This document shows positions 1 through 64,000 of a stretch of DNA of 64,000 bases, piece by piece; the first letter of the stretch is position 1; each line of letters opens with the position of its first letter. This stretch comes from Paraprevotella clara YIT 11840 (GTDB lineage Bacteria > Bacteroidota > Bacteroidia > Bacteroidales > Bacteroidaceae): the NCBI RefSeq assembly GCF_000233955.1, contig NZ_JH376616.1, positions 186,001 to 250,000 of the forward strand, written 5' to 3'. Below the pieces are notes generated by a model. It did no database searches. It saw only the letters and a program-made list of their open reading frames with translations, and was not told the origin of the DNA. The position numbers and the translations under genes are program-made.

Positions 1-410
1 CAACGTACGACGTTACATCGTTCATCCAACACGACGATTCCCGTATGCACATTTTCCATCACCAACTCGTTGAAACTTTCATGGGCCGCAAGTTCATGGT
101 GAGTCTTGGCAACCTGTTCCGCATAACGGTTCAGGACACTATTCAGATAACCGTTGGTACGTGCCATCTTTCCTCTGGCAGGAAAACGGAAAGAATAATC
201 CTCGTTGACAATAGCCTCCAGCATCAATCCCAATTTTCTGGAGACATTGGAACGTGAACGCCACACACCGGCCACGACACACAACACGACAACAGTCCCT
301 ATGACGGCCATCTCCGTCTGCCCGCGCTCCCAAGCCACAGCGGCAAACGCGGCCATGGCCGCTATCCCTACGAGTTGAAACAAGGAAAATACACGCGTCT
401 TATAATCCAT
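1..410 (-). CDS. Sensor histidine kinase, N-terminal fragment (cut by window edge)
   Basis: Reading the minus strand from an ATG at 410 gives 136 open codons running off the window start. The first residues (MDYKTRVFSLF) lead into two hydrophobic stretches at about residues 10-26 and 36-50, probably two membrane helices with almost no periplasmic loop. A cytoplasmic part follows whose last visible residues (ENVHTGIVVLDE) look like the start of a PAS domain. The kinase core lies outside the window. The start overlaps the end of the upstream response regulator by 11 bp, so the two are co-transcribed and very likely form one two-component pair. The sensor-kinase call rests on this context plus the TM-PAS start. 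The HisKA and HATPase domains cannot be seen. Confidence 0.8.
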   Translation of the reverse strand, partial: MDYKTRVFSLFQLVGIAAMAAFAAVAWERGQTEMAVIGTVVVLCVVAGVWRSRSNVSRKLGLMLEAIVNEDYSFRFPARGKMARTNGYLNSVLNRYAEQVAKTHHELAAHESFNELVMENVHTGIVVLDERCNVVR

Positions 411-1746
411 AGCGTTTAATCTTATTATATAAAGTCTGCCGGGATATGCCCAAACGTGAAGCAGCCAGAGAATAATTCCCCCGGCATTGTTCCAAAGCCT
501 GCCTGATGGCAGACATCTCCATTTCCTCCAACGTCCGGACTTGCTCCTCCGCTTCCCCCGACCGCCTTTCGTCGTCAGCCAAATGCAATACGGGAGCCGG
601 CAATTTACCGTTTTCGCACTCCCCGCAAAGAATCACAGCCCGTTCCAACGTATGCTGCAACTCACGGATATTGCCGTACCATGGATGGGCCATCAAACGG
701 ACTTCGGCTTCCCCGGTAAACCCGTCGAACCGACGATGGTACATCTGGCTGTAGGATTTCAGGAAACGGTAAGCCAACGGTAAAATATCCTCCTTCCGTT
801 CCCGTAGCGGGGGCAAATGCAAATGTATGGTATTGATACGGTAAAGCAAATCTTCTCTAAACTCGTTCCTCACGACCATCTCTTGCAAATCGCGGTTGGT
901 AGCACAGATGAGCCGGATATCGACACCGACCGGTTGGTTGCTTCCCACCCGTACAATCTGCCGGTTCTGGACCGCAGTCAGCAATTTGGCTTGAAGATAC
1001 AGCGGCAGGTTTCCTATCTCATCCAAAAAAAGCGTACCGCCATGTGCCGCTTCAAACCTTCCGACACGATCCTGCCGGGCATCTGTAAAAGCACCCTTCA
1101 CATGCCCGAACAATTCACTCTCAAACAGCGTATCAGTAATGGCTCCCATGTCTACCGACACCATTGGTGCCGCATGCCGTGGGGACAGTGTATGGATTTC
1201 CCGGGCCAACATCTCCTTTCCCGTTCCATTCTCACCGGTAATGAGGACATTGGCATGCGTCACACTGCAACGTTCCACCAACGTGCGTAAACGGCGCATT
1301 GCTTCCGATTCGCCCCAATACATCGTCCGAGGCACTTCGCACTCTGGGTCGTTTTTCTTTTTATTCTGCCCGCAAACGGCTAAAAGCACCTGTACCATCT
1401 TTTTGTTATCCCAAGGTTTCACCACAAAGTCGGCCGCCCCTCGCTTCAACCCTTCCACCGCCAGTTCGATATCGGCATAAGCCGTAAAAAGCACTACCGG
1501 CAGATTGGGAAAATGCGCCTTCAATTCCTGCAACCAGAACAGCCCCTCATTACCATTGTTGATACCGGCCGAAAAGTTCATGTCCAACAATACCACATCC
1601 ACTTCCTCCCTTTCCAATAAAGCCAACATCCCTTGTGGCGACGACAGACTGAGCACGTGGGCAAAATAGTCGCCTAAAAGAAATTGCAAGGAGGTAAGAA
1701 TACTCCGGTTATCATCCACCACCAATATAGAATAAGAAACAGCCAT
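400..1746 (-). CDS. NtrC-family sigma-54-dependent response regulator
   Basis: A 448-residue regulator with the full three-domain layout. The receiver domain has the acidic pair D11-D12, phospho-acceptor D55 and conserved K110. The AAA+ domain has Walker A GENGTGKE at 171-178 and Walker B LFLDE at 239-243. A C-terminal Fis-type helix-turn-helix covers about 410-448. The sigma-54 contact loop at 218-223 reads GAFTDA instead of the canonical GAFTGA. When phosphorylated it should hydrolyse ATP to open sigma-54 RNA polymerase complexes. It is divergent from an efflux operon whose start has a near-consensus sigma-54 promoter, the obvious target. Its own gene has an ordinary TAnnTTTG box at 1785-1792. 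The downstream sensor kinase overlaps its last codons. Confidence 0.95.
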   Translation of the reverse strand: MAVSYSILVVDDNRSILTSLQFLLGDYFAHVLSLSSPQGMLALLEREEVDVVLLDMNFSAGINNGNEGLFWLQELKAHFPNLPVVLFTAYADIELAVEGLKRGAADFVVKPWDNKKMVQVLLAVCGQNKKKNDPECEVPRTMYWGESEAMRRLRTLVERCSVTHANVLITGENGTGKEMLAREIHTLSPRHAAPMVSVDMGAITDTLFESELFGHVKGAFTDARQDRVGRFEAAHGGTLFLDEIGNLPLYLQAKLLTAVQNRQIVRVGSNQPVGVDIRLICATNRDLQEMVVRNEFREDLLYRINTIHLHLPPLRERKEDILPLAYRFLKSYSQMYHRRFDGFTGEAEVRLMAHPWYGNIRELQHTLERAVILCGECENGKLPAPVLHLADDERRSGEAEEQVRTLEEMEMSAIRQALEQCRGNYSLAASRLGISRQTLYNKIKRYGL

Positions 1747-1784
1747 CGTGTCGTATCTTTATTTCATGTATGAGTTAGAGAGAA

Positions 1785-1792
1785 CAAATATA
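1785..1792 (-). promoter_or_regulatory. -7 box of the regulator/kinase operon
   Basis: On the minus strand this reads TATATTTG, an exact match to the Bacteroidetes TAnnTTTG -7 element, 39 bp before the regulator ATG at 1746. It indicates transcription by the primary sigma factor, in contrast to the sigma-54 promoter of the divergent operon. Confidence 0.6.
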
Positions 1793-1877
1793 AAGGAAAT
1801 ATAGGGAAAACACAGACACACGGCGCAGAAATATTTGCACCCCGCTCCGGTGCAGATAGAAGCACCGTCCAATAACA

Positions 1878-1904
1878 AGACAACCACTGTCTAACATTTG
1901 GACA
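1878..1904. promoter_or_regulatory. Candidate upstream activator sites for the NtrC-type regulator
   Basis: Two overlapping dyads share the half-site TGTC at 1888-1891. One is AGACA-ACCAC-TGTCT (1878-1892, perfect 5-bp arms). The other is TGTC-N9-GACA (1888-1904) with extra matching A/T positions inside the arms. They lie 55-80 bp upstream of the sigma-54 core promoter, the usual distance for enhancer-type binding sites. Assignment to this regulator is inference from position and symmetry. Confidence 0.45.
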
Positions 1905-1958
1905 CCGGCCTTACTCCGTCATTTTCCTATCTCACATATTATCAAAAGAATACGGATT

Positions 1959-1975
1959 TTGGCACACGAATTGCA
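1959..1975 (+). promoter_or_regulatory. Sigma-54 (-24/-12) promoter
   Basis: The sequence TTGGCAC-ACGAA-TTGCA matches the sigma-54 consensus TGGCAC-N5-TTGCA exactly, with GG at 1961-1962 and GC at 1973-1974 spaced as required. The predicted transcription start is near 1985, which leaves a leader of about 20 nt before the ATG at 2006. It sits between a sigma-54 activator gene and a divergent four-gene efflux operon. Confidence 0.85.
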
Positions 1976-2005
1976 AGAGGATATGTAAAATGATTGCAAC
2001 GTATC

Positions 2006-3343
2006 ATGAAGAAATGGATATTCTTATTCTGCACCGGATGGCTCAATGCCTTTACCCTACCGGCAGCCGACAGTTGGGACCTGCGGCAATGCATCGGCTA
2101 TGCATTGGAACACAACCGTGACTTGAAAATACAGCAATGGAACGTTGAATCGCAACAGACCCGGCTTGTGGAGGCCTATACAGCCTTTCTTCCTTCGCTG
2201 TCCGCCCAAAGCGGAGTAAACTTTAGTTTCGGACGTTCGGTAGACCCGGAAACCAACACCTATGGCACAGTATCGAACCTGAACAACAGTTACTCTGCCA
2301 GCCTCTCCGTCCCTCTCTTCACCGGAGGCAACCTGATACACCAATTCAAACTTACACGTTTGCAACTGGCCCAAGGAAAAAGCCAAACGGAAGCCCGGCG
2401 CGACAACATGGTGCTCAACCTCATGGAACTTTACATACAGGCTTCCTACTATCAGGAACTTGCCTCCTATACGGAGAGCAAACTGGACGAAAGCCGCATC
2501 CAAGTGAAAAAGGTGCATCGCCTCAAAGAACTCGGCCTAAAAAGCAAAACCGACGTGGCTCTCATCGAAGCACAATATGCCGCCGACGACTACAACCACG
2601 CTCATACGCTTCACCTGCTCGACAACGCCTTACTTGCCCTGAAAAAGGAAATGGCCTACCCTGTCACAGAAGAATTGCACATAGTTTCGGCCGACTGGCA
2701 TGTGACGGTACCACTGGTCCCAAGCGAACCCTTCCAAGATGAAATAGCACACACTTACCGTGTCGCCGAGGCCCGGCTTCCGGAAATGCGGCAAAGCCGA
2801 CTTGCCGTGGACGCAAGCCTATACGGCAAACGCCAGGCGTTAAGCCGCTTCTTTCCCGACATATCCTTCTCGGCCGGCATGTCGTCCTCATATTTCCGTA
2901 CGTTGGGAAAAGCCGATTTCATCCCATACGCCCGCCAACTTAGGAACAACTGGGGGCAATACCTGAGTTTCAATATCAGCTTCCCGCTATTCAACCGGTT
3001 GGGAAACGCCATGAATTACAAACGTAGTAAAATCGCATACCGGTCGGCACAAGAGGAATATGCCCAACGGCAAGACGAGCTTTGGGCCGACGTGCAACAA
3101 GCCATACTCGACCGCGAATCACTCCGCAAGGAATACCTCCACATGGAACAAAAAGTCAAGGCCGACTCCATCGCCTACGCCGTCATCGCACGGAAATTCG
3201 ACGAAGGCATGGCGGCACCGCTCGACCTGCGTACCGCAAGCAACACGCTTCTTTCCAGCCGGGCCACCTTGTTGCAATGCAAACTGAACCATCTGCTAAA
3301 ATGCCGGTTGGTATCCTATTACCAAGGCGAACCTCTTTACTAA
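2006..3343 (+). CDS. TolC-family outer membrane efflux protein
   Basis: A 445-residue protein starting at the ATG at 2006. A TTG four codons earlier is possible but needless. It opens with a signal peptide (MKKWIFLFCTGWLNAF...LPAA). The mature part begins with the typical TolC start (WDLRQCIGYALEHN) and has long, alpha-helical, Gln/Ala/Glu-rich repeats with the recurring pattern seen in outer membrane factor channels. It should form the outer membrane duct of a tripartite exporter with the next three genes. It is the first gene after the sigma-54 promoter, and the gap to the adaptor gene is 28 bp. Substrate is unknown. Confidence 0.93.
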   Translation: MKKWIFLFCTGWLNAFTLPAADSWDLRQCIGYALEHNRDLKIQQWNVESQQTRLVEAYTAFLPSLSAQSGVNFSFGRSVDPETNTYGTVSNLNNSYSASLSVPLFTGGNLIHQFKLTRLQLAQGKSQTEARRDNMVLNLMELYIQASYYQELASYTESKLDESRIQVKKVHRLKELGLKSKTDVALIEAQYAADDYNHAHTLHLLDNALLALKKEMAYPVTEELHIVSADWHVTVPLVPSEPFQDEIAHTYRVAEARLPEMRQSRLAVDASLYGKRQALSRFFPDISFSAGMSSSYFRTLGKADFIPYARQLRNNWGQYLSFNISFPLFNRLGNAMNYKRSKIAYRSAQEEYAQRQDELWADVQQAILDRESLRKEYLHMEQKVKADSIAYAVIARKFDEGMAAPLDLRTASNTLLSSRATLLQCKLNHLLKCRLVSYYQGEPLY

Positions 3344-3371
3344 TTTACTAACCCCAAAAGCCGCAACATAC

Positions 3372-4622
3372 ATGGACATACCTGTTACCCCCAAAAAAAG
3401 AATCAAACGCAAACACTTGCCGTGGATAGCCGGAGGAATATTGCTATCCGCCCTTGTCGGTTGGATTGTTTTCGGCAAATACCATAGCGTGCTGAAAGTA
3501 GACCGCCGCATCTTGAACATCGCCACGGCGGAAAAGACGAACTTCGACGACTATATCCGTATCCGAGGGCAAGCAAGTCCTATTTCCACCGTGCAAGTGG
3601 CACCCGAGGAAGGGGGCATCGTGACCGAAAAAGTAGCAGAAGAAGGAAGCCGGGTAAAAGCCGGCGACGTGCTGCTACGCCTCACCAATGCCAACCTCGA
3701 CCTGCAAATACTGAATGCGGAAGCCGAATTGGCAGAAAAACAAAACCTGTTGCGCAACACCCAAGTCACCATGCAACAGGACAAGCTCAACAATGAAATG
3801 GAAAAACTGCAACTTTCGCAAAACAAGGAACGCAAGCGGCGCACGTTCCTGCAATACAGCAGACTGTATAAGGATGAGCTAGTGAGCCGCGAAGAATTCC
3901 TGCAATGCAAAGAAGACTGCGAACTGGCCGAAAAGCAATACAGCCTCATCTGCGAAAGGCTGCTCCAGGACTCCATCTACCGCAGCATACAAATGCAACA
4001 GATGGAAGAAAACCTCGAAAACATGCAGCGCAACCTGAGCCTTATCCGGGCCAGAAAAAGCAAACTCGACGTCCGGGCCGGAATCGACGGCGAGTTGGGA
4101 CTGTTGGAAGTGGAGTTGGGCGAGAACATATCTGCAGGGCGCAAAGTGGGACAAGTCAACGACTTGTCGGATTTCAAGATAGAGGCCTATATCGACGAAC
4201 TTTACATCGACAGGGTACATGCGGGACTTGCGGGTACTTTCACGCAGCAAGACCAGAAATATCCGCTCCTCCTGCGCAAGGTTCTCCCTGAGGTGCGCGA
4301 CGGGAAGTTTTGCACGGAACTGGTCTTCACGGACAAACGCCCCGGACACATACGCAGCGGACAAAGCTACGACATCAACCTGCAACTGGGACAACCTTCG
4401 GAATGCGTCATCATACCCAAAGGCACTTTCTTCCAGACCACCGGCGGAAAATGGATTTTCGTACTCAGCCCCGACGGTACACGGGCCTACAGGCGCAACA
4501 TACGAATCGGCCGCCAGAACCCTACTTATTATGAAATACTCGAAGGGCTCTCGCCCGGAGAACAAGTCGTAATATCGGGATATGAAAGCTATAAGGCAAC
4601 CGACGAACTGAAATTATTCTGA
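3372..4622 (+). CDS. HlyD/MacA-type periplasmic adaptor (membrane fusion protein)
   Basis: A 416-residue adaptor with a short basic cytoplasmic N terminus (residues 1-17), one transmembrane helix at about 18-35, a lipoyl-like half domain (around VQVAPEEGGIVTEKV), a long coiled-coil hairpin at about 115-225 rich in Glu, Gln and Leu, then beta-barrel and membrane-proximal domains. It should bridge the FtsX-type permease in the inner membrane and the TolC channel. Position in the operon (28 bp after tolC, 26 bp before the ATPase) fits a MacAB-TolC-like exporter. Confidence 0.92.
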   Translation: MDIPVTPKKRIKRKHLPWIAGGILLSALVGWIVFGKYHSVLKVDRRILNIATAEKTNFDDYIRIRGQASPISTVQVAPEEGGIVTEKVAEEGSRVKAGDVLLRLTNANLDLQILNAEAELAEKQNLLRNTQVTMQQDKLNNEMEKLQLSQNKERKRRTFLQYSRLYKDELVSREEFLQCKEDCELAEKQYSLICERLLQDSIYRSIQMQQMEENLENMQRNLSLIRARKSKLDVRAGIDGELGLLEVELGENISAGRKVGQVNDLSDFKIEAYIDELYIDRVHAGLAGTFTQQDQKYPLLLRKVLPEVRDGKFCTELVFTDKRPGHIRSGQSYDINLQLGQPSECVIIPKGTFFQTTGGKWIFVLSPDGTRAYRRNIRIGRQNPTYYEILEGLSPGEQVVISGYESYKATDELKLF

Positions 4623-4648
4623 ATTTCTAAAACCTCAAATTAAACAAT

Positions 4649-5323
4649 ATGATACGATTGGAAAAACTCGGAAAGACCTTCCGTACGGAAGAAGTGGAAA
4701 CCATTGCATTGCAGGACATCGACCTGCAAGTGGGAAAAGGAGAATTTGTGGCCATCATGGGGCCGTCCGGTTGCGGAAAATCCACCTTGCTGAACATCAT
4801 CGGACTGCTCGACAACCCGACGGTGGGGAAATTCCATCTCAACGGACAGGAAGTAAGCCGCCTGCGGGAGAATGAACGCACGGAATTACGAAAAGGCACC
4901 ATCGGATTCGTGTTCCAAAGTTTCAACCTCATAGACGAACTTACCGTATGGGAAAACGTGGAATTGCCGCTCACCTACATGCACATTCCCGCAAAAGAAA
5001 GGAAAGAAAAAGTCAAGGAAATACTACAGCGGATGAAAATAAGCCACCGGGCCGGGCATTTCCCGCAACAATTATCGGGAGGACAGCAACAAAGAGTAGC
5101 CATTGCCCGCGCCGTCATCGCCCGCCCCCAACTCATACTGGCCGACGAGCCGACCGGAAACCTCGATTCTAAAAACGGTATGGAAGTCATGGAACTTCTC
5201 ACCGAACTTCACCGCGAAGGCACCACCGTCATCATGGTGACCCACAGCGAGCACGACGCGAGGTATGCCGAGCGCATCGTGAAGCTCTTCGACGGGAAAG
5301 TGATAGCAAACATTGTGGATTAA
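4649..5323 (+). CDS. MacB/LolD-type ABC transporter ATPase
   Basis: A 224-residue ATPase with Walker A GPSGCGKS at about residues 38-45, Q-loop (VFQSFN), signature LSGGQQQR, Walker B ILADEPTGNLDS and H-loop VTHS. All catalytic residues are intact. The sequence is of the LolD/MacB/FtsE group, which powers mechanotransmission-type exporters rather than classical pumping through the membrane domain. It is followed 18 bp later by its permease. Confidence 0.95.
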   Translation: MIRLEKLGKTFRTEEVETIALQDIDLQVGKGEFVAIMGPSGCGKSTLLNIIGLLDNPTVGKFHLNGQEVSRLRENERTELRKGTIGFVFQSFNLIDELTVWENVELPLTYMHIPAKERKEKVKEILQRMKISHRAGHFPQQLSGGQQQRVAIARAVIARPQLILADEPTGNLDSKNGMEVMELLTELHREGTTVIMVTHSEHDARYAERIVKLFDGKVIANIVD

Positions 5324-5341
5324 CATCTAAAAAGACTTCAC

Positions 5342-7681
5342 ATGAAAACACTCTATCGTAATTTCCAAAGTATTTTCAGACGTTTTCCTGCATCCATTGT
5401 CATGAACGTGGCAGGCTTTTCGTTGGCACTGGCGGCTTTCATCGTCATCATGATGGAAGTACGCTTCGAGTCCGCCTACGACCGGAACCTGAAAAATGCG
5501 AACCATATATTCATGCTTGTCAATGAGCCGGAAGGCAATATGCCATGGAGCACTTTCGCACGCCCGGTCATTGAAAACTTAAGTAGCATATCGCCGGAAA
5601 TCACCCGGTGCACATTCGTGGAAAACGGTTGGACCCTCCATGCCGTCAGCCCCGACCAGAAACAGGAGTTCGAGTCCACGGCCAGAGGCGTGGCACCGGA
5701 TTTCTTTCCCATGTTCGGATTCAAGTGGATTGCCTGCGACACGACGACTTTTACGCAACCCCTTCACATCTTTATTCCCGAAAGCATGGCCCTGACGTAT
5801 TTCAACACGACGGACCTGGTCGGGAAGTTCTTCGATGAAAAAGGAAGGGGATACGGTTGGACCATCGGGGGCGTCTACCGTGACTTTCCCGAAAACTGTT
5901 CCGTAAAAAACATGGTCTACAACACCATGGGAAATGCCTATAAGGACAACTGGTCGGAGGCCAGTTTATTTGCCTATCTCCAACTGGAGAATCCGGAAAA
6001 GAAAACAGAGTTGGAAGGCTTAATCCAGTCTAAAATAATAGAATCCGACAACGCCTCCATCCATTTGGTCCCCTATCCGGACCTCCCCTACCGCAAAGAC
6101 CTGAAAACAAGCGACTCCATTAAATTAAGCATGCAACAACGCTACGTCTACACAGCCATAGCCTTGCTCATCATCCTGATTGCCGCCATCAACTTCACCA
6201 ATTTCTATACGGCATTGGCCCCGCTCCGTGTCCGTAGCCTGAACACCCAAAGGGTATTGGGCGCCCGGCGCAGCCACCTCATACGCGCCATGGTCATGGA
6301 AAGTGCCATATTAAGCTTCACGGCCTTCCTGTTGGCCTTGCTGGTGGTCAAAGCCATGGAAGAAAGTTTCGTCAACGAGTTGCTCAAAGTCGACATCTCG
6401 CTGCCCTCTTTTCCGCGCATCACGGCGGCAACGGGAGCGTTGTCCATCCTTATAGGATGTGCGGCCAGCCTCTTTCCCGCATTCTACTCCACGTCTTTCC
6501 AACCGGCACTCGCCCTAAAAGGGAACTTCGGGCTGTCAGCTAAAGGACGGCAGATACGCACCCTGCTCATGGGCGTGCAACTCACAGCGGCCATGGCCTT
6601 GCTCATCGGCGTGGGAGGCATCGTTTGCCAAAATTACTATATGCGCCATTCCGACCTCGGATACGACAAGGACAGAATCATCACGCTCGACCTTTATGCG
6701 GCAAAAATCTACGATCAAAAAGCCGAGGCTTTTGCTTCGGGACTCCGGCAAGTGGCATGCGTAGAGGACGTAGCCCTATCGCGTTTCATGCTATCGGCCC
6801 AAAAGAGCAGCGAAGTGATGTCGTGGGGAAGAATGAGTTCCGACGGGAATTACATGGGCTTCATTTGCCTCCCCGTTTCGTACAATTACCTTAAAGTGAT
6901 GGGGATACGCATCATTGAAGGAAAAGACTTCAACCCGAAGGACGAAAGTTCGCCCATGATATTCAACAAGGCGGCCTACGACCTCTATACAGACGTGCGG
7001 GTGGGGAAAGAAATCCTTGAAGATGAAATAAAAAGCCCCATAGTCGGTATTTGCGACAACTTCAAAATCGGTTCCCTGCGCGACGAAGTCACCCCGCTTT
7101 GCTTGAAAGTCATGAACGGCCCCTATTCCGACTGGCCGTCAAAGGGCGTGGCCAACATCCGCATCCGGGAAGGCGTGGCTTTGGAAGACGCCTTCAAGCC
7201 CGTCATGGACTTTTGCCTGGATTTCTCACCTGAAAGCACATTCGAGCTGAAGACCCAATTCCAACTTATGGAAAACATCTACACGGAAGAGAAACACACG
7301 CAACAGACCCTTATCCTCTTCTGCCTTTTGGCCACCGCCATTTCTTTGGCCGGCGTGTTCAGCATGACGCTTTTTGAATGCAACTACCGACGGAAGGAAA
7401 TCGGGCTGCGTAAAATCATGGGAGCCACCACGAACGGCATCATCAGGATGTTTTTCCGGCAATACAGCCTCACGTTGGCGCTCAGTTTTATCGTGGCTGC
7501 GCCCTTGGGATGGTATGGCGTGCACCGTTATTTGGAAAACTTCGCCTACAAGACACCCCTGCACTGGTGGATTTTTGCATTGGCTCTGTTGGCCATCGGC
7601 ACCATCACCTTGGCCACCGTCTACACCCAATGCCGCCAAACGGCACAAGACAATCCTGTAAACAGCATCAAAACAGAATAA
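5342..7681 (+). CDS. MacB/FtsX-type ABC permease, duplicated form
   Basis: A 779-residue membrane protein made of two consecutive FtsX/MacB halves. Each half has an N-terminal membrane helix, a periplasmic MacB_PCD-like domain and a three-helix FtsX bundle. Helices are visible at about residues 18-40, 267-290, 320-345, 375-395, 415-435 and in the last 130 residues (ATAISLAGVFSM, LTLALSFIVAAPLGW, WIFALALLAIGTIT). Such fused permeases are typical of Bacteroidetes. With the ATPase, adaptor and TolC it completes an export system, possibly for antimicrobials, peptides or lipids. No substrate-specific sign is visible. Confidence 0.92.
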   Translation: MKTLYRNFQSIFRRFPASIVMNVAGFSLALAAFIVIMMEVRFESAYDRNLKNANHIFMLVNEPEGNMPWSTFARPVIENLSSISPEITRCTFVENGWTLHAVSPDQKQEFESTARGVAPDFFPMFGFKWIACDTTTFTQPLHIFIPESMALTYFNTTDLVGKFFDEKGRGYGWTIGGVYRDFPENCSVKNMVYNTMGNAYKDNWSEASLFAYLQLENPEKKTELEGLIQSKIIESDNASIHLVPYPDLPYRKDLKTSDSIKLSMQQRYVYTAIALLIILIAAINFTNFYTALAPLRVRSLNTQRVLGARRSHLIRAMVMESAILSFTAFLLALLVVKAMEESFVNELLKVDISLPSFPRITAATGALSILIGCAASLFPAFYSTSFQPALALKGNFGLSAKGRQIRTLLMGVQLTAAMALLIGVGGIVCQNYYMRHSDLGYDKDRIITLDLYAAKIYDQKAEAFASGLRQVACVEDVALSRFMLSAQKSSEVMSWGRMSSDGNYMGFICLPVSYNYLKVMGIRIIEGKDFNPKDESSPMIFNKAAYDLYTDVRVGKEILEDEIKSPIVGICDNFKIGSLRDEVTPLCLKVMNGPYSDWPSKGVANIRIREGVALEDAFKPVMDFCLDFSPESTFELKTQFQLMENIYTEEKHTQQTLILFCLLATAISLAGVFSMTLFECNYRRKEIGLRKIMGATTNGIIRMFFRQYSLTLALSFIVAAPLGWYGVHRYLENFAYKTPLHWWIFALALLAIGTITLATVYTQCRQTAQDNPVNSIKTE

Positions 7682-8287
7682 ACATGCAAATATGGTTGGT
7701 ATGAAAAGAAGTATTCCGAGTGTCAATATGACAATCCCACCTCCTCGTGGCTCGCCTATTCGTGCCCTTCCCCCGCCGCCGTCGCAAATACGCGATTCTC
7801 GCGCATCGGGAAAAATACAGAATGCCAGTCTGCCCCACATTCCTGCTTTCATAATGCCGTATGAAAGTCCACGCCCGACGCAAGGCAATACGGAACGCGT
7901 AAGCGTGCAGGGCGTTCCGCCTCGCAAGAAGGCATTCCGGATTTGTGTCCCTTTCCGCCCCAAATAGCGTAAAAACGGGGCATTTGCCGACCGCCGTGCC
8001 ACCATCAGCATGGAACTTTCCGACAACATGCAGATGCCTCTCCCACGACATGCGGAGAAAAAAAATGTTTTTTCAGCCGAACGATTTCTCGTTCGGCTGA
8101 AAGTGTTTCCTAATTTTGCTTTAGATACGTGAAAAACAAGCCCCGAAACATAAAAAATGTATCCAAAAACGCCGTCAAGCCCCCTTAACAAAGACTTTTC
8201 GTGAAAGGCAGGCGTAACAGAAACATCCTTTTTGCTTTCTTTTTAATACTTCAAGACGGGATTCAAACAATATTTTGTCCAAACAAA
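7682..8287. other. Long intergenic stretch without a supported gene
   Basis: About 600 bp between the efflux operon and the terminator of the minus-strand gene. The part 7690-8050 is comparatively GC-rich and open for long distances on both strands (plus-strand frame 7692-7967, minus-strand frame 7668-8051). The predicted peptides are Pro/Arg-rich and look like no protein family, so no CDS is called. It could be a decayed gene or a dispersed repeat. It ends in the palindrome at 8071-8102. Confidence 0.5.
8071..8102. repeat. Perfect 14-bp palindrome, possible dispersed element
   Basis: Two 14-bp arms containing TTTCAGCCGAACGA and its complement (8071-8084 and 8089-8102) are separated only by TTTC. 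It is preceded at 8050-8060 by ATGCGGAGAAA. The same pair of blocks, ATGCGGAGAAAAA followed by TCGTTCGGCTGA, recurs at 43653-43703, so this is probably a member of a repeat family. It could also act as a transcription terminator for the efflux operon, although the T-run is weak. Confidence 0.65.
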
Positions 8288-8326
8288 ACATCCGTGCGCT
8301 CCCCTTGACGGAAACCGCACGGATGT
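8288..8326 (-). terminator. Rho-independent terminator of the 8396-10056 operon
   Basis: Inverted arms ACATCCGTGCG (8288-8298) and CGCACGGATGT (8316-8326). On the minus strand the hairpin is followed by TTTTGTTTGG, about 70 bp after the stop codon of the minus-strand gene. Confidence 0.7.
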
Positions 8327-8395
8327 GTATGTTTTTCGGGAGTCGGCAACAGGTACGACCGCCAAGCCTTATGGCTTCCTATCGCCTTTTGCCCG

Positions 8396-9121
8396 TCAAC
8401 GTTTCCAACTGGTCTCTTCCACACTGAGCAAAACCGACACGGCATCGGAGACCTTGAAATGCACCATTCCCCCAAACCGACTGCTGAAATTATTCATCCA
8501 CGGCATCGGAGGAATCCACGGCTGACGGCCTTGCATCGGGAAAAAAGCTTTGCTGCCGTATGCGTACAAACCCACACGGTCGGTCAACTGGTAACCGGCC
8601 AACAGACTGATTCCGAAACGGTTCTCATTCAAGCCGTTCCAAGACAAGCGGTCGTAAAAGCCTCCCACAGACAGCACCAACCGGTCGGTGAGGCTACGCA
8701 CGTACATGGCAGAGATTCCGGTCCCGAATCCCACCCCGGGAAAACGGTTCTTGCCGAACGAGGCCGACACGCTCATGTCCAGACTGGCATTGAAACCTTC
8801 ATGCAGTTCCCATAAGCCCCAATATCCACCATAATAACTTGCCGGGAAATAAGCCACGGTACCGTCCCGGTACAATGGAGGAAGAGAGGGGCGAAAAGCC
8901 CATTGTGCCGTATCGGCCACCAATGTGTCCGATAAGACCAACCGTGCGCCGACCTTCTCCGGCGTCACCTCCGATGCAGACGGCTTTATCTCCAGACTCT
9001 CCTTTCCGGCATCCACACCCTTCACCGAATCCGAGCGCAAGACCTCCTGCGCCTGTCCTGCAACCGCGCAGGTCGCAAACAAAATGAGCAATAAAGCCCG
9101 ACAAAGACCTTTCTGTTTCAT
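8396..9121 (-). CDS. Predicted small outer-membrane beta-barrel protein of unknown function
   Basis: A 241-residue protein with a cleavable signal peptide (MKQKGLCRALLLILFATCAVAGQAQ). A low-complexity linker runs to about residue 85. The C-terminal half has alternating aromatic/hydrophobic strands rich in Gly, Tyr and Phe (for example YGGYWGLWELHEG, SVGGFYDRL, GISLLAGYQL), which suggests a small beta-barrel of about eight strands. I do not recognise a named family. It starts 14 bp after the stop of the LysM glucosaminidase gene and shares its transcript, so a cell-envelope role is plausible. Confidence 0.75.
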   Translation of the reverse strand: MKQKGLCRALLLILFATCAVAGQAQEVLRSDSVKGVDAGKESLEIKPSASEVTPEKVGARLVLSDTLVADTAQWAFRPSLPPLYRDGTVAYFPASYYGGYWGLWELHEGFNASLDMSVSASFGKNRFPGVGFGTGISAMYVRSLTDRLVLSVGGFYDRLSWNGLNENRFGISLLAGYQLTDRVGLYAYGSKAFFPMQGRQPWIPPMPWMNNFSSRFGGMVHFKVSDAVSVLLSVEETSWKR

Positions 9122-9135
9122 TCTGACCTCCTTTT

Positions 9136-10056
9136 TTAACGTACACGCAAACGGTCATTTACTTGAATGGCATAATCTGCCGGCAAATTATTCATATCAT
9201 ACAGACTCTCCAAACGTATCCCGTAGCGTTGCGCAATATTATACATCGACTCACCGGCCTTCACCACGTGAGGCACATCCTTGTATTTCTTGGCGGCCTT
9301 TTTCCGCTTCCGTTCCAGATACAATACATCGCCGGCCTGGATTCGATACCCTTTCGGCAATTCATTGAACTTCCGGATGTCGCGTGCCGACACACCGGTT
9401 TCTTCCGCCAACAAATCAAACGTATCCCCGGCGCGTGCAATAATATAATAATTCTCATTATTGCGGTACACCAGATGGGACGGCAACGACTCACTGTTCA
9501 GTTGACGGTCTATGCTGCTATAATCAAAATGCAACTTCGACGATTTGTACTTGTCGTATTGGTCTAAGTCGTACCGTTCTATCAAATCTATCAGCAAGGA
9601 AGCGTAACGCGGATTCGTAGCATAGCCACAACGTTTCAAACCACGCGCCCAACCTTTATAATCTTTCGGAGAAAGGTCGAACAACGAAGAATAACGTGCT
9701 TGTTGCAGAAAACGTGAATGGTCTTCGTACGACTCTTCCACGCTCCTGTATTTACGGAACTTTTCATTACGTTCGTCATCGTCCTGTAAGACGTAGGGGC
9801 CCTTCCAGGCCCGTCCGCATTTGATGCCGAAATGATTGTTGGCTTTCCGCGCCAATGTACTTGTCCCGGCTCCGCTTTCCAATAATCCTTGTGCCAATGT
9901 GATGCTGGCCGGAATCTTATAACGTAACATCTGGTCTATAGCCATTCCCTTGTATCGTTCTATATAATTAAGGTATTGCTGGCTGACACCCTGTGCCTGC
10001 AGCAAAAAGCTCGTCACGCCGAACAACACGGATAGAAAAACGGTTTTCAATCGCAT
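9136..10056 (-). CDS. Secreted glucosaminidase-domain protein with two LysM repeats
   Basis: 306 residues with a signal peptide (MRLKTVFLSVLFGVTSFLLQAQG). The FlgJ/endo-beta-N-acetylglucosaminidase-type domain at about 25-175 shows the characteristic motif ITLAQGLLESGAGTS, whose Glu is the likely catalytic acid, and NNHFGIKC. Two LysM peptidoglycan-binding modules follow, at about 208-255 (YYIIARAGDTFDLLAEETG) and 262-306 (HVVKAGESMYNIAQRYG). It probably trims peptidoglycan in the periplasm. A TAACTTTG promoter box lies at 10088-10095 on the minus strand. Confidence 0.92.
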   Translation of the reverse strand: MRLKTVFLSVLFGVTSFLLQAQGVSQQYLNYIERYKGMAIDQMLRYKIPASITLAQGLLESGAGTSTLARKANNHFGIKCGRAWKGPYVLQDDDERNEKFRKYRSVEESYEDHSRFLQQARYSSLFDLSPKDYKGWARGLKRCGYATNPRYASLLIDLIERYDLDQYDKYKSSKLHFDYSSIDRQLNSESLPSHLVYRNNENYYIIARAGDTFDLLAEETGVSARDIRKFNELPKGYRIQAGDVLYLERKRKKAAKKYKDVPHVVKAGESMYNIAQRYGIRLESLYDMNNLPADYAIQVNDRLRVR

Positions 10057-10087
10057 ATCTCAAATATCATGAAGGATTTCTCACACA

Positions 10088-10135
10088 CAAAGTTACCTCT
10101 TTTTTCTTCGTTGTGAATAAAAAAACATATATTTG
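10088..10135. promoter_or_regulatory. Divergent pair of -7 boxes (glucosaminidase / cytidine deaminase)
   Basis: The minus strand carries TAACTTTG at 10088-10095, 32 bp before the glucosaminidase ATG. The plus strand carries TATATTTG at 10128-10135, 30 bp before the cytidine deaminase ATG. Both match TAnnTTTG. No good -33 element is seen for either. Confidence 0.6.
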
Positions 10136-10164
10136 TGCATTATTAACCAAAAGGAAACAGTCCT

Positions 10165-10647
10165 ATGAAAGAGAAGGAAATTATCAGCAAAGTCAGAATA
10201 TACGACTATGAAGAATTATCGGAAGCAGACCGCGAATTGATAGACAAGGCCAAGGAGGCCACACAGACGAGCTATGCACCTTTCTCTAAATTCTGCGTGG
10301 GCGCAGCCGCCCGGCTGTCCGACGGAAGGATTGTAACGGGAAGCAACCAGGAAAACGCCGCCTTCCCGTCAAGCCTGTGCGCAGAACGCACGGCACTCTT
10401 CTATGCCAACGCACGCTACCCGGAGAAAAGCGTGGAAGAACTGGCCATTGCCGCATACGCCCACGGGGCTTTCCTGAAAGCTCCCATCCCTCCTTGCGGA
10501 GCTTGCCGGCAAGTCATTCTCGGAGTGGAAGAACGGTACGGACATCCCGTACGCATCCTGCTGTTCGGCGAAGAGGGTACCTACGTGGTCGATTCGGTCA
10601 AAGCCCTACTCCCCTTGCAGTTTACCGGAGAAACCATGAACGAATAA
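10165..10647 (+). CDS. cdd: Cytidine deaminase
   Basis: A 160-residue protein of the small homotetrameric cytidine deaminase type, converting cytidine and deoxycytidine to uridine and deoxyuridine in pyrimidine salvage. The zinc and catalytic motif is present as SLCAERTAL (Cys plus the proton-shuttling Glu), and the second zinc pair as PPCGACRQVI. The substrate-binding segment ENAAFPSS is also visible. Length is slightly above the usual 130-140 because of an N-terminal extension of about 25 residues. It stands alone with its own promoter. The ABC-F gene downstream has a separate promoter. Confidence 0.95.
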   Translation: MKEKEIISKVRIYDYEELSEADRELIDKAKEATQTSYAPFSKFCVGAAARLSDGRIVTGSNQENAAFPSSLCAERTALFYANARYPEKSVEELAIAAYAHGAFLKAPIPPCGACRQVILGVEERYGHPVRILLFGEEGTYVVDSVKALLPLQFTGETMNE

Positions 10648-10658
10648 AATATTTTTCG

Positions 10659-10666
10659 TACCTTTG
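10659..10666 (+). promoter_or_regulatory. -7 box of the ABC-F gene
   Basis: TACCTTTG, an exact TAnnTTTG match, 34 bp upstream of the ATG at 10701. It gives the ABC-F gene a transcript separate from cytidine deaminase. Confidence 0.6.
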
Positions 10667-10697
10667 CCGAAAATATTCAATTCAAGGTATAATTTAA

Positions 10698-12317
<1,620 letters not shown>

Positions 12318-12359
12318 AAATATTTTTGGAAAACAAAAGCCGAATGGCAAACTATTTGT

Positions 12360-12384
12360 AGGGTATTTAGCGACTAAATACCCT
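12360..12384 (+). terminator. Hairpin between the ABC-F gene and grpE
   Basis: GGGTATTTAG (12361-12370), loop CGA, then CTAAATACCC (12374-12383). An A-T pair extends it to 11-bp arms, and TTTTAAAA follows. It looks like a rho-independent terminator, yet it ends only 16 nt before the grpE ATG, so it may also sit in the grpE leader. Confidence 0.65.
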
Positions 12385-12400
12385 TTTAAAATATTGCATC

Positions 12401-12985
12401 ATGGAAAAAAATAAAGATATGAACGAAGAAGAGTTGAAAGCCCAACAAGAAGAAACCTTGGATAATGTAGCGACCTCACAACTAGACGAAGGCGACAAAG
12501 CTGAAGAACAACCGGCAAAGGAAATGTCCGTGGAAGACAAATTGGCTGCTGCAGAAACCAAAGTGGCAGAACTGCAAGACAAATACCTGCGTCAGGTTGC
12601 CGAATTTGACAATTACCGCAAACGTACCATCAAAGAAAAGGCTGAATTGATTTTGAACGGGGCGGAAAAAACCATCACAGCCATACTTCCTATATTGGAC
12701 GACATGGAACGTGCATTGAAGAATATGGACAAGATGGAAGACGTGGCTGCCGTAAAAGAAGGCGTGGACTTGATATTCCAGAAATTCGTGAAAATCTTGG
12801 GCGAACAGGGGGTCAAGAAAATAGAGACCGAAAATGCCGATTTCAATACGGATTTGCATGAGGCTATTGCCCAAGTGCCGGCTCCTTCGGACGAAATGAA
12901 AGGTAAAATTATCGACTGCGTCAAAACAGGCTATACTTTAAATGAAAAGGTGATTCGCCACTCTCAAGTGGCCGTAGGACTTTAA
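12401..12985 (+). CDS. grpE: Nucleotide exchange factor GrpE
   Basis: 194 residues. It has an acidic, Glu/Gln-rich disordered N terminus (1-55), a long coiled coil (about 55-125 with LQDKYLRQVAEFDNYRKRT, the GrpE hallmark) and a C-terminal beta domain (LHEAIAQVPAP, ending HSQVAVGL). It dimerises and drives ADP release from DnaK. It is followed 13 bp later by dnaJ. dnaK itself is not in the window. Confidence 0.97.
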   Translation: MEKNKDMNEEELKAQQEETLDNVATSQLDEGDKAEEQPAKEMSVEDKLAAAETKVAELQDKYLRQVAEFDNYRKRTIKEKAELILNGAEKTITAILPILDDMERALKNMDKMEDVAAVKEGVDLIFQKFVKILGEQGVKKIETENADFNTDLHEAIAQVPAPSDEMKGKIIDCVKTGYTLNEKVIRHSQVAVGL

Positions 12986-12998
12986 ACCGCAATAAAAT

Positions 12999-14144
12999 AT
13001 GGCGAAACGTGACTATTATGAAGTGTTAGGCGTTTCAAAAAACGCCTCGGACGACGAGATAAAAAAGGCTTATAAGAAAATGGCTATCAAATATCATCCC
13101 GACCGCAATCCGGATGACAAGGAAGCCGAAGCCAAATTCAAGGAAGCAGCAGAAGCATACGACGTGCTCCGCGACCCGCAAAAACGTGCCCGCTACGACC
13201 AGTTCGGACCGGAAGGCGTAAATGGTGCAGGCGGATTCGGAGGCGGCGGAATGAACATGGATGATATTTTCTCTATGTTTGGCGACATTTTCGGAGGCCA
13301 TGGCGGATTTGGTGGCTTCGGTGGAGGCGGCAGAGCCCGGAAACCCCAATACAGGGGAGGGGACCTTCGCCTTAAAGTGAGAATGACGCTTCAGGAAATA
13401 GCCACAGGAGTAACCAAGAAATTCAAGGTCAAAAAGAAAGTGGCCTGCCCGCATTGCCACGGGAGCGGAGCTGAAGGCAGCGGTGCTACCGAGACATGCC
13501 CGACATGCCATGGTAACGGCTTCGTCGTAAAAACCCAACAGAGTATTTTCGGCATGATGCAAACGCAAGCTGTTTGCCCCACATGCGGTGGAGAAGGAAC
13601 CATCATAAAGAACAAGTGCAAAGAATGCGGAGGGGAAGGTGTCGTCAACGGCGAAGAAGTCATTGAAGTGAAAATTCCCGCCGGCGTAGGAGACGGCATG
13701 GTCGTCACCGTCACGGGAAAAGGCCATGCTGCCCGACGTAACGGAGTCCCGGGAGACATTCAAGTCTATATCGAAGAAGAACCGCATAAGGAACTCTTAC
13801 GGGAAGACAATAATCTGATATACAATTTACTTTTGGATGTCCCCACAGCGGCATTGGGCGGCGATGCGGAAATCCCGACCATCGACGGAAAAGTAAAAAT
13901 CAAAATAGAACCGGGCACACAACCGGGCAAGGTGGTACGCTTGAGAAGCAAGGGGCTGCCTGCCGTACAAGGTTACGGATACGGCACAGGAGACCTTATC
14001 GTAAATATCAGTGTGTATATTCCGGAAACTTTGAGCAAAGACGAAAAGAAGGCGTTGGAAGAGATGAAGAAGAGTGACAACTTCGCTCCGAATCCTTCCA
14101 TTAAGGAAAAGATATTCAGAAAGTTCAAAAGCTATTTTGAATAA
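12999..14144 (+). CDS. dnaJ: Chaperone DnaJ (Hsp40)
   Basis: 381 residues with the complete type I layout. The J domain carries the HPD motif ([10 protein letters not shown]), a Gly/Phe-rich region covers about 75-112, and four zinc-binding repeats follow ([32 protein letters not shown]). The C-terminal substrate-binding and dimerisation domains come after. It delivers clients to DnaK and stimulates its ATPase. It lies in an operon with grpE upstream and folC 17 bp downstream. Confidence 0.98.
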
Positions 14145-14161
14145 AAGCTATAAATAAGGAG

Positions 14162-15457
14162 ATGACGTATAAAGAAGCCACAACATACTTGTTCGACAGT
14201 GTGCCCATGTTCCAAAATGTAGGAGGAACAGCTTACAAAGAAGGACTAAGCAACACTTTGCTGTTGGATGAACATTTTGGTCATCCTCACCGCAAATTCA
14301 AAACCATCCACGTGGGGGGCACTAACGGCAAGGGCTCGTGCAGCCATACATTGGCAGCCATACTTCAAACCGCAGGTTACAAAGTGGGCCTTTATACGTC
14401 ACCTCACCTGACCGATTTCAGGGAGCGCATACGGGTAAACGGAAAAATGATACCGGAATGCGAAGTGGTTTCTTTTGTCGAAGACGAACGCTCTTTCTTC
14501 GAGCCTCTGCACCCTTCTTTCTTTGAATTGACCACGGCTTTGGCTTTCAAATATTTTGCGAAGGCCGAAGTGGATGTGGCCGTTATCGAAGTAGGCATGG
14601 GAGGACGCTTGGACTGCACCAACATCATTACTCCGGATTTGTCCGTCATTACCAATATCAGTTTTGACCACGTGCAATTTCTGGGAGACACCCTTACGAA
14701 AATTGCCGGAGAGAAAGCAGGAATCATCAAGCCCGGAGTTCCAGTGGTCATCGGCGAGACTACCGAAGAAACGAAAAAGGTCTTCAAGGATAAATCACTG
14801 GAGATGAATGCTCCAATAAGATTTGCAGAAGAAGAGCATGAAGTCATCTCATCCCGTTCGGAAGGCAATACACGTGTTTACGAGACTCTTCATTACGGAA
14901 GTTTTACAGGCGAACTGGGGGGGCTCTGCCAGGAAAAGAATACGGCAACCATACTCACGGCTATCGACGAACTTCGAAAAGCCGGTTATACTATCGCACA
15001 AGAGCATATCCGAATCGGCTTCGGACAAGTTTGCAAACTCACCGGCCTACGAGGCCGTTGGCAACAAGTCGGAATGTCCCCCACCATAATCTGCGACACA
15101 GGACATAACACAGGAGGGATAAGTTATATTGCCGACCAACTGAGAGGTATCCAGGCCGATAAGCTCCACATTGTAATAGGTATGGTAAATGACAAAGACA
15201 TTCATTCCGTTCTACGACAGCTTCCCCAATGCGCGACCTATTATTTCACGAAAGCAAACGTCAAACGGGCGCTTGACGAACACACTCTTCAAACACTTGC
15301 TAAAGAAGCCGGATTAAGAGGAACTTCCTGGCCCGACGTAAGGTCTGCCTTTCAGGCGGCACGGCAATCTTCTACGGAAAAGGATCTGATTTTCGTAGGA
15401 GGTAGCACGTTCATTGTGGCCGACTTTTTAGCCTTTTATCACCCGGAACAAGCATAA
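14162..15457 (+). CDS. folC: Bifunctional folylpolyglutamate synthase / dihydrofolate synthase
   Basis: 431 residues of the Mur-ligase/FPGS superfamily. The ATP-binding P-loop is HVGGTNGKGS at about residues 43-52. The central-domain motif VAVIEVGMGGRLDCTN binds the pterin substrate and metal, and FDHVQFLGDT follows. It adds glutamate to dihydropteroate and lengthens folate polyglutamate tails. The ATG is preceded by AAGGAG, an unusually good Shine-Dalgarno-like site for this phylum, and it probably shares the grpE-dnaJ transcript. Confidence 0.95.
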   Translation: MTYKEATTYLFDSVPMFQNVGGTAYKEGLSNTLLLDEHFGHPHRKFKTIHVGGTNGKGSCSHTLAAILQTAGYKVGLYTSPHLTDFRERIRVNGKMIPECEVVSFVEDERSFFEPLHPSFFELTTALAFKYFAKAEVDVAVIEVGMGGRLDCTNIITPDLSVITNISFDHVQFLGDTLTKIAGEKAGIIKPGVPVVIGETTEETKKVFKDKSLEMNAPIRFAEEEHEVISSRSEGNTRVYETLHYGSFTGELGGLCQEKNTATILTAIDELRKAGYTIAQEHIRIGFGQVCKLTGLRGRWQQVGMSPTIICDTGHNTGGISYIADQLRGIQADKLHIVIGMVNDKDIHSVLRQLPQCATYYFTKANVKRALDEHTLQTLAKEAGLRGTSWPDVRSAFQAARQSSTEKDLIFVGGSTFIVADFLAFYHPEQA

Positions 15458-15502
15458 TCTGCAAATCTTCTCATTTCTGCATCATCTTTTTCCCCGAAAT
15501 CT

Positions 15503-15533
15503 TTTGCAATAAGAAAGTTTTTTTCTTATTTTG
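15503..15533 (+). promoter_or_regulatory. Galactose operon promoter with an inverted repeat in the spacer
   Basis: TTTG (15503-15506), a 19-bp spacer, then TTATTTTG (15526-15533), one mismatch from TAnnTTTG and with ideal spacing. Arms AATAAGAA (15508-15515) and TTCTTATT (15523-15530) form a dyad lying between and over the two promoter elements, a likely operator. The first gene starts at 15568. Confidence 0.6.
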
Positions 15534-15567
15534 CATAACGATAATTTAACTTTAAATCATAAGTCGG

Positions 15568-16647
15568 ATGAGTTTAAAAAATATTAGTGGTCTTAAAAGA
15601 GAAGATTTTCAAGCAGAAGTTCAGGGCAAACAAACAGATTTGTTTATTCTGAGAAACAATAAGGGTTGTGAAGTTGCCATTACAAATTACGGAGGAGCAC
15701 TGGTTGCCATTATGGTTCCTGACCGTGACGGAAAAATGGCAAATGTCATTCAAGGACACGACAACATTCAGGAGGTCATCAGTAGTCCGGAGCCATTCCT
15801 CAGTACTCTGATAGGCCGTTACGGTAATCGTATCTGTAAAGGTAAATTTACGTTAGAAGGAAAAGAGTATTCATTGACGATCAACAATGGTCCGAATAGT
15901 CTTCATGGTGGCCCCACCGGATGTCATGCCCGCGTGTGGGACGCAGAGCAAACGGACGAACGGACATTGCGCCTACATTACGTCTTCGCAGACGGCGAAG
16001 AAGGTTTCCCCGGAAAATTGGACATGAATGTCGTTTATTCGTTTACCGACGACAATGAATTGGTAATCGAATACAAGGGAACCACCGACAAAACCACCAT
16101 CGTCAATATGACCAATCACGGTTTCTTCAGTCTGGCCGGTATTGCCAACCCTACTCCTACTATTGAAAAACTGCAATGTCAGATTAATGCCGATTACTTC
16201 ATTCCTATTGATAACACCTCTATTCCTACAGGAGAAATCAAACCTGTAAAAGGTACTCCTTTTGATTTCACAACCTCGCATGAAATCGGCGAACGCATAG
16301 ATGCCGATGACGAACAGACGCGGAATGGAGCCGGCTACGACCATTGCTTCGTACTCAATAAGAGAGAAGTAGGCGAACTGAGTTTTGCAGCTAAAATATA
16401 CGAACCTGTTTCCGGTCGTACAATGGAAGTTTATACCACCGAACCTGGAGTTCAAGTATATACGGATAATTGGGCCGACGGATACAAGGGACAGTTAGGC
16501 GCAACATTCCCGCGTCGAAGCGCAATCTGCTTCGAAGCCCAGCATTTCCCCGACTCTCCCAACCGGCCGTATTTCCCGTCGGTCGTGCTGAAAGCGGGAG
16601 AAACATATACCCAAAAAACCATCTATAAATTCGGTGTTGAAAAATAA
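15568..16647 (+). CDS. galM: Aldose 1-epimerase (mutarotase), cytoplasmic
   Basis: 359 residues without a signal peptide. It interconverts alpha and beta anomers of galactose so that galactokinase receives its preferred form. Family motifs are visible: YGGALVAIMVPDRDG, RYGNRICKGKF, NGPNSLHGG with the catalytic His pair region, TNHGFFSLAG, and near the C terminus TTEPGVQVYT with the catalytic Glu. It is the first gene of the galactose operon and is followed by a sugar permease and galactokinase. It resembles the arabinose-operon paralogue at 19398, which is a lipoprotein. Confidence 0.95.
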   Translation: MSLKNISGLKREDFQAEVQGKQTDLFILRNNKGCEVAITNYGGALVAIMVPDRDGKMANVIQGHDNIQEVISSPEPFLSTLIGRYGNRICKGKFTLEGKEYSLTINNGPNSLHGGPTGCHARVWDAEQTDERTLRLHYVFADGEEGFPGKLDMNVVYSFTDDNELVIEYKGTTDKTTIVNMTNHGFFSLAGIANPTPTIEKLQCQINADYFIPIDNTSIPTGEIKPVKGTPFDFTTSHEIGERIDADDEQTRNGAGYDHCFVLNKREVGELSFAAKIYEPVSGRTMEVYTTEPGVQVYTDNWADGYKGQLGATFPRRSAICFEAQHFPDSPNRPYFPSVVLKAGETYTQKTIYKFGVEK

Positions 16648-16691
16648 GTGAAACAATAATAGAAAAACAAATCTAAAAAACAAATCATCAA

Positions 16692-17921
16692 ATGACTCAA
16701 AAAACACAACCGAACTACACGTTCGCTCTCACAGTGGTCATTATCGTTTGCTTCCTTATCGGTTTCATAACGACAATGAACAACTCTATGATTGGATTCT
16801 GCAAAACGGTATTCAACTTGACAGAAGCTCAAGGACAGCTTGTCAACTCGGCATTCTATGGGGCTTACGCATTGTCTATCCCGTTTGCACTCATGATGAA
16901 CAAGATTGGCTATAAGATGACATTAGTGCTCGGCTTGGCCGTATCAGGTTTAGGTTTCGTCATCAATTACTTCGGTATCTCCACGAATTTGGATGCTGCC
17001 CAAACCACCATTTACAATATCTTCTTAGCCAGCATGTGTTGTGTCGCGTTAGGAGTTGTAATGTTACAACTCGTTGCCAATCCTTATGTGATGGTGTTGG
17101 GAGCTCCGGAAAAAGGCGCGTTCCGCATGACGTTAAGCCAAGCGTTGAATTCCGTGGCTACGACGTTGGCTCCGATGTTCATCACTTACTTTATCATTGC
17201 CGGTAAACCCGAAGACCAGTTAAGCGGAAACGATGTGACCGTACCTTTCTTAGGATTAGGTATTTTAGCATTCGTTCTCTGCATAATTCTCTATATTCTG
17301 AAATTACCGGAAATCAAAGAAGAAGAGCAAGCTGCCGACAATGGTGACACACGAGAATACAAATCGAGCGTGTTCAAATACCCCCACGTATGGTTCGGTG
17401 CTTTCGCCATCTTTATGTATATGGGACTGGAAATCGGTATCCCGTCCATGTTGTCTGCTTATTTCGACAGCAAGCCTGATTTGGGCGGCAAAGCCGAAGA
17501 CTTCCTGCCGTTGTATTGGGGCGGTATGATGGTTGGACGTTTCATCGGTGCCGGTGTGTTAAGCAAATACCAACCACGCCATTTGTTGACGGTTTGCCTT
17601 CTCGGAGGTGCGGCATGCGTCGGCATTTCATTCGTTCTGCCGGGGATGGCAGCCGTATACGCCATGTTGGCGGCCGGTTTGTTCCACTCCGTGATGTGGC
17701 CGCTTATCTTCAACCTCGGTTTGCAGGAATTGGGTCCGCATACAAAAGCTGCCAGTGGTATCATTAACATGGGTGTAATCGGTGCGGCCACACTGCCTTT
17801 GTTGATGGGTGTCGTAGTAGACCATACAGGTGTAGGCATGGCTATCTGCATGATGTTCATTTACTACCTGTATGTCATTTGGTTCTGCTGGAAAGGTTCT
17901 AAAGTAGGACTTAAAGGATAA
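16692..17921 (+). CDS. gluP: Glucose/galactose:H+ symporter of the MFS FHS family (GluP-type)
   Basis: 409 residues with about twelve membrane helices spread evenly. The first helix (FALTVVIIVCFLIGFITTMNN) has the FHS start in which the permease faces the fucose-galactose-hexose group, and ANPYVMVLGAPE is a family motif at about residue 136-147. It should import galactose or glucose in symport with a cation. It lies between the mutarotase and galactokinase genes, which favours galactose. Confidence 0.92.
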   Translation: MTQKTQPNYTFALTVVIIVCFLIGFITTMNNSMIGFCKTVFNLTEAQGQLVNSAFYGAYALSIPFALMMNKIGYKMTLVLGLAVSGLGFVINYFGISTNLDAAQTTIYNIFLASMCCVALGVVMLQLVANPYVMVLGAPEKGAFRMTLSQALNSVATTLAPMFITYFIIAGKPEDQLSGNDVTVPFLGLGILAFVLCIILYILKLPEIKEEEQAADNGDTREYKSSVFKYPHVWFGAFAIFMYMGLEIGIPSMLSAYFDSKPDLGGKAEDFLPLYWGGMMVGRFIGAGVLSKYQPRHLLTVCLLGGAACVGISFVLPGMAAVYAMLAAGLFHSVMWPLIFNLGLQELGPHTKAASGIINMGVIGAATLPLLMGVVVDHTGVGMAICMMFIYYLYVIWFCWKGSKVGLKG

Positions 17922-17961
17922 GAAAAATCTCTTTTTATTAACCTCATAAAATAAATGGATT

Positions 17962-19122
17962 ATGAAATTGACAATAGATGATGTAAGAAGCCGTTTCATT
18001 GAACACTTTGATGGAACAACCGGTTCTGTATATGCTTCTCCGGGTCGTATCAACCTCATCGGTGAACACACTGATTATAATGACGGATTTGTATTCCCCG
18101 GTGCTGTTCAACAAGGCATGATTGCTGAAATAAAAGTAAATGGAACAAGAAACGTACGTGCCTACTCTATCGATTTGAAAGATTACGTAGAGTTTTCTTT
18201 AGACGATGAAAAAGGACCGAAAGCAAGTTGGGCCCGCTACATTTTCGGCGTATGTCGGGAAATGATGGCATTGGGTATTCCCGTAGAAGGCTTTAATACA
18301 GCATTTGCAGGCGATGTTCCTCTCGGAGCAGGAATGTCTTCTTCTGCAGCACTGGAAAGCGTATATGCTTTTGCACTCAACGATATGTTCGGCGAAAACA
18401 AAATAGACAAAATGACATTGGCTAAAGTCGGACAAGCTACAGAACATAAATATTTGGGATGCAATTGCGGTATTATGGACCAATTCGCTTCTGTTCACGG
18501 TAAAGCAGGCAGCCTGATGCGTTTGGACTGCCGCAGCGGTGAATTCGAATATTTCCCGTTCGATCCGAAGGGTTATAAATTGGTATTAGTAAACTCTTGT
18601 GTAAAGCACGAACTCGTAGGTTCTCCCTACAATGACCGCCGCAGAAGTTGCGAAAACGTAGCCGCAGTCATCAACAAGCACCATCCTGAAGTGAAGAGCT
18701 TACGTGATGCAGACTATGCTATGTTGGATGAAGTGAAGAACGAAGTATCGGCAGAGGATTTCATGCGAGCTAAATATGTTATTGGCGAAAAAGAACGTGT
18801 CTTGGCTGTCTGTGATGCCTTAGAGAAAGGTGACTATGAAACCGTAGGACAGAAAATGTACGAAACTCATTACGGTCTAAGCAAAGAATACGAAGTTTCT
18901 TGCCCTGAATTGGACTTCCTGAATGATATAGCAAAAGAAGAAGGCGTAACCGGTTCTCGTATTATGGGAGGAGGTTTCGGAGGTTGCACCATCAATCTTG
19001 TAAGTGATGAACTTTATGACAACTTCGTAAAAGTAGTCAAATCGAAATTTAAAGAAAAATTCGGTAAAGAACCGGTCATTATAGATGTAGTCATAGGAGA
19101 CGGTTCCAGAAAACTCTGCTAA
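17962..19122 (+). CDS. galK: Galactokinase
   Basis: 386 residues of the GHMP kinase superfamily. It shows the galactokinase signature GRINLIGEHTDYNDG at about residues 29-43, the ATP-binding motif PLGAGMSSSAALE at about 115-127 and the C-terminal GGGFGGC motif. It phosphorylates galactose at C1 as the entry to the Leloir pathway. galT and galE are not in the window. The operon ends in a strong terminator at 19153-19189. Confidence 0.97.
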   Translation: MKLTIDDVRSRFIEHFDGTTGSVYASPGRINLIGEHTDYNDGFVFPGAVQQGMIAEIKVNGTRNVRAYSIDLKDYVEFSLDDEKGPKASWARYIFGVCREMMALGIPVEGFNTAFAGDVPLGAGMSSSAALESVYAFALNDMFGENKIDKMTLAKVGQATEHKYLGCNCGIMDQFASVHGKAGSLMRLDCRSGEFEYFPFDPKGYKLVLVNSCVKHELVGSPYNDRRRSCENVAAVINKHHPEVKSLRDADYAMLDEVKNEVSAEDFMRAKYVIGEKERVLAVCDALEKGDYETVGQKMYETHYGLSKEYEVSCPELDFLNDIAKEEGVTGSRIMGGGFGGCTINLVSDELYDNFVKVVKSKFKEKFGKEPVIIDVVIGDGSRKLC

Positions 19123-19152
19123 AAACAAAATCTTAGCATCTTATTTATGTAG

Positions 19153-19189
19153 AAAAAGGGAATCATTACAATGTAATGATTCCCTTTTT
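19153..19189. terminator. Strong hairpin ending the galactose operon
   Basis: 18-bp arms, AAAAAGGGAATCATTACA (19153-19170) and its complement (19172-19189), with a one-base centre. The flanking A and T runs make it work in either direction. It lies 30 bp after galK. Confidence 0.85.
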
Positions 19190-19231
19190 ATTAACGTAAC
19201 CCACAACTGAATAAAACGATGTCCTATCCAC

Positions 19232-19334
19232 CATAGTTTTCTATGACTGTACGGTTTTTAATAAACTATAACATAGAAAAAGAATAAAAAGAAGTGTAAG
19301 GCATACACCTTATGCCCAAAAACATATATATTTG
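19232..19334 (+). promoter_or_regulatory. Arabinose operon promoter region with candidate operators
   Basis: TATATTTG at 19327-19334 is an exact -7 box, 63 bp before the first ATG. TAAGG-N6-CCTTA (19297-19312) covers the expected -33 position, where no TTTG is present, and CATAG-TTTT-CTATG (19232-19245) lies further upstream. Either dyad could bind the AraR protein encoded in this operon. The AraR motif is not checked here. Confidence 0.5.
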
Positions 19335-19397
19335 CAATAGAAATACGAGATAAAGTCGTAACTTTACATTCAATTTAAATCTTTTAATTCATTCACC

Positions 19398-20546
19398 ATG
19401 AAAAAAGAAAGAAATACAATCTTAGGTGTAGGACTTATCACAGTTCTTTTGGCTTCATGCAGCCAACAACCTCAAAGTAATTTAACCGTTTCAGGACTTG
19501 ATCCGCAGAACTTCGTAGCTGATGTAAAAGGCAAACCGACAAGCTTGTACACTCTTAAAAATTCCAATGGAATGGAAGTTTGTGTCACAAACTTTGGCGG
19601 ACGAATCGTATCTATTATGGTACCAGACAAAAATGATTCCTTACGCGATGTCGTGTTAGGTTTCGACAGTATAGCCGATTACATTAACAAACCCAGTGAT
19701 TTCGGAGCCGCAATAGGTCGCTATGCCAACCGAATAAACAAAGGCAAAATTGTTATTGACGGGGATTCTGTTCAATTGCCCACCAATAATTTTGGCCATT
19801 GTCTGCATGGAGGGCCCCAAGGATGGCAATATCAAGTGTATGAGGGAAAACAGTTGAACGATACGACACTGACTATGACGATGTATTCTCCTGACGGAGA
19901 CCAAAACTTCCCAGGAGCTGTAACTGCAACGGTGACCTATACCCTAAGCGGTGATAATGCCTTGGACATAAAGTACGATGCAACCACAGATAAGAAGACC
20001 GTCATCAATATGACCAACCATTCTTATTTCAACTTATCAGGCAATCCGTCTCAACCAGCTACCGATCATATTTTATATATCAATGCGGACAACTATACTC
20101 CTGTAGACAGTACATATATGACTACGGGCGAAATCGTTACGGTAAAAGAAACTCCAATGGATTTTACTACTCCGAAAGCCGTAGGACAGGATATAGACAA
20201 ATTTGATTTTATCCAACTGAAAAACGGCAACGGTTATGACCATAATTGGGTATTGAACACCCAAGGAGATATCAACCAATTGGCAGCTAAGCTTACTTCG
20301 CCTACAAGTGGAATCTCATTGGAAGTTTATACAAATGAACCCGGCATTCAAGTCTACAGCGGAAACTTCTTGGATGGTACATTAAGTGGAAAGAAAGGAA
20401 TCGTATACAACCAGCGTGCTTCCGTTTGCCTCGAAACCCAGCACTACCCCGATAGTCCGAATAAACCGGAATGGCCTTCGGTAATATTGGAGCCGGGACA
20501 GACTTATCACAGCGAATGTATTTTCAAATTCACAGTGGAGAAATAA
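19398..20546 (+). CDS. Lipoprotein aldose 1-epimerase of the arabinose operon
   Basis: 382 residues. The N terminus is a lipoprotein signal (GLITVLLASC, Cys at about residue 21), so the enzyme is anchored outside the cytoplasm. The mutarotase domain is complete: NFGGRIVSIMVPDKND, GRYANRINKGK, HCLHGGPQGW, TNHSYFNLSG, and YTNEPGIQVYSG with the catalytic Glu. It probably converts L-arabinose anomers in the periplasm before uptake by the symporter encoded next. This is the gene type called araM in Bacteroides arabinose regulons. It is about as long as the galactose-operon paralogue plus its signal. Confidence 0.92.
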   Translation: MKKERNTILGVGLITVLLASCSQQPQSNLTVSGLDPQNFVADVKGKPTSLYTLKNSNGMEVCVTNFGGRIVSIMVPDKNDSLRDVVLGFDSIADYINKPSDFGAAIGRYANRINKGKIVIDGDSVQLPTNNFGHCLHGGPQGWQYQVYEGKQLNDTTLTMTMYSPDGDQNFPGAVTATVTYTLSGDNALDIKYDATTDKKTVINMTNHSYFNLSGNPSQPATDHILYINADNYTPVDSTYMTTGEIVTVKETPMDFTTPKAVGQDIDKFDFIQLKNGNGYDHNWVLNTQGDINQLAAKLTSPTSGISLEVYTNEPGIQVYSGNFLDGTLSGKKGIVYNQRASVCLETQHYPDSPNKPEWPSVILEPGQTYHSECIFKFTVEK

Positions 20547-20583
20547 TTATCATTAACTAATATCATCAAACAAAAACAAAGAC

Positions 20584-22329
20584 ATGAATTGGAATTCAAG
20601 TGAATTTATATGGCTCGATTGGTTAGTTCTCGCCACCGGAGTCATAGCGATTGTATGGGCAGTATACCGTTCCATTAAAAAAGACAAAGAGAAAATGCAA
20701 GGAGCCGATAGCCAAGACTATCTTTTCGGAAAGGGAGAACCTTGGTACATTATTGGTGCGGCTATTTTTGCAGCGAACATCGGTTCCGAGCATCTTGTTG
20801 GTTTGGCTGGCACAGGAGCTAAAGACGGTGTAGGCATGGCTCATTGGGAGATGCAGGGTTGGATGATTCTGATATTGGGATGGTTGTTTGTCCCTTTCTA
20901 CCAACTGTTGAACAATAAAATGGGAAAAATCATTACCATGCCAGATTTTCTGAAGTTCCGCTACACTCAGCGTACTGGTTCATGGTTGTCCATCATTACA
21001 TTGATTGCTTACGTACTGACTAAAGTTTCCGTTACAGCTTTTACCGGTGGTATTTTTTTCGAATATCTCCTTGGACTTCCGTTCTGGTATGGTGCCATTG
21101 GCCTTATTGTCATTACGGCAATATTCACGGTATTCGGCGGTATGAAAGGAGTGATGACTTTGTCTGCTATCCAAACTCCTATTCTTATCATAGGCTCATT
21201 CCTTGTGTTATTCCTTGGTTTGAACATGTTAGGTGATGGCAGTATCACTGAAGGTTGGTCACAAATGATGGCAGTCTGCAATGCCGCCCACGATGGTTTC
21301 GGAACGACTCACATGTTCCACACAGATCCCGCCGATCCCATGTATCCGCAATTCCCTGGTTATGTGGTCTTCCTAGGCGCATCAATCATCGGTTTCTGGT
21401 ATTGGTGTACAGACCAACATATTGTACAACGCGTACTCGGACAAACCAAAGGTGAAGATAACGGTAAAGTTATGGCACGCGCGCGCCGTGGTACAATCGC
21501 AGCCGGTTATTTCAAACTCCTTCCGGTTTTCATGTTCCTCATTCCCGGTATGGTAGCTTTTGCACTTTCTCAAAAAGCCGGTAGTGGCATTGTCATGGAT
21601 ATCACTAATACCCATGACACCGACGGAGCTTTTGCCATGATGGTAAAGAACATTCTCCCGGCTGGTATTAAAGGTATTGTGACTATCGGTTTTATCTGTG
21701 CACTCGTAGCTTCTTTAGCTGCATTCTTCAACAGCTGTGCCACCTTGTTTACAGAGGATTTCTATAAGCCCATGAAAAAGGGCATGAGTGAAAGCCACTA
21801 CGTATTGATAGGGCGTATAGCTACTGTAGTAGTCGTACTTCTCGGATTGGCATGGATGCCCATCATGATGAACATGGGTAACTTATACTCATACCTTCAA
21901 GATATCCAATCCTTGATCGCTCCAGCCATGGTAGCCGTCTTCACTCTTGGTATATTCTCCAAGAGAATTACCCCGAAGGCTGGTGAATGGGGACTGATTG
22001 GCGGTTTTTTAATCGGGATGGTACGTTTGCTCACCAACGTCATTACCGACTCCGGTAAGGCGGTTATGGATGGTGCATTTTGGGAATACACCAGTTGGTT
22101 CTGGCAAACCAATTGGCTCATCTTCGAGGTTTGGTTGCTCGTATTCATCATCATCCTGATGTACATTGTATCAATGTTCACAGCGAAACCATCTGCTGAA
22201 CAGATTGCTGCTATCACCTTTACAGGCGATTACAAGAAGACCATCCGTGAAAGTTGGAACGTATGGGATGTTATAGCTTCTTTGGGAGTCATCGTTCTCT
22301 GTGCTTTATTCTATGCTTATTTCTGGTAA
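20584..22329 (+). CDS. Sodium/sugar symporter of the SSS (SGLT) family, probable L-arabinose transporter
   Basis: 581 residues with about 14 membrane helices. The N-terminal SSS signature region (IWLDWLVLATGVIAIVWAVY, then AANIGSEHLVGLAGTGA with the sodium/sugar-binding residues) and the core motif GFWYWCTDQHIVQRVLG are typical of SGLT-type Na+/sugar cotransporters. It sits in the arabinose operon between a periplasmic mutarotase and AraR, so L-arabinose is the likely substrate. Specificity is inferred from context only. Confidence 0.92.
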   Translation: MNWNSSEFIWLDWLVLATGVIAIVWAVYRSIKKDKEKMQGADSQDYLFGKGEPWYIIGAAIFAANIGSEHLVGLAGTGAKDGVGMAHWEMQGWMILILGWLFVPFYQLLNNKMGKIITMPDFLKFRYTQRTGSWLSIITLIAYVLTKVSVTAFTGGIFFEYLLGLPFWYGAIGLIVITAIFTVFGGMKGVMTLSAIQTPILIIGSFLVLFLGLNMLGDGSITEGWSQMMAVCNAAHDGFGTTHMFHTDPADPMYPQFPGYVVFLGASIIGFWYWCTDQHIVQRVLGQTKGEDNGKVMARARRGTIAAGYFKLLPVFMFLIPGMVAFALSQKAGSGIVMDITNTHDTDGAFAMMVKNILPAGIKGIVTIGFICALVASLAAFFNSCATLFTEDFYKPMKKGMSESHYVLIGRIATVVVVLLGLAWMPIMMNMGNLYSYLQDIQSLIAPAMVAVFTLGIFSKRITPKAGEWGLIGGFLIGMVRLLTNVITDSGKAVMDGAFWEYTSWFWQTNWLIFEVWLLVFIIILMYIVSMFTAKPSAEQIAAITFTGDYKKTIRESWNVWDVIASLGVIVLCALFYAYFW

Positions 22330-22343
22330 TACAAACATAGATA

Positions 22344-23021
22344 ATGACCACCTATTATAATATAAACCCTCGATTCTACGTTTCCGTAGATTGCATCATA
22401 TTCGGCTTTGACAAGGGCAGTTTAAAACTGCTCTTGCTCAAGCGGAATTTCGAACCGGCAAAGGGAAGTTGGTCCTTAATGGGTGGATTCGTACAAGACG
22501 GTGAAAGCGTAGACGATGCAGCCAAAAGAGTTTTGGCGGAACTGACCGGCCTCGAAAACGTATATATGGAACAGGTCGGAACTTTCGGAGAAGTAGACCG
22601 TGACCCGGGGGAGAGAGTAATATCCGTGGCATATTATGCATTAATCAACATCAATGAATATGACCGGAATCTGGTACAGCAACATAATGCGCATTGGGCG
22701 GAAATCAACGAAATTCCACCACTTGTTTTCGACCATCCCCAAATGGTAAAACAAGCCCGAATTATGTTGCAAAAGAAAGCCTCTTCCGAACCCATCGGTT
22801 TCAACCTTTTGCCAAGCCTGTTCACTCTGTTCCAACTACAAAGCTTGTACGAAGCCATTTACGGAGAACCTTTAGATAAACGGAATTTCCGCAAACGGGT
22901 TGCAGACTTGAACTATATCGAAAAAACAGATAAGATTGATAAAACAGGGTCAAAACGGGGAGCCGCTTTATATAAGTTCAACGAAAACGCTTACCGTAAA
23001 GCCCCTAAATTTAAATTATGA
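22344..23021 (+). CDS. araR: AraR, Nudix-domain transcriptional regulator of arabinose use
   Basis: 225 residues. A Nudix fold covers about 8-140. A C-terminal winged-helix DNA-binding part (about 155-225: LYEAIYGEPLDKRNFRKRV, then RGAALYKFN) follows, the NrtR-like layout. The Nudix box at 48-70 is degenerate: the catalytic REUxEE core reads RVLAEL, so hydrolase activity is unlikely and the domain probably serves as a sugar sensor. Bacteroides AraR of this family is known to respond to L-arabinose. It lies inside the operon it should control, 14 bp after the transporter and 3 bp before araD. Confidence 0.93.
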   Translation: MTTYYNINPRFYVSVDCIIFGFDKGSLKLLLLKRNFEPAKGSWSLMGGFVQDGESVDDAAKRVLAELTGLENVYMEQVGTFGEVDRDPGERVISVAYYALININEYDRNLVQQHNAHWAEINEIPPLVFDHPQMVKQARIMLQKKASSEPIGFNLLPSLFTLFQLQSLYEAIYGEPLDKRNFRKRVADLNYIEKTDKIDKTGSKRGAALYKFNENAYRKAPKFKL

Positions 23022-23024
23022 ACT

Positions 23025-23720
23025 ATGTTAGAAGAACTCAAAAAAAAGGTATATCAAGCCAATCTTGATTTAGTGAAACAAGGTTTGGTTATCTTCACAT
23101 GGGGTAATGTATCAGGCATAGATCGTGAAAAGGGACTCGTAGTCATCAAACCGAGCGGCGTGGACTATGATACGATGAAAGCCTCGGATATGGTTGTGGT
23201 AGATTTGGAAAGCGGTAAAGTGGTAGAAGGAGAATTGAATCCTTCATCCGACACACCGACACATCTTGTCCTCTACAAAGCTTTCCCGAACATTCAAGGA
23301 GTAGTCCACACCCACTCCACTTATGCTACCGCATGGGCTCAGGCCGGCAAAGACATCCCCAATATCGGGACGACACACGCCGATTATTTCCACGAAGCTA
23401 TCCCCTGCACCTCCGACATGACAAAGGCAGAAGTAGAAGGACAATACGAGTTGGAAACCGGCAATGTTATCGTTAAACGGTTTGAAGGGATTAACCCCGA
23501 CCACACACCGGGCGTATTGGTTAAGAATCACGGTCCGTTCAGTTGGGGTACGAGTCCTGCCAATGCCGTTTACAATGCCAAAGTGATGGAGCAGTGTGCC
23601 AAAATGGCTTTCGTGTCCTTTATGGTAAACCCCGAAACCACAATGAATCCGCTGCTCATCGAGAAGCATTATAACCGTAAACACGGACCGAACGCTTACT
23701 ACGGACAGAAAAAGAAATAA
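23025..23720 (+). CDS. araD: L-ribulose-5-phosphate 4-epimerase
   Basis: 231 residues of the class II aldolase/AraD family. Visible motifs are [27 protein letters not shown], the zinc-binding HTHSTYAT and [11 protein letters not shown], and NHGPFSWG. It converts L-ribulose 5-phosphate to D-xylulose 5-phosphate, the last step of the AraA-AraB-AraD route. Length and start are standard for the family. Confidence 0.96.
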
Positions 23721-23767
23721 ACAAAGTATATTAACTAACAAATCTTTAACAATTTAAAATTTTTATC

Positions 23768-25294
23768 ATGAACGCATTTGATCAATATGAAGTATGGTTT
23801 GTTACGGGAGCACAGCTTCTGTACGGTGGTGACGCAGTAGTAGCAGTCGACGGTCACTCCACTCAAATGGTTAACGGTTTGAATGCCTCCGGCAAACTCC
23901 CCGTTAAAGTAGTATATAAAGGAACGGCCAATTCGTCCAAAGAAGTGGAAGCCGTATTTAAAGCGGCCAACAATGACGAAAAGTGCATTGGCGTAATCAC
24001 GTGGATGCACACGTTCTCACCGGCTAAAATGTGGATACACGGTTTGCAACAACTGAAAAAGCCGCTGCTCCACCTCCACACTCAGTTCAACAAAGAGATA
24101 CCTTGGGATACCATGGATATGGACTTTATGAACTTGAACCAATCTGCTCACGGCGACCGCGAATTCGGACACATCTGTACCCGTATGCGTATCCGCCGTA
24201 AAGTAGTTGTAGGTTATTGGCAAGATGAGGACACCCAGCACAAGATTGCCGTATGGATGCGTGTTTGTGCCGCATGGGCTGATGCACAAGACATGTTGAT
24301 TATCCGTTTCGGCGATCAGATGAACAATGTAGCCGTAACAGATGGGGATAAAGTCGAAGCAGAACAGCGTATGGGCTATCATGTAGACTACTGTCCGGTT
24401 AGCGAACTGATGCAATATCATGCGGAAGTAAAAGATGCCGATGTAGAAGCTTTAGTGAAAACCTATTTTAATGAATATGACCACGATGCCGCATTGGAAG
24501 ACAAGACCACAGAAGCTTATCAAAAGGTGTGGAACTCAGCCAAGGCTGAACTCGCCCTGCGAGCCATCTTGAAAGCCAAAGGAGCCAAAGGCTTTACAAC
24601 AAACTTCGATGACTTGGGACAAACAGACGGCAGTCATTTCGACCAGATTCCCGGCTTGGCTTCACAACGTTTGATGGCCGATGGTTATGGTTTCGGAGCC
24701 GAAGGCGACTGGAAATCTGCCGCTCTCTACCGTACGGTATGGGTAATGAACCAAGGTTTGCCTACAGGTTGCTCATTCTTGGAGGACTACACGTTGAATT
24801 TCAATGGAGAGAACAGTTCTATCCTGCAAGCTCACATGTTGGAGGTTTGTCCGCTCATTGCAGCTCAAAAGCCTCGTTTGGAAGTACACTTCCTCGGCAT
24901 TGGTATTCGCAAGAGCCAGACAGCCCGCTTGGTCTTCACGTCTAAGGTAGGTACAGGATGTACTGCTACCGTAGTGGATTTGGGCAACCGTTTCCGCCTC
25001 ATTGTAAACGATGTAGAATGCATCGAACCGAAACCTCTGCCCAAGCTCCCTGTAGCTTCCGCATTGTGGAAACCCATGCCGAACTTCGAAATCGGCGCAG
25101 GTGCTTGGATTTTGGCCGGTGGTACACACCATTCTTGCTTCTCATACGACTTGACAGCCGAATATTGGGAGGACTACGCCGAAATCTCCGGTATCGAAAT
25201 GGTACACATCAACAAAGACACCACCATCAGCGAGTTCAAGAAGGAGCTCCGCATGAACGAAGTGTATTATATGCTGAACAAAGCACTTTGCTAA
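23768..25294 (+). CDS. araA: L-arabinose isomerase
   Basis: 508 residues. The N terminus (YEVWFVTGAQLLYG) and motifs TQFNKEIPWDTMDMDFMNLNQ (one residue over a short motif, seen at about 98-118), HGDREFG, and GEGDWK-type GAEGDWKSAALYR are those of AraA. The catalytic Glu and His residues needed for manganese binding are in place. It isomerises L-arabinose to L-ribulose. It is separated from the kinase gene by 109 bp with a large hairpin. Confidence 0.97.
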   Translation: MNAFDQYEVWFVTGAQLLYGGDAVVAVDGHSTQMVNGLNASGKLPVKVVYKGTANSSKEVEAVFKAANNDEKCIGVITWMHTFSPAKMWIHGLQQLKKPLLHLHTQFNKEIPWDTMDMDFMNLNQSAHGDREFGHICTRMRIRRKVVVGYWQDEDTQHKIAVWMRVCAAWADAQDMLIIRFGDQMNNVAVTDGDKVEAEQRMGYHVDYCPVSELMQYHAEVKDADVEALVKTYFNEYDHDAALEDKTTEAYQKVWNSAKAELALRAILKAKGAKGFTTNFDDLGQTDGSHFDQIPGLASQRLMADGYGFGAEGDWKSAALYRTVWVMNQGLPTGCSFLEDYTLNFNGENSSILQAHMLEVCPLIAAQKPRLEVHFLGIGIRKSQTARLVFTSKVGTGCTATVVDLGNRFRLIVNDVECIEPKPLPKLPVASALWKPMPNFEIGAGAWILAGGTHHSCFSYDLTAEYWEDYAEISGIEMVHINKDTTISEFKKELRMNEVYYMLNKALC

Positions 25295-25316
25295 TAGCAT
25301 ACCAGCAAAGGATTTA

Positions 25317-25362
25317 AAATTAAAAGTGCTCGGCGAGCAATCGTTTGCAGCACTTTTAATTT
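25317..25362 (+). terminator. Large hairpin between araA and the kinase gene
   Basis: 14-bp arms AAATTAAAAGTGCT (25317-25330) and AGCACTTTTAATTT (25349-25362) enclose an 18-nt loop. There is no long T-run after the stem on the plus strand. It may be an attenuating terminator or an mRNA-stabilising end rather than a full stop. Confidence 0.6.
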
Positions 25363-25403
25363 ATTCATTTATTATTGTTATACTTTAATTTATAGGGTTA
25401 AAT

Positions 25404-27002
25404 ATGAAAACAGATGCTAAGTCAACCATCGAAACCGGAAAAGCTATCCTGGGTATAGAATTCGGTTCTACACGAATCAAGGCGGTCCTGATCGACCCTG
25501 AGAACCACCCTATCGCCCAAGGAAGTCATACTTGGGAAAACCAGTTGGTAGATGGCCTTTGGACATACAGTATAGAAGAAATATGGTATGGACTGCAAGA
25601 TTGTTATGCCGATCTCCGTGCCAATGTAAAAAAGCAATATGACACAGAGATAGAGACCTTGGCAGCCATTGGCGTCAGCGCTATGATGCACGGCTACATG
25701 GCATTTGATAAGAATGAAGAGATTCTGGTTCCTTTCCGTACATGGAGAAACACCAACACCGGGCAAGCCGCTGCAGCTCTATCCGAGCTTTTTGTCTACA
25801 ACATCCCTCTCAGATGGAGCATCTCTCATTTATATCAGGCCATACTGAACAACGAAAAACATGTCAACGAGATAGATTTCCTGACTACACTTGCAGGTTA
25901 CGTACACTGGCAACTTACGGGTGAAAAGGTATTGGGTATTGGCGATGCATCCGGCATGCTTCCCATCGACCCAGCCACCAAGAACTATTCGGCTGAAATG
26001 GTAGCTAAATTCGACAAGCTGGTTGCCCCCAAAGGATATTCATGGAAACTGGAAGACATTCTCCCCAAAGTATTGAATGCCGGAGAAAATGCAGGCTGCC
26101 TTACTCCTGAAGGGGTCAAAAGACTGGACGTATCCGGCAATTTGAAAGCAGGCATACCGCTTTGTCCCCCAGAGGGCGACGCGGGAACCGGTATGGTGGC
26201 CACTAATGCCGTCAAACAACGTACCGGAAATGTTTCGGCCGGAACTTCTTCGTTCTCCATGATCGTATTGGAAAAGGAACTGTCCAAACCTTACGAGATG
26301 ATAGACATGGTCACCACGCCGGACGGAAGCCTCGTCGCCATGGTACACTGTAACAACTGTACTTCCGACCTCAACGCATGGGTCAACCTTTTCAAGGAGT
26401 TCCAAGAACTTCAGGGCCAGCCCGTCGATATGGACGACATATACGGCAAGCTTTACAACCACGCACTTACAGGTCACGCGGATTGCGGAGGACTCGTATC
26501 ATACAATTATTTCTCCGGAGAACCCGTCACGGGACTTGCCGAAGGCAGACCTTTGTTCGTGCGTTCAGCCAATGACAAATTCAATCTGGCCAACTTCATG
26601 AGAGCCCATTTGTATGCTTCTGTCGGTGTTCTTAAAATAGGAAATGATATCCTCTTCAACGAGGAAAAAATCAGAGTGGACCGGATTACCGGCCACGGGG
26701 GCTTGTTCCGCACCAAGGGAGTAGGCCAACGGGTTTTGGCAGCAGCCATAAATTCTCCGATATCTGTCATGGAAACAGCCGGAGAAGGCGGTGCATGGGG
26801 TATCGCCCTATTGGGTTCCTACCTTGTAAACAACGAAAAGAAACAATCACTGGCTGACTTCTTGGATGAACATGTCTTTGCCGGTGATGCAGGCGTAGAG
26901 GTTTCACCCACAGCAGAGGACGTGGAAGGCTTCAACAAATATATTGAAAACTATAAGGCCGGACTGCCCATTGAAGAAGCAGCCGTTCGGTTCAAAAGAT
27001 AA
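25404..27002 (+). CDS. araB: FGGY-family carbohydrate kinase, probable L-ribulokinase
   Basis: 532 residues of the FGGY/actin-fold sugar kinases. The N-terminal phosphate-1 loop is [17 protein letters not shown], and the C-terminal adenosine motif is [14 protein letters not shown] followed by [12 protein letters not shown]. Many annotations would call it xylulokinase from distant similarity. Its place directly after araA and before transketolase, in the same order as Bacteroides arabinose regulons, favours ribulokinase. It supplies L-ribulose 5-phosphate to AraD. Confidence 0.88.
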
Positions 27003-27022
27003 ATATTCGGAAGAAAACCATT

Positions 27023-27030
27023 ATCTTTGT
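27023..27030 (+). promoter_or_regulatory. -7 box upstream of transketolase
   Basis: TATCTTTG, an exact TAnnTTTG match 62 bp before the transketolase ATG. Transketolase and rpiB can therefore be transcribed without arabinose induction. Confidence 0.55.
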
Positions 27031-27092
27031 CCTTATAAAATACAAAAGACAGGCTTTAAAACTGTTTAAGTATGGATTCAATTTAAAATTTA

Positions 27093-29114
27093 ATGAATAT
27101 GAATAGTAAACAAGTAATGAACCACGCAGCCGACAACATCCGTATCTTGGCTGCGTCCATGGTTGAAAAAGCCAAATCCGGCCATCCGGGCGGTGCAATG
27201 GGTGGTGCCGATTTCATCAATGTATTGTACTCTGAATTTTTGCAGTACGACCCGGCTAATCCGAAATGGGAAGGACGCGACCGTTTCTTCCTCGACCCCG
27301 GCCACATGGCTCCCATGCTCTATTCCCAGTTGGCGCTTATCGGTAAGTTCACATTGGACGAGCTGAAACAGTTGCGCCAGTGGGGCTCCCCCACCCCGGG
27401 CCATCCCGAAGTAGACGTAATGCGTGGCATCGAAAACACTTCCGGCCCGTTGGGACAGGGACACGTGTTCGCCGTAGGTGCCGCCATCGCTGCCAAGTTC
27501 TTGGCCGCACGTACCGGTAATCCGACTTTTGCCAAAGAGACCATCTACGCATATATTTCCGACGGAGGCATACAGGAAGAAATCTCCCAAGGTGCCGGCC
27601 GCATTGCAGGCTGCCTCGGTTTGGACAATCTGGTCATGTTCTACGACTCCAACGACATCCAGCTTTCTACCGAAACCAAGGATGTAACGACCGAAGACAC
27701 GGCCATGAAATACCGTGCATGGAACTGGAACGTCATTGAAATCAATGGTAACGACTGCGAACAGATTCGCGAAGCGTTGAATGCAGCCAAGGCAGAGAAC
27801 CAACGTCCTACGTTGATTATCGGTAAGTGTATCATGGGTAAAGGTGCCCGCAAGGACGACAATTCCTCTTACGAACATAACTGCAAGACGCACGGCGCCC
27901 CTCTCGGTGGAGACGCCTATAAGAACACCATGGTGAACCTCGGTGCAGACCCGGAAAATCCGTTCGTGATTTTCGAAGACGTGAAGGAACTTTACGCCAA
28001 ACGTGCCGAAGAACTGAAAGGAATCGTAGCCACCCGCGTGGAAGAAGAAAAAGCATGGGCTTCCGCCCATCCCGAAAAGGCCGCACAACAGGCTGAATGG
28101 TTCAGCAGTGCAGCCCCTAAGGTAGACTGGACGGCCATCAAACAGAAAACAGGCGACGCCACCCGTAACGCCTCTGCTGCCGTACTGAGCGCATTGGCAG
28201 AACAAGTGCCCAACATGATTTGCGCTTCGGCCGACCTTTCCAATTCCGATAAGACCGACGGTTTCCTGAAGAAGACCCACGCTTTCACCTCCGGTGATTT
28301 CAGCGGCGCGTTCTTCCAAGCCGGTGTAGCGGAGTTGACTATGGCTTGCTGCTGCATCGGTATGATGCTCCACGGCGGTGTCATCGCAGCCTGCGGTACG
28401 TTCTTCGTATTCTCCGACTACATGAAACCGGCCGTACGTATGGCAGCCTTGATGCAGGTACCTGTGAAGTTCATTTGGACACACGACGCATTCCGTGTAG
28501 GCGAAGACGGCCCGACCCACGAACCGGTTGAACAGGAGGCCCAAATCCGCTTGATGGAAAAATTGAAAAACCATCACGGCCAGAATTCCCTCCTCGTGCT
28601 CCGTCCTGCTGATGCAGAAGAGACCACGGCATGCTGGAAGCTCGCCATAGAGAATACCGACACACCGTCTGCCCTTATCCTTTCCCGCCAAAACATCGAA
28701 ATGTTGCCGGAAGGAAATGACTACGGCCAAGCTGCCAAGGGTGCTTATATCGTAGCCGGTGCCGATGAGAATCCGGATGTCATCCTCGTGGCTTCAGGTT
28801 CCGAAGTATCCACACTCGTGGCCGGTGCCGCCCTGCTACGTGCCGACGGTGTGAAAGTACGCATCGTGAGCTGCCCCTCAGAAGGCTTGTTCCGCAGTCA
28901 GTGCCCGTGCTATCAAGAAGAGATTCTGCCTGCCGGTGCCAAGATATTCGGCCTCACCGCCGGTCTGCCCGTCAACCTCCAAGGTCTGGTAGGTGCCAAC
29001 GGCAAGGTGTTCGGCCTGGAAAGCTTCGGTTTCTCGGCTCCTTACAAGGTGCTTGATGAAAAACTCGGCTTCACGGCGCAGAACGTGTACAACCAAGTCA
29101 AAGAAATGCTCTAA
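27093..29114 (+). CDS. tkt: Transketolase
   Basis: 673 residues with thiamine-diphosphate and pyrimidine domains. Visible are KAKSGHPGGAMGG and LDPGHMAPMLYSQLAL near the N terminus, GPLGQGHVFAVGAAI, and the diphosphate-binding motif as ISDGGIQEE...DSNDIQLS, where the usual GDG reads SDG. The C-terminal half has THDAFRVGEDGPTHEP. It moves two-carbon units in the pentose phosphate pathway and takes up the xylulose 5-phosphate made by the arabinose enzymes. The stop codon overlaps the rpiB start by one base (TAATG). Confidence 0.96.
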   Translation: MNMNSKQVMNHAADNIRILAASMVEKAKSGHPGGAMGGADFINVLYSEFLQYDPANPKWEGRDRFFLDPGHMAPMLYSQLALIGKFTLDELKQLRQWGSPTPGHPEVDVMRGIENTSGPLGQGHVFAVGAAIAAKFLAARTGNPTFAKETIYAYISDGGIQEEISQGAGRIAGCLGLDNLVMFYDSNDIQLSTETKDVTTEDTAMKYRAWNWNVIEINGNDCEQIREALNAAKAENQRPTLIIGKCIMGKGARKDDNSSYEHNCKTHGAPLGGDAYKNTMVNLGADPENPFVIFEDVKELYAKRAEELKGIVATRVEEEKAWASAHPEKAAQQAEWFSSAAPKVDWTAIKQKTGDATRNASAAVLSALAEQVPNMICASADLSNSDKTDGFLKKTHAFTSGDFSGAFFQAGVAELTMACCCIGMMLHGGVIAACGTFFVFSDYMKPAVRMAALMQVPVKFIWTHDAFRVGEDGPTHEPVEQEAQIRLMEKLKNHHGQNSLLVLRPADAEETTACWKLAIENTDTPSALILSRQNIEMLPEGNDYGQAAKGAYIVAGADENPDVILVASGSEVSTLVAGAALLRADGVKVRIVSCPSEGLFRSQCPCYQEEILPAGAKIFGLTAGLPVNLQGLVGANGKVFGLESFGFSAPYKVLDEKLGFTAQNVYNQVKEML

Positions 29115-29557
29115 TGATGGAAGTGAAGACTGTCGGTCTGGCCTCAGACCACGCAGGATACGCACTCAAGCAGTTCGTGAAGGAATACCTCGCCGAAAAA
29201 GGCTATGCCTATAAGGATTTCGGCACGGATTCTGAAGCCAGTTGCGACTATGCCGACTATGCCCATCCTTTGGCCCAAGCTGTAGAAGACGGGGAATGCT
29301 ATCCGGGCATAGCCATCTGCGGCAGCGGCGAAGGCATCAGCATGACGCTGAACAAGCACCAAGGCATACGCGCAGGCTTGAGCTGGATTCCGGAAATCGC
29401 CCATTTGTGCCGTCAGCACAACGATGCCAATGTGCTGGTTATGCCGGGACGTTTCATCGACACGGACATAGCGCGTAAGATCATGGACGAATTCTTCGCC
29501 ACAGATTTTGAGGGCGGTCGCCATCAAAGACGGATAGACAAGATGTCGGTGAAATAA
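29114..29557 (+). CDS. rpiB: Ribose-5-phosphate isomerase B
   Basis: 147 residues of the RpiB/LacAB family. The N-terminal LASDHAGYALK has the phosphate-binding Asp-His, and GIAICGSGEGISMTLNK carries the catalytic Cys and the anion hole. HNDANVLVMPGRFI is also typical. It interconverts ribose and ribulose 5-phosphates next to transketolase. Translation is coupled through a TAATG overlap. A second ATG three bases later is an alternative start. Confidence 0.96.
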   Translation: MMEVKTVGLASDHAGYALKQFVKEYLAEKGYAYKDFGTDSEASCDYADYAHPLAQAVEDGECYPGIAICGSGEGISMTLNKHQGIRAGLSWIPEIAHLCRQHNDANVLVMPGRFIDTDIARKIMDEFFATDFEGGRHQRRIDKMSVK

Positions 29558-29581
29558 TCCGCTTCTTTCCCTTTTTACATC

Positions 29582-29619
29582 ATACAGCCGTAATTCTTTA
29601 TAAAGGATTGCGGCTGTAT
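29582..29619 (+). terminator. Hairpin after rpiB
   Basis: ATACAGCCG (29582-29590) and CGGCTGTAT (29611-29619), with further pairing inside the loop, followed by TTTCT. It ends the tkt-rpiB transcript. Confidence 0.65.
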
Positions 29620-29684
29620 TTCTAATATGGAAGATATACTCGGAAAAATCCCTTTCCTATCCTTCTTAATCACGGGAAAATCAT

Positions 29685-29692
29685 TACATTTG
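29685..29692 (+). promoter_or_regulatory. -7 box of the MG2-like protein gene
   Basis: TACATTTG, an exact TAnnTTTG match. The expected transcription start near 29700 leaves a leader of about 45 nt to the ATG at 29746. Confidence 0.55.
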
Positions 29693-29745
29693 CACATAAG
29701 CATGAACCAACGGCTTTGCAAGACGAAACTCAAAAGAAAAACATC

Positions 29746-32478
29746 ATGAAAAGAATGCTACTTTGGCTGAATGCCATTTTCATCCTTTGCTCATCTTCTC
29801 CGGCGCAAAACTCAACCGATGTACCGGGCATAGACACTCTCGCCTCCCGTGTAAAACTTTTCGGAGAAACCCTACCACAAGAGAAAGTATACCTACATAT
29901 AGACAATACTTGCTATTTCGTGGGCGACACCATTTGGTACAAAGGCTACGTGACCCGCAGCGACAAAGGAACCCTCACGGACTTGAGCCGTATCCTATAC
30001 GTGGAATTGCTCACGCCGGACGGTTATCTGGTGGAACGCCAGCAACTGGAAATGCCGGACGGCACGGCGCACGGTGCTTTTCTGCTCACCGACTCCCTGT
30101 ACGCCGGATATTACGAACTGCGCGCCTATACGCGTTGGATGCTGAACTTCGGCCGTTACGAGCATCCTCACTCTCCTTACACCGAAGAGATGTTTTATAA
30201 TAAACAGATGGCCAAGGATTACTTTCGCGACTACGACAAGCTTTACTCACGCGTGTTTCCCGTATTCGACCGTCCGTCCTCTCCCGGCATTTACCCAAAA
30301 GACATGACGCTCCGCCCCCTGCGGCGATACTTCCGTGCGCGGAAAGGGAAACCGGACATGGACTTGAAATTCTATCCGGAAGGGGGCGCACTCGTGGCCG
30401 GACTACCCGGACACGTGGCCTTCGAACTGAACGACGAAAACGGACAGCATGTCGCAGCAGAAGTTACGATATACAATCGCCATAAGCAAATTATTGCACG
30501 TACACATACCGTCCATCGCGGACGCGGCACATTCGTCATCCCCCAAGTCTCAGCCGAAGAAAAATACAAAGCCGTATTCCGATACGGGAAATATGAATAT
30601 GAAGTGGAATTACCTGAGGTGGAAGATGCGGGATGTACGCTTCGCGTTACGCAAAACGACAGCCTGATCCATGCCCGGATAGAAAGTCACGGACTGCCTG
30701 ACGAGGAGGTCGGCCTGCAAATCCTACACGGTGGAGCCGTACAGGCTTTCACGACCTTAAAGCCGGACAGCCAAGGAAAAGCCTCAGCCGATATTCCAAC
30801 CGACAGTCTGGCTGAAGGGGTGAACCAAATGACCCTCTTCGACGGACGTGGACACATCTTGGCCGAGCGCCTTTTCTTCGTCAACCACCATGATCTTTCC
30901 CGTACACTACTGACCGTAAACAACGTAAAAAAAGAATATGCACCATTCGAGCCTATAGAAATACAACTGAAACTCCATACCTCCCTACCGGACTCTACCC
31001 GACTGTCCATTTCCGTACGTGACCACAGTACAGATGAATCGACCTATGACAACGGCACAATACTTACCGAAATGCTACTTTGCAGTGACCTGAAAGGCTT
31101 CGTGGAAGACCCGGGATATTATTTCGAGGCCGACGACAGTATCCACCGCCGCGACCTCGACCTGCTCATGCTCGTGCAGGGATGGCGGCGTTACGAATGG
31201 CGCGAGATGGCAGGTGTGGAACCGTTCCGCTTGAGTTTCCTCCCCGAACGGATGCAAACCCTGACCGGCAGCGTACATCCCACCTACTCGCTCCTGCCTG
31301 AAGCCGACTACGGCGATACTATCTACATCCCTGGGATGGGAAAAGAGCTTCCCCTCTACACCACAGCCGGCACGCCGTTTTCGCTGGACGACCTTTACGG
31401 CACGACTTACAGCGGCAAGATGAAAAAGGAAGTGACCGTGACGGCCACTTTCGCCCAAGGTACTGACATCGTGGAGGCCTCACAGGACACCAAAGGAGGG
31501 CGTTTCACCATGCTCTCCCCTATCCTGCACGGTGATTGCAGCCTCTTCCTGATAGCTACGGACTCTGCCAAATTCAACAAACGGAAGGAGAAACGGAATT
31601 ACAAGGAGTTTCACGACGAAGAAGCCTACCCGGACTATTATGTGAAGCAAGACCGCTTCTACCCCGTCTTCCCCAAGCCATACAGCTATTATCATGACGC
31701 CGTATTCGAGAACATGGAAGACAACTCATTCTTGCCGGACAGCCTGGTTTCGGGCACGCACCTCATGTCTGCCGTGACCGTACGCAACAAGCGCGGCGGC
31801 CTGCGCAAGCTCAACCTGAAGAAACCCACGCTCGTGGTGGATGCCTACGAGGCGTTCAATCTGGCCGCCGACTACGGTCTGAACTGCGGCATGTATGACT
31901 GGCGTACCTTCACCAAACAAGTCTGCACAGCCTACATCGGCGACATGAACCAGTCCCGTCATTACTTCATACAGGAACGTTACGACAGTCTGCCGCTCAA
32001 TCACAAGGACAAGACGTTACCCGTGGGAGTAGCCATCACCAACCAGACGGAAGCCGTACGCCGCAAATACCACAAGCTCTACAACCTGGACAAACTCTAC
32101 ATCTACACCGATTATTCCCCGCGCGAGGAAAACAGTTGGAAATACAGCGGCACAGACCAACCCGACGTGGTGGTGGACTACCGCCTCTTCCCGGGCGAAG
32201 CACGGCAATACACCTTTCGTGACCGCCGTTATCTCATGACGGGCTACTCCGTATGCAAGGACTTCTACCATCCAGACTATAGCCGGCGCCCCCTGCCTGG
32301 CACCGCAGACTATCGCCGTACACTATATTGGAATCCCGACGTGAAGTTCGATGCACAAGGAGAGGCACAACTACGTTTTTACAATAACGGGAAAAGGACG
32401 GCCCTATCCATAGATGCCGAAGGGATAACCCAGACAGGCCAACCAGCGACATCAACCCTCTCCCCTTCAACCAAATAG
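29746..32478 (+). CDS. Large secreted MG2/alpha-2-macroglobulin-like protein of unknown function
   Basis: 910 residues from the ATG at 29746. A TTG 30 bp earlier extends the frame, but the signal peptide (MKRMLLWLNAIFILCSSSPAQ) begins here. The region after it (EKVYLHIDNTCYFVGDTIWYKGYV) is the MG2-type beta-sandwich start found in many Bacteroidales surface proteins. Further beta-sandwich-like segments follow, including a stretch resembling a carboxypeptidase-regulatory domain at about 560-610. The C terminus (TLYWNPDVKFDAQGEAQLRFY) is typical of this group. No thioester motif, TonB plug or barrel is visible. It is likely periplasmic or on the cell surface, and its role is unknown. Confidence 0.82.
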   Translation: MKRMLLWLNAIFILCSSSPAQNSTDVPGIDTLASRVKLFGETLPQEKVYLHIDNTCYFVGDTIWYKGYVTRSDKGTLTDLSRILYVELLTPDGYLVERQQLEMPDGTAHGAFLLTDSLYAGYYELRAYTRWMLNFGRYEHPHSPYTEEMFYNKQMAKDYFRDYDKLYSRVFPVFDRPSSPGIYPKDMTLRPLRRYFRARKGKPDMDLKFYPEGGALVAGLPGHVAFELNDENGQHVAAEVTIYNRHKQIIARTHTVHRGRGTFVIPQVSAEEKYKAVFRYGKYEYEVELPEVEDAGCTLRVTQNDSLIHARIESHGLPDEEVGLQILHGGAVQAFTTLKPDSQGKASADIPTDSLAEGVNQMTLFDGRGHILAERLFFVNHHDLSRTLLTVNNVKKEYAPFEPIEIQLKLHTSLPDSTRLSISVRDHSTDESTYDNGTILTEMLLCSDLKGFVEDPGYYFEADDSIHRRDLDLLMLVQGWRRYEWREMAGVEPFRLSFLPERMQTLTGSVHPTYSLLPEADYGDTIYIPGMGKELPLYTTAGTPFSLDDLYGTTYSGKMKKEVTVTATFAQGTDIVEASQDTKGGRFTMLSPILHGDCSLFLIATDSAKFNKRKEKRNYKEFHDEEAYPDYYVKQDRFYPVFPKPYSYYHDAVFENMEDNSFLPDSLVSGTHLMSAVTVRNKRGGLRKLNLKKPTLVVDAYEAFNLAADYGLNCGMYDWRTFTKQVCTAYIGDMNQSRHYFIQERYDSLPLNHKDKTLPVGVAITNQTEAVRRKYHKLYNLDKLYIYTDYSPREENSWKYSGTDQPDVVVDYRLFPGEARQYTFRDRRYLMTGYSVCKDFYHPDYSRRPLPGTADYRRTLYWNPDVKFDAQGEAQLRFYNNGKRTALSIDAEGITQTGQPATSTLSPSTK

Positions 32479-32525
32479 ACCATTTCTACTCCTTATAAGA
32501 ACACCGTTACCCTAAAATTAAGTCA

Positions 32526-32533
32526 TATCTTTG
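32526..32533 (+). promoter_or_regulatory. -7 box deciding the start of the phosphatidyltransferase gene
   Basis: TATCTTTG, an exact -7 match. It overlaps an in-frame TTG at 32531, so translation cannot begin there and the ATG at 32573 is preferred. Confidence 0.6.
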
Positions 32534-32572
32534 CAAGACATTCATATTTTTTACACAGATAAAAATGCAACA

Positions 32573-33265
32573 ATGGGAAAAGAATCAGCAGAAAGAATTC
32601 AAACCTCCATTCTTAGCAAAGCAGAGAAAAAAGCACTTGTGTGGTTAGCTCAGAGACAACCCGAATGGATGACCTCGGACACATTGACTTATATCGGCGT
32701 ATTGGGTACAGTGGTTTATGCCATAGGAGGCTGGTTGTCGAATACAGATATAAGATATTTGTGGCTTTCGTCGTTCGGACTGGTACTTCATTGGTACGGC
32801 GACAGCCTGGACGGCACACTGGCACGCTTCCGTAATACCCAACGGCCGATATACGGCTTTTTCATCGACCATACGCTCGACGCTGTCACCACCTGCCTCA
32901 TCTTCCTCGGCGCCGGTCTCTCTCCTATGTTTCGTATGGATGTGGCGTTAGCAGCATTAGCCGGTTATTTGAGCCTCTCCATATACACTTACGTCTGCAC
33001 CATCGTCAAAGAAGAATTCTGTCTGACGTACGGCAAACTCGGTCCTACCGAATTCCGTTTACTGCTCATACTTTTAAACATACTCTACATGTACACATCA
33101 TGGTCCGAATGGCGTATCAACTGGTATGGTCTTGAATGGGGCATTTTCGATATCTTAGGAATCATCATTACCATTATCCTTTTCAGTATCTACATTGCCC
33201 AATTCATCAAAGACCGTGCTGCATTTGCCAAGCAAGACCCTCTCAAACCCCACAACAAACGATAA
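32573..33265 (+). CDS. CDP-alcohol phosphatidyltransferase family membrane protein
   Basis: 230 residues with about six membrane helices. The family motif is complete as D-x2-DG-x2-AR-x9-G-x3-D-x3-D (beginning DSLDGTLAR and ending GFFIDHTLD), which binds CDP and the catalytic metal. It should join a CDP-activated lipid to an alcohol or polyol acceptor in the inner membrane. The acceptor cannot be read from the sequence, so phosphatidylglycerophosphate, inositol or other products are all possible. It converges on the acyl-lipid operon starting at 33364. Confidence 0.88.
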   Translation: MGKESAERIQTSILSKAEKKALVWLAQRQPEWMTSDTLTYIGVLGTVVYAIGGWLSNTDIRYLWLSSFGLVLHWYGDSLDGTLARFRNTQRPIYGFFIDHTLDAVTTCLIFLGAGLSPMFRMDVALAALAGYLSLSIYTYVCTIVKEEFCLTYGKLGPTEFRLLLILLNILYMYTSWSEWRINWYGLEWGIFDILGIIITIILFSIYIAQFIKDRAAFAKQDPLKPHNKR

Positions 33266-33303
33266 TAGAGAAACTGAAATATAGCAGCCGCAGGCTGTAC
33301 CTT

Positions 33304-33344
33304 AAAACGGCAAGCCATTGCACCTACAAAGGCTTGCCGTTTTT
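33304..33344. terminator. Bidirectional terminator between convergent operons
   Basis: AAAACGGCAAGCC (33304-33316) and GGCTTGCCGTTTT (33331-33343/4) form 13-bp arms around a 14-nt loop, with A and T runs on the two sides. It serves the phosphatidyltransferase gene and the minus-strand operon alike. Confidence 0.85.
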
Positions 33345-33363
33345 CTACCTCTTCCGCGCTCGC

Positions 33364-35922
33364 TCAAAACGAGAGACTCATCGTACAACGTATGCCTCTC
33401 TTTTGTATTCCCGAATGATCGCGATAGTTCAAACGCCATACATAATCAAGGCGCATGAACTTGAAAATGTTTTCGATACCGACACTGGCTTCCATGTAAG
33501 GCGCACGCCCCATCACGCCGGAACCAACCGGAAAAGCATACAACCCCTCTCCCGTTTTCATCGGATTGTTCTTGTCCGTCAAATGCCCCCACAAACCCCT
33601 GAAGCAAAGCACTTCCCTCCATTTTAATTTTTTGATGAGAGGAAGGCGGTTCAATATCAACCCGTTCATATAATACGTCACATCCCACGAGATGTATTCA
33701 TCATTGATGAACTCTATGGCATTCATGTTCGTATAAGCTTCCGGCTGAATCGTATAAGTCAGATTGGCATTCGGCAAAATCAACAAGGGATAAGGCACTT
33801 TGTTCCACACCTTTCCCGCCTTACCTATCACATCTACAAAACCAAAAGCCGAAAACCACAAACGTTTCTGTATGCCTAACTCCGTACGATGGTAATCATA
33901 TGAAGAACCTAAAAAACCCTTTTTCGACATGGTATGTTCCAGATTAAAAATCAAGGCATCATACGTAATCGGTATTCGTTCATCATGGGTTTGATAAAAC
34001 TTCTCATTCTTACCATAACGGAATTTCAGTTCCAGTTCCGTCATGTCATACTTTCTCACAGGCGTCACGGCTCCGTCGGCACCTATACGGTCGAACTGGG
34101 CATAATCCGTAGCATATTCGCGGAAGTTACGAATGACAGCGTTGTACGATATACCGTTATAATGCTCGCGGCTGTACGTCAATTCGGCATTACGCAAATA
34201 CGTTGCCCGCGTGTCTTTCTTCCGCTTGATAGCCAAAAGCACATTATCCTTACTGGTATACATGTACTGCTGCCCCAGTTTGTTGATGTCATACATGTAT
34301 TCGAAACGAAGCGAGTGCATGGGAAATTCTTTTCGGTACGTCTTGCGGTCGTTGAACGAATATTCCACCAAAGCATCATACTTCATCTTGTTATCCCTCG
34401 TTCCGTATGCCGCATACCCCTCTACGAACCAATTCTTACTCAACTGAGGGGTCGTAGCCCCTCCCACACGGAAACGAGCTCCTTCGATGGCATTACCATT
34501 GATCGTGGAATTCATCGGGCCAAACTCAAACTTGTTCTTGTCCGGCACCTTACTTGTAGGAATATACCCCGACACCAAAACAGAAACCACTTTCTCCGTC
34601 ACGGCAAAAATAGGCACAGAGCGTAATTTTGCCATCAGTTTCTCCATAGAGTTCGGATTCCTTTGGACAGCCTCTTGCGGACGAACTTCTTCCCAAAAAT
34701 CCTCCGTACGGCTGTAAGCCTCTTTTTGTGTAATAACCGGTGCGCTCTCCTTGAATATTTGCTCTTGCCTGCCTTCCGGTACCTCAAACGACTGATGGGT
34801 ATATACATTCAAACGCCTCGCATAAAAACCTTTCGACTTCTCGCTCAACTTAAAATCCACGCTGATGTCGTCTTTCGTAATCACACGGGTACTGTCCGGT
34901 CCGCGTTCAAAGTCTTGTTCGATAGTCATTCTGGAAATAAAATTCAGATTGATATCCTGTGCCACGTTGAGTATGGCTTTACGGACAAAATAAGCAGAGT
35001 CCAACGTAACATACAAGTGCCCAGTAAAACCAAACGACTCGGACGCGAAAGGAACGAAAGCCAAGTCCGCACACCTGTCACCCTCCACATCCAATGTATC
35101 GAGCAAGTAATATTTATAAAAGGTCGGCCCAATAGAAGAAAGAGGACTCACAAAACGTTGCAAAAACAAAGGTATATTGTTTTGATAAATATCGACTTCA
35201 CGAAAGACTTCATTCAGAAACTGCTGTACCCCGTCACGCGAAAAGACCTCATCCACTCCGGACGATTTGTTTCCCTTCACCACAGTCTTCTCCGACCTCG
35301 GGTCGCGACGGTAATACACGGTCTGCGCTTTTTCCTTTACCGAAATCGGAAGAATCGTCGTACCGACATCCAACGTATCTACAAATTCTGACAGGAAATC
35401 GAACTTCCCTGTTTTTCCGTCCTTCTTCGGTTTCGGCTTATAATCGTTTTTCGCTATCACAATCTTTTCATACTGATCGTAACGGAAGTAATCGCGGTTA
35501 CGTGGGTCGTTATCGTCTCTTCGAGCAATAACCTGCCTTACGAAAGCCACAGCCGGGTTTTCTTTCCTCCTATACTTCTCCCTTCTCGGCTTTACCGTCA
35601 CTTCGTGCAAGGCTATCTCACTTTCCCGCATTCGGATCTTTAAATTATTGGTTCTTCCCGGTAACACCTTCAGGTGTTGGGTGTCGTATCCCATATAAAC
35701 GACTTCCAGCACTTTTCCCGGCGTACGGGTGGAAAGAGAAAAGTGCCCGCCGATATCGGTCGTAGTACCGATATTCGTCCCTTTAAACACAATCGTGACA
35801 GAAGGCAGGGCTTCTCCCGTAACCGAATCGGTAACAATGCCTTTTACTATCGTATGCTGACCGCAAGCCATACCCACCCCAAACGTCAGGCACAGCCACA
35901 TGAAAATAATTCTTTTTCCCAT
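33364..35922 (-). CDS. DUF5686 outer-membrane protein with carboxypeptidase-regulatory N-terminal domain
   Basis: 852 residues with a signal peptide (MGKRIIFMWLCLTFGVGMACG). Residues about 24-110 form a carboxypeptidase-D regulatory-like domain (VKGIVTDSVTGEALPSVTI, GTNIGTTTDIGGHFSLS), as seen in TonB-linked proteins. The rest matches the DUF5686 type. The C-terminal 400 residues have beta-strand patterns with many Tyr and Arg and end in ...CTMSLSF, with a terminal Phe as in outer-membrane barrels. It is the last gene of the lipid-like operon, 54 bp after the flippase-like gene, and could help place or hold the operon product in the outer membrane. That role is inference. Confidence 0.85.
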   Translation of the reverse strand: MGKRIIFMWLCLTFGVGMACGQHTIVKGIVTDSVTGEALPSVTIVFKGTNIGTTTDIGGHFSLSTRTPGKVLEVVYMGYDTQHLKVLPGRTNNLKIRMRESEIALHEVTVKPRREKYRRKENPAVAFVRQVIARRDDNDPRNRDYFRYDQYEKIVIAKNDYKPKPKKDGKTGKFDFLSEFVDTLDVGTTILPISVKEKAQTVYYRRDPRSEKTVVKGNKSSGVDEVFSRDGVQQFLNEVFREVDIYQNNIPLFLQRFVSPLSSIGPTFYKYYLLDTLDVEGDRCADLAFVPFASESFGFTGHLYVTLDSAYFVRKAILNVAQDINLNFISRMTIEQDFERGPDSTRVITKDDISVDFKLSEKSKGFYARRLNVYTHQSFEVPEGRQEQIFKESAPVITQKEAYSRTEDFWEEVRPQEAVQRNPNSMEKLMAKLRSVPIFAVTEKVVSVLVSGYIPTSKVPDKNKFEFGPMNSTINGNAIEGARFRVGGATTPQLSKNWFVEGYAAYGTRDNKMKYDALVEYSFNDRKTYRKEFPMHSLRFEYMYDINKLGQQYMYTSKDNVLLAIKRKKDTRATYLRNAELTYSREHYNGISYNAVIRNFREYATDYAQFDRIGADGAVTPVRKYDMTELELKFRYGKNEKFYQTHDERIPITYDALIFNLEHTMSKKGFLGSSYDYHRTELGIQKRLWFSAFGFVDVIGKAGKVWNKVPYPLLILPNANLTYTIQPEAYTNMNAIEFINDEYISWDVTYYMNGLILNRLPLIKKLKWREVLCFRGLWGHLTDKNNPMKTGEGLYAFPVGSGVMGRAPYMEASVGIENIFKFMRLDYVWRLNYRDHSGIQKRGIRCTMSLSF

Positions 35923-35976
35923 AAACCTAATACCTTATCTTAAACCTTATCTCTTTGCCCGACTATACCTGTCCCG

Positions 35977-37038
35977 TCATCCGGTATGCTCCTCATTCCC
36001 GTCCGGCACGGACACTCCGGTACCCACCTTCATCAACAACAACCCGACAGAAGCCCAGAACAATTCCCGCACCCGGCTGATAATACTTACAAACATACCG
36101 ATGCCTTCCCCCATTCCCATTTGAGCCACAGACAGGGCAAAGCCCCCCTCGCGCCCTCCCAACTGCAACGGAAGGAATCCCAGTATATTGGCGAAGAGCG
36201 AAGTAAAAGCTAAAATCAGAAAGGAATGGAAAAACGTCAACGTATATCCGCTCACTCCTCCTCCGCCATCTATACCAAACAAGACCAACATGAAAAAAAT
36301 CTCAAAACTCTGGCAGAAGCGCCCGATATATTCCAAAGCGAAACTTCCAAAGAAAGAACGCTTGTTCTGATTCTGTAATTCAGCGATTTGCCGGTCTATC
36401 TTTTGCAAATCCTCCAAATGGCGCTCCATAAAACGTCCTCCCCAACCACGTAAACCGGGTATCTTACTCAACAAACGAACCAATTTAACCGTCATTCCGT
36501 TTTTGTATCCTTTAATGAAAAGATAGATACCTCCCCAACAGAAAGCAGCAATGAGTCCCAATACAATCCCCATTCCGCTATTTATCGGCACATCCCCCAT
36601 CAAAGCCATGACACAATAAACCACGACCCCCGTTACCCAAAACCAGAAATGGGCAAAAATGTGCATCATGGCAAAAAGTATCACGGTGGAAGTAGCCCGT
36701 TGCACACCGATGTATTTTGAAAGCTCCATAATACGGTAAGCCTCTCCGCCCAGCAGTCCTACCGGAGTGGCATAGTTCAACGCAAAACCGGAAACCGTCA
36801 ATTTCAACAACTGCATGAAGCCCACTGTGCAAGGCCCTCCTCCCTGGATAATGACCCTCCACGCCCATGCGTTCATGAGATAAAGCACACACCACAGCCC
36901 CAATATGGCCGCCAGCCAATAACCGGCCTTCGTAATGTATTCCCACAATTCGGTAAGGCTTACGTCGAAAGAGAAAAACATTACGACGACGGCTATCATG
37001 CCTATTCCGAAAAACAAATTGTTCAATCGTTTTCTCAT
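35977..37038 (-). CDS. Flippase-like integral membrane protein (LPG synthase TM / UPF0104 type)
   Basis: 353 residues with about eight membrane helices, of the lysylphosphatidylglycerol synthase transmembrane family. Recognisable parts are the N-terminal helix (NNLFFGIGMIAVVVMFFSF), ALNYATPVGLLGGEAYR at about 92-108 and LPLQLGGREGGFALS near the C terminus. Relatives include the MprF flippase part and proteins thought to move lipids across the membrane. It lies between the thioesterase and DUF5686 genes, 18 bp after the former, so translocation of the operon's lipid product is a reasonable guess. Confidence 0.9.
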   Translation of the reverse strand: MRKRLNNLFFGIGMIAVVVMFFSFDVSLTELWEYITKAGYWLAAILGLWCVLYLMNAWAWRVIIQGGGPCTVGFMQLLKLTVSGFALNYATPVGLLGGEAYRIMELSKYIGVQRATSTVILFAMMHIFAHFWFWVTGVVVYCVMALMGDVPINSGMGIVLGLIAAFCWGGIYLFIKGYKNGMTVKLVRLLSKIPGLRGWGGRFMERHLEDLQKIDRQIAELQNQNKRSFFGSFALEYIGRFCQSFEIFFMLVLFGIDGGGGVSGYTLTFFHSFLILAFTSLFANILGFLPLQLGGREGGFALSVAQMGMGEGIGMFVSIISRVRELFWASVGLLLMKVGTGVSVPDGNEEHTG

Positions 37039-37056
37039 ACCTGTCAGTTCTTCGTC

Positions 37057-37500
37057 TTAGGGATGATTATCGTTCTGTTCCCTATATCTCGCCTGCCACT
37101 CCTTATAGTAATCGGGCGAGTCCACCATAAGCATACCTTCCGTATCGATGAACAACTGCACCGTACTTCCTTCCGCGCACAAGATTCCATCCGCCTCACG
37201 GTAAACTTTATATTCGAAATCCAACCGTGCACCGGGACGGTATACATAACGTGTATGCACCACCGCCACATCGTCCAGCACCAATGGAGCATAGAACCTC
37301 AGGTGCAGGTCGTAAATCGGAGCGTAGATACCGGACCGCTGCATGTCGGCATACCCTATGCCCGGATAATGCCGGCCGAAAGACTCCCGTCCATCCTCAA
37401 AGTAAGTGACGTAAGCCCCATGCCAGACCCTCCGCATCGAATCAATCTCATTGAACTTCACCCTTACGCGGCAAACATCTTCAAGTCCGTCCATCAGCAT
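37057..37500 (-). CDS. Hotdog-fold acyl thioesterase (4HBT/YbgC type)
   Basis: 147 residues. The active-site region (VRVKFNEIDSMRRVWHGAYVT) has the expected Asp at about residue 18-20, followed by the helix carrying YFEDGRESF, as in 4-hydroxybenzoyl-CoA thioesterase relatives. It probably releases the acyl chain from the carrier protein or from CoA. It lies 18 bp after the ketoreductase and 18 bp before the flippase-like gene, in line with coordinated expression. Confidence 0.88.
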   Translation of the reverse strand: MLMDGLEDVCRVRVKFNEIDSMRRVWHGAYVTYFEDGRESFGRHYPGIGYADMQRSGIYAPIYDLHLRFYAPLVLDDVAVVHTRYVYRPGARLDFEYKVYREADGILCAEGSTVQLFIDTEGMLMVDSPDYYKEWQARYREQNDNHP

Positions 37501-37518
37501 AAGAAATATAGAAACCTA

Positions 37519-38247
37519 TTACGTATAAAGACCTCCGTTAACGGCTATCACTTCGCCGGTAATATAACCGGCATCCCGGGAAACCAGAAAACCGACAAGG
37601 CCCGCCACTTCTTCCGGCATCCCGAAACGGCCCACCGGAATGGTTTTCTTTAGAGCGGCCTCATCCAGCCCCTCCACCATGTCCGTCCGGATAAAACCGG
37701 GTGCCACGGCATTCACCGTCACATTTTTCCGCGCCACCTCCTGAGCCAAAGCCTTTGTAGCTGCAATGATTCCTCCCTTTGCCGCAGAATAGTTCGCCTG
37801 CCCCGGCATACCTCTCAATCCGCTCACGCTCGCCATGTTGACGATACGCCCGAACTTATGTACCAACATAGGCTGCAGCAAAGGTTGCGTCACATTGTAA
37901 AATCCACCCAAGCCGGTACCCAACACGCTATCCCAATCTTCCCCAGGCATGAACACCATCAGGTTGTCGCGACGCACACCCGCATTGTTCACCAGCACTT
38001 CTATGTATTCTTCCGGATGCTTCTCCATCCAAGCCTCAAGCACGGCAGAGACCTGCACACGGTTTCCTACATCGAATTTCAGGACTTCACCGTCCTGCCC
38101 TTCTTGACGTACCAACTCCAACGTGTGCTCTGCCTCATCGGTCCGGTTCACACAGTTGACCAACACGTGGTAGCCCATACGGGCCAGTCTCACACAGACA
38201 GCCCGCCCTATTCCGCGGCTGCCCCCTGTCACTAAAGCATATTTCAT
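37519..38247 (-). CDS. 3-oxoacyl-ACP reductase (FabG-like SDR) of the acyl operon
   Basis: 242 residues. It has the NADPH-binding TGGSRGIGRAV at 7-17, NNAGVRRD at 87-94, and the catalytic triad S140, Y153 and K157 (YSAAK). The fourth catalytic residue, the Asn of the usual TNL motif, is Gly here (TGLGGF at 111-116), an unusual change. It should reduce beta-keto groups on the acyl carrier protein. Its start overlaps the oxidoreductase stop by 4 bp. A C-terminal AVNGGLYT matches the FabG end. Confidence 0.92.
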   Translation of the reverse strand: MKYALVTGGSRGIGRAVCVRLARMGYHVLVNCVNRTDEAEHTLELVRQEGQDGEVLKFDVGNRVQVSAVLEAWMEKHPEEYIEVLVNNAGVRRDNLMVFMPGEDWDSVLGTGLGGFYNVTQPLLQPMLVHKFGRIVNMASVSGLRGMPGQANYSAAKGGIIAATKALAQEVARKNVTVNAVAPGFIRTDMVEGLDEAALKKTIPVGRFGMPEEVAGLVGFLVSRDAGYITGEVIAVNGGLYT

Positions 38248-39737
38248 ATTTCCACTCCTTTCTTATTCATTAAGATATTCCATATCTGCTCACGTCCCAA
38301 AACTTCCGCACAAGTGAACAGCGCGGTCATCGTCACACCGTACACCCCGTGCAACATCAGGTTTTGTCCGGTGAGGAACAGGTTCGGCACTGGTGTGCGG
38401 ACGGACAGCAAGGCCGCCAACGGATTCCTGTAATCCTTGCGTAAACCGTAGGCCGTCCCCTCCGGGGCACCGATATAGTCACGGTAAGTAAGTGGGGTAC
38501 TGGCATAGCATTCAGCCACCCAACCACGTAGCCCGGGCACCACCCGTTCCGCCAACCGGATACACTCGTCAGCCACACACCTTTTCATGGCCTCATAATC
38601 CTCGCCACGCCCTCCGACTTTCGTATTACTCCAAGGCATACATCTCTCCCATGGCATAGGAGTCAACAAATCCACTTGGGAAGTAAAACGGCTCCCGTCT
38701 TCGGGAACACGACAAGCCACCATCACTCCGGACACCGGCTCCTCTTCTTCGTAGAAAGTCCAAACACCAGGATGTGCATAAACATACCGGTTATAATTGA
38801 AATACTCCAATGCCCGAGGTTTCATCCGGAGCGACACGGTGAACATGCCGAATGTGTTCGGCAACCCGGCCATACGATGACGGTAAGCATTCTTCATCCT
38901 CTCGCTCTGCTTTACCAACTTGCATGTCTGCCCCGGATGTACGTCACTGATAAAAACCGCTCCTTCGTACACTTCACCGTCCCGGCAGACCGCCGCAGAC
39001 AACCTTCCGCACTTTTCTACCAATTCGACCACCTCAGCCCCGCAAACCACCTGGCCACCTTGCTGCCCGATTCCCCTCACCAAGCGGTCTGTTATCAATG
39101 CTCCGTCACCCTTCAACCGCCAACTGCTTTCAATAAAACTGCTTTGGCCATGAAGGAAAGTGAAAAGCGGAAGCGAATCGCGCCGAAGCTCCATCTTCAA
39201 GGAAGTCCCACTAAGCACGTCCACCAGCAACGGATTGCGGAAAGTCTCATTCAAATATTGCCAAGCACTCGTTTCAACGAGACGTGAAGGCCATACGGTC
39301 TTTCCGGCACGTGGATTCAGCAAATCCAGTTCCTGTTCCGACATACGCCTCAATAAGGCAGCATACCGTCCCAAAGCCGGACGTTCGGAAGGAAATTCAG
39401 CAGCCAACGTAGCGGTAAAATCTTCATACCCTTGCGCAAATGCAAAGGTACGCTGCCCTATCGTCACCTTGTCAAACTCATGGTCAAGGCGTTGCCAAGG
39501 CAGTTGCATCAATCCCAAGTAAGTGAAAACGGTATGCAGCGGCTGTCCTTCGTCCAGTCCTCCCACATAATGGAAACCTGTATCGTAAGCCAATCCCCGT
39601 CTCCGGTAAGACTGGAGGCATCCACCGGGCTGCCGGCCTTGTTCGAGGACGAGCACCCTCAAACCGGCACGCGAAAGGATATATGCACACTCCAATCCTC
39701 CCAATCCACTACCTATGACCACCACATCGTACTTCAT
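38244..39737 (-). CDS. CrtI/RetSat-like FAD-dependent oxidoreductase
   Basis: 497 residues. The N-terminal dinucleotide fold (GSGLGGLECAYILSRAG, residues 8-24) is followed by LEQGRQPGGCLQSY and DTGFHYVGG. The C terminus has LFLTGQNLMLHGVYGVTMTA, the FAD-closing segment of phytoene desaturases and retinol saturases. In this operon it could desaturate, saturate or isomerise a polyene or acyl chain. No carotenoid gene (crtB, crtE) is visible, so a carotenoid substrate is unlikely. It overlaps the ketoreductase by 4 bp and follows the second hotdog gene by 7 bp. Confidence 0.9.
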   Translation of the reverse strand: MKYDVVVIGSGLGGLECAYILSRAGLRVLVLEQGRQPGGCLQSYRRRGLAYDTGFHYVGGLDEGQPLHTVFTYLGLMQLPWQRLDHEFDKVTIGQRTFAFAQGYEDFTATLAAEFPSERPALGRYAALLRRMSEQELDLLNPRAGKTVWPSRLVETSAWQYLNETFRNPLLVDVLSGTSLKMELRRDSLPLFTFLHGQSSFIESSWRLKGDGALITDRLVRGIGQQGGQVVCGAEVVELVEKCGRLSAAVCRDGEVYEGAVFISDVHPGQTCKLVKQSERMKNAYRHRMAGLPNTFGMFTVSLRMKPRALEYFNYNRYVYAHPGVWTFYEEEEPVSGVMVACRVPEDGSRFTSQVDLLTPMPWERCMPWSNTKVGGRGEDYEAMKRCVADECIRLAERVVPGLRGWVAECYASTPLTYRDYIGAPEGTAYGLRKDYRNPLAALLSVRTPVPNLFLTGQNLMLHGVYGVTMTALFTCAEVLGREQIWNILMNKKGVEI

Positions 39738-39744
39738 TGCCCAT

Positions 39745-40113
39745 TCAAACGACCGTCATCAATCCCTTATATTCCATATACACCTGTTCCCCGTCGGCTA
39801 CCCGTGCCCTGACCTCCAACCCGTCTTCCACAGGAGAGAGCCTCACCGCCACGTCCAGTTCCGTACAAGTGCAGGGTGAAACCACAGCCGTCAAACGGCA
39901 TAGCTTAATCGTGCGGATGTGCAATGCCTTGCCTGACACTTCCATCACACACTCCTTCACCATTTGGATATTGAATGCCCCGGGACACACCGGATGTCCC
40001 GGAAAATGTCCGCGATAAACTTCGCAATCCGGCAGGAGCACAATACGGAACACCGTACAGCCGTCCGAAACGCGCCGGGTCAACACCTTATAATAATGAT
40101 CCTTCAGCCACAT
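39745..40113 (-). CDS. FabZ/FabA-like hotdog dehydratase, short form
   Basis: 122 residues. It keeps the FabZ hallmark HFPGHPVCPG at about residues 36-45 with the catalytic His, followed by a helix (NIQMVKECVM) carrying a Glu in the place of the catalytic acid. It should dehydrate 3-hydroxyacyl-ACP. Its first 26 bp overlap the end of the preceding hotdog gene, so the two are translationally coupled and may form a heterodimer, like the ApeI/ApeP pair in aryl polyene clusters. Confidence 0.82.
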   Translation of the reverse strand: MWLKDHYYKVLTRRVSDGCTVFRIVLLPDCEVYRGHFPGHPVCPGAFNIQMVKECVMEVSGKALHIRTIKLCRLTAVVSPCTCTELDVAVRLSPVEDGLEVRARVADGEQVYMEYKGLMTVV

Positions 40114-40519
40114 ATATCTTCATTTGCGTACAAGCCAGCGTTTCTTCCCCTACGCAGGTCTCACCTGTCAATAAGGACACGCCACCCACTTCCGGCCCGA
40201 AGGTCACCGTGGTCTGTAGTTCTTCTCCCACCCGGGGGCAACGAAAACAACGAAACTTCTTCACTTCGCCGATATAACCTACCGGCGGTTCCGAAGCGCC
40301 TGCCTCCACGGCCTTGTAACCGGCAAAGGCGGAAGCCGACTGGGCGATATGCTCGATAAGCCCCGGCTCTGCCAACAGGCCGTCGTCACCCACAAAACTA
40401 TTGTCGCGGCGCACCGTGAGCTGCGTCCGGGCCATATCGCCCTCCACACCGACCAATGCGTCTACGAGCAAAATCGGTTCACGTTGGGGAATCAGGCTTT
40501 TAATGTCATAATTTGTCAT
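40088..40519 (-). CDS. ApeP-like hotdog dehydratase
   Basis: 143 residues. The N-terminal LIPQREPILLVD is typical of FabZ and ApeP relatives. The central helix (EPGLIEHIAQSASAFAGY) takes the position of the catalytic helix, with Glu then His at LIEHIAQ. The FPG motif of FabZ is absent, so this is the divergent partner type. It is the second dehydratase of the operon and overlaps both neighbours (4 bp with the ACP gene, 26 bp with the short hotdog gene). Confidence 0.82.
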   Translation of the reverse strand: MTNYDIKSLIPQREPILLVDALVGVEGDMARTQLTVRRDNSFVGDDGLLAEPGLIEHIAQSASAFAGYKAVEAGASEPPVGYIGEVKKFRCFRCPRVGEELQTTVTFGPEVGGVSLLTGETCVGEETLACTQMKIYVAEGSLL

Positions 40520-40764
40520 TCCTGCTTCGCGTGCGATTCGATGTAATCGTAAAGGTTGTCGAACGTCTTGATTTCCCGCAAGTCCGCCACGGGAATTTTT
40601 ACCTTATAAGTCTGTTGGATGATGGCGACAAGGTCCACCAGGCTGAGGCTGTCCAAGGAAAGCGTGTCCCTTACATTCGCGTCGGGGACAAACTCTTCTG
40701 CGTCTACTTCAAACTCTTCTGCCAATAAGGCATTTACTTTCTCTACGATGTCTTCACGTGTCAT
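40516..40764 (-). CDS. Acyl carrier protein of the acyl operon
   Basis: 82 residues, acidic and helical, with the phosphopantetheine attachment motif DSLSLVDL at residues 38-45 (Ser39). The sequence around it (TLSLDSLSLVDLVAII) is that of a dedicated carrier protein. It differs from the housekeeping AcpP motif (usually DSLDTVEL) in having SLV after Ser-Leu. It lies between the ketosynthase (24 bp) and the first dehydratase (4-bp overlap). Confidence 0.93.
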   Translation of the reverse strand: MTREDIVEKVNALLAEEFEVDAEEFVPDANVRDTLSLDSLSLVDLVAIIQQTYKVKIPVADLREIKTFDNLYDYIESHAKQE

Positions 40765-40788
40765 AACTGTTTGTTTTTATCGTGTTTA

Positions 40789-42009
40789 TTATATGTTTTT
40801 TACAATAAGGGTGGAGTTCGTCCCACCGAAACCGAAAGAATTGGAAAGGAACATGTCAAAATGCGCCTCCCGTGTCTGCGGTATGATGTTCAGGCAGGCC
40901 GTATCTTCATCGGGATGCTCGAAATTGATGTTGCCGGCAATGAAGCCGTTTTTCATCATCAGCGTCGAATAAATCAACTCGCTTGCACCGGCCATCCACA
41001 TTTCGTGCCCGGTCTGACTCTTGGTAGAAGTGACTGGAACCTTGTAGTCCCCGAACACCTGTGCTATCGCCTGCGCCTCGCGGCTGTCGCCGATGCGAGT
41101 GGATGTGGCATGGGCGTTGATGTAGCCGATTTGCGACGGTGTCACACCGGCATGTTGCAGACAAAGCTCCAACGACCGCGCCGGCCCTGCCACGTTGGGC
41201 GTGGAGATGTGGTCGCCGTTTCCGGAAAAGCCCCATCCCACAATCTCACACAAGATGGGGGCACCGCGCTTCAAAGCATGTTCGTAACCCTCGACCACCA
41301 CCGTGGCCGCGCCTCCTCCGGGTACCAGTCCGTCGCGGTCGCGGTCGAACGGGCGGCTGGCCTTCTCCGGCTCATCCTCACGCACGGAGAACGACTGAAT
41401 CCCATCGAAAGATGCCACACCGTAGAGGTTTGCCTCTTGCGCACCGCCACACACGACACAATCCTGCATCCCGTTACGGACCAAAAGGTAGGCCAACCCC
41501 ACAGCATGGGAACCCGAAGCACATGCAGCCGAGGCCGTCAGGTTGATGCCGCGCAAATGGAACAAGCAAGCCAAATTCATCGTCACGGTGGAGTTCATCG
41601 ACTGGAAGATGGCCCCACTACCGCAAGCCGCTGTGTCTTTAAACTCACGGAACTTGTCAAGCGCACGCATGGTCGCTTCGGCCACGGAGTCGTTTCCATA
41701 AATGACCCCGACTTCGTGCCGGTCGATATAATCTTGCTCCAAACGGGCATGCTCAAGGGCCGCACGCGTAGCCATATAGGCATACTGGGCTTCCTCCGGC
41801 ATGAACTGACGCAGATTCCGTGACACAAAGGGTTTCAAGTCAGGCTGTCCTACGGCAGCACACAAAGCGGAACGAAAACCCGCATCCTTGCGCTCCCGGC
41901 TGAATACGATACCGCTTTTCCCGGCATAGAGCGCATCGCGTACCTCGTCCAATGTCTTCCCGAGGCACGACCATATCCCCATTCCCGTTATTACAACTCT
42001 ATTTTCCAT
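40789..42009 (-). CDS. Beta-ketoacyl-ACP synthase (KAS II/FabF-like) of the acyl operon
   Basis: 406 residues of the thiolase-fold condensing enzymes. The catalytic residues are intact: Cys163 in AACASGSHA, His300 in NAHATST and Lys330/His335 in TKSQTGHEMW. It should condense malonyl-ACP with an acyl starter. Only one ketosynthase is present, with no separate chain-length factor that would carry a Gln in place of Cys, so this is not the two-subunit polyene synthase type. It starts 10 bp after the GNAT-like gene. Confidence 0.93.
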   Translation of the reverse strand: MENRVVITGMGIWSCLGKTLDEVRDALYAGKSGIVFSRERKDAGFRSALCAAVGQPDLKPFVSRNLRQFMPEEAQYAYMATRAALEHARLEQDYIDRHEVGVIYGNDSVAEATMRALDKFREFKDTAACGSGAIFQSMNSTVTMNLACLFHLRGINLTASAACASGSHAVGLAYLLVRNGMQDCVVCGGAQEANLYGVASFDGIQSFSVREDEPEKASRPFDRDRDGLVPGGGAATVVVEGYEHALKRGAPILCEIVGWGFSGNGDHISTPNVAGPARSLELCLQHAGVTPSQIGYINAHATSTRIGDSREAQAIAQVFGDYKVPVTSTKSQTGHEMWMAGASELIYSTLMMKNGFIAGNINFEHPDEDTACLNIIPQTREAHFDMFLSNSFGFGGTNSTLIVKNI

Positions 42010-42019
42010 AATCCTGTTT

Positions 42020-43156
42020 CTATAAAATCTTTTTGTAACATCTCCTACGCTTGGTGAAAGTGGGATGCAAGGGCTTCCATTGGCTCAGCTCCTTCACGTT
42101 GTCTTCCAACTGCGGCCCGGTCTCGGCATATCGGAACCCCAACCGGTTATACACGGGAATCAGGTCGTTGAAGAATAAGGCATTGACTCCCAAACCTTGG
42201 TAATCCGGACGAACGGCCACCAGAAACATCTCGGCTTTCTCTTCCCTTCTCCATTTCAACGCACGAAGCAAATAGAACCACCCCAACGGCCACAGGCGCC
42301 CTTTCGACTTACGCAAGGCCTGCGACAGGCTGGGCATCGTAATGGCCACGCCCACCAATTCACCTTTTTCATTCTCCACCACCGACAGCATCCGTAAATC
42401 CAACAAGGGCAAATAACGTTTAAGATAGGTATCTATCTGCCTGTCCGATAACTCCGTATATCCGAAAAGCGGAGAGTAGGACACATTCAGCAAGTCAAAC
42501 ACCTTCCTGCCATATCCCCGACGAGAAATATCGGCCCTCGTCAATTTCCTGCTTCGCAGTCCAAACATTTCCTTGGAAAGTTCCGCAACCCTGGCATATT
42601 TGTCAGGCACATCCTTCGGCACCTCAATACTCACCTGTACCCAATCCACCTCCTTCTCGTACCCTAATGCCTCCAAATGTTCCGAATAGTAAGGGGGATT
42701 ATATATCGTTACCATTGACCCTATCCGGTCAAAGTCCTCCACGAGCATACCTTCCTTGTCGAAATCAAAAATCCCCATAGGACCTTGGATGCAATCCATC
42801 CCTCGCTCGCGCCCCCAACGCTCCACGGCCTTCAACAAAGCCGCAGACACGTCCTTGTCGTCAATGAACTCGACGAAACCGAAACGGACGTTCTTCGTGT
42901 GCCATTTCTTATTCGCACGATGGTTGATAATGCCGACGATACGCCCCACCGCATTTCCGTGCTCGTCGTAAGCGATGAAAGGCTGGATGTCCGAAAAGTC
43001 CAACCCGGCATTTTTACGGGGGTCGAACGTCTCACGGATATCCGTCTCCATATCAGGAACATAATAAGGACTTCCGGCATACAATCTTTCCGTAAGTCCC
43101 ACGAAATCATCCATTTCGCGTTCCGTATTCACTTCTTTTACATTTACTTTCCTCAT
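42020..43156 (-). CDS. GNAT-like N-acyltransferase family protein, first gene of the acyl operon
   Basis: 378 residues from the ATG at 43156. The frame extends to a TTG at 43195, which is less likely. The N-terminal half carries a GNAT-like region (about 20-150, with GNAVGRIVGIINHRAN). The C-terminal half repeats it (ELVGVAITMPSL, FLVAVRPDYQGLGVNALFFNDL), with the Q-x-x-G-x-G/A-like acyl-CoA-binding turn in YQGLGV. It may transfer an acyl group to an amine, and so could attach the chain made by the downstream enzymes. The substrate is not known. A promoter box lies at 43227-43234. Confidence 0.82.
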   Translation of the reverse strand: MRKVNVKEVNTEREMDDFVGLTERLYAGSPYYVPDMETDIRETFDPRKNAGLDFSDIQPFIAYDEHGNAVGRIVGIINHRANKKWHTKNVRFGFVEFIDDKDVSAALLKAVERWGRERGMDCIQGPMGIFDFDKEGMLVEDFDRIGSMVTIYNPPYYSEHLEALGYEKEVDWVQVSIEVPKDVPDKYARVAELSKEMFGLRSRKLTRADISRRGYGRKVFDLLNVSYSPLFGYTELSDRQIDTYLKRYLPLLDLRMLSVVENEKGELVGVAITMPSLSQALRKSKGRLWPLGWFYLLRALKWRREEKAEMFLVAVRPDYQGLGVNALFFNDLIPVYNRLGFRYAETGPQLEDNVKELSQWKPLHPTFTKRRRCYKKIL

Positions 43157-43226
43157 GACAGGGCACGAATTTATGAATATTTTTCCTTTCAACAAGACCG
43201 GCCAAATTCAAAACCACCTTATAGAA

Positions 43227-43234
43227 CAAAAGTA
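43227..43234 (-). promoter_or_regulatory. -7 box of the acyl operon
   Basis: On the minus strand TACTTTTG, an exact TAnnTTTG match, about 70 bp before the ATG at 43156. No other promoter is obvious inside the tightly packed operon. Confidence 0.55.
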
Positions 43235-43872
43235 GAGATTTTAAGAACACTGATACGACAAAAGACATCCGAAAAACCCACGTTACAACAGAAAGTTTTA
43301 GGTCCGGCAGGAGAAATAAAACATGCCAAAATGGCAGTCCGAATCCTCACGAGAATCGCTCATTTCAAACCGTATCCGACAGAGATAGAAAATAATCCAT
43401 TCACAGAAGACCACCCAAAAGCAAAGTGCAAGACGCTCCCATCCTTTTGCTGACACAATGAAAGCCTGCCTTGCCCTACCTGCCTATGACAAACCTTTCT
43501 TCGTTATCTTTTCGACCTTTCTCTTATCATTGCGTTCGTCAAATCTTGTACACGAAAGTGGTTCTAAAAAACGAAAAAACTGCTTTTCCCTGTACGTATT
43601 TTTCTAAGAAAAGCCGAATTTCCGAGTAACATGAGGAACTTCTCGTTTTTTTATGCGGAGAAAAATAAATCATTTGGCTGCAAACCATTTTTCGTTCGGC
43701 TGAGATTAAATCTTCATTTTACCCTGTTTTCTCCTCTTTATTTATACAAATATACATTTGTTTGCATTTATACACTCTTTTCTGCTACTGTCATTCGATT
43801 GAATACTTCACTGAGAAAATGTTTTTCTGCCATTTTGGCAGTCTTTCCGCTGATGAATTCCACGGAAAACAC
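43235..43872. other. Intergenic stretch with repeats but no supported gene
   Basis: About 640 AT-rich bases. An 85-codon frame at 43631-43888 (plus) is not accepted because it runs through the repeat at 43653-43703 and past the promoter box of the next gene. The stretch holds two related palindromes, TGCCA-AAA-TGGCA at 43324-43336 and TGCCA-TTT-TGGCA at 43828-43840, and the second copy of the ATGCGGAGAAAAA / TCGTTCGGCTGA element. Confidence 0.5.
43653..43703. repeat. Second copy of the ATGCGGAGAAAAA...TCGTTCGGCTGA element
   Basis: ATGCGGAGAAAAA begins at 43653 and TCGTTCGGCTGA ends at 43703. The same two blocks, in the same order and with about the same distance, occur at 8050-8102. The left arm of the palindrome has decayed here (GGCTGCAAACC instead of CAGCCGAACG). 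Confidence 0.5.
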
Positions 43873-43880
43873 TACTTTTG
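43828..43880 (+). promoter_or_regulatory. Promoter region of the small gene at 43938
   Basis: TACTTTTG at 43873-43880 is an exact -7 box. The palindrome CTGCCATTTTGGCAG (43827-43841) lies just above the -33 region and could be a regulator site. The box excludes the upstream ATG at 43878, so the gene starts at 43938. Confidence 0.5.
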
Positions 43881-43937
43881 TACTGTGAAAGAAAACATCC
43901 TGAAAAAAACACATACACGCATAATTCCATAACGACC

Positions 43938-44207
43938 ATGCAAGAAGAAATCAACGAATTCGTAGAGGCACTTTACCGCTTCGTAGCAAATGAAATCAAA
44001 CGGGTCACAGACCCCATATACTGTCAGGAGGGCATCAAAATCGTGGATGCCCGAAACCATATCTTCCGCCTCTCCGATACGTTACGTACCGATGAAGCGG
44101 AAGACACATACGCCTTGTCCGACCTTTGCATCGTAGACGAGGACATGCAGACCGTCCCCAACCGCCAACGCATGTACCGCATTGCACGGAACCACTGGAA
44201 CGGCTGA
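43938..44207 (+). CDS. Small acidic protein of unknown function
   Basis: 89 residues starting MQEEINEFVEALYRFV. It is rich in Glu, Asp and Arg, has no signal peptide, Cys pair or membrane helix, and seems to be a helix-strand mixture (ALYRFVANEIKRV, then KIVDARNHIFRLSDTL). I do not recognise a family. It is alone on the plus strand, facing the ACT gene with 29 bp between the stops, and has its own promoter. Confidence 0.7.
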   Translation: MQEEINEFVEALYRFVANEIKRVTDPIYCQEGIKIVDARNHIFRLSDTLRTDEAEDTYALSDLCIVDEDMQTVPNRQRMYRIARNHWNG

Positions 44208-44236
44208 CCAAACGTAGTTTCCCTTCCTTCTATCTT

Positions 44237-44674
44237 TCAGACAAGCGCCATCAAAGCCTCATCGTCCAATACGCCGAGTTGGTGCACGCGGATAACTTCT
44301 TCCGTCCGCACGGCATCATCCGTGCGGAAAACCAAAATACCCTTTCCGCCCAAGAGGAAAGAATAAAGATAGGATATGCCTATCCCCTCGCCCGTAATCA
44401 CACGTACGGCATCGGCCGCACGCCCGGGACGGTTGTCCAACGTGATGGCAAACACTTCCGACATGCTGGCCGAAATGCCTGCCGCCCGCAACACTTCGTA
44501 TGCCCGTGTAGGTTCGGAACAGATAATACGGTAGATGCCATATTCCACGGTGTCGGATATGGTGGAAGCAATCAACTGGACACCGGCTTCTTTGAACAAG
44601 TCCAACACGCGTAACAACGTACCCGACTTGTTCTCTACAAAAATAGATATTTGATGTACTGTCATATTTTTCAT
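44237..44674 (-). CDS. Tandem ACT-domain protein
   Basis: 145 residues made of two ACT modules, about 4-70 (HQISIFVENKSGTLLRVLDLF) and 72-145 (VFAITLDNRPGRAADAVRVI). ACT domains bind amino acids or similar small ligands and regulate partner enzymes. It follows the phenylacetate-CoA ligase gene by 2 bp, an arrangement common in Bacteroidetes, so it probably senses aromatic or branched amino acids for that enzyme. Confidence 0.9.
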   Translation of the reverse strand: MKNMTVHQISIFVENKSGTLLRVLDLFKEAGVQLIASTISDTVEYGIYRIICSEPTRAYEVLRAAGISASMSEVFAITLDNRPGRAADAVRVITGEGIGISYLYSFLLGGKGILVFRTDDAVRTEEVIRVHQLGVLDDEALMALV

Positions 44675-44676
44675 TT

Positions 44677-45996
44677 TTATATCAACGTTCTACGTAAATC
44701 CCTTACCCTTACGGCCTTGCCTTCCTGTTTGGGCAAAGTCCCCTTGGGTACCAGTCTCACCACGGGCGTCAGAAGGATTTCATCTTTCAGTTGGCGTGTG
44801 ATTTCACGGGTCAGCGCCTGCAAGCGCGGATAGTCGTCGCTGAATTCCTTCAACTCCACTTCCACCGTCATCAAGTCGTTGGCCTCTTCGTTGGTCAGGG
44901 TTATCAAATAGTCCGTCCCGAGTTCTTCAAACTGCATCAATACCGTTTCAATCTGAATGGGGAAGATGTTGACCCCTTTCAGAATCATCATGTCGTCGCT
45001 CCGTCCCTTCATGCGGTCGAGCCGCTTATGGTGACGTCCGCACGGACAGTCGCCCGGTAAAATACGGGTCAAATCGCGGGTGCGGTAGCGCAACAACGGC
45101 ATAGCTTCGCGGTTGATGGTGGTCAGCACCAGTTCGCCCACCTCGCCGTCGGGCACGGGTTCCAACGTCTGCGGATCTACAATCTCCACGATATAATAAT
45201 CTTCCCAAATGTGCATCCCGTTCTGTTCCGTACACTCGAAGGCCACACCCGGCCCACACATCTCGGACATGCCGAATGAGTTATAAGCTTTCACGCCCAA
45301 CATCTTCTCGATTTTGCGCCTTTGTTCCTCCGAATGCGGTTCCGCCCCGATGACCAAAGTACGGAGCTTCGTGTCGCGCACAGGGTCTATCCCCATTTCC
45401 TCCATCACCTCATGGATACGGCTGGCGTAACTGGGGATGGCATGCAAGGCCGTCGTGCCGAAATCCGTAATGAACTTAATCTGCCGCTTGGTGTTGCCCG
45501 CAGCCGCCGGCACCGTCAGCATGCCGAGACGTTCGGCTCCGTATTGGAAGCCCAGTCCGCCCGTAAACATGCCGTACCCCGACGAGTTCTGAAAGACATC
45601 GCCCCGCCTCAGGCCGACCATGTACAAGCAACGTGCCACGGCATTGGCCCACTCGTCCAAATCCTTCTGCGTGTGCAGGATGACCGTAGGGGTGCCCGTC
45701 GTGCCACTGGAGGAATGCAGGCGCACCACTTCGCTCATCGGCACCGCGGCAAGCCCGAACGGGTAATTGTCGCGCAAATCCTGTTTCGTAGTAAAAGGAA
45801 TCTTACGCAAGTCGTCCAACGAACGTATGTCTTCAGGAGACAAATGAGCCTCGGCAAACCGTTTCTGATAAAAAGGAGATTTCATACAACGACGGACCGT
45901 ACGGAGCAAACGCTCGAATTGCAACGCCTCGATTTCCGTCCGCGTCAAAGTTTCTAATTCTTCATGCAAATACATTTCCATTTGTGTTTTAATCAT
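44677..45996 (-). CDS. paaK: Phenylacetate-CoA ligase
   Basis: 439 residues of the adenylate-forming PaaK type. The phosphate-binding loop is SSSGTTGTPTVI, the aromatic/adenine motif YNSFGMSEMCGPG, and the C-terminal GRSDDMMILKGVNIFP is characteristic of PaaK. It makes phenylacetyl-CoA or a related aryl-CoA. In this phylum it usually accompanies indolepyruvate oxidoreductase (iorAB), which is not in the window. The -7 box TAACTTTG ends only 8 bp before the first ATG, so the transcript may be nearly leaderless or translation may begin at the Met codons at residues 6 or 8. Confidence 0.93.
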   Translation of the reverse strand: MIKTQMEMYLHEELETLTRTEIEALQFERLLRTVRRCMKSPFYQKRFAEAHLSPEDIRSLDDLRKIPFTTKQDLRDNYPFGLAAVPMSEVVRLHSSSGTTGTPTVILHTQKDLDEWANAVARCLYMVGLRRGDVFQNSSGYGMFTGGLGFQYGAERLGMLTVPAAAGNTKRQIKFITDFGTTALHAIPSYASRIHEVMEEMGIDPVRDTKLRTLVIGAEPHSEEQRRKIEKMLGVKAYNSFGMSEMCGPGVAFECTEQNGMHIWEDYYIVEIVDPQTLEPVPDGEVGELVLTTINREAMPLLRYRTRDLTRILPGDCPCGRHHKRLDRMKGRSDDMMILKGVNIFPIQIETVLMQFEELGTDYLITLTNEEANDLMTVEVELKEFSDDYPRLQALTREITRQLKDEILLTPVVRLVPKGTLPKQEGKAVRVRDLRRTLI

Positions 45997-46004
45997 GACG
46001 GGGA

Positions 46005-46012
46005 CAAAGTTA
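46005..46012 (-). promoter_or_regulatory. -7 box of the paaK-ACT operon
   Basis: TAACTTTG on the minus strand, an exact TAnnTTTG match. It ends 8 bp before the first ATG of paaK, which makes the start codon choice uncertain. Confidence 0.55.
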
Positions 46013-46090
46013 TAAAAAACTATCGCAAAAAGAGGGCATTTCCTTTTATTTTTTCACGGCATCCTCCATATCTTCCTCCCGGAAGGACAT

Positions 46091-46150
46091 AAAAAAAGGG
46101 CTCCGCTGAGCCCAACCTTTGTTAACCTTAAATCTAATACTATGAAAAAC
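46091..46150 (-). ncRNA. Predicted small RNA of about 60 nt
   Basis: A consensus promoter (46157-46187) and an intrinsic terminator (46098-46113 plus a seven-base run) on the minus strand frame a transcript of about 60 nt. It contains an AT-rich stretch (ATTAGATTTAAGGTTAACAA) but no reading frame. It is independent of both flanking protein genes, which have their own promoters. Short paralogous RNAs of this build are known in Bacteroides, though I cannot confirm membership of a family. Confidence 0.65.
46098..46113 (-). terminator. Intrinsic terminator of the predicted small RNA
   Basis: On the minus strand GGGCTC-AGCG-GAGCCC is followed by seven T (46091-46097), a textbook rho-independent terminator. 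No protein gene ends here, which is why a small RNA is proposed. Confidence 0.8.
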
Positions 46151-46156
46151 ACAGTA

Positions 46157-46187
46157 CAAAGGTACAACCTTTTGGCGATTCTGCAAA
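46157..46187 (-). promoter_or_regulatory. Consensus promoter of the predicted small RNA
   Basis: On the minus strand TTTG (46184-46187), a spacer of 19 bp, then TACCTTTG (46157-46164). Both elements and the spacing fit the Bacteroidetes primary-sigma consensus. Confidence 0.7.
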
Positions 46188-46278
46188 TTTCTTGCTCTAA
46201 AAAACATGTTATATAACATATTTTATCTTTTCAAGAAACATTTTCAATCTTCATGGGAATCGAAAGCAAAGTTTTTTG

Positions 46279-46286
46279 TACCTTTG
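46279..46286 (+). promoter_or_regulatory. -7 box of the DUF2264 gene
   Basis: TACCTTTG, an exact match, 33 bp before the ATG at 46320. Confidence 0.6.
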
Positions 46287-46319
46287 ACCGGACAGAAAAA
46301 CCAATCAAACAAAACCTGA

Positions 46320-48335
46320 ATGAAAAAGCAATATTTAAAAACCGTGATTCTGGCCGCCGCATTGGCAGGGCCGCTCAACGCCATGGGACAAGTCGCCACT
46401 CCGACGCATACTATCCAGCAAACATTTACCATCCCCAGTCCCGACTACAAACTCAGTCCTTACACCGGCATGACGCGTCAAAGCTGGATTGACGCAGCCG
46501 AATACTTGTTAAGCGGGGCCTTCACTTACATCCGCACATTGGACGACCCGATGTATTTCCCCAAACAGCTCGACAAGGCTTATCCTAACAATGAAGGACA
46601 AGTGCCCACGGCCAAACTGGAAGGATTCTGCCGCACGCTGTTCGTAGCCGCTCCCCTGCTCCGGGAAAAGCCGGAACTCACTTTAAACGGGATAAAAGTG
46701 GCGGACTACTACCGCCACCAACTTCTGAACCTCATCCGTCCGGACAGTCCGAGCTTCATCCCTCACCGCAAGGGGGGGCCAAGCCAGATACTGGTGGAAT
46801 TCGGCGCCCTGGCCATATCATTGTCTGTGGCCAAGGACATCCTTTGGGAACCGCTCACACAAGAGCAGAAAGACCAACTGGCCGCCACGATGCTAAGTTA
46901 CGGCAACGGTCCGACCATAGGGTCGAACTGGATGTTCTTCAACGTTTTCGTCATCAGCTTCTTCAAGGAACAAGGTTATGCCGTCAACGACCAACGCATG
47001 AAAGAAAACCTGGAAAAGATTCTCAAGCTCTATCGCGGAGAAGGCTGGTATAACGACGCGCCGGCATACGACTATTACAGCATGTGGGCATTCCAGATGT
47101 ACGGCCCCATTTGGGCGCAAATGTACGGGCACTTCTATCCGGAATATGCCGCGCAGTTCATGAAAAACCAGCATGACTTGGCGGACAATTATCCTTATAT
47201 GTTCAGTGCGGAAGGCAAAATGAACATGTGGGGACGGAGTATCCCTTACCGCTTCGGTGCCGTCGTGCCGCTCGCGTTGTTAGGATATGAAAAAGCCCCG
47301 GACATCAATTACGGATGGATGCGCCGCATCGCTTCCGCCACCCTGCTGCAATTTTTGCAGAACCCCGATTTTCTGGAAGACAATGTGCCGACGCTGGGAT
47401 TCTACGGAACCTTCGCACCGGCTGTGCAGATCTACAGTTGCCGAGGCAGTGTATACTGGTGCGGAAAGGCGTTCCTGAGCCTGCTCCTCCCTGCCGACAA
47501 TCCGTTCTGGACCGCTGTGGAGAATAACGGGCCATGGGAAAAGGAATTCAAAAAAGACCATGTGTACAACAAATTCCAACCCGCAACGAACCTGCTCATC
47601 ACCGACTATCCGAATTGCGGAGGGGCGGAAATGCGTTCGTGGTGCCATGAAACGGTAGCCAACGACTGGCAAAAGTTCCGCAGTTCCGAAAACTATAACA
47701 AGTTGGCCTACCACACGGAATTCCCTTGGATGGCCGATGGGACGAACGGAGAGGTTTCCATGAACTACGCCACTCTGAACGGCAAGAACCAATGGGAGGT
47801 ACTCCGTCTCTACACGTTCCAAAGTTTTGAAAACGGCATCTACCGACGCGATGCCGAACTGGAAACCAACCGTGACATCCGGTACAAACTGGCGGACATC
47901 CCCCTGCCCAACGGTGTCTTGCGGGTAGACAAGGTCGTCACTCCGGCAGCCACCAAAGTCCGTTTGGGACATTACACCTTACCGGAAATCAACGGCAATC
48001 CCGTCGAGGAAGAGAAGTCTTCCAAAGTAAAAGATGCCGTAATACTGCATAACGGGGCATACCGTCTGGCTTTGGTTCCGCTCCAAGGATGGGAAACGGT
48101 TACAGCCAGCTATCCGGAAGGGCTGCATCCGGTGAGCCACAAATGCGGACTCATCATAGCTGAAAGCAACGTGGAAAAGGAAAAGATATTCGTCACCTTG
48201 ATGCTTTGGAAGAAAGGTAAAAAAGGCTTCACGAAGAAAGAACTGTCCCCCGTAAAGGACGTAAAAGTATCTGAAGACCTGAATGCCGTAGACATCACGT
48301 TTGCAGACAAAAGCGTAAAACGGGTCTCTTTCTAA
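46320..48335 (+). CDS. DUF2264-family secreted protein, probable glycoside hydrolase
   Basis: 671 residues with a signal peptide (MKKQYLKTVILAAALAGPLNAMGQ). The body is of the DUF2264 type, expected to fold as an alpha/alpha toroid, with recognisable segments such as GSNWMFFNVFVISFF, WYNDAPAYDYYSMWAF and YSCRGSVYWCGKAFL. The last 180 residues are beta-rich. From memory, related DUF2264 proteins of Bacteroides act on glucuronic acid-containing glycans (CAZy GH154). The substrate here is not shown. It stands alone with its own promoter and a terminator at 48366-48396. Confidence 0.85.
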   Translation: MKKQYLKTVILAAALAGPLNAMGQVATPTHTIQQTFTIPSPDYKLSPYTGMTRQSWIDAAEYLLSGAFTYIRTLDDPMYFPKQLDKAYPNNEGQVPTAKLEGFCRTLFVAAPLLREKPELTLNGIKVADYYRHQLLNLIRPDSPSFIPHRKGGPSQILVEFGALAISLSVAKDILWEPLTQEQKDQLAATMLSYGNGPTIGSNWMFFNVFVISFFKEQGYAVNDQRMKENLEKILKLYRGEGWYNDAPAYDYYSMWAFQMYGPIWAQMYGHFYPEYAAQFMKNQHDLADNYPYMFSAEGKMNMWGRSIPYRFGAVVPLALLGYEKAPDINYGWMRRIASATLLQFLQNPDFLEDNVPTLGFYGTFAPAVQIYSCRGSVYWCGKAFLSLLLPADNPFWTAVENNGPWEKEFKKDHVYNKFQPATNLLITDYPNCGGAEMRSWCHETVANDWQKFRSSENYNKLAYHTEFPWMADGTNGEVSMNYATLNGKNQWEVLRLYTFQSFENGIYRRDAELETNRDIRYKLADIPLPNGVLRVDKVVTPAATKVRLGHYTLPEINGNPVEEEKSSKVKDAVILHNGAYRLALVPLQGWETVTASYPEGLHPVSHKCGLIIAESNVEKEKIFVTLMLWKKGKKGFTKKELSPVKDVKVSEDLNAVDITFADKSVKRVSF

Positions 48336-48365
48336 GACACTCTAAAGACAAGGGCAAAAGCACTT

Positions 48366-48396
48366 CCCGGTCGACTCCAAACCAGTTTCGACCGGG
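48366..48396. terminator. Terminator between DUF2264 gene and SDR gene
   Basis: CCCGGTCGA (48366-48374) and TCGACCGGG (48388-48396) with a 13-nt loop, followed by ATTTTTC. It separates the convergent genes. Confidence 0.8.
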
Positions 48397-48416
48397 ATTT
48401 TTCTTATCCGTAAGAC

Positions 48417-49154
48417 TCAGGCTTTTCCTAATATCGTCGCCACCAACCACTCCGGTGCAATCCGCATCCAAGGGGCAAGAAACGCCCAACGCCGGGTAAT
48501 CACGGCTTTCTTTTTCCGTGCACTTATGGCCCTGTAGATAGCCCTCACCGCCTTTTCCGGCTCATCCACCCAAAACAATTTTTCGGGATGGGAAAGCAAG
48601 GGAGTACGAACGAATCCGGGACGAACATCCGTCACGCAAACCCTCTTGCGGGAAATGCGTGCACGTTGCCGCAACGCTTCCAAATAGTGGATCTGGTAGG
48701 CCTTGGAAGCGGAATAAGCAGGAGCCGGAGCCAAACCACGGATGCCGGCTACCGATGAAATGGCGGCCAAGTGTCCATGTCCTTGTTGCATAAAATACGA
48801 GAAAGCCCAGTCCGCCACTGCCGTCCATCCACGCACGTTGGTATCGACTGTGGGTAACTCCAGTCCGTAATCCAAATCCGGATTCATTCGTCCCACTCCG
48901 GAACACAAGACCAGTAAATCCAAACCTCCCATCTCACCGGCCAAAGCAGACAAATGCACTGCTATTTGGCTGATATCCGTCACATCCGCCTTTAAACAAT
49001 GTACTTCGGAATGACCTTTGGCCACTTCTGCCAGCTTATCTCCACGCCGACCGACGATACCTACCACATGTCCGTCACGAATATAGCGTTCAGCCAACAT
49101 ACGCCCCAAACCGGAAGTTGCCCCTACCACTATAATCTTATTCTGTTGCTTCAT
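48417..49154 (-). CDS. SDR-family oxidoreductase
   Basis: 245 residues, classical short-chain dehydrogenase. The cofactor motif is GATSGLGRMLA at 11-21, then CSGVGRMN, the catalytic Ser in ISSVAG and the YSASKAYQ motif with the Tyr and Lys. The basic residue after the first strand region (VGRRGDKL) suggests NADPH. No pathway neighbour points to a substrate. It is transcribed from TACCTTTG at 49179-49186 on the minus strand. Confidence 0.9.
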   Translation of the reverse strand: MKQQNKIIVVGATSGLGRMLAERYIRDGHVVGIVGRRGDKLAEVAKGHSEVHCLKADVTDISQIAVHLSALAGEMGGLDLLVLCSGVGRMNPDLDYGLELPTVDTNVRGWTAVADWAFSYFMQQGHGHLAAISSVAGIRGLAPAPAYSASKAYQIHYLEALRQRARISRKRVCVTDVRPGFVRTPLLSHPEKLFWVDEPEKAVRAIYRAISARKKKAVITRRWAFLAPWMRIAPEWLVATILGKA

Positions 49155-49178
49155 ACGCCTCCTATTTTTATTTCTCTA

Positions 49179-49301
49179 CAAAGGTAAAGGAAAAACAAGC
49201 TGAAACCATCCGACTGTTTGTATGGAAACAGGGGCTAGGCAAAAGATTAACAGTTTTTATTGGAAAAAACTGCTTAGGTTTGAAATAAAGGCGTAACTTT
49301 G
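49179..49301. promoter_or_regulatory. Divergent -7 boxes of the SDR and DUF3298 genes
   Basis: TACCTTTG on the minus strand (49179-49186) serves the SDR gene, 24 bp before its ATG. TAACTTTG on the plus strand (49294-49301) serves the lipoprotein gene, 31 bp before its ATG. Both are exact matches. Confidence 0.6.
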
Positions 49302-49332
49302 GTTATATAATCATTTATAAAATCAAAGCAAT

Positions 49333-50202
49333 ATGAAAAAGCGTAGTTTATGTTTTAAATACGGCAGCTTTAGTGCTGCTCTTTTAGCTCTTGCCTTGGG
49401 AATGGCTTCCTGCCATCTGGAGAAAAAAAATGGAACAGACCAAAGTCGTGCCATAAAAACGGAAGATATCACATGGGAGGAAAAGCCTTCATCTGAAGGA
49501 TGTAAGTTGGCTGCCGCTTATCCGACGGATAACTCCAGTGTCGTGACACAGAACATACGGGAATGGATGAATGAACAGCTCGGTGGCACCTACACCGGAA
49601 GTTTGGATGACGGTAAGAAACTACTGGAATACTATGGTACAGAACGTGCGGAGCAGGTGAAACGTGACATTGCTGAAATAGGAGAAAACACGGCCATGGA
49701 TGCATCTGCCTATTACGTACAATTCAAAAAGGCGTTTGAAACAGAAAAGTTCATCACATATACCTCTGAAATATATGAATATTCCGGTGGAGCACACGGC
49801 GGAGAAAGTCTGAGCGGCGGTGTATTCCGTAAATCGGACGGTCGTAAATTCGGTTGGGACATGTTCACGGCAAACGGCAAAGAAAAGTTACGCGGCATGA
49901 TAAAGAATGGATTGAAAAGTAAATTCTTCAAAGTAAACAGCGATGAAGAACTTTATGAAAGGCTATTGGATGAGAATGCACGTTATACTTTTCCGCTTCC
50001 GGAGACTGCTCCGGTATGCAGACCCAACGGAGTAGAATTCATCTATCAGCAGTACGAGATTGCTCCATACGCAGCCGGCATTCCCACATGTACTCTCCCG
50101 TATGACTCTTTAGAGAACCTCTTCACGGTGACGATGAAGCCTCTGATAGAAAGTACCACGGACTCTTTGGCCCTCACTTACAACCCGATAGTCAAACGAT
50201 AA
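49333..50202 (+). CDS. DUF3298-domain lipoprotein
   Basis: 289 residues with a lipoprotein signal (ALLALALGMASC, Cys at about residue 27). The mature part resembles the DUF3298/PdaC-like (RsiV) domain, with the motif YEYSGGAHGGES in the middle, where Gly-Gly-Ala-His-Gly-Gly is the signature turn. The C terminus has FIYQQYEIAPYAAG. RsiV relatives bind lysozyme, and a role in envelope stress or peptidoglycan is possible but unproven. No sigma factor lies nearby. Confidence 0.85.
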   Translation: MKKRSLCFKYGSFSAALLALALGMASCHLEKKNGTDQSRAIKTEDITWEEKPSSEGCKLAAAYPTDNSSVVTQNIREWMNEQLGGTYTGSLDDGKKLLEYYGTERAEQVKRDIAEIGENTAMDASAYYVQFKKAFETEKFITYTSEIYEYSGGAHGGESLSGGVFRKSDGRKFGWDMFTANGKEKLRGMIKNGLKSKFFKVNSDEELYERLLDENARYTFPLPETAPVCRPNGVEFIYQQYEIAPYAAGIPTCTLPYDSLENLFTVTMKPLIESTTDSLALTYNPIVKR

Positions 50203-50228
50203 CTCTATACGTTTGGTACAAACTATGA

Positions 50229-50267
50229 CGAAAATCCCTGCGTCCTCTCCGGACGCAGGGATTTTCG
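50229..50267. terminator. Bidirectional terminator, 17-bp arms
   Basis: CGAAAATCCCTGCGTCC (50229-50245) and its complement (50251-50267) around TCTCC. It separates the convergent DUF3298 gene and the GH43 operon. Confidence 0.9.
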
Positions 50268-50279
50268 TTCTATCCATTC

Positions 50280-51857
50280 CTATCGGTAATGGAAATAATC
50301 CACATCCACAAAACCGCTCTCGCTATTATCGTTAAAACAATACATGCCGATACGGTCACCCTTATAATTTCCCCAAGCCATTTGATAGGGCGTTCCGAAA
50401 GGCAAGAAATTATCCCCGTCCAAACTATAAGCATATCGGGATTTACCGTCCAAACCCCACTGGCTACTGAACCAGATATGTTTTGACGGGACTTGCATGC
50501 CTTTCGTTATCTTGCCGTTTTCACGAAATTCCAAATAGCAAATGCCTCCTTCTTTCGTCACACCGATAGCGGAATGCGGTGAAGAAAAATGGCAAAGACC
50601 GGCTTTCTGTCCGTTTTCCATACCGGAAATATCCATTTTCACCACGACCACATTATCCTGCTTTCTGAAAGTCCTTTGTGTAAGCGTATTACCGGCTTTC
50701 AATAATTGATTGGGTTCCAACGGACGATAAGCTTTCAGACGCAACCATCCCGGACGTTCAGTCAAGGAAAAGAACCCCTTCCTCGGTTGGTGGTTCCACT
50801 GCCATTGCGGAGGCAACCGGCTCTCGTCGAAATCATCACTACGCTGAATGTCTAATTTCTCATCCGCTTGAAAAGGCATCGCTCCGGTCCATTTCATCGT
50901 ACCTATATTTGAATCCAAAACCTCTCCCAATATAGGCCAATCGTCAATCCAAGTGACAGGCAAAAGGCTGACAATACGACCACTCCAATCACCCGTGCCA
51001 TGATGCGTCAGAAAGTACCAGTTATTGTCCCTCCCCTGGACTATGCCACCTTGGTTGGGTTCCATCGCTTCCACGGAAGGCAACGCCAATTGCCTTTCTT
51101 CTTTATAAGGTCCCGTCACTTTTTTCGATCGTTTGGCCAAGACATAACGCCCGACACCCGGCTTATGTTCACTGAAAACCAGATAATACCATCCGTTTAC
51201 CTTTATCAATTTGCTGGCCTCTCGGCCGCTTCCTTCATTGATAAGCACAGCCGATTTCCGGTCTATGCTTTTTCCGTCTTCCGACATCTTAAAAAGATAG
51301 GTCTTATAACCGTCTGCAAAATGAGTCCCCGCAAAGTAAGCCTTTCCCTTATCGTCCCAAATTGCGGTACAATCATCCCAACCGGGTTCGGACAAAAGAG
51401 AAGTCAAGGGCTCCCACGGCCCCTCGGGACGTACGGCAGAGGTCATGAAATATCCTTCATCCGGTGTCCCGAAAAAGAGGTAAAAACGACCGTCATGGTA
51501 ACGCAACGTCCCGGCCCATATCCCACGGTTATAACGGTTCATGCGTGTCCAATCCAGCTCTTCACCGATTTGGGTCAAATCTTCGACAGCATTCCCACAG
51601 ATTTCCCAGTTCACCAGATCCTTAGAATGTAAAATCGTCATTCCCGGAGAAAACTGGAACGTAGAAGATATGGCATAATAATCATCCCCGACCCTGATAC
51701 AATCTATATCACTATAGTCTGACGGGATGACCGGATTCATATACGTCCCATCACCTTGGTCTCCCCAACTTTCCCACTTGCCCCACTCTCTTTGCTGCTG
51801 TCCTTTCAGACCAGTACAAAGACAAAGGCTAAAAACGATTGACCATAAATATCTCAT
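50280..51857 (-). CDS. Glycoside hydrolase family 43 enzyme with C-terminal beta-sandwich
   Basis: 525 residues with a signal peptide (MRYLWSIVFSLCLCTGLKG). The five-bladed propeller domain (about 35-320) shows the GH43 start NPVIPSDYSDIDCIRVG with the base Asp, the second Asp near DDCTAIWDDKG and the acid Glu in GSGREASKLIK. A C-terminal lectin-like domain (about 340-525) is of the type common in beta-xylosidases. It likely removes arabinose or xylose from plant glycans outside the cytoplasm. It follows the other GH43 gene by 12 bp in one transcript. Confidence 0.92.
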   Translation of the reverse strand: MRYLWSIVFSLCLCTGLKGQQQREWGKWESWGDQGDGTYMNPVIPSDYSDIDCIRVGDDYYAISSTFQFSPGMTILHSKDLVNWEICGNAVEDLTQIGEELDWTRMNRYNRGIWAGTLRYHDGRFYLFFGTPDEGYFMTSAVRPEGPWEPLTSLLSEPGWDDCTAIWDDKGKAYFAGTHFADGYKTYLFKMSEDGKSIDRKSAVLINEGSGREASKLIKVNGWYYLVFSEHKPGVGRYVLAKRSKKVTGPYKEERQLALPSVEAMEPNQGGIVQGRDNNWYFLTHHGTGDWSGRIVSLLPVTWIDDWPILGEVLDSNIGTMKWTGAMPFQADEKLDIQRSDDFDESRLPPQWQWNHQPRKGFFSLTERPGWLRLKAYRPLEPNQLLKAGNTLTQRTFRKQDNVVVVKMDISGMENGQKAGLCHFSSPHSAIGVTKEGGICYLEFRENGKITKGMQVPSKHIWFSSQWGLDGKSRYAYSLDGDNFLPFGTPYQMAWGNYKGDRIGMYCFNDNSESGFVDVDYFHYR

Positions 51858-51869
51858 TCCTATTCTCGT

Positions 51870-53255
51870 TTAATAAATATTCCATTCCCAAACTCCTGCA
51901 ACACCCTCTGAAATCCTGACTCTCAGGAAACGATATTTCCCCTTCGGTTCATCGACATGCGGAGATTGCATCCGCAAGTCGTCATGTCCTCCGCATTTCC
52001 TCCATGTAGTCCCGTCCACCGAACCTTCAAGTTGATAAGCATGTCCGGCTGTAGGACGTACAAAATAAATTTCACTGCGCCGTATTTTCCGGGTTCTTCC
52101 CAAATCTGCAACAAGCCATTTGTCCTTATCTCCTTCCGCAGCCATCCATCGGGAACCGTTCGCCCCATCCACGGCAAAGGCCGGAACAAAATACTCCGTA
52201 CGACGACACAAATCGTCTTTCATGGGTTCGATAAACAAGGGGGCCGCCGTACTGGATGCATAAACCGTATCAGCCTTAATTTCTTTCCTTCCCTTCACCT
52301 TCCGCAAAGGCCCTACTCCATCCAAACTCAATTTCACCGGACGAATCGTACCGTCTTCATTGAACTCCAAGCGATTTACATAGGTTTGCCGGTTGGTACT
52401 GCGGCGGCCGAACTCCAAGTAAGCAAAATAATAATGGTCTTCATCTGTATTGAAGACACAACCATGTCCCGGCCCGAAGACACCTTGTTCGTAATCTGTA
52501 GTCGACACAATATCCTGCTCCGGGTATTCGTAAGGCCCGAGAGGAGAAACCTTGCTCATCACATAAGCATATTGATACCTCTCATCTCCCCCTATGGTGT
52601 ACAAATAATAATAGATACCTTTCCGTTTGAAGAATATAGGGCCTTCCGAATATTCTTTGCGAGGAGTAGAAATCACATGGACAACGGAGTCCACCGTAAT
52701 CATATCTTTTGCCAGTTTGGCCACATGCCGACGTCCCCAAAACACATAGGCTTGCCCGTCGTCATCTATAAAGACTTCTGCATCGATACCGCCCGGATCT
52801 TCTGTCTGCAACAGGGTAGAAGCCGTATAAGGTTTGTAAAACCGGTCTTCCCCGCGAGCCAATTTAAACGGCCCCTCCGGATGGTCGGCGACTGCCGGAT
52901 ACATATAACCGTTAATCGTAGGGTAAATGTAATACTTTCCATTAGCTTGGACTACTTTACTGGGAGCCCAGTATTTCTCAGTTGCTGCCGACGGGAAATA
53001 TGTCCCGTCGAAACTCCAATGCACGAAATCCTTGGACTTCCATACCACCGGAGGCCCGGACGTTTCCAACCCTCTTCCATATCCGTCCGTCGTGGCATAA
53101 CAATAAAACATACCATCGATTTCCTGTATGCTGGCATCTGCAATCATATCCGGAACCAAAGCATTTCCAAACGGATTCACAACCTGGGCTTCCATAATGG
53201 CAACTACAGAAAAGGCTTGTCCTAAAGCCATTATTCTTTTCCACTTCATTTTCAT
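51870..53255 (-). CDS. Glycoside hydrolase family 43 enzyme with F5/8-type C-terminal domain
   Basis: 461 residues from the ATG at 53255 (MKMKWKRIMALGQAF), which begins the signal peptide. The longer frame to 53333 is excluded by the -7 box at 53281-53288. The propeller has NALVPDMIADASI (base Asp), GGIDAEVFIDDDG (second Asp) and EYSEGPIFFK (acid Glu). The last 140 residues look like a discoidin/F5-8 carbohydrate-binding domain (SRWMAAEGDKDKWLVADLG). It probably acts on arabinose- or xylose-containing side chains. Confidence 0.9.
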   Translation of the reverse strand: MKMKWKRIMALGQAFSVVAIMEAQVVNPFGNALVPDMIADASIQEIDGMFYCYATTDGYGRGLETSGPPVVWKSKDFVHWSFDGTYFPSAATEKYWAPSKVVQANGKYYIYPTINGYMYPAVADHPEGPFKLARGEDRFYKPYTASTLLQTEDPGGIDAEVFIDDDGQAYVFWGRRHVAKLAKDMITVDSVVHVISTPRKEYSEGPIFFKRKGIYYYLYTIGGDERYQYAYVMSKVSPLGPYEYPEQDIVSTTDYEQGVFGPGHGCVFNTDEDHYYFAYLEFGRRSTNRQTYVNRLEFNEDGTIRPVKLSLDGVGPLRKVKGRKEIKADTVYASSTAAPLFIEPMKDDLCRRTEYFVPAFAVDGANGSRWMAAEGDKDKWLVADLGRTRKIRRSEIYFVRPTAGHAYQLEGSVDGTTWRKCGGHDDLRMQSPHVDEPKGKYRFLRVRISEGVAGVWEWNIY

Positions 53256-53280
53256 GATACTATCAATAATATATATGCCG

Positions 53281-53288
53281 CAAAGATA
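53281..53288 (-). promoter_or_regulatory. -7 box of the two-gene GH43 operon
   Basis: TATCTTTG on the minus strand, an exact match, about 26 bp before the ATG at 53255. Confidence 0.55.
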
Positions 53289-53381
53289 TGAAACAGCATT
53301 TATTTCTCTATTGGACTTTATAGCCTTTGACAAGAACTATATCTACCAATTCACATGAAGCGCATGTTCCATAAAGCACAA

Positions 53382-53464
53382 CCATCCTTTGTTTCCCTTC
53401 GCACCATAAACAACCGTTACGGCAAGCCGACTGCAAAAACCACAGTCGCGGAAACAAAGGATGG
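53382..53464. repeat. Inverted repeat with 15-bp perfect arms
   Basis: CCATCCTTTGTTTCC (53382-53396) and its exact complement GGAAACAAAGGATGG (53450-53464) enclose 53 bp. An inner small dyad CGACTG/CAGTCG is also present on the minus strand. It lies 29 bp after the UPF0210 stop codon and could be a terminator, but no T-run follows and the loop is large. Its nature is not known. Confidence 0.6.
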
Positions 53465-53492
53465 CTTCAATTCGTCAAAGTACGAAAACCTG

Positions 53493-54857
53493 TTAATTCT
53501 TAAAACTGTGTATCGGAGCCGGAATACGACCTATCCGGTTCACGAAATCACCGCAACCGAAAGAGTTGACCGGCATCACGGGAGCATAGCCCAAAAGTCC
53601 TCCGAACTCTACCGTATCCCCTACCGTTTTGCCCACTACGGGAATGATGCGCACGGCCGTCGTTTTCTGGTTCACCATGCCTATTGCAGCTTCGTCTGCA
53701 ATGATACCCGAAATCGTCGTGGCGGGCGTATCGCCCGGAATGGCAATCATATCCAACCCGACCGAGCAAACACAAGTCATGGCCTCCAACTTTTCCAAAG
53801 TCAACGCGCCACACTCCACGGCATCAATCATACCTTGGTCTTCACTCACCGGAATAAAGGCTCCGCTCAGCCCTCCCACGTATGATGAAGCCATCACGCC
53901 TCCCTTCTTCACCTGATCGTTCAGCAAAGCCAATGCTGCCGTGGTTCCCGGAGCACCGGCGCGTTCCAAGCCGATTTCTTCCAATATTTCGGCCACGCTG
54001 TCCCCCACGGCCGGAGTCGGGGCCAACGACAAGTCGATGATGCCGAAGGGCACTCCCAAACGCCGCGAAGCTTCTTGCGCCACTAATTGCCCCACACGGG
54101 TGATTTTAAAAGCCGTACGTTTGATTGTCTCACAGAGCACCTCGAAGCTGGCTCCCCTGATTTGGCTCAACGCATGTTTCACCACGCCCGGACCGCTCAC
54201 CCCCACATTGATGATGGCATCCGCCTCGGACACGCCGTGGAAAGCACCGGCCATGAACGGATTATCATCCGGAGCATTGCACAAGACCACCAGTTTAGCA
54301 CAGCCCAAAGAATCCTTGTCTTTCGTACGCTCGGCCGTCTGCAAGATAATCTCGCCCATCAGTCTCACGGCATCCATATTGATACCGGTTTTCGTTGACC
54401 CTACATTCACCGAACTGCAAATGCGTTCCGTTTCTGCCAAAGCCTGAGGTATGGAACGGATGAGCAGTTCGTCGCTATGGGTCATCCCCTTGGACACGAC
54501 AGCCGAATAGCCGCCCAAGAAATTAATACCTACTTCTTTCGCTGCCCGGTCTAAAGCATGAGCCACCTTTACATAATCTTCCGGCGTGCGGCAAGCAGAT
54601 CCTCCCACCAACGAAACAGGCGTAATGGAAACGCGTTTGTTCACTATGGGGATTCCATATTCCTTAGAAATATCCTCTCCGGTTTTCACCAAGTCTTTCG
54701 CCAGACGTGTGATTTTATCATAAATCTTCCGGCAAAGCGCGTCCACATCCGAATCCACGCAATCCAACAAGTTGATACCCATCGTAATGGTACGCACATC
54801 AAGATTCTCCTGCTCGATCATCTTGTTGGTCTCCAACACCTCATATATATTAATCAT
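53493..54857 (-). CDS. PFL family protein of the UPF0210 (DUF711) group
   Basis: 454 residues, conserved and soluble. Segments such as [59 protein letters not shown] and [20 protein letters not shown] define the UPF0210 family, which has a glycyl-radical-enzyme-like barrel but unknown reaction. No glycyl radical loop is visible. It is translated right after a small ACT-domain protein (15 bp apart), the standard pair for this family. Confidence 0.9.
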
Positions 54858-54872
54858 ATCTTAGCCACAGGA

Positions 54873-55145
54873 TTAAATACGATGCATTTTATCAAAAATC
54901 TCTTCGCGTTGGCATTTCACCTGAACACCCATCGACAAACCTATCTCGGCCAACTCGTTCGCCAACACTTCAAAAGGCTTTTCCACCTTAGACAAGTCTG
55001 CTATCATCATCATATTAAAATACTCTTGTACAATGGTTTGGGATATATCCAAAATGTTTGCCTTGTTCTCTGCCAAGTACGTACAAACCTTCGCAATGAT
55101 GCCTACCGCATCCTTTCCTACTACTGTAATAATCGTCTTACTCAT
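54873..55145 (-). CDS. ACT-domain protein (UPF0237 type)
   Basis: 90 residues starting MSKTIITVVGKDAVGIIAKV. The upstream ORF extension to 55196 lies in the leader. A single ACT module fills the protein, similar to the GcvR-like regulatory type. It precedes the UPF0210 gene by 15 bp, and the two almost certainly act together. The ligand is unknown. Its -7 box lies in the loop of the fabI terminator. Confidence 0.92.
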   Translation of the reverse strand: MSKTIITVVGKDAVGIIAKVCTYLAENKANILDISQTIVQEYFNMMMIADLSKVEKPFEVLANELAEIGLSMGVQVKCQREEIFDKMHRI

Positions 55146-55180
55146 AATCTTTAATTCGGGATAATTGCTCCGTAAAAGAA

Positions 55181-55235
55181 ACAGTCTGTTATTCAAAGAC
55201 GCAAATATAAGAAAATTTGCCGAATAACAGACTGT
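55181..55235. terminator. fabI terminator that also contains the ACT gene promoter
   Basis: ACAGTCTGTTATTC (55181-55194) and GAATAACAGACTGT (55222-55235) form 14-bp arms, with a second inner stem GCAAAT/ATTTGC. On the minus strand TTTCTTTT follows closely. The loop holds TATATTTG on the minus strand (55202-55209), an exact -7 box for the ACT/UPF0210 operon. Confidence 0.7.
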
Positions 55236-55264
55236 ATTTCTATCAATAATCTATGCTATACCAC

Positions 55265-56125
55265 TTATCCGTAGATAATCTTGCCGTTTTCGTCACGGTT
55301 TTCATCGATAAACGATTTCTCGTATTGCGTCATACCTCGCAAAGACATACCCATGCTGGAGAAGCCTCCGTCGTGATAGAGATTCTGCATCGTAACCTTC
55401 TTCGTCAAATCGGAGAACATCACCACACAATAGTCCGCGCATTCATCCGCACTGGCATTACCCAAAGGAGACATACGATCGCTGAAATCATACAAACCAT
55501 CGAACCCCTTGATGCCGCCGCCAGCGGTCGTAAAGGTCGGAGACTGGGAAATCGTATTGACACGGACTCCTTTCTCGCGCCCATAAATATAACCGAAACT
55601 ACGGGCGATGGATTCCAACAAAGACTTTGCATCCGCCATATCGTTATAGCCGAAGAAAGTACGTTGCGCCGCCACATAACTCAACGCCAAAATAGAACCG
55701 TTTTCATTGATGGCATCCAGTTTTTTGGCCGTCTGAATCATTTTATGAAATGAGATGGCGGAAATATCCAACGTCTTATTCAAGAAACCGTAATCCAAAT
55801 CGTCATACGTACGCTTCTTGCGCATGTTCACACTCATGGCCACGGAATGAAGCACGAAGTCGATTTTGCCTCCCATAACCTCTTGTGCCTGCACAAAGAG
55901 CTTCTCCAAATCGTCCACTGAAGTTGCATCGGCAGGAATTATTGTTGCATTGGTCTTTTTCGCCAATTCGTCAATCGTACCCATACGGCAGGCCACCGGG
56001 GTATTGGTCAACACAATCTGCGCCCCTTCTTCCGAAGCACGTTCTGCAACTTTCCAAGCAATAGAAGCGTCATTCAGCGCACCGAAAATAATACCGCGTT
56101 TACCTTTTAACAAGTTATAAGCCAT
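55265..56125 (-). CDS. fabI: Enoyl-ACP reductase (NADH), FabI
   Basis: 286 residues from MAYNLLKGKRG. The longer frame to 56170 is ruled out by the -7 box at 56168-56175. Motifs are GIIFGALNDASIAW, the catalytic Tyr/Tyr/Lys arrangement (LSYVAAQRTFFGYNDMADAK) and ISQSPTFTTAGGGI. It reduces the enoyl-ACP double bond in housekeeping fatty acid synthesis. It is a separate transcript and is not part of the acyl operon at 33-43 kb. Confidence 0.96.
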   Translation of the reverse strand: MAYNLLKGKRGIIFGALNDASIAWKVAERASEEGAQIVLTNTPVACRMGTIDELAKKTNATIIPADATSVDDLEKLFVQAQEVMGGKIDFVLHSVAMSVNMRKKRTYDDLDYGFLNKTLDISAISFHKMIQTAKKLDAINENGSILALSYVAAQRTFFGYNDMADAKSLLESIARSFGYIYGREKGVRVNTISQSPTFTTAGGGIKGFDGLYDFSDRMSPLGNASADECADYCVVMFSDLTKKVTMQNLYHDGGFSSMGMSLRGMTQYEKSFIDENRDENGKIIYG

Positions 56126-56167
56126 AAATAATAATCTAATAAAAATTATATTCTTCGTTATCGGGAA

Positions 56168-56175
56168 CAAAGATA
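56168..56175 (-). promoter_or_regulatory. -7 box of fabI
   Basis: TATCTTTG on the minus strand, an exact match, about 43 bp before the ATG at 56125. It supports that start over the upstream one. Confidence 0.55.
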
Positions 56176-56220
56176 CAACTAATTTTGCACTTAAACCGCA
56201 TATTTGTGCAAAACATTGAA

Positions 56221-56248
56221 AATCCCCACCGGAAATCCGGCGGGGATT
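56221..56248 (-). terminator. Terminator of the clostripain-like gene
   Basis: AATCCCC-A-CCGGA (56221-56233) and TCCGG-C-GGGGATT (56236-56248), with one mismatched pair. On the minus strand the stem is followed by TTC. It starts 4 bp after the stop codon. Confidence 0.65.
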
Positions 56249-56251
56249 GGC

Positions 56252-57487
56252 TCATTCTTCAGCATCCTGTTCAAATATATTGTATAGCGGCACGCGCCAG
56301 AAACCGGCATCGCGGTACCATTTCAAAGAAGTGAAAAACCGCATCATCAACATATCATAACCCGGTTGCAAAAGCTGAGATACCCTCGGTGGCACATAAG
56401 TACTCAAACCGCTAAACGCGCCATCTTTAATCGGGATTTCCGGCATCGCGGTATAATCGTTTACCGAACTGTAATCACTATGTTCCTTATAAACCACCGC
56501 CTCGTCCAAAATAGTCCTGATTTTCGGGACGTAAGGACTTGAAAGCCCAATGCTGTCCACCCACTCCCCATAATCATACAATTGAAAGCCCGTCTCGAAC
56601 ATCTGTAAATCGTCACGGTCCACCTTCATCAAATGATTCTGTACCGCCTCATCCTGAAACAAAGAATCCATATACAAAGCCAAGGCATTCATCTGCGAAA
56701 GATCGGAAACACTGATGGAAACGAAATCATCCCACTCCACATCGTTATTCTGGAAATGTTTCATATAAGCCTGAGCTGCACGCGCCAGTCCGGCCGCATC
56801 CATCTTCAGCAGATGAGGTAGAGCCTTATCGTAAGGGAATCCCTCTGCCGGAATGGAGTTGGGAGCTGCAAGGAAATAATGCGCCCGGTCTTTCAGCTCA
56901 TACGCCGTCTCCATATTGGCCATCAAACAAGCGTCGAACATAATCACATCCATATACGGACATCCCTCAAGAGCCTCACGTATATCCGTAATATTCATGC
57001 TGTAGCCACTTTCCTCATCCCCGAAAGCACGCTTCCTTACCGTATTTGGCGTATAAAGGCTGCCGTTGGCATGAGAAGAGAACGCAACTCCTTTTCGCTC
57101 GGCCGGATACAGCGTAAAGACATCATTGATGACTTCCTTCATCACTTCCGGGTCCACCGAATACTGGTCCGGATAAGTCTTCACAGTTGTCTGCTGCACT
57201 TTTCCGCTGTTATCTTTCCCAATCAGATATAATGTCGGCACCGAACTGATATCGGCATACACCAACACATTGGCATTGATGTCGGATTTGCCGTATCCGA
57301 TTTTCATGTCACTGATGTTGGCATTCAGATACTGTTTCAAATCGTTCTGCCCTACCATATATAAAAGGTAAGTGGCTTCTTTGGGCTGGTCTACGTCAGG
57401 CCCTCCCTTGTCCGTATCGTCCTCGCAGGCTGCGAACACGCAACCCATCATTAACGCTCCGATACAGCCTTTTATCCTAAACTCCAT
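56252..57487 (-). CDS. Clostripain-family (C11) cysteine peptidase-like lipoprotein
   Basis: 411 residues from the ATG at 57487. The longer frame is excluded by the -7 box at 57514-57521. A lipoprotein signal (GALMMGCVFAAC) anchors it outside the cytoplasm. The peptidase core has the catalytic His in FSSHANGSLY and Cys in MFDACLMANMETAYE, the His-Cys dyad of clan CD clostripain relatives. It may process secreted proteins in the envelope. Bacteroidales C11 proteins are common, and substrates are not known here. Confidence 0.9.
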   Translation of the reverse strand: MEFRIKGCIGALMMGCVFAACEDDTDKGGPDVDQPKEATYLLYMVGQNDLKQYLNANISDMKIGYGKSDINANVLVYADISSVPTLYLIGKDNSGKVQQTTVKTYPDQYSVDPEVMKEVINDVFTLYPAERKGVAFSSHANGSLYTPNTVRKRAFGDEESGYSMNITDIREALEGCPYMDVIMFDACLMANMETAYELKDRAHYFLAAPNSIPAEGFPYDKALPHLLKMDAAGLARAAQAYMKHFQNNDVEWDDFVSISVSDLSQMNALALYMDSLFQDEAVQNHLMKVDRDDLQMFETGFQLYDYGEWVDSIGLSSPYVPKIRTILDEAVVYKEHSDYSSVNDYTAMPEIPIKDGAFSGLSTYVPPRVSQLLQPGYDMLMMRFFTSLKWYRDAGFWRVPLYNIFEQDAEE

Positions 57488-57513
57488 ATTTATACGTTTT
57501 TTTATCAATTTCA

Positions 57514-57521
57514 CAAAGGTA
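57514..57521 (-). promoter_or_regulatory. -7 box of the clostripain-like gene
   Basis: TACCTTTG on the minus strand, an exact match, 27 bp before the ATG at 57487. Confidence 0.6.
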
Positions 57522-57614
57522 CTAAAAATGAAATACAATCCAAATCTTTTATCAAAAAAAAGCGACATGGCAATCTGGCAAAAAACCAAGAGGAAGATTG
57601 ATTCAACGCTTTCT

Positions 57615-58622
57615 TCACTCCGCAGAAACAAGTGGCCAGCCCTCTTCATCCCATGTCATCTCCCGAAAAAATAATTTACTGACTCCATCCTCTGAAAGAC
57701 TGTAACCATGGGCCATGAAATAATCTTTTCCATCGAAATGATAAGCCGCACTATGCCCGATGGCCACAAACTCATCATTGCTGTCTACAACCAGACTTCC
57801 TCCGCCTCGCGTCAGTTCCCGTCCGTCTTTATCCACATAAGGACCGGTCACCCGGGTGGAACGGCCTACCACTACCTTATAATCGCTCTTCAACCCGCGA
57901 CAGCAAAAATCGTAGGACACAAACAAATAATAATAACCGCCATGCTTGAAGATAAACGGGGCCTCGACAGAATTTACGGAACGCGAAGGTACGTCGGAAG
58001 CCCCCTCGAACTGGCGTGTGCATATTGTGTACAATTTTTCCGGTTTCAAAGTAGAAGTCAAATCCTCGGTCAACCGTACCAACTGGATACCTCCCCAAAA
58101 GGAGCCGAACGTCATCCAAGGGTTCCCTTCCTCGTCTATGACAATGTTCGGGTCGATGGCATTAAAGTTGTCATGGGAATGCGACACGATAACCGCGCCG
58201 GTATCCGTCCACGGCTCATCCGAGTCTGGATTCAAAGTCTTGCGATAGGCGTGGCCAATGGCTGAGGTATTTTTACCGAAAGTGGAACAGGAATAAAAAA
58301 GATGATAATTTCCCTTATAATAAATGATATCCGGTGCCCACGTATGACCTTCATATCCCTTGATACTATCCACAGCCCACTGAGGAGGAGCCGAAAAAAC
58401 ACCGTGCCGGATAGTCCATTCGGATAAGTCTTTCGACGAGAAAGACGAAACGTTGTGTCCAGTGGAATAAAGATAATATGTATCCCCTTCTTTTGCCATG
58501 ACAGGGTCATGTACCAACGGTTCGCGCACTATACGCCCTTTACGGACTCCCTCTCCTTGTTGGGCATAACCGCTCATCAGTGCAGAAAGCCCCAACATAC
58601 CTATAAACAATGTTCTTTTCAT
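57615..58622 (-). CDS. GH43 endo-1,5-alpha-L-arabinanase-like enzyme
   Basis: 335 residues with a signal peptide (MKRTLFIGMLGLSALMSGYAQ). The propeller shows VHDPVMAKEGDTYYLYSTG with the base Asp, HTWAPDIIYY, NAIDPNIVIDEEGNPWMTFGSF (a longer run, only part quoted as a motif) with the second Asp, and NSVEAPFIFKHGGYYYLFVS with the acid Glu. These are the features of the endo-arabinanase group. It cuts alpha-1,5-arabinan and would feed arabinose to the operon at 19-27 kb. It starts 30 bp after the Dus gene and has no clear promoter of its own. Confidence 0.9.
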   Translation of the reverse strand: MKRTLFIGMLGLSALMSGYAQQGEGVRKGRIVREPLVHDPVMAKEGDTYYLYSTGHNVSSFSSKDLSEWTIRHGVFSAPPQWAVDSIKGYEGHTWAPDIIYYKGNYHLFYSCSTFGKNTSAIGHAYRKTLNPDSDEPWTDTGAVIVSHSHDNFNAIDPNIVIDEEGNPWMTFGSFWGGIQLVRLTEDLTSTLKPEKLYTICTRQFEGASDVPSRSVNSVEAPFIFKHGGYYYLFVSYDFCCRGLKSDYKVVVGRSTRVTGPYVDKDGRELTRGGGSLVVDSNDEFVAIGHSAAYHFDGKDYFMAHGYSLSEDGVSKLFFREMTWDEEGWPLVSAE

Positions 58623-58652
58623 GAAATAAGATTAATGATTTCGATAACTATT

Positions 58653-59594
58653 TTAATATCCGCTCAAAAGTTGGAAGACGGCTTGTGTATAATCCGCCAT
58701 TTTCTGTGCCTTATGAATTTTCTTGCGGCATTTCCGGTCACCTTCGGGATATATATATTCCCAAAAAGCTTTCATTTTCGTCAGCAGTTGCTTCTCGCCC
58801 CCTTCGAGTGTCTGGACATAATGGTCCAACAAATCCGCATGCAACGCCCGCAAGGACGACATGCGCCGCTCCATGCTCCACGCCGTGCCCTCATGGTATT
58901 CGATAGCTACCCAAGGGGCTGCCAACAACCCACGTCCCATCATGACGCCTTCCAAAAAGGGCATTCCCTGCTGTAATTCACTAAGAGACTCTACCGTCGT
59001 GACATCGCCGTTATAAACTACCGGATGGCGACATTCACGGGCAAAACGAAGAAAAGCCTCACGGTCGCATTCCCCCTTATATTGCTGCCGTCCTGTTCTT
59101 GCATGCACCACCACCCGTGACAAACGAGTCTCATTCAACACAGAAAGAAGCTCCATGCACTCTGCCGCATTCTCATATCCCAAACGCATTTTTACGGAAA
59201 AAGAGATGTCCGGATAACGTTCCACTACCTGTAGCAATCCTCTCACCCGTTCAGGTTCAGGCAAGAGACCGCATCCCTTTCCCTTTTTCACCAACATGGG
59301 AAAAGCGCAGCCCATGTTTAAATCCACCTCCTGATATCCATAGGGAACTACCTGAGCCAGAATCTGTTCTGCCTCTTCGGCCGAAGCCGCTATGATTTGA
59401 GGAACAAGATGCCCTACTTTGTTTGCATCCGGATGCAAATCACGTACATCCTTTCTTCTCAGGCCACCGTGCTCCCAACGGATGAAAGGTGTGTAGTACA
59501 CATCCACTCCACCGAAGTGTTTCTCAAAAGCATTGCGGTAAGGAGCCTCCGTAAGCCCCTGCAAAGGAGCCATATATATCTTTAGTCTTTCCAT
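58653..59594 (-). CDS. dus: tRNA-dihydrouridine synthase
   Basis: 313 residues of the Dus/FMN TIM-barrel family. The start MAPLQGLTEAPYRNAF, the active-site segment DLNMGCAFPMLVKKGKG with the catalytic Cys, the RNA-recognition VVHARTG and the FMN-binding YNGDVTT are visible. It reduces uridines in the tRNA D-loop. It begins 2 bp after the stop of the TPR gene. Confidence 0.95.
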   Translation of the reverse strand: MERLKIYMAPLQGLTEAPYRNAFEKHFGGVDVYYTPFIRWEHGGLRRKDVRDLHPDANKVGHLVPQIIAASAEEAEQILAQVVPYGYQEVDLNMGCAFPMLVKKGKGCGLLPEPERVRGLLQVVERYPDISFSVKMRLGYENAAECMELLSVLNETRLSRVVVHARTGRQQYKGECDREAFLRFARECRHPVVYNGDVTTVESLSELQQGMPFLEGVMMGRGLLAAPWVAIEYHEGTAWSMERRMSSLRALHADLLDHYVQTLEGGEKQLLTKMKAFWEYIYPEGDRKCRKKIHKAQKMADYTQAVFQLLSGY

Positions 59595-59596
59595 AT

Positions 59597-60874
59597 CTAT
59601 TTTTCCGGTTTCTTTATATCCCGTATAATACGTTCCATTTCATCGAATTCCGCTCCCTTGTTCTGATTCAGGTAAACTTGATACAGCAAAGGCGCCCAAC
59701 GGGAAGCCTTATCCGGAGACAACCGACGCACCTGTTCCAAAGGCTCCTCTGCCAATGCGTAATACGTCATCATTTCCGTTCTGTATTTCCGATATGCAGC
59801 ACTTTTCAGCTCTGATTTTTTCATCGCATCGGAAGACGCTTTGGCCATATTGCAATAAGCCAGCCCCTTAAAATAATTAGCCTCAATATTCATGCTGTCC
59901 AGAGTCAGAACCACATCACAATTCGCTATACAATTCTTATAGTCATCTTTACGCATGTACACCAATGCCTTTGCATACCAGAACAAAGCATTCTTCGGGT
60001 CGTATTGTATCATCCGGTCTGCAAACAACAACGCGTCGTCGTATTTCCCTTTACGATTCAGAAACTCCTGCAAGCTGGTGAAAAAATATGTATGGTCAGG
60101 GAAATTCACAATACCCCTTTTCAATTCCTTCACCCAAGCTGCAGTATCATTCAAAGCCAAGTGCGACCTACAAAGATACTCCTGCACATACTGTTGGTTC
60201 TTGAAGTAACGCAAAGCCATCGGAGCATAACGTATCACGCCCTCGTAAGCCCCGATATGGTATCCTGTGGCTATAATCCAATAGGCCACACGGGAATACA
60301 TCGTATCCGTCTGATTCAAGAAGTCGCTCTTCAATGCCGGATATTCGGCCGAAGACAAATATAAATCCAAGAATCGGAATGCTTCCGTATAATTCTTCTT
60401 TCTCAAATAGAAGCGTCCGCCATTCAATAAATTGGCACGATGTTCCAGCAGTCTCTTACGAGCCGACGAACGAAACTTAAAACGCCCTTTGTAGTCTGAA
60501 GCCAACTCCACGGAATCACATTTCTCGAAATATTTATAGGCATTGTAGATACTATTATAATAAAGCACCGTATCGTATGCACGTTTCAAATAGATTTTTT
60601 CGTTTTCAATGTCATTCAACCTGCACTGCACCAATGCCGCCGTATAATACAGTTCTGCACGTTTCACTACTTTTTTCTCGCCGGAGAGCGCATCCATCAG
60701 GCTCTTCTCTGCGGCATCCAGCCGCTCCCTTACCTTCTTGGCTTCATCCCCGTTCTCCTCATATCTGGCGTTCTTTATGGTTTTACGCGCTTCACGAACC
60801 ACATTGGCACCGTCCAGTGTCTGACAACAAACCCCGAACATACAAACCATTGCCCAAAAACTCAATCTACTCAT
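59597..60874 (-). CDS. TPR-repeat protein with signal peptide
   Basis: 425 residues with a hydrophobic N terminus (MSRLSFWAMVCMFGVCC). It could be a lipoprotein, as two Cys end the segment. The rest is alpha-helical with tetratricopeptide-like repeats (for example NALFWYAKALVYMRKDDYKNC), mainly between about 280 and 345. TPR proteins scaffold protein interactions. No partner can be named. It precedes dus by 2 bp. Confidence 0.85.
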   Translation of the reverse strand: MSRLSFWAMVCMFGVCCQTLDGANVVREARKTIKNARYEENGDEAKKVRERLDAAEKSLMDALSGEKKVVKRAELYYTAALVQCRLNDIENEKIYLKRAYDTVLYYNSIYNAYKYFEKCDSVELASDYKGRFKFRSSARKRLLEHRANLLNGGRFYLRKKNYTEAFRFLDLYLSSAEYPALKSDFLNQTDTMYSRVAYWIIATGYHIGAYEGVIRYAPMALRYFKNQQYVQEYLCRSHLALNDTAAWVKELKRGIVNFPDHTYFFTSLQEFLNRKGKYDDALLFADRMIQYDPKNALFWYAKALVYMRKDDYKNCIANCDVVLTLDSMNIEANYFKGLAYCNMAKASSDAMKKSELKSAAYRKYRTEMMTYYALAEEPLEQVRRLSPDKASRWAPLLYQVYLNQNKGAEFDEMERIIRDIKKPEK

Positions 60875-60890
60875 CCTATATAAAACAAAA

Positions 60891-60923
60891 GGGTGATGCC
60901 CACACTTTCATTGAACACCACCC
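60891..60923 (-). terminator. Weak hairpin between the two TPR genes
   Basis: GGGTGATG (60891-60898) and CACCACCC (60916-60923) pair imperfectly, and TTTTG follows on the minus strand. It may terminate the gyrA-TPR transcript in part. Confidence 0.35.
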
Positions 60924-60958
60924 CAATTCTTTTTTACTTTATCATTATCTCCTACCGC

Positions 60959-62149
60959 TTACTTGAGATAAGTATCCATCTCTGCTTCTTTAGCCTTTTC
61001 TCCGGTTATATAATACACCGTCTTCAGACGAGAAGCCCATCTCTGCGGATTGTCAGGCTCAAGTTCCTTGACTTTCAGGAAGAACGGTTCTGCCTTCTTA
61101 TACCAAGACTTCACTTTTTCAATCTCCTTGTCATATTCGGCTTTCTTCATGTTCTTCGTCTTACCGATTGCTTCGTTGATGCCATATCCTGTATTACAGC
61201 AGCATACACCGGCATTGTAATAAGCATCCGTAAAAGTAGGATCTATTTCCGCACTCTTCTCAAAGAACGGCAGAGCTTCCTCAAATTTCTCCTGACCGAA
61301 CAATACTACACCTTTTGAATAATTGGCAATCTTATTATTCGGGTCGGCCGCCAAAAGACTGTTGGCAAACTCCAACGAAGCCGCATCGTTCTTCTTTTCG
61401 GTGTAATAAGCTAACAAATTCTGGGCTATCACCTCATCTGCCACTGCATACTTCTTCGAAGCATCAACCCATTGAGCCGTATCTCCCTTTTCCAAGAGTG
61501 TCATCAAATGTAATTGTTTTACCGTCTTGGCTTCTTTATCATACTTCAATGCCTCTTCCAAATGAGTAGCGACCTTATCAAAATCTTTACCCTGGTAAGC
61601 TGCCAGACAAGCATAATAAGCTACTTGATTTTTGTCAAATACACTATCGTTCAACACCTTCGGCTCATCAGCCACCAGTTTATGGTTCTGCGGATAAGTC
61701 AACCACGCATCGTATGCTTTATAAGCTCCCGCAAAATTCTGATTTTGGAAGTCAAACTGACCGACGTACATCAAGAAAGTACGGAACTTCATCAAGTTGC
61801 CTTTGTTCTTTTCCGCATATTCCTTTTTCTCGTCATACTCGTTGCATTTTTCGTATGCGTCCAGACAAGCATACAGGTTTTTAGCAAACTTTGCCGTATC
61901 CAAAGGCTGGTGAGCAGCCGCTTTGTTCAGTTCGTCTGCAAAAAGCCTTTGGTACAAATCTCCCTGAACATCCCAAGCCAAAGCCATGTCTTTGGTTTCT
62001 CCGCTGTTCAAAGCTTCCGTCAACAACGTCTGGGCTTCCTCTATTTGATTGTTGTTAATCAATCCCTGAGCTTTTTTCACCAGTCTGTTCTGCGCGAAAG
62101 CACCGGTTGAAGCAACCAGCAATGCAATTGATAATACGTATTTATTCAT
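60959..62149 (-). CDS. TPR-repeat periplasmic protein
   Basis: 396 residues from the ATG at 62149 (MNKYVLSIALLVASTGAFAQ), which begins a clear signal peptide. The 30-bp upstream extension is not needed. Repeated TPR units occur, the best at about 290-330 (EALPFFEKSAEIDPTFTDAYYNAGV). It starts 26 bp after the gyrA stop codon. The function is unknown. The abundance of Lys/Glu/Ala suggests a soluble, well expressed periplasmic protein. Confidence 0.88.
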   Translation of the reverse strand: MNKYVLSIALLVASTGAFAQNRLVKKAQGLINNNQIEEAQTLLTEALNSGETKDMALAWDVQGDLYQRLFADELNKAAAHQPLDTAKFAKNLYACLDAYEKCNEYDEKKEYAEKNKGNLMKFRTFLMYVGQFDFQNQNFAGAYKAYDAWLTYPQNHKLVADEPKVLNDSVFDKNQVAYYACLAAYQGKDFDKVATHLEEALKYDKEAKTVKQLHLMTLLEKGDTAQWVDASKKYAVADEVIAQNLLAYYTEKKNDAASLEFANSLLAADPNNKIANYSKGVVLFGQEKFEEALPFFEKSAEIDPTFTDAYYNAGVCCCNTGYGINEAIGKTKNMKKAEYDKEIEKVKSWYKKAEPFFLKVKELEPDNPQRWASRLKTVYYITGEKAKEAEMDTYLK

Positions 62150-62175
62150 AACTTTATAAATTAAAAGTTTTAAAC

Positions 62176-64000
62176 TCATTCATTCGTTTCAGTCTCTTCG
62201 TCACGGGACTCTGAAACCGATGCATCAGAACTGCCTTCCGACTCATCCATCACCGGAGCCACACCGTCACTCAACATTTCCGTCTCTTCTTCTTCGTCCT
62301 CCGTCTGTACCTTGCATACGCTACTGATTTGGTCATTACGCTTCTCAAGATTAATCAAACGGACACCTTGTGTGGCACGTCCCATAATACGGACATCAGC
62401 CACTTTCAGACGTATCGTTATACCGCTCTTGTTAATAATCATCAGGTCGTTCTCGTCCGTCACGACTTTGATAGCCACCAACTTACCGGTTTTCTCCGTG
62501 ATGTTCAGTGTCTTCACACCCTTCGCGCCCCGGTTTGTCACACGATAATCCTCTATATCAGAACGTTTGCCATAGCCTTGCTCGCTGACCACCATAATGG
62601 TTTCCGTCTGCGGGTCGTTCACACATACCATGCCTACCACTTCGTCGCTACCGTCCTCGTCGATGGTCATACCTCTCACACCAGTAGCCGTACGTCCCAT
62701 GGCACGCACTTTGCTTTCATGGAAACGAATGGCACGACCGTTTCTGTTAGCGATGATGATTTCATTCTCGCCATTTGTCAGACGCACGCCGATGACACGG
62801 TCGTCTTCACGAATCGTAATGGCATTGACCCCATTGGTACGCGGACGGGAATACTCCTGCAAGCAGGTTTTCTTGATGATACCGTTCTTCGTGCAGAACA
62901 CCACATAATGCGAACGGCAGAATTCCGCATCGTTCAGGTTCTTGATACGCAAGCAAACATTGATAGCATCATCCGGGTCGATATTCAACATATTCTGAAT
63001 GGCACGTCCCTTAGAGTTCTTGGCACCTTCCGGTATCTCATATACTTTCATCCAAAAACAGCGACCCTTCTGCGTGAAGAAGAGCATCGTGTTGTGCATC
63101 GTAGCCGGATAGATGTATTCCACAAAGTCCGTATCGCGAGTGCTCGTTCCCTTGCTGCCCACGCCACCACGAGCCTGTGCCCGGAACTCGGCCAAAGGCG
63201 TACGCTTGATATATCCCATGTGACTGATGGTGATAACCATCTCGTCGTCAGCATAAAAATCTTCAGGATTGAATTCTTCGCTCGAATATACGATTTCCGA
63301 ACGCCGTTCGTCGCCGAACTGCTCTTTAACCTCGATCAATTCGTCCTTGATTACTTTCATGCAAAGGTCTTCATCACTCAGTATCTGTTTGAAATATTCG
63401 ATTTGTTTCAACAGTTCATCGTATTCGTTACGCAACTGCTCCTGCATCAGGTTCGTCAACTGACGCAGACGCATCTCTACGATGGCTTTGGCCTGTACCT
63501 CGTCCAGTTCGAAACGGTTCATCAAACCTTCGATGGCGGCCTGCGGATTCTGGGCACTGCGAATAATATGCACGACTTCGTCGATGTTATCACTCGCAAT
63601 AATCAAACCTTGCAAAATATGGGCACGTTCTTCCGCCTTGCGCAAATCATACTGCGTCCGACGGATGACCACATCGTGACGATGGTTCACAAAGTTAGAG
63701 ATGCAATCCTTCAGAGACAACAACTTGGGACGCCCCTTCACCAACGCTATGCAATTCACGCTGAAGCTGGTCTGCAACGGAGTCATCTTGAACAATTTGT
63801 TCAATACGACATTTGCGTTGGCGTCGCGTTTCACATCCACCACGATACGCATGCCTTCACGGTCGGATTCGTCATTGGCATTGCTGATGCCTTCAATCTT
63901 CTTGTCGTTTACCAAATCGGCAATCTGTTTAATCAGCTCCGCTTTGTTCACCCCGTAAGGAATCTCCGTAATGACAATCTTATCGTGATTCTCTCCCGGC
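62176..64000 (-). CDS. gyrA: DNA gyrase subunit A, C-terminal part (cut by window edge)
   Basis: About 608 residues are visible and the N-terminal winged-helix and active-site Tyr region is missing. The first residues at the window edge (HDKIVITEIPYGVNKAELI) belong to the tower/coiled-coil region. A GTG at 63951 is an internal Val, not a start. The pinwheel domain starts with the gyrA-box-like QARGGVGSKG and contains repeated VRxM/IxE-type blades (GVRGMTIDEDG, GVKTLNITEKTG, GVRLINLEK). The acidic tail is typical. It introduces negative supercoils with GyrB. Confidence 0.96.
   Translation of the reverse strand, partial: PGENHDKIVITEIPYGVNKAELIKQIADLVNDKKIEGISNANDESDREGMRIVVDVKRDANANVVLNKLFKMTPLQTSFSVNCIALVKGRPKLLSLKDCISNFVNHRHDVVIRRTQYDLRKAEERAHILQGLIIASDNIDEVVHIIRSAQNPQAAIEGLMNRFELDEVQAKAIVEMRLRQLTNLMQEQLRNEYDELLKQIEYFKQILSDEDLCMKVIKDELIEVKEQFGDERRSEIVYSSEEFNPEDFYADDEMVITISHMGYIKRTPLAEFRAQARGGVGSKGTSTRDTDFVEYIYPATMHNTMLFFTQKGRCFWMKVYEIPEGAKNSKGRAIQNMLNIDPDDAINVCLRIKNLNDAEFCRSHYVVFCTKNGIIKKTCLQEYSRPRTNGVNAITIREDDRVIGVRLTNGENEIIIANRNGRAIRFHESKVRAMGRTATGVRGMTIDEDGSDEVVGMVCVNDPQTETIMVVSEQGYGKRSDIEDYRVTNRGAKGVKTLNITEKTGKLVAIKVVTDENDLMIINKSGITIRLKVADVRIMGRATQGVRLINLEKRNDQISSVCKVQTEDEEEETEMLSDGVAPVMDESEGSSDASVSESRDEETETNE

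Follow-up and report, generated by a model that had tools for sequence, protein, structure and literature searches.

A reduced operon of flexirubin and aryl-polyene lineage, probably for an envelope lipid, in Paraprevotella clara

The stretch of the P. clara YIT 11840 genome analysed here (64,000 nucleotides, hereafter the window) carries ten genes that appear to form one operon for the assembly and export of a carrier-bound acyl chain, a conclusion for which gene order and conservation give good support. A sequence-only reading had already proposed such an operon, and this part of it is strengthened; it had missed the direct kinship, judged from the protein sequences, of the core genes (ketosynthase [KS], ketoreductase [KR], dedicated acyl carrier protein [ACP], split dehydratase, CrtI-type enzyme, and thioesterase) with flexirubin and aryl-polyene (APE) clusters. 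The explanation that we favor, at slightly better than even chances, is that a reduced type II polyketide synthase of this lineage makes a short chain on its carrier protein for placement in the envelope. Because the aromatic starter and the usual exporter are missing, and other lipid-handling genes lie alongside, the product is probably an envelope lipid. The genes, and one neighbor, are the following.

42020..43156, minus strand: acyltransferase with two GNAT domains in tandem, opening the operon (Acetyltransf_1 27.9 bits, cut-off 20.7)
40789..42009, minus strand: KS of the type adjoining FlxB (FlxC type; FabB-like), active site intact
40516..40764, minus strand: dedicated ACP (PF00550 49.3 bits; DSL site)
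40088..40519, minus strand: HD1, ApeP-like hotdog half that retains the catalytic Glu (Glu56) but not the catalytic His
39745..40113, minus strand: HD2, ApeI-like hotdog half that retains the catalytic His (His36), with a variable Glu
38244..39737, minus strand: FAD-dependent oxidoreductase of the CrtI/CrtD/CrtISO superfamily (best NCBIfam CrtD, under cut-off)
37519..38247, minus strand: KR of the flexirubin FlxB family (NF053542 FlxB 400.8 bits, cut-off 340)
37057..37500, minus strand: 4HBT thioesterase, ApeK-like (PF13279 50.4 bits)
35977..37038, minus strand: LPG_synthase_TM (LPG_TM)/HpnL-like membrane protein, candidate flippase (PF03706 72.2 bits)
33364..35922, minus strand: DUF5686 outer-membrane protein (PF18939 122.8 bits; CarboxypepD_reg-like N domain)
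32531..33265, plus strand: CDP-alcohol phosphatidyltransferase, neighbor (PF01066 23.1 bits, cut-off 22)

All ten open reading frames lie on the minus strand with the identities first given to them, the two hotdog proteins scoring below the Pfam cut-offs. From the GNAT gene to DUF5686, the intergenic gaps are 10, 24, −4, −26, 7, −4, 18, 18, and 54 bp, which agrees exactly with the values reported before (spacing of 7–54 bp; overlaps of 4, 26, and 4 bp). Promoter-like sites are fewer than in shuffled sequences (7 versus 13.4), and terminator-like sites slightly more numerous (18 versus 12.7, sd 3.4). The Bacteroides-type promoter pattern has five matches in the window, where 2.2 are expected; one is inside the CrtI-like gene, and none is upstream of the operon.

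The proposed check that the ten genes stay together gives complete sets in the same order in other genomes of two genera. Among 18 genomes of the genus of the window genome, the FAD oxidoreductase is present in five, the window genome and four others (L033–L036), and all five keep the ten genes in order. Three genomes of another genus of the same family (L143–L145) have the complete set with a CDP-alcohol transferase inserted before DUF5686. Since complete sets in the same order recur in two genera, the arrangement is not due to chance. This also bears on the idea that the operon is the decaying remnant of a flexirubin-type cluster, with no coherent pathway. Many components of full clusters are indeed missing, and some relatives have lost dehydratases, but the motifs checked are intact, the order is kept in every carrier of the genus, and one genome of this genus (G017) holds the operon side by side with a larger, multi-KS cluster; we regard a remnant as extremely improbable.

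The KR and the KS are in one operon, although not adjacent, and both point to the flexirubin lineage. The FlxB cut-off that the KR exceeds is also exceeded in 20 of 247 Bacteroidota genomes and in 1 of 14 control genomes. The KR has the motifs TGGSRGIG, NNAG, and YSAAK, and its model nearly ties between ApeQ (275.0) and FabG (272.9). The Cys-His-His site claimed to be intact in the KS is borne out, Cys163, His300, and His335 being invariant in an alignment of 12 sequences. The KS family HMM gives 596–674 bits to 13 KSs adjoining FlxB in full clusters and at most 380 bits to every other KS scored: Escherichia coli FabB has 380, FabF 352, the FabF-like KS of the same genome 321, and ApeR, ranked below both FabB and FabF, 303. 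The name FlxC for the KS beside FlxB is our inference from the letter order in PMC3992019. In the phylogenetic tree, the window KS does not group with ApeR, the KS of APE clusters, and is placed apart from it. The two have Leu228 and His267 in common (the latter also in FabF) and differ at Tyr135. This aryl-stacking Tyr of ApeR is replaced by Ile in the window KS and by Ile, Leu, or Val in the KSs beside FlxB. Hence, the position cannot tell aryl from non-aryl substrates, and we rejected it as a marker of the former.

The remaining core proteins resemble those of APE clusters to varying degrees. The ACP family HMM narrowly prefers E. coli ApeF (50.9 bits) to AcpP (45.3 bits), and that of the thioesterase matches E. 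coli ApeK with E = 1.2e-28. Family HMMs of HD1 and HD2 narrowly favor ApeP and ApeI, respectively, while in plain BLAST FabZ outscores ApeP/ApeI for both window proteins. The best PDB match of the HD2 profile is 6qsr_A (E = 1.3e-9), whereas the HD1 profile favors FabZ over 6qsr_B. In the HD1 alignment the Glu is present in 46 of 46 sequences and the column of FabZ His54 lacks His in all 46; the HD2 alignment has His in 44 of 44. By this residue pattern, the two proteins appear to share one split active site, with the Glu from one and the His from the other, as in ApeP/ApeI.

The distribution of these genes leaves room for a different product. All 49 GNAT-type clusters whose sequence extends far enough downstream contain KS, ACP, and the CrtI-like enzyme, yet HD1 is found in 40, the KR in 33, and HD2 in 27. 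Among the 46 such clusters where the ACP and the next gene could be placed, the ACP is directly followed by the CrtI-like or MMPL gene, with no dehydratase, in 8, and HD1 occurs without HD2 in 13. The cluster's own dehydratase is therefore dispensable in places, which weakens a polyene reading. The operon could instead make a fatty acid that is modified without being polyunsaturated (β-hydroxy, β-keto, or monoenoic), subsequently N- or O-acylated, with housekeeping enzymes acting on the dedicated ACP and the polyketide synthase ancestry saying little about the product. The rankings of the KS against NCBIfam and PDB, in which it comes out as FabB-like, fit this possibility. Against it, the window operon retains the KR and both dehydratase halves with the split site intact, the KS and KR group with those of polyene clusters, and the top NCBIfam families of the FAD enzyme are carotenoid desaturases and isomerases, all under cut-off (116.7 bits for CrtD, far below the cut-off of 549.7). 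We consider this alternative unlikely. No relatives of the FAD enzyme were found in viral contigs.

Compared with flexirubin clusters, the operon shares the FlxB-type KR, the KS adjoining FlxB, an adjacent ACP, a FabZ-like hotdog protein, and a 4HBT thioesterase, and, as in some full clusters, an FAD oxidoreductase. It is devoid of tyrosine ammonia lyase, CoA ligase, further KSs with the chain-length factor, second ACP, LolA, and MMPL, and adds the tandem GNAT, the LPG_TM protein, DUF5686, and the CDP-alcohol transferase. The references flxA-flxY of Chitinophaga pinensis and the cluster of Flavobacterium johnsoniae were likened by description, and the sequences compared come from other clusters. 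The full clusters of Aureispira and Persicobacter, for example, have ammonia lyase, FabG, a KS of the type adjoining FlxB, ACP, further KSs, chain-length factor, and LolA. With the APE clusters of E. coli CFT073, X. doucetiae, and A. baumannii, the operon shares an ApeQ-like KR, an ApeP/ApeI-like split dehydratase, an ApeK-like thioesterase, and an ApeF-like ACP, but it lacks ApeO-ApeC, the ApeH ligase, the second ACP, and ApeN. No description of such a reduced cluster was recognised by title or abstract among the literature matches listed, subscription papers being outside the scope, which is weak evidence.

The absence of chain-length factor, ammonia lyase, AMP ligase, and MMPL from the operon had been claimed correctly, and for several components it extends to the genome. 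The whole assembly has two PF00109 proteins, a FabF-like KS and the operon KS, and no match to the chain-length factor (PF13723; Bacteroides ihuae, the control, is positive), to aromatic ammonia lyase (PF00221; 5 of 14 control genomes are positive), or to LolA. A cluster-type MMPL used as query finds in this genome only two 21-bit stretches inside larger proteins. There is no ligase, second ACP, or enoyl reductase among the ten genes, and no protein named DarA or DarB (dialkylresorcinol) among their matches. A PaaK-like ligase gene lies 1.1 kb upstream on the same strand, and together with the lineage held in common with flexirubin clusters it would suit a true aryl-polyene operon that takes its starter from elsewhere, for instance through this ligase, with the single KS elongating throughout. 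However, the missing ammonia lyase, chain-length factor, second ACP, and operon-encoded ligase, and the fact that L033 has PaaK next to the operon whereas L034–L036 do not, make this explanation very unlikely.

The genes at both ends of the operon suggest lipid handling. The AlphaFold model of the GNAT protein (pLDDT 86) matches tandem GNATs over its length (7q3a, Z = 23.2), acetyltransferases being the closest structural matches, and N-myristoyltransferases at Z of about 15; by sequence, the search of the PDB yields nothing beyond weak hits on chains of octaprenyl-diphosphate synthase. The protein occupies the position of PlsC in other cluster families. The candidate flippase resembles HpnL (50.2 bits) and the MMPL of relatives resembles HpnN, both under cut-off; none of the operon's genes is assigned to hopanoid synthesis, and the likeness is at the family level only. 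In the DUF5686 model, residues of about 458–851 match the barrels of Sam50, TamA, and BamA (Z about 18–21), so that the protein is predicted to carry an Omp85-like barrel; it differs from that superfamily by its N-terminal CarboxypepD_reg domain, and by sequence it has no match to Pfam Omp85 families at E up to 10. The literature search found no paper on DUF5686.

The CDP-alcohol transferase is convergent to the operon, 98 bp away, and has the complete signature DxxDGxxAR-x(7-9)-GxxxDxxxD. Because in L034–L036 it is directly downstream of the operon on the same strand, it is probably the 11th gene of the set. The component content of 84 homologous clusters was compared, with Fisher tests that ignore relatedness. 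MMPL is present in 46 of these and LolA in 45, about half in each case, which the sequence-only reading had also missed, and their family HMMs match E. coli ApeM and ApeL; the relatives, not the window, thus have these components as in APE clusters. None of six clusters with LPG_TM has MMPL, against 27 of 43 comparison clusters. On the tree, the presence of LPG_TM changes 3 times and that of the CDP-alcohol transferase 11 times. Given these 11 changes, and MMPL in 5 of the 16 clusters with LPG_TM or the CDP-alcohol transferase (co-occurring with the latter in all 5), we reject a clean swap of modules in which the transferase takes part. One of the counted transferases, CDPalc2 of L219, is a weak 29-bit match of another type.

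The product was left open by the sequence-only reading; our best reading is now a short, non-aryl, probably unsaturated chain that is put on an acceptor. In the pathway that we propose, whose chain, acceptor, and transport are all inferred, the KS would extend a starter, either acetyl or acyl, with malonyl-ACP, while the KR would reduce and HD1:HD2 dehydrate the growing chain. Because the operon has no enoyl reductase, the result would be a short polyenoyl-ACP, with up to about four double bonds by analogy with ApeR, which alone makes polyenes with up to four (PMC8358021). It counts against this reading that the main APE lipid is still produced by E. coli when apeR is mutated (PMC8253772). The CrtI-like enzyme would then isomerise, desaturate, or saturate a double bond. 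The chain would either be passed by the tandem GNAT to an acceptor that is an amine or be released by the thioesterase. Flipping of the lipid at the inner membrane may fall to the LPG_TM protein, the CDP-alcohol transferase could supply a head group, and DUF5686 may place or anchor the lipid in the outer membrane. Export of flexirubin is described as unknown in PMC3992019. A more specific version, which we find distinctly unlikely, is an undescribed class of envelope lipids in this family of Bacteroidales. In it, a synthase of flexirubin lineage that lacks the chain-length factor would make a short polyenoyl chain of non-aryl type; the tandem GNAT would attach this to an amine by N-acylation, LPG_TM would flip the product, and DUF5686, as a dedicated Omp85-type lipid insertase of the outer membrane, would complete a route that replaces PlsC, MMPL, and LolA.

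This lineage provides natural part-swaps, as the aryl starter and chain-length factor are gone, a GNAT stands at the position of PlsC, and MMPL is absent where LPG_TM is present, so that acceptor and export are testable by comparison. For DUF5686, the analysis supplies a setting in a pathway along with the prediction of an Omp85-like barrel. Since the record titles of many named relatives point to Bacteroidales of gut and rumen, a surface lipid of this kind could bear on host contact.

The gene set studied here is real and conserved, and is a variant of the flexirubin/aryl-polyene kind. It lies among the following features.

33364-43156, minus strand: ten genes, for a GNAT protein, ketosynthase (KS), acyl carrier protein (ACP), two hotdog proteins (HD1 and HD2), CrtI-like FAD oxidoreductase, ketoreductase (KR), thioesterase (TE), LPG_synthase_TM candidate flippase (LPG_TM), and DUF5686 protein
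32531-33265, plus strand: CDP-alcohol phosphatidyltransferase, convergent with the operon end
44237-44674, minus strand: ACT-domain-like protein, named from ORF reading
44677-45996, minus strand: PaaK-like ligase, named from ORF reading
46088-46152, minus strand: FopS small RNA family of Bacteroidetes (Rfam RF04319, 71.6 bits), the sole Rfam match above gathering score within the 64-kb window

The sequence-only reading had described ten co-directed genes with short gaps or overlaps, and this is borne out: all are on the minus strand, with successive spacings of 10, 24, -4, -26, 7, -4, 18, 18, and 54 bp. Judged from gene order and conservation, they very probably form one operon. Pfam identifies the GNAT, ketosynthase, PP-binding ACP, flavin oxidoreductase, short-chain reductase, 4HBT thioesterase, LPG_synthase_TM, and DUF5686 families, and HD1 and HD2 score under its cut-offs. 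The CDP-alcohol phosphatidyltransferase is probably an eleventh member of the set, because three congeners (L034-L036) carry it directly downstream of the operon and co-directed with it. The ligase and ACT-domain-like genes are 1.1 kb upstream of the operon on the same strand; the ligase adjoins the operon in another congener (L033), not in L034-L036.

The chain-length factor, ammonia lyase, and MMPL exporter noted earlier as missing are indeed absent from the operon. In the assembly (165 contigs), searches found no chain-length factor of the PF13723 type (1/14 control genomes positive) and no aromatic ammonia lyase (5/14 positive), and thus the chain-length factor and the tyrosine-derived starter appear to be missing from the genome as assembled, not merely from the operon. 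LolA was found in the assembly neither by family search (6/14 control genomes positive) nor with a cluster LolA as query, and a cluster MMPL query matched only two 21-bit stretches, inside proteins of >1000 residues. The assembly has two PF00109 ketosynthases, one FabF-like and that of the operon. Because several defining features of aryl-polyene clusters are missing (chain-length factor, aryl starter supply, of which none was found, and MMPL/LolA), we do not class the operon among them.

The KR scores 400.8 bits with the NCBI FlxB flexirubin model (cut-off 340). The cut-off is passed by 20 of 247 Bacteroidota genomes, including the window's, and by 1 of 14 control genomes; some match to the model is present in all 247. 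A model made from 51 window-type ketosynthases, including three paralogs of large clusters, gives 596-674 bits for the 13 KSs that adjoin FlxB in complete clusters of the flexirubin or aryl-polyene type, against ≤339 bits for the remaining cluster KSs, 380, 352, and 303 for E. coli FabB, FabF, and ApeR, 321 for the genome's own FabF-like KS, and 316 for an A. baumannii ApeR-type KS. In the KS tree, the window type groups with these 13, the nearest outside reference being E. coli FabB, with ApeR and ApeO placed elsewhere (rows L176-L178, labeled small-type, are the three large-cluster paralogs and were omitted from the later residue comparison). Since FlxB and FlxC are consecutive letters in the C. 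pinensis cluster as described in PMC3992019, we name the operon KS FlxC-type, a name based on letter order. The full cluster form occurs on two plasmids, one from Aureispira anguillae and one from Persicobacter psychrovividus, both carrying ammonia lyase, FabG, window-type KS (58% and 54.5% identity, respectively), ACP, thioesterase, further KSs, chain-length factor, and LolA. One congener (G017; loci L044, L045) has, besides the operon, a larger cluster of the polyene type that contains several KSs and two CrtI-like enzymes.

HD1 and HD2 resemble the two halves of the ApeP/ApeI dehydratase. All 46 aligned HD1 proteins have Glu in the column of FabZ Glu68, and none has His in that of FabZ His54 (a gap in 10); the alignment excludes a 45-residue fragment among 47 matches. 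HD2 has the catalytic His in 44/44, and its Glu column holds Glu in 19, Gln in 21, Gly in 3, and Leu in 1 (48 matches, less a 234-residue ORF and three large-cluster paralogs). In PDB profile searches, the top match of HD2 is 6qsr_A (E = 1.3e-9), and HD1 matches 6qsr_B (6.2e-8) behind FabZ (3.3e-11); we take 6qsr to be the ApeI:ApeP complex. The HD1 family model scores ApeP slightly above FabZ (39.4 versus 36.4 bits) and that of HD2 places ApeI first (36.4 versus 30.9), and plain BLAST with the window's proteins puts FabZ on top for both. The case for an ApeP/ApeI-like split site therefore stands on the residue pattern and not on the scores.

The FAD enzyme is found in 21/41 genomes at E ≤ 0.001 (the window's included), in 115/393 genomes of the order at E ≤ 1e-30 (large-cluster paralogs counted), and in 40/301 of the family at E ≤ 1e-100; 5/18 genomes of the genus have a true ortholog. 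Among 148 annotated loci (68 of those fetched and 80 named, the best 80 of 575), 128 have a KS above 500 bits, and 115 remain after dropping KS duplicates at 98% identity. Of these, 84 extend ≥9.5 kb downstream, the window not counted; a GNAT gene is present in 49 of them and missing from 35. Presence in the two groups, as lower bounds because divergent or fragmented small ORFs may escape, is respectively ACP 49 and 30, CrtI-like 49 and 32, HD1 40 and 25, HD2 27 and 23, KR 33 and 23, TE 24 and 17, MMPL 27 and 19, LolA 27 and 18, and LPG_TM 6 and 0. GNAT and PlsC are near-exclusive (PlsC in 1/49 with GNAT versus 16/35 without, p = 8e-7), GNAT and DUF5686 are associated (35/49 versus 2/35, p = 5e-10), and within the GNAT group LPG_TM and MMPL never occur together (MMPL in 0/6 with LPG_TM versus 27/43 without, Fisher p = 0.005), all p values ignoring kinship. 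GNAT presence varies mostly at the level of the family. A tree was built from concatenated KS, CrtI-like, GNAT, and ACP sequences (52 tips, including the window and two outgroup loci); some of its nodes are weak (0.82 for one separating LPG_TM tips). LPG_TM presence takes 3 changes on this tree. The export label takes 11, where 500 shuffles gave 20 on average and never fewer than 15. The interval after the ACP, in 46 placeable clusters, leaves no room for a dehydratase in 8 and room for HD1 alone in 13. In those eight, all GNAT-type clusters (L160, L161, L192, L198, L200, L208, L212, L216), the ACP is followed directly by a CrtI-like or MMPL gene. CDP-alcohol transferases of one type occur in 4 GNAT clusters and of another in 12. 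The second type (~330 aa; L080 11669-12664 and similar loci) has Ser or Gly for the fourth signature Asp in 11/11, a weak twelfth match being of another type and set aside.

The predicted GNAT model (mean pLDDT 86) is a tandem GNAT fold whose closest structural matches are acetyltransferases of the tandem kind (7q3a, Z 23.2, rmsd 3.5, 305 residues); N-myristoyltransferases reach Z ~15. The protein may transfer acyl groups. The DUF5686 model (mean pLDDT 80, pTM 0.69) has a C-terminal barrel (residues ~458-851), for which all 50 structural matches listed are chains of BamA, TamA, SAM, or TOC complexes (Sam50 9nk7_B, Z 20.7, rmsd 4.2, 309 residues; TamA 8us1, 18.8; BamA 8bnz, 18.8). Sequence searches with DUF5686 found no Omp85 match.

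The enzyme families of the operon are established; for the substrate, chain, acceptor, and route of the product we infer the following. A non-aryl starter would be elongated by the KS on the ACP, and the double bonds left by KR and HD1:HD2 would remain, as no enoyl reductase is encoded in the operon. The CrtI-type enzyme may then alter one double bond, the GNAT or the thioesterase would release the chain, and the LPG_TM protein with DUF5686 would carry the lipid outward. Our analogy for a short polyene made by the operon KS is ApeR, described in PMC8358021 as yielding by itself polyenes with up to four double bonds. In an E. coli apeR mutant, the main peak of APE lipid is reported to persist (PMC8253772), so the chief elongating role there does not fall to ApeR; by this comparison the operon KS, with no partner KS apart from FabF, would need a larger role. 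The chemistry of the operon is probably along the same lines as that of aryl-polyene clusters.
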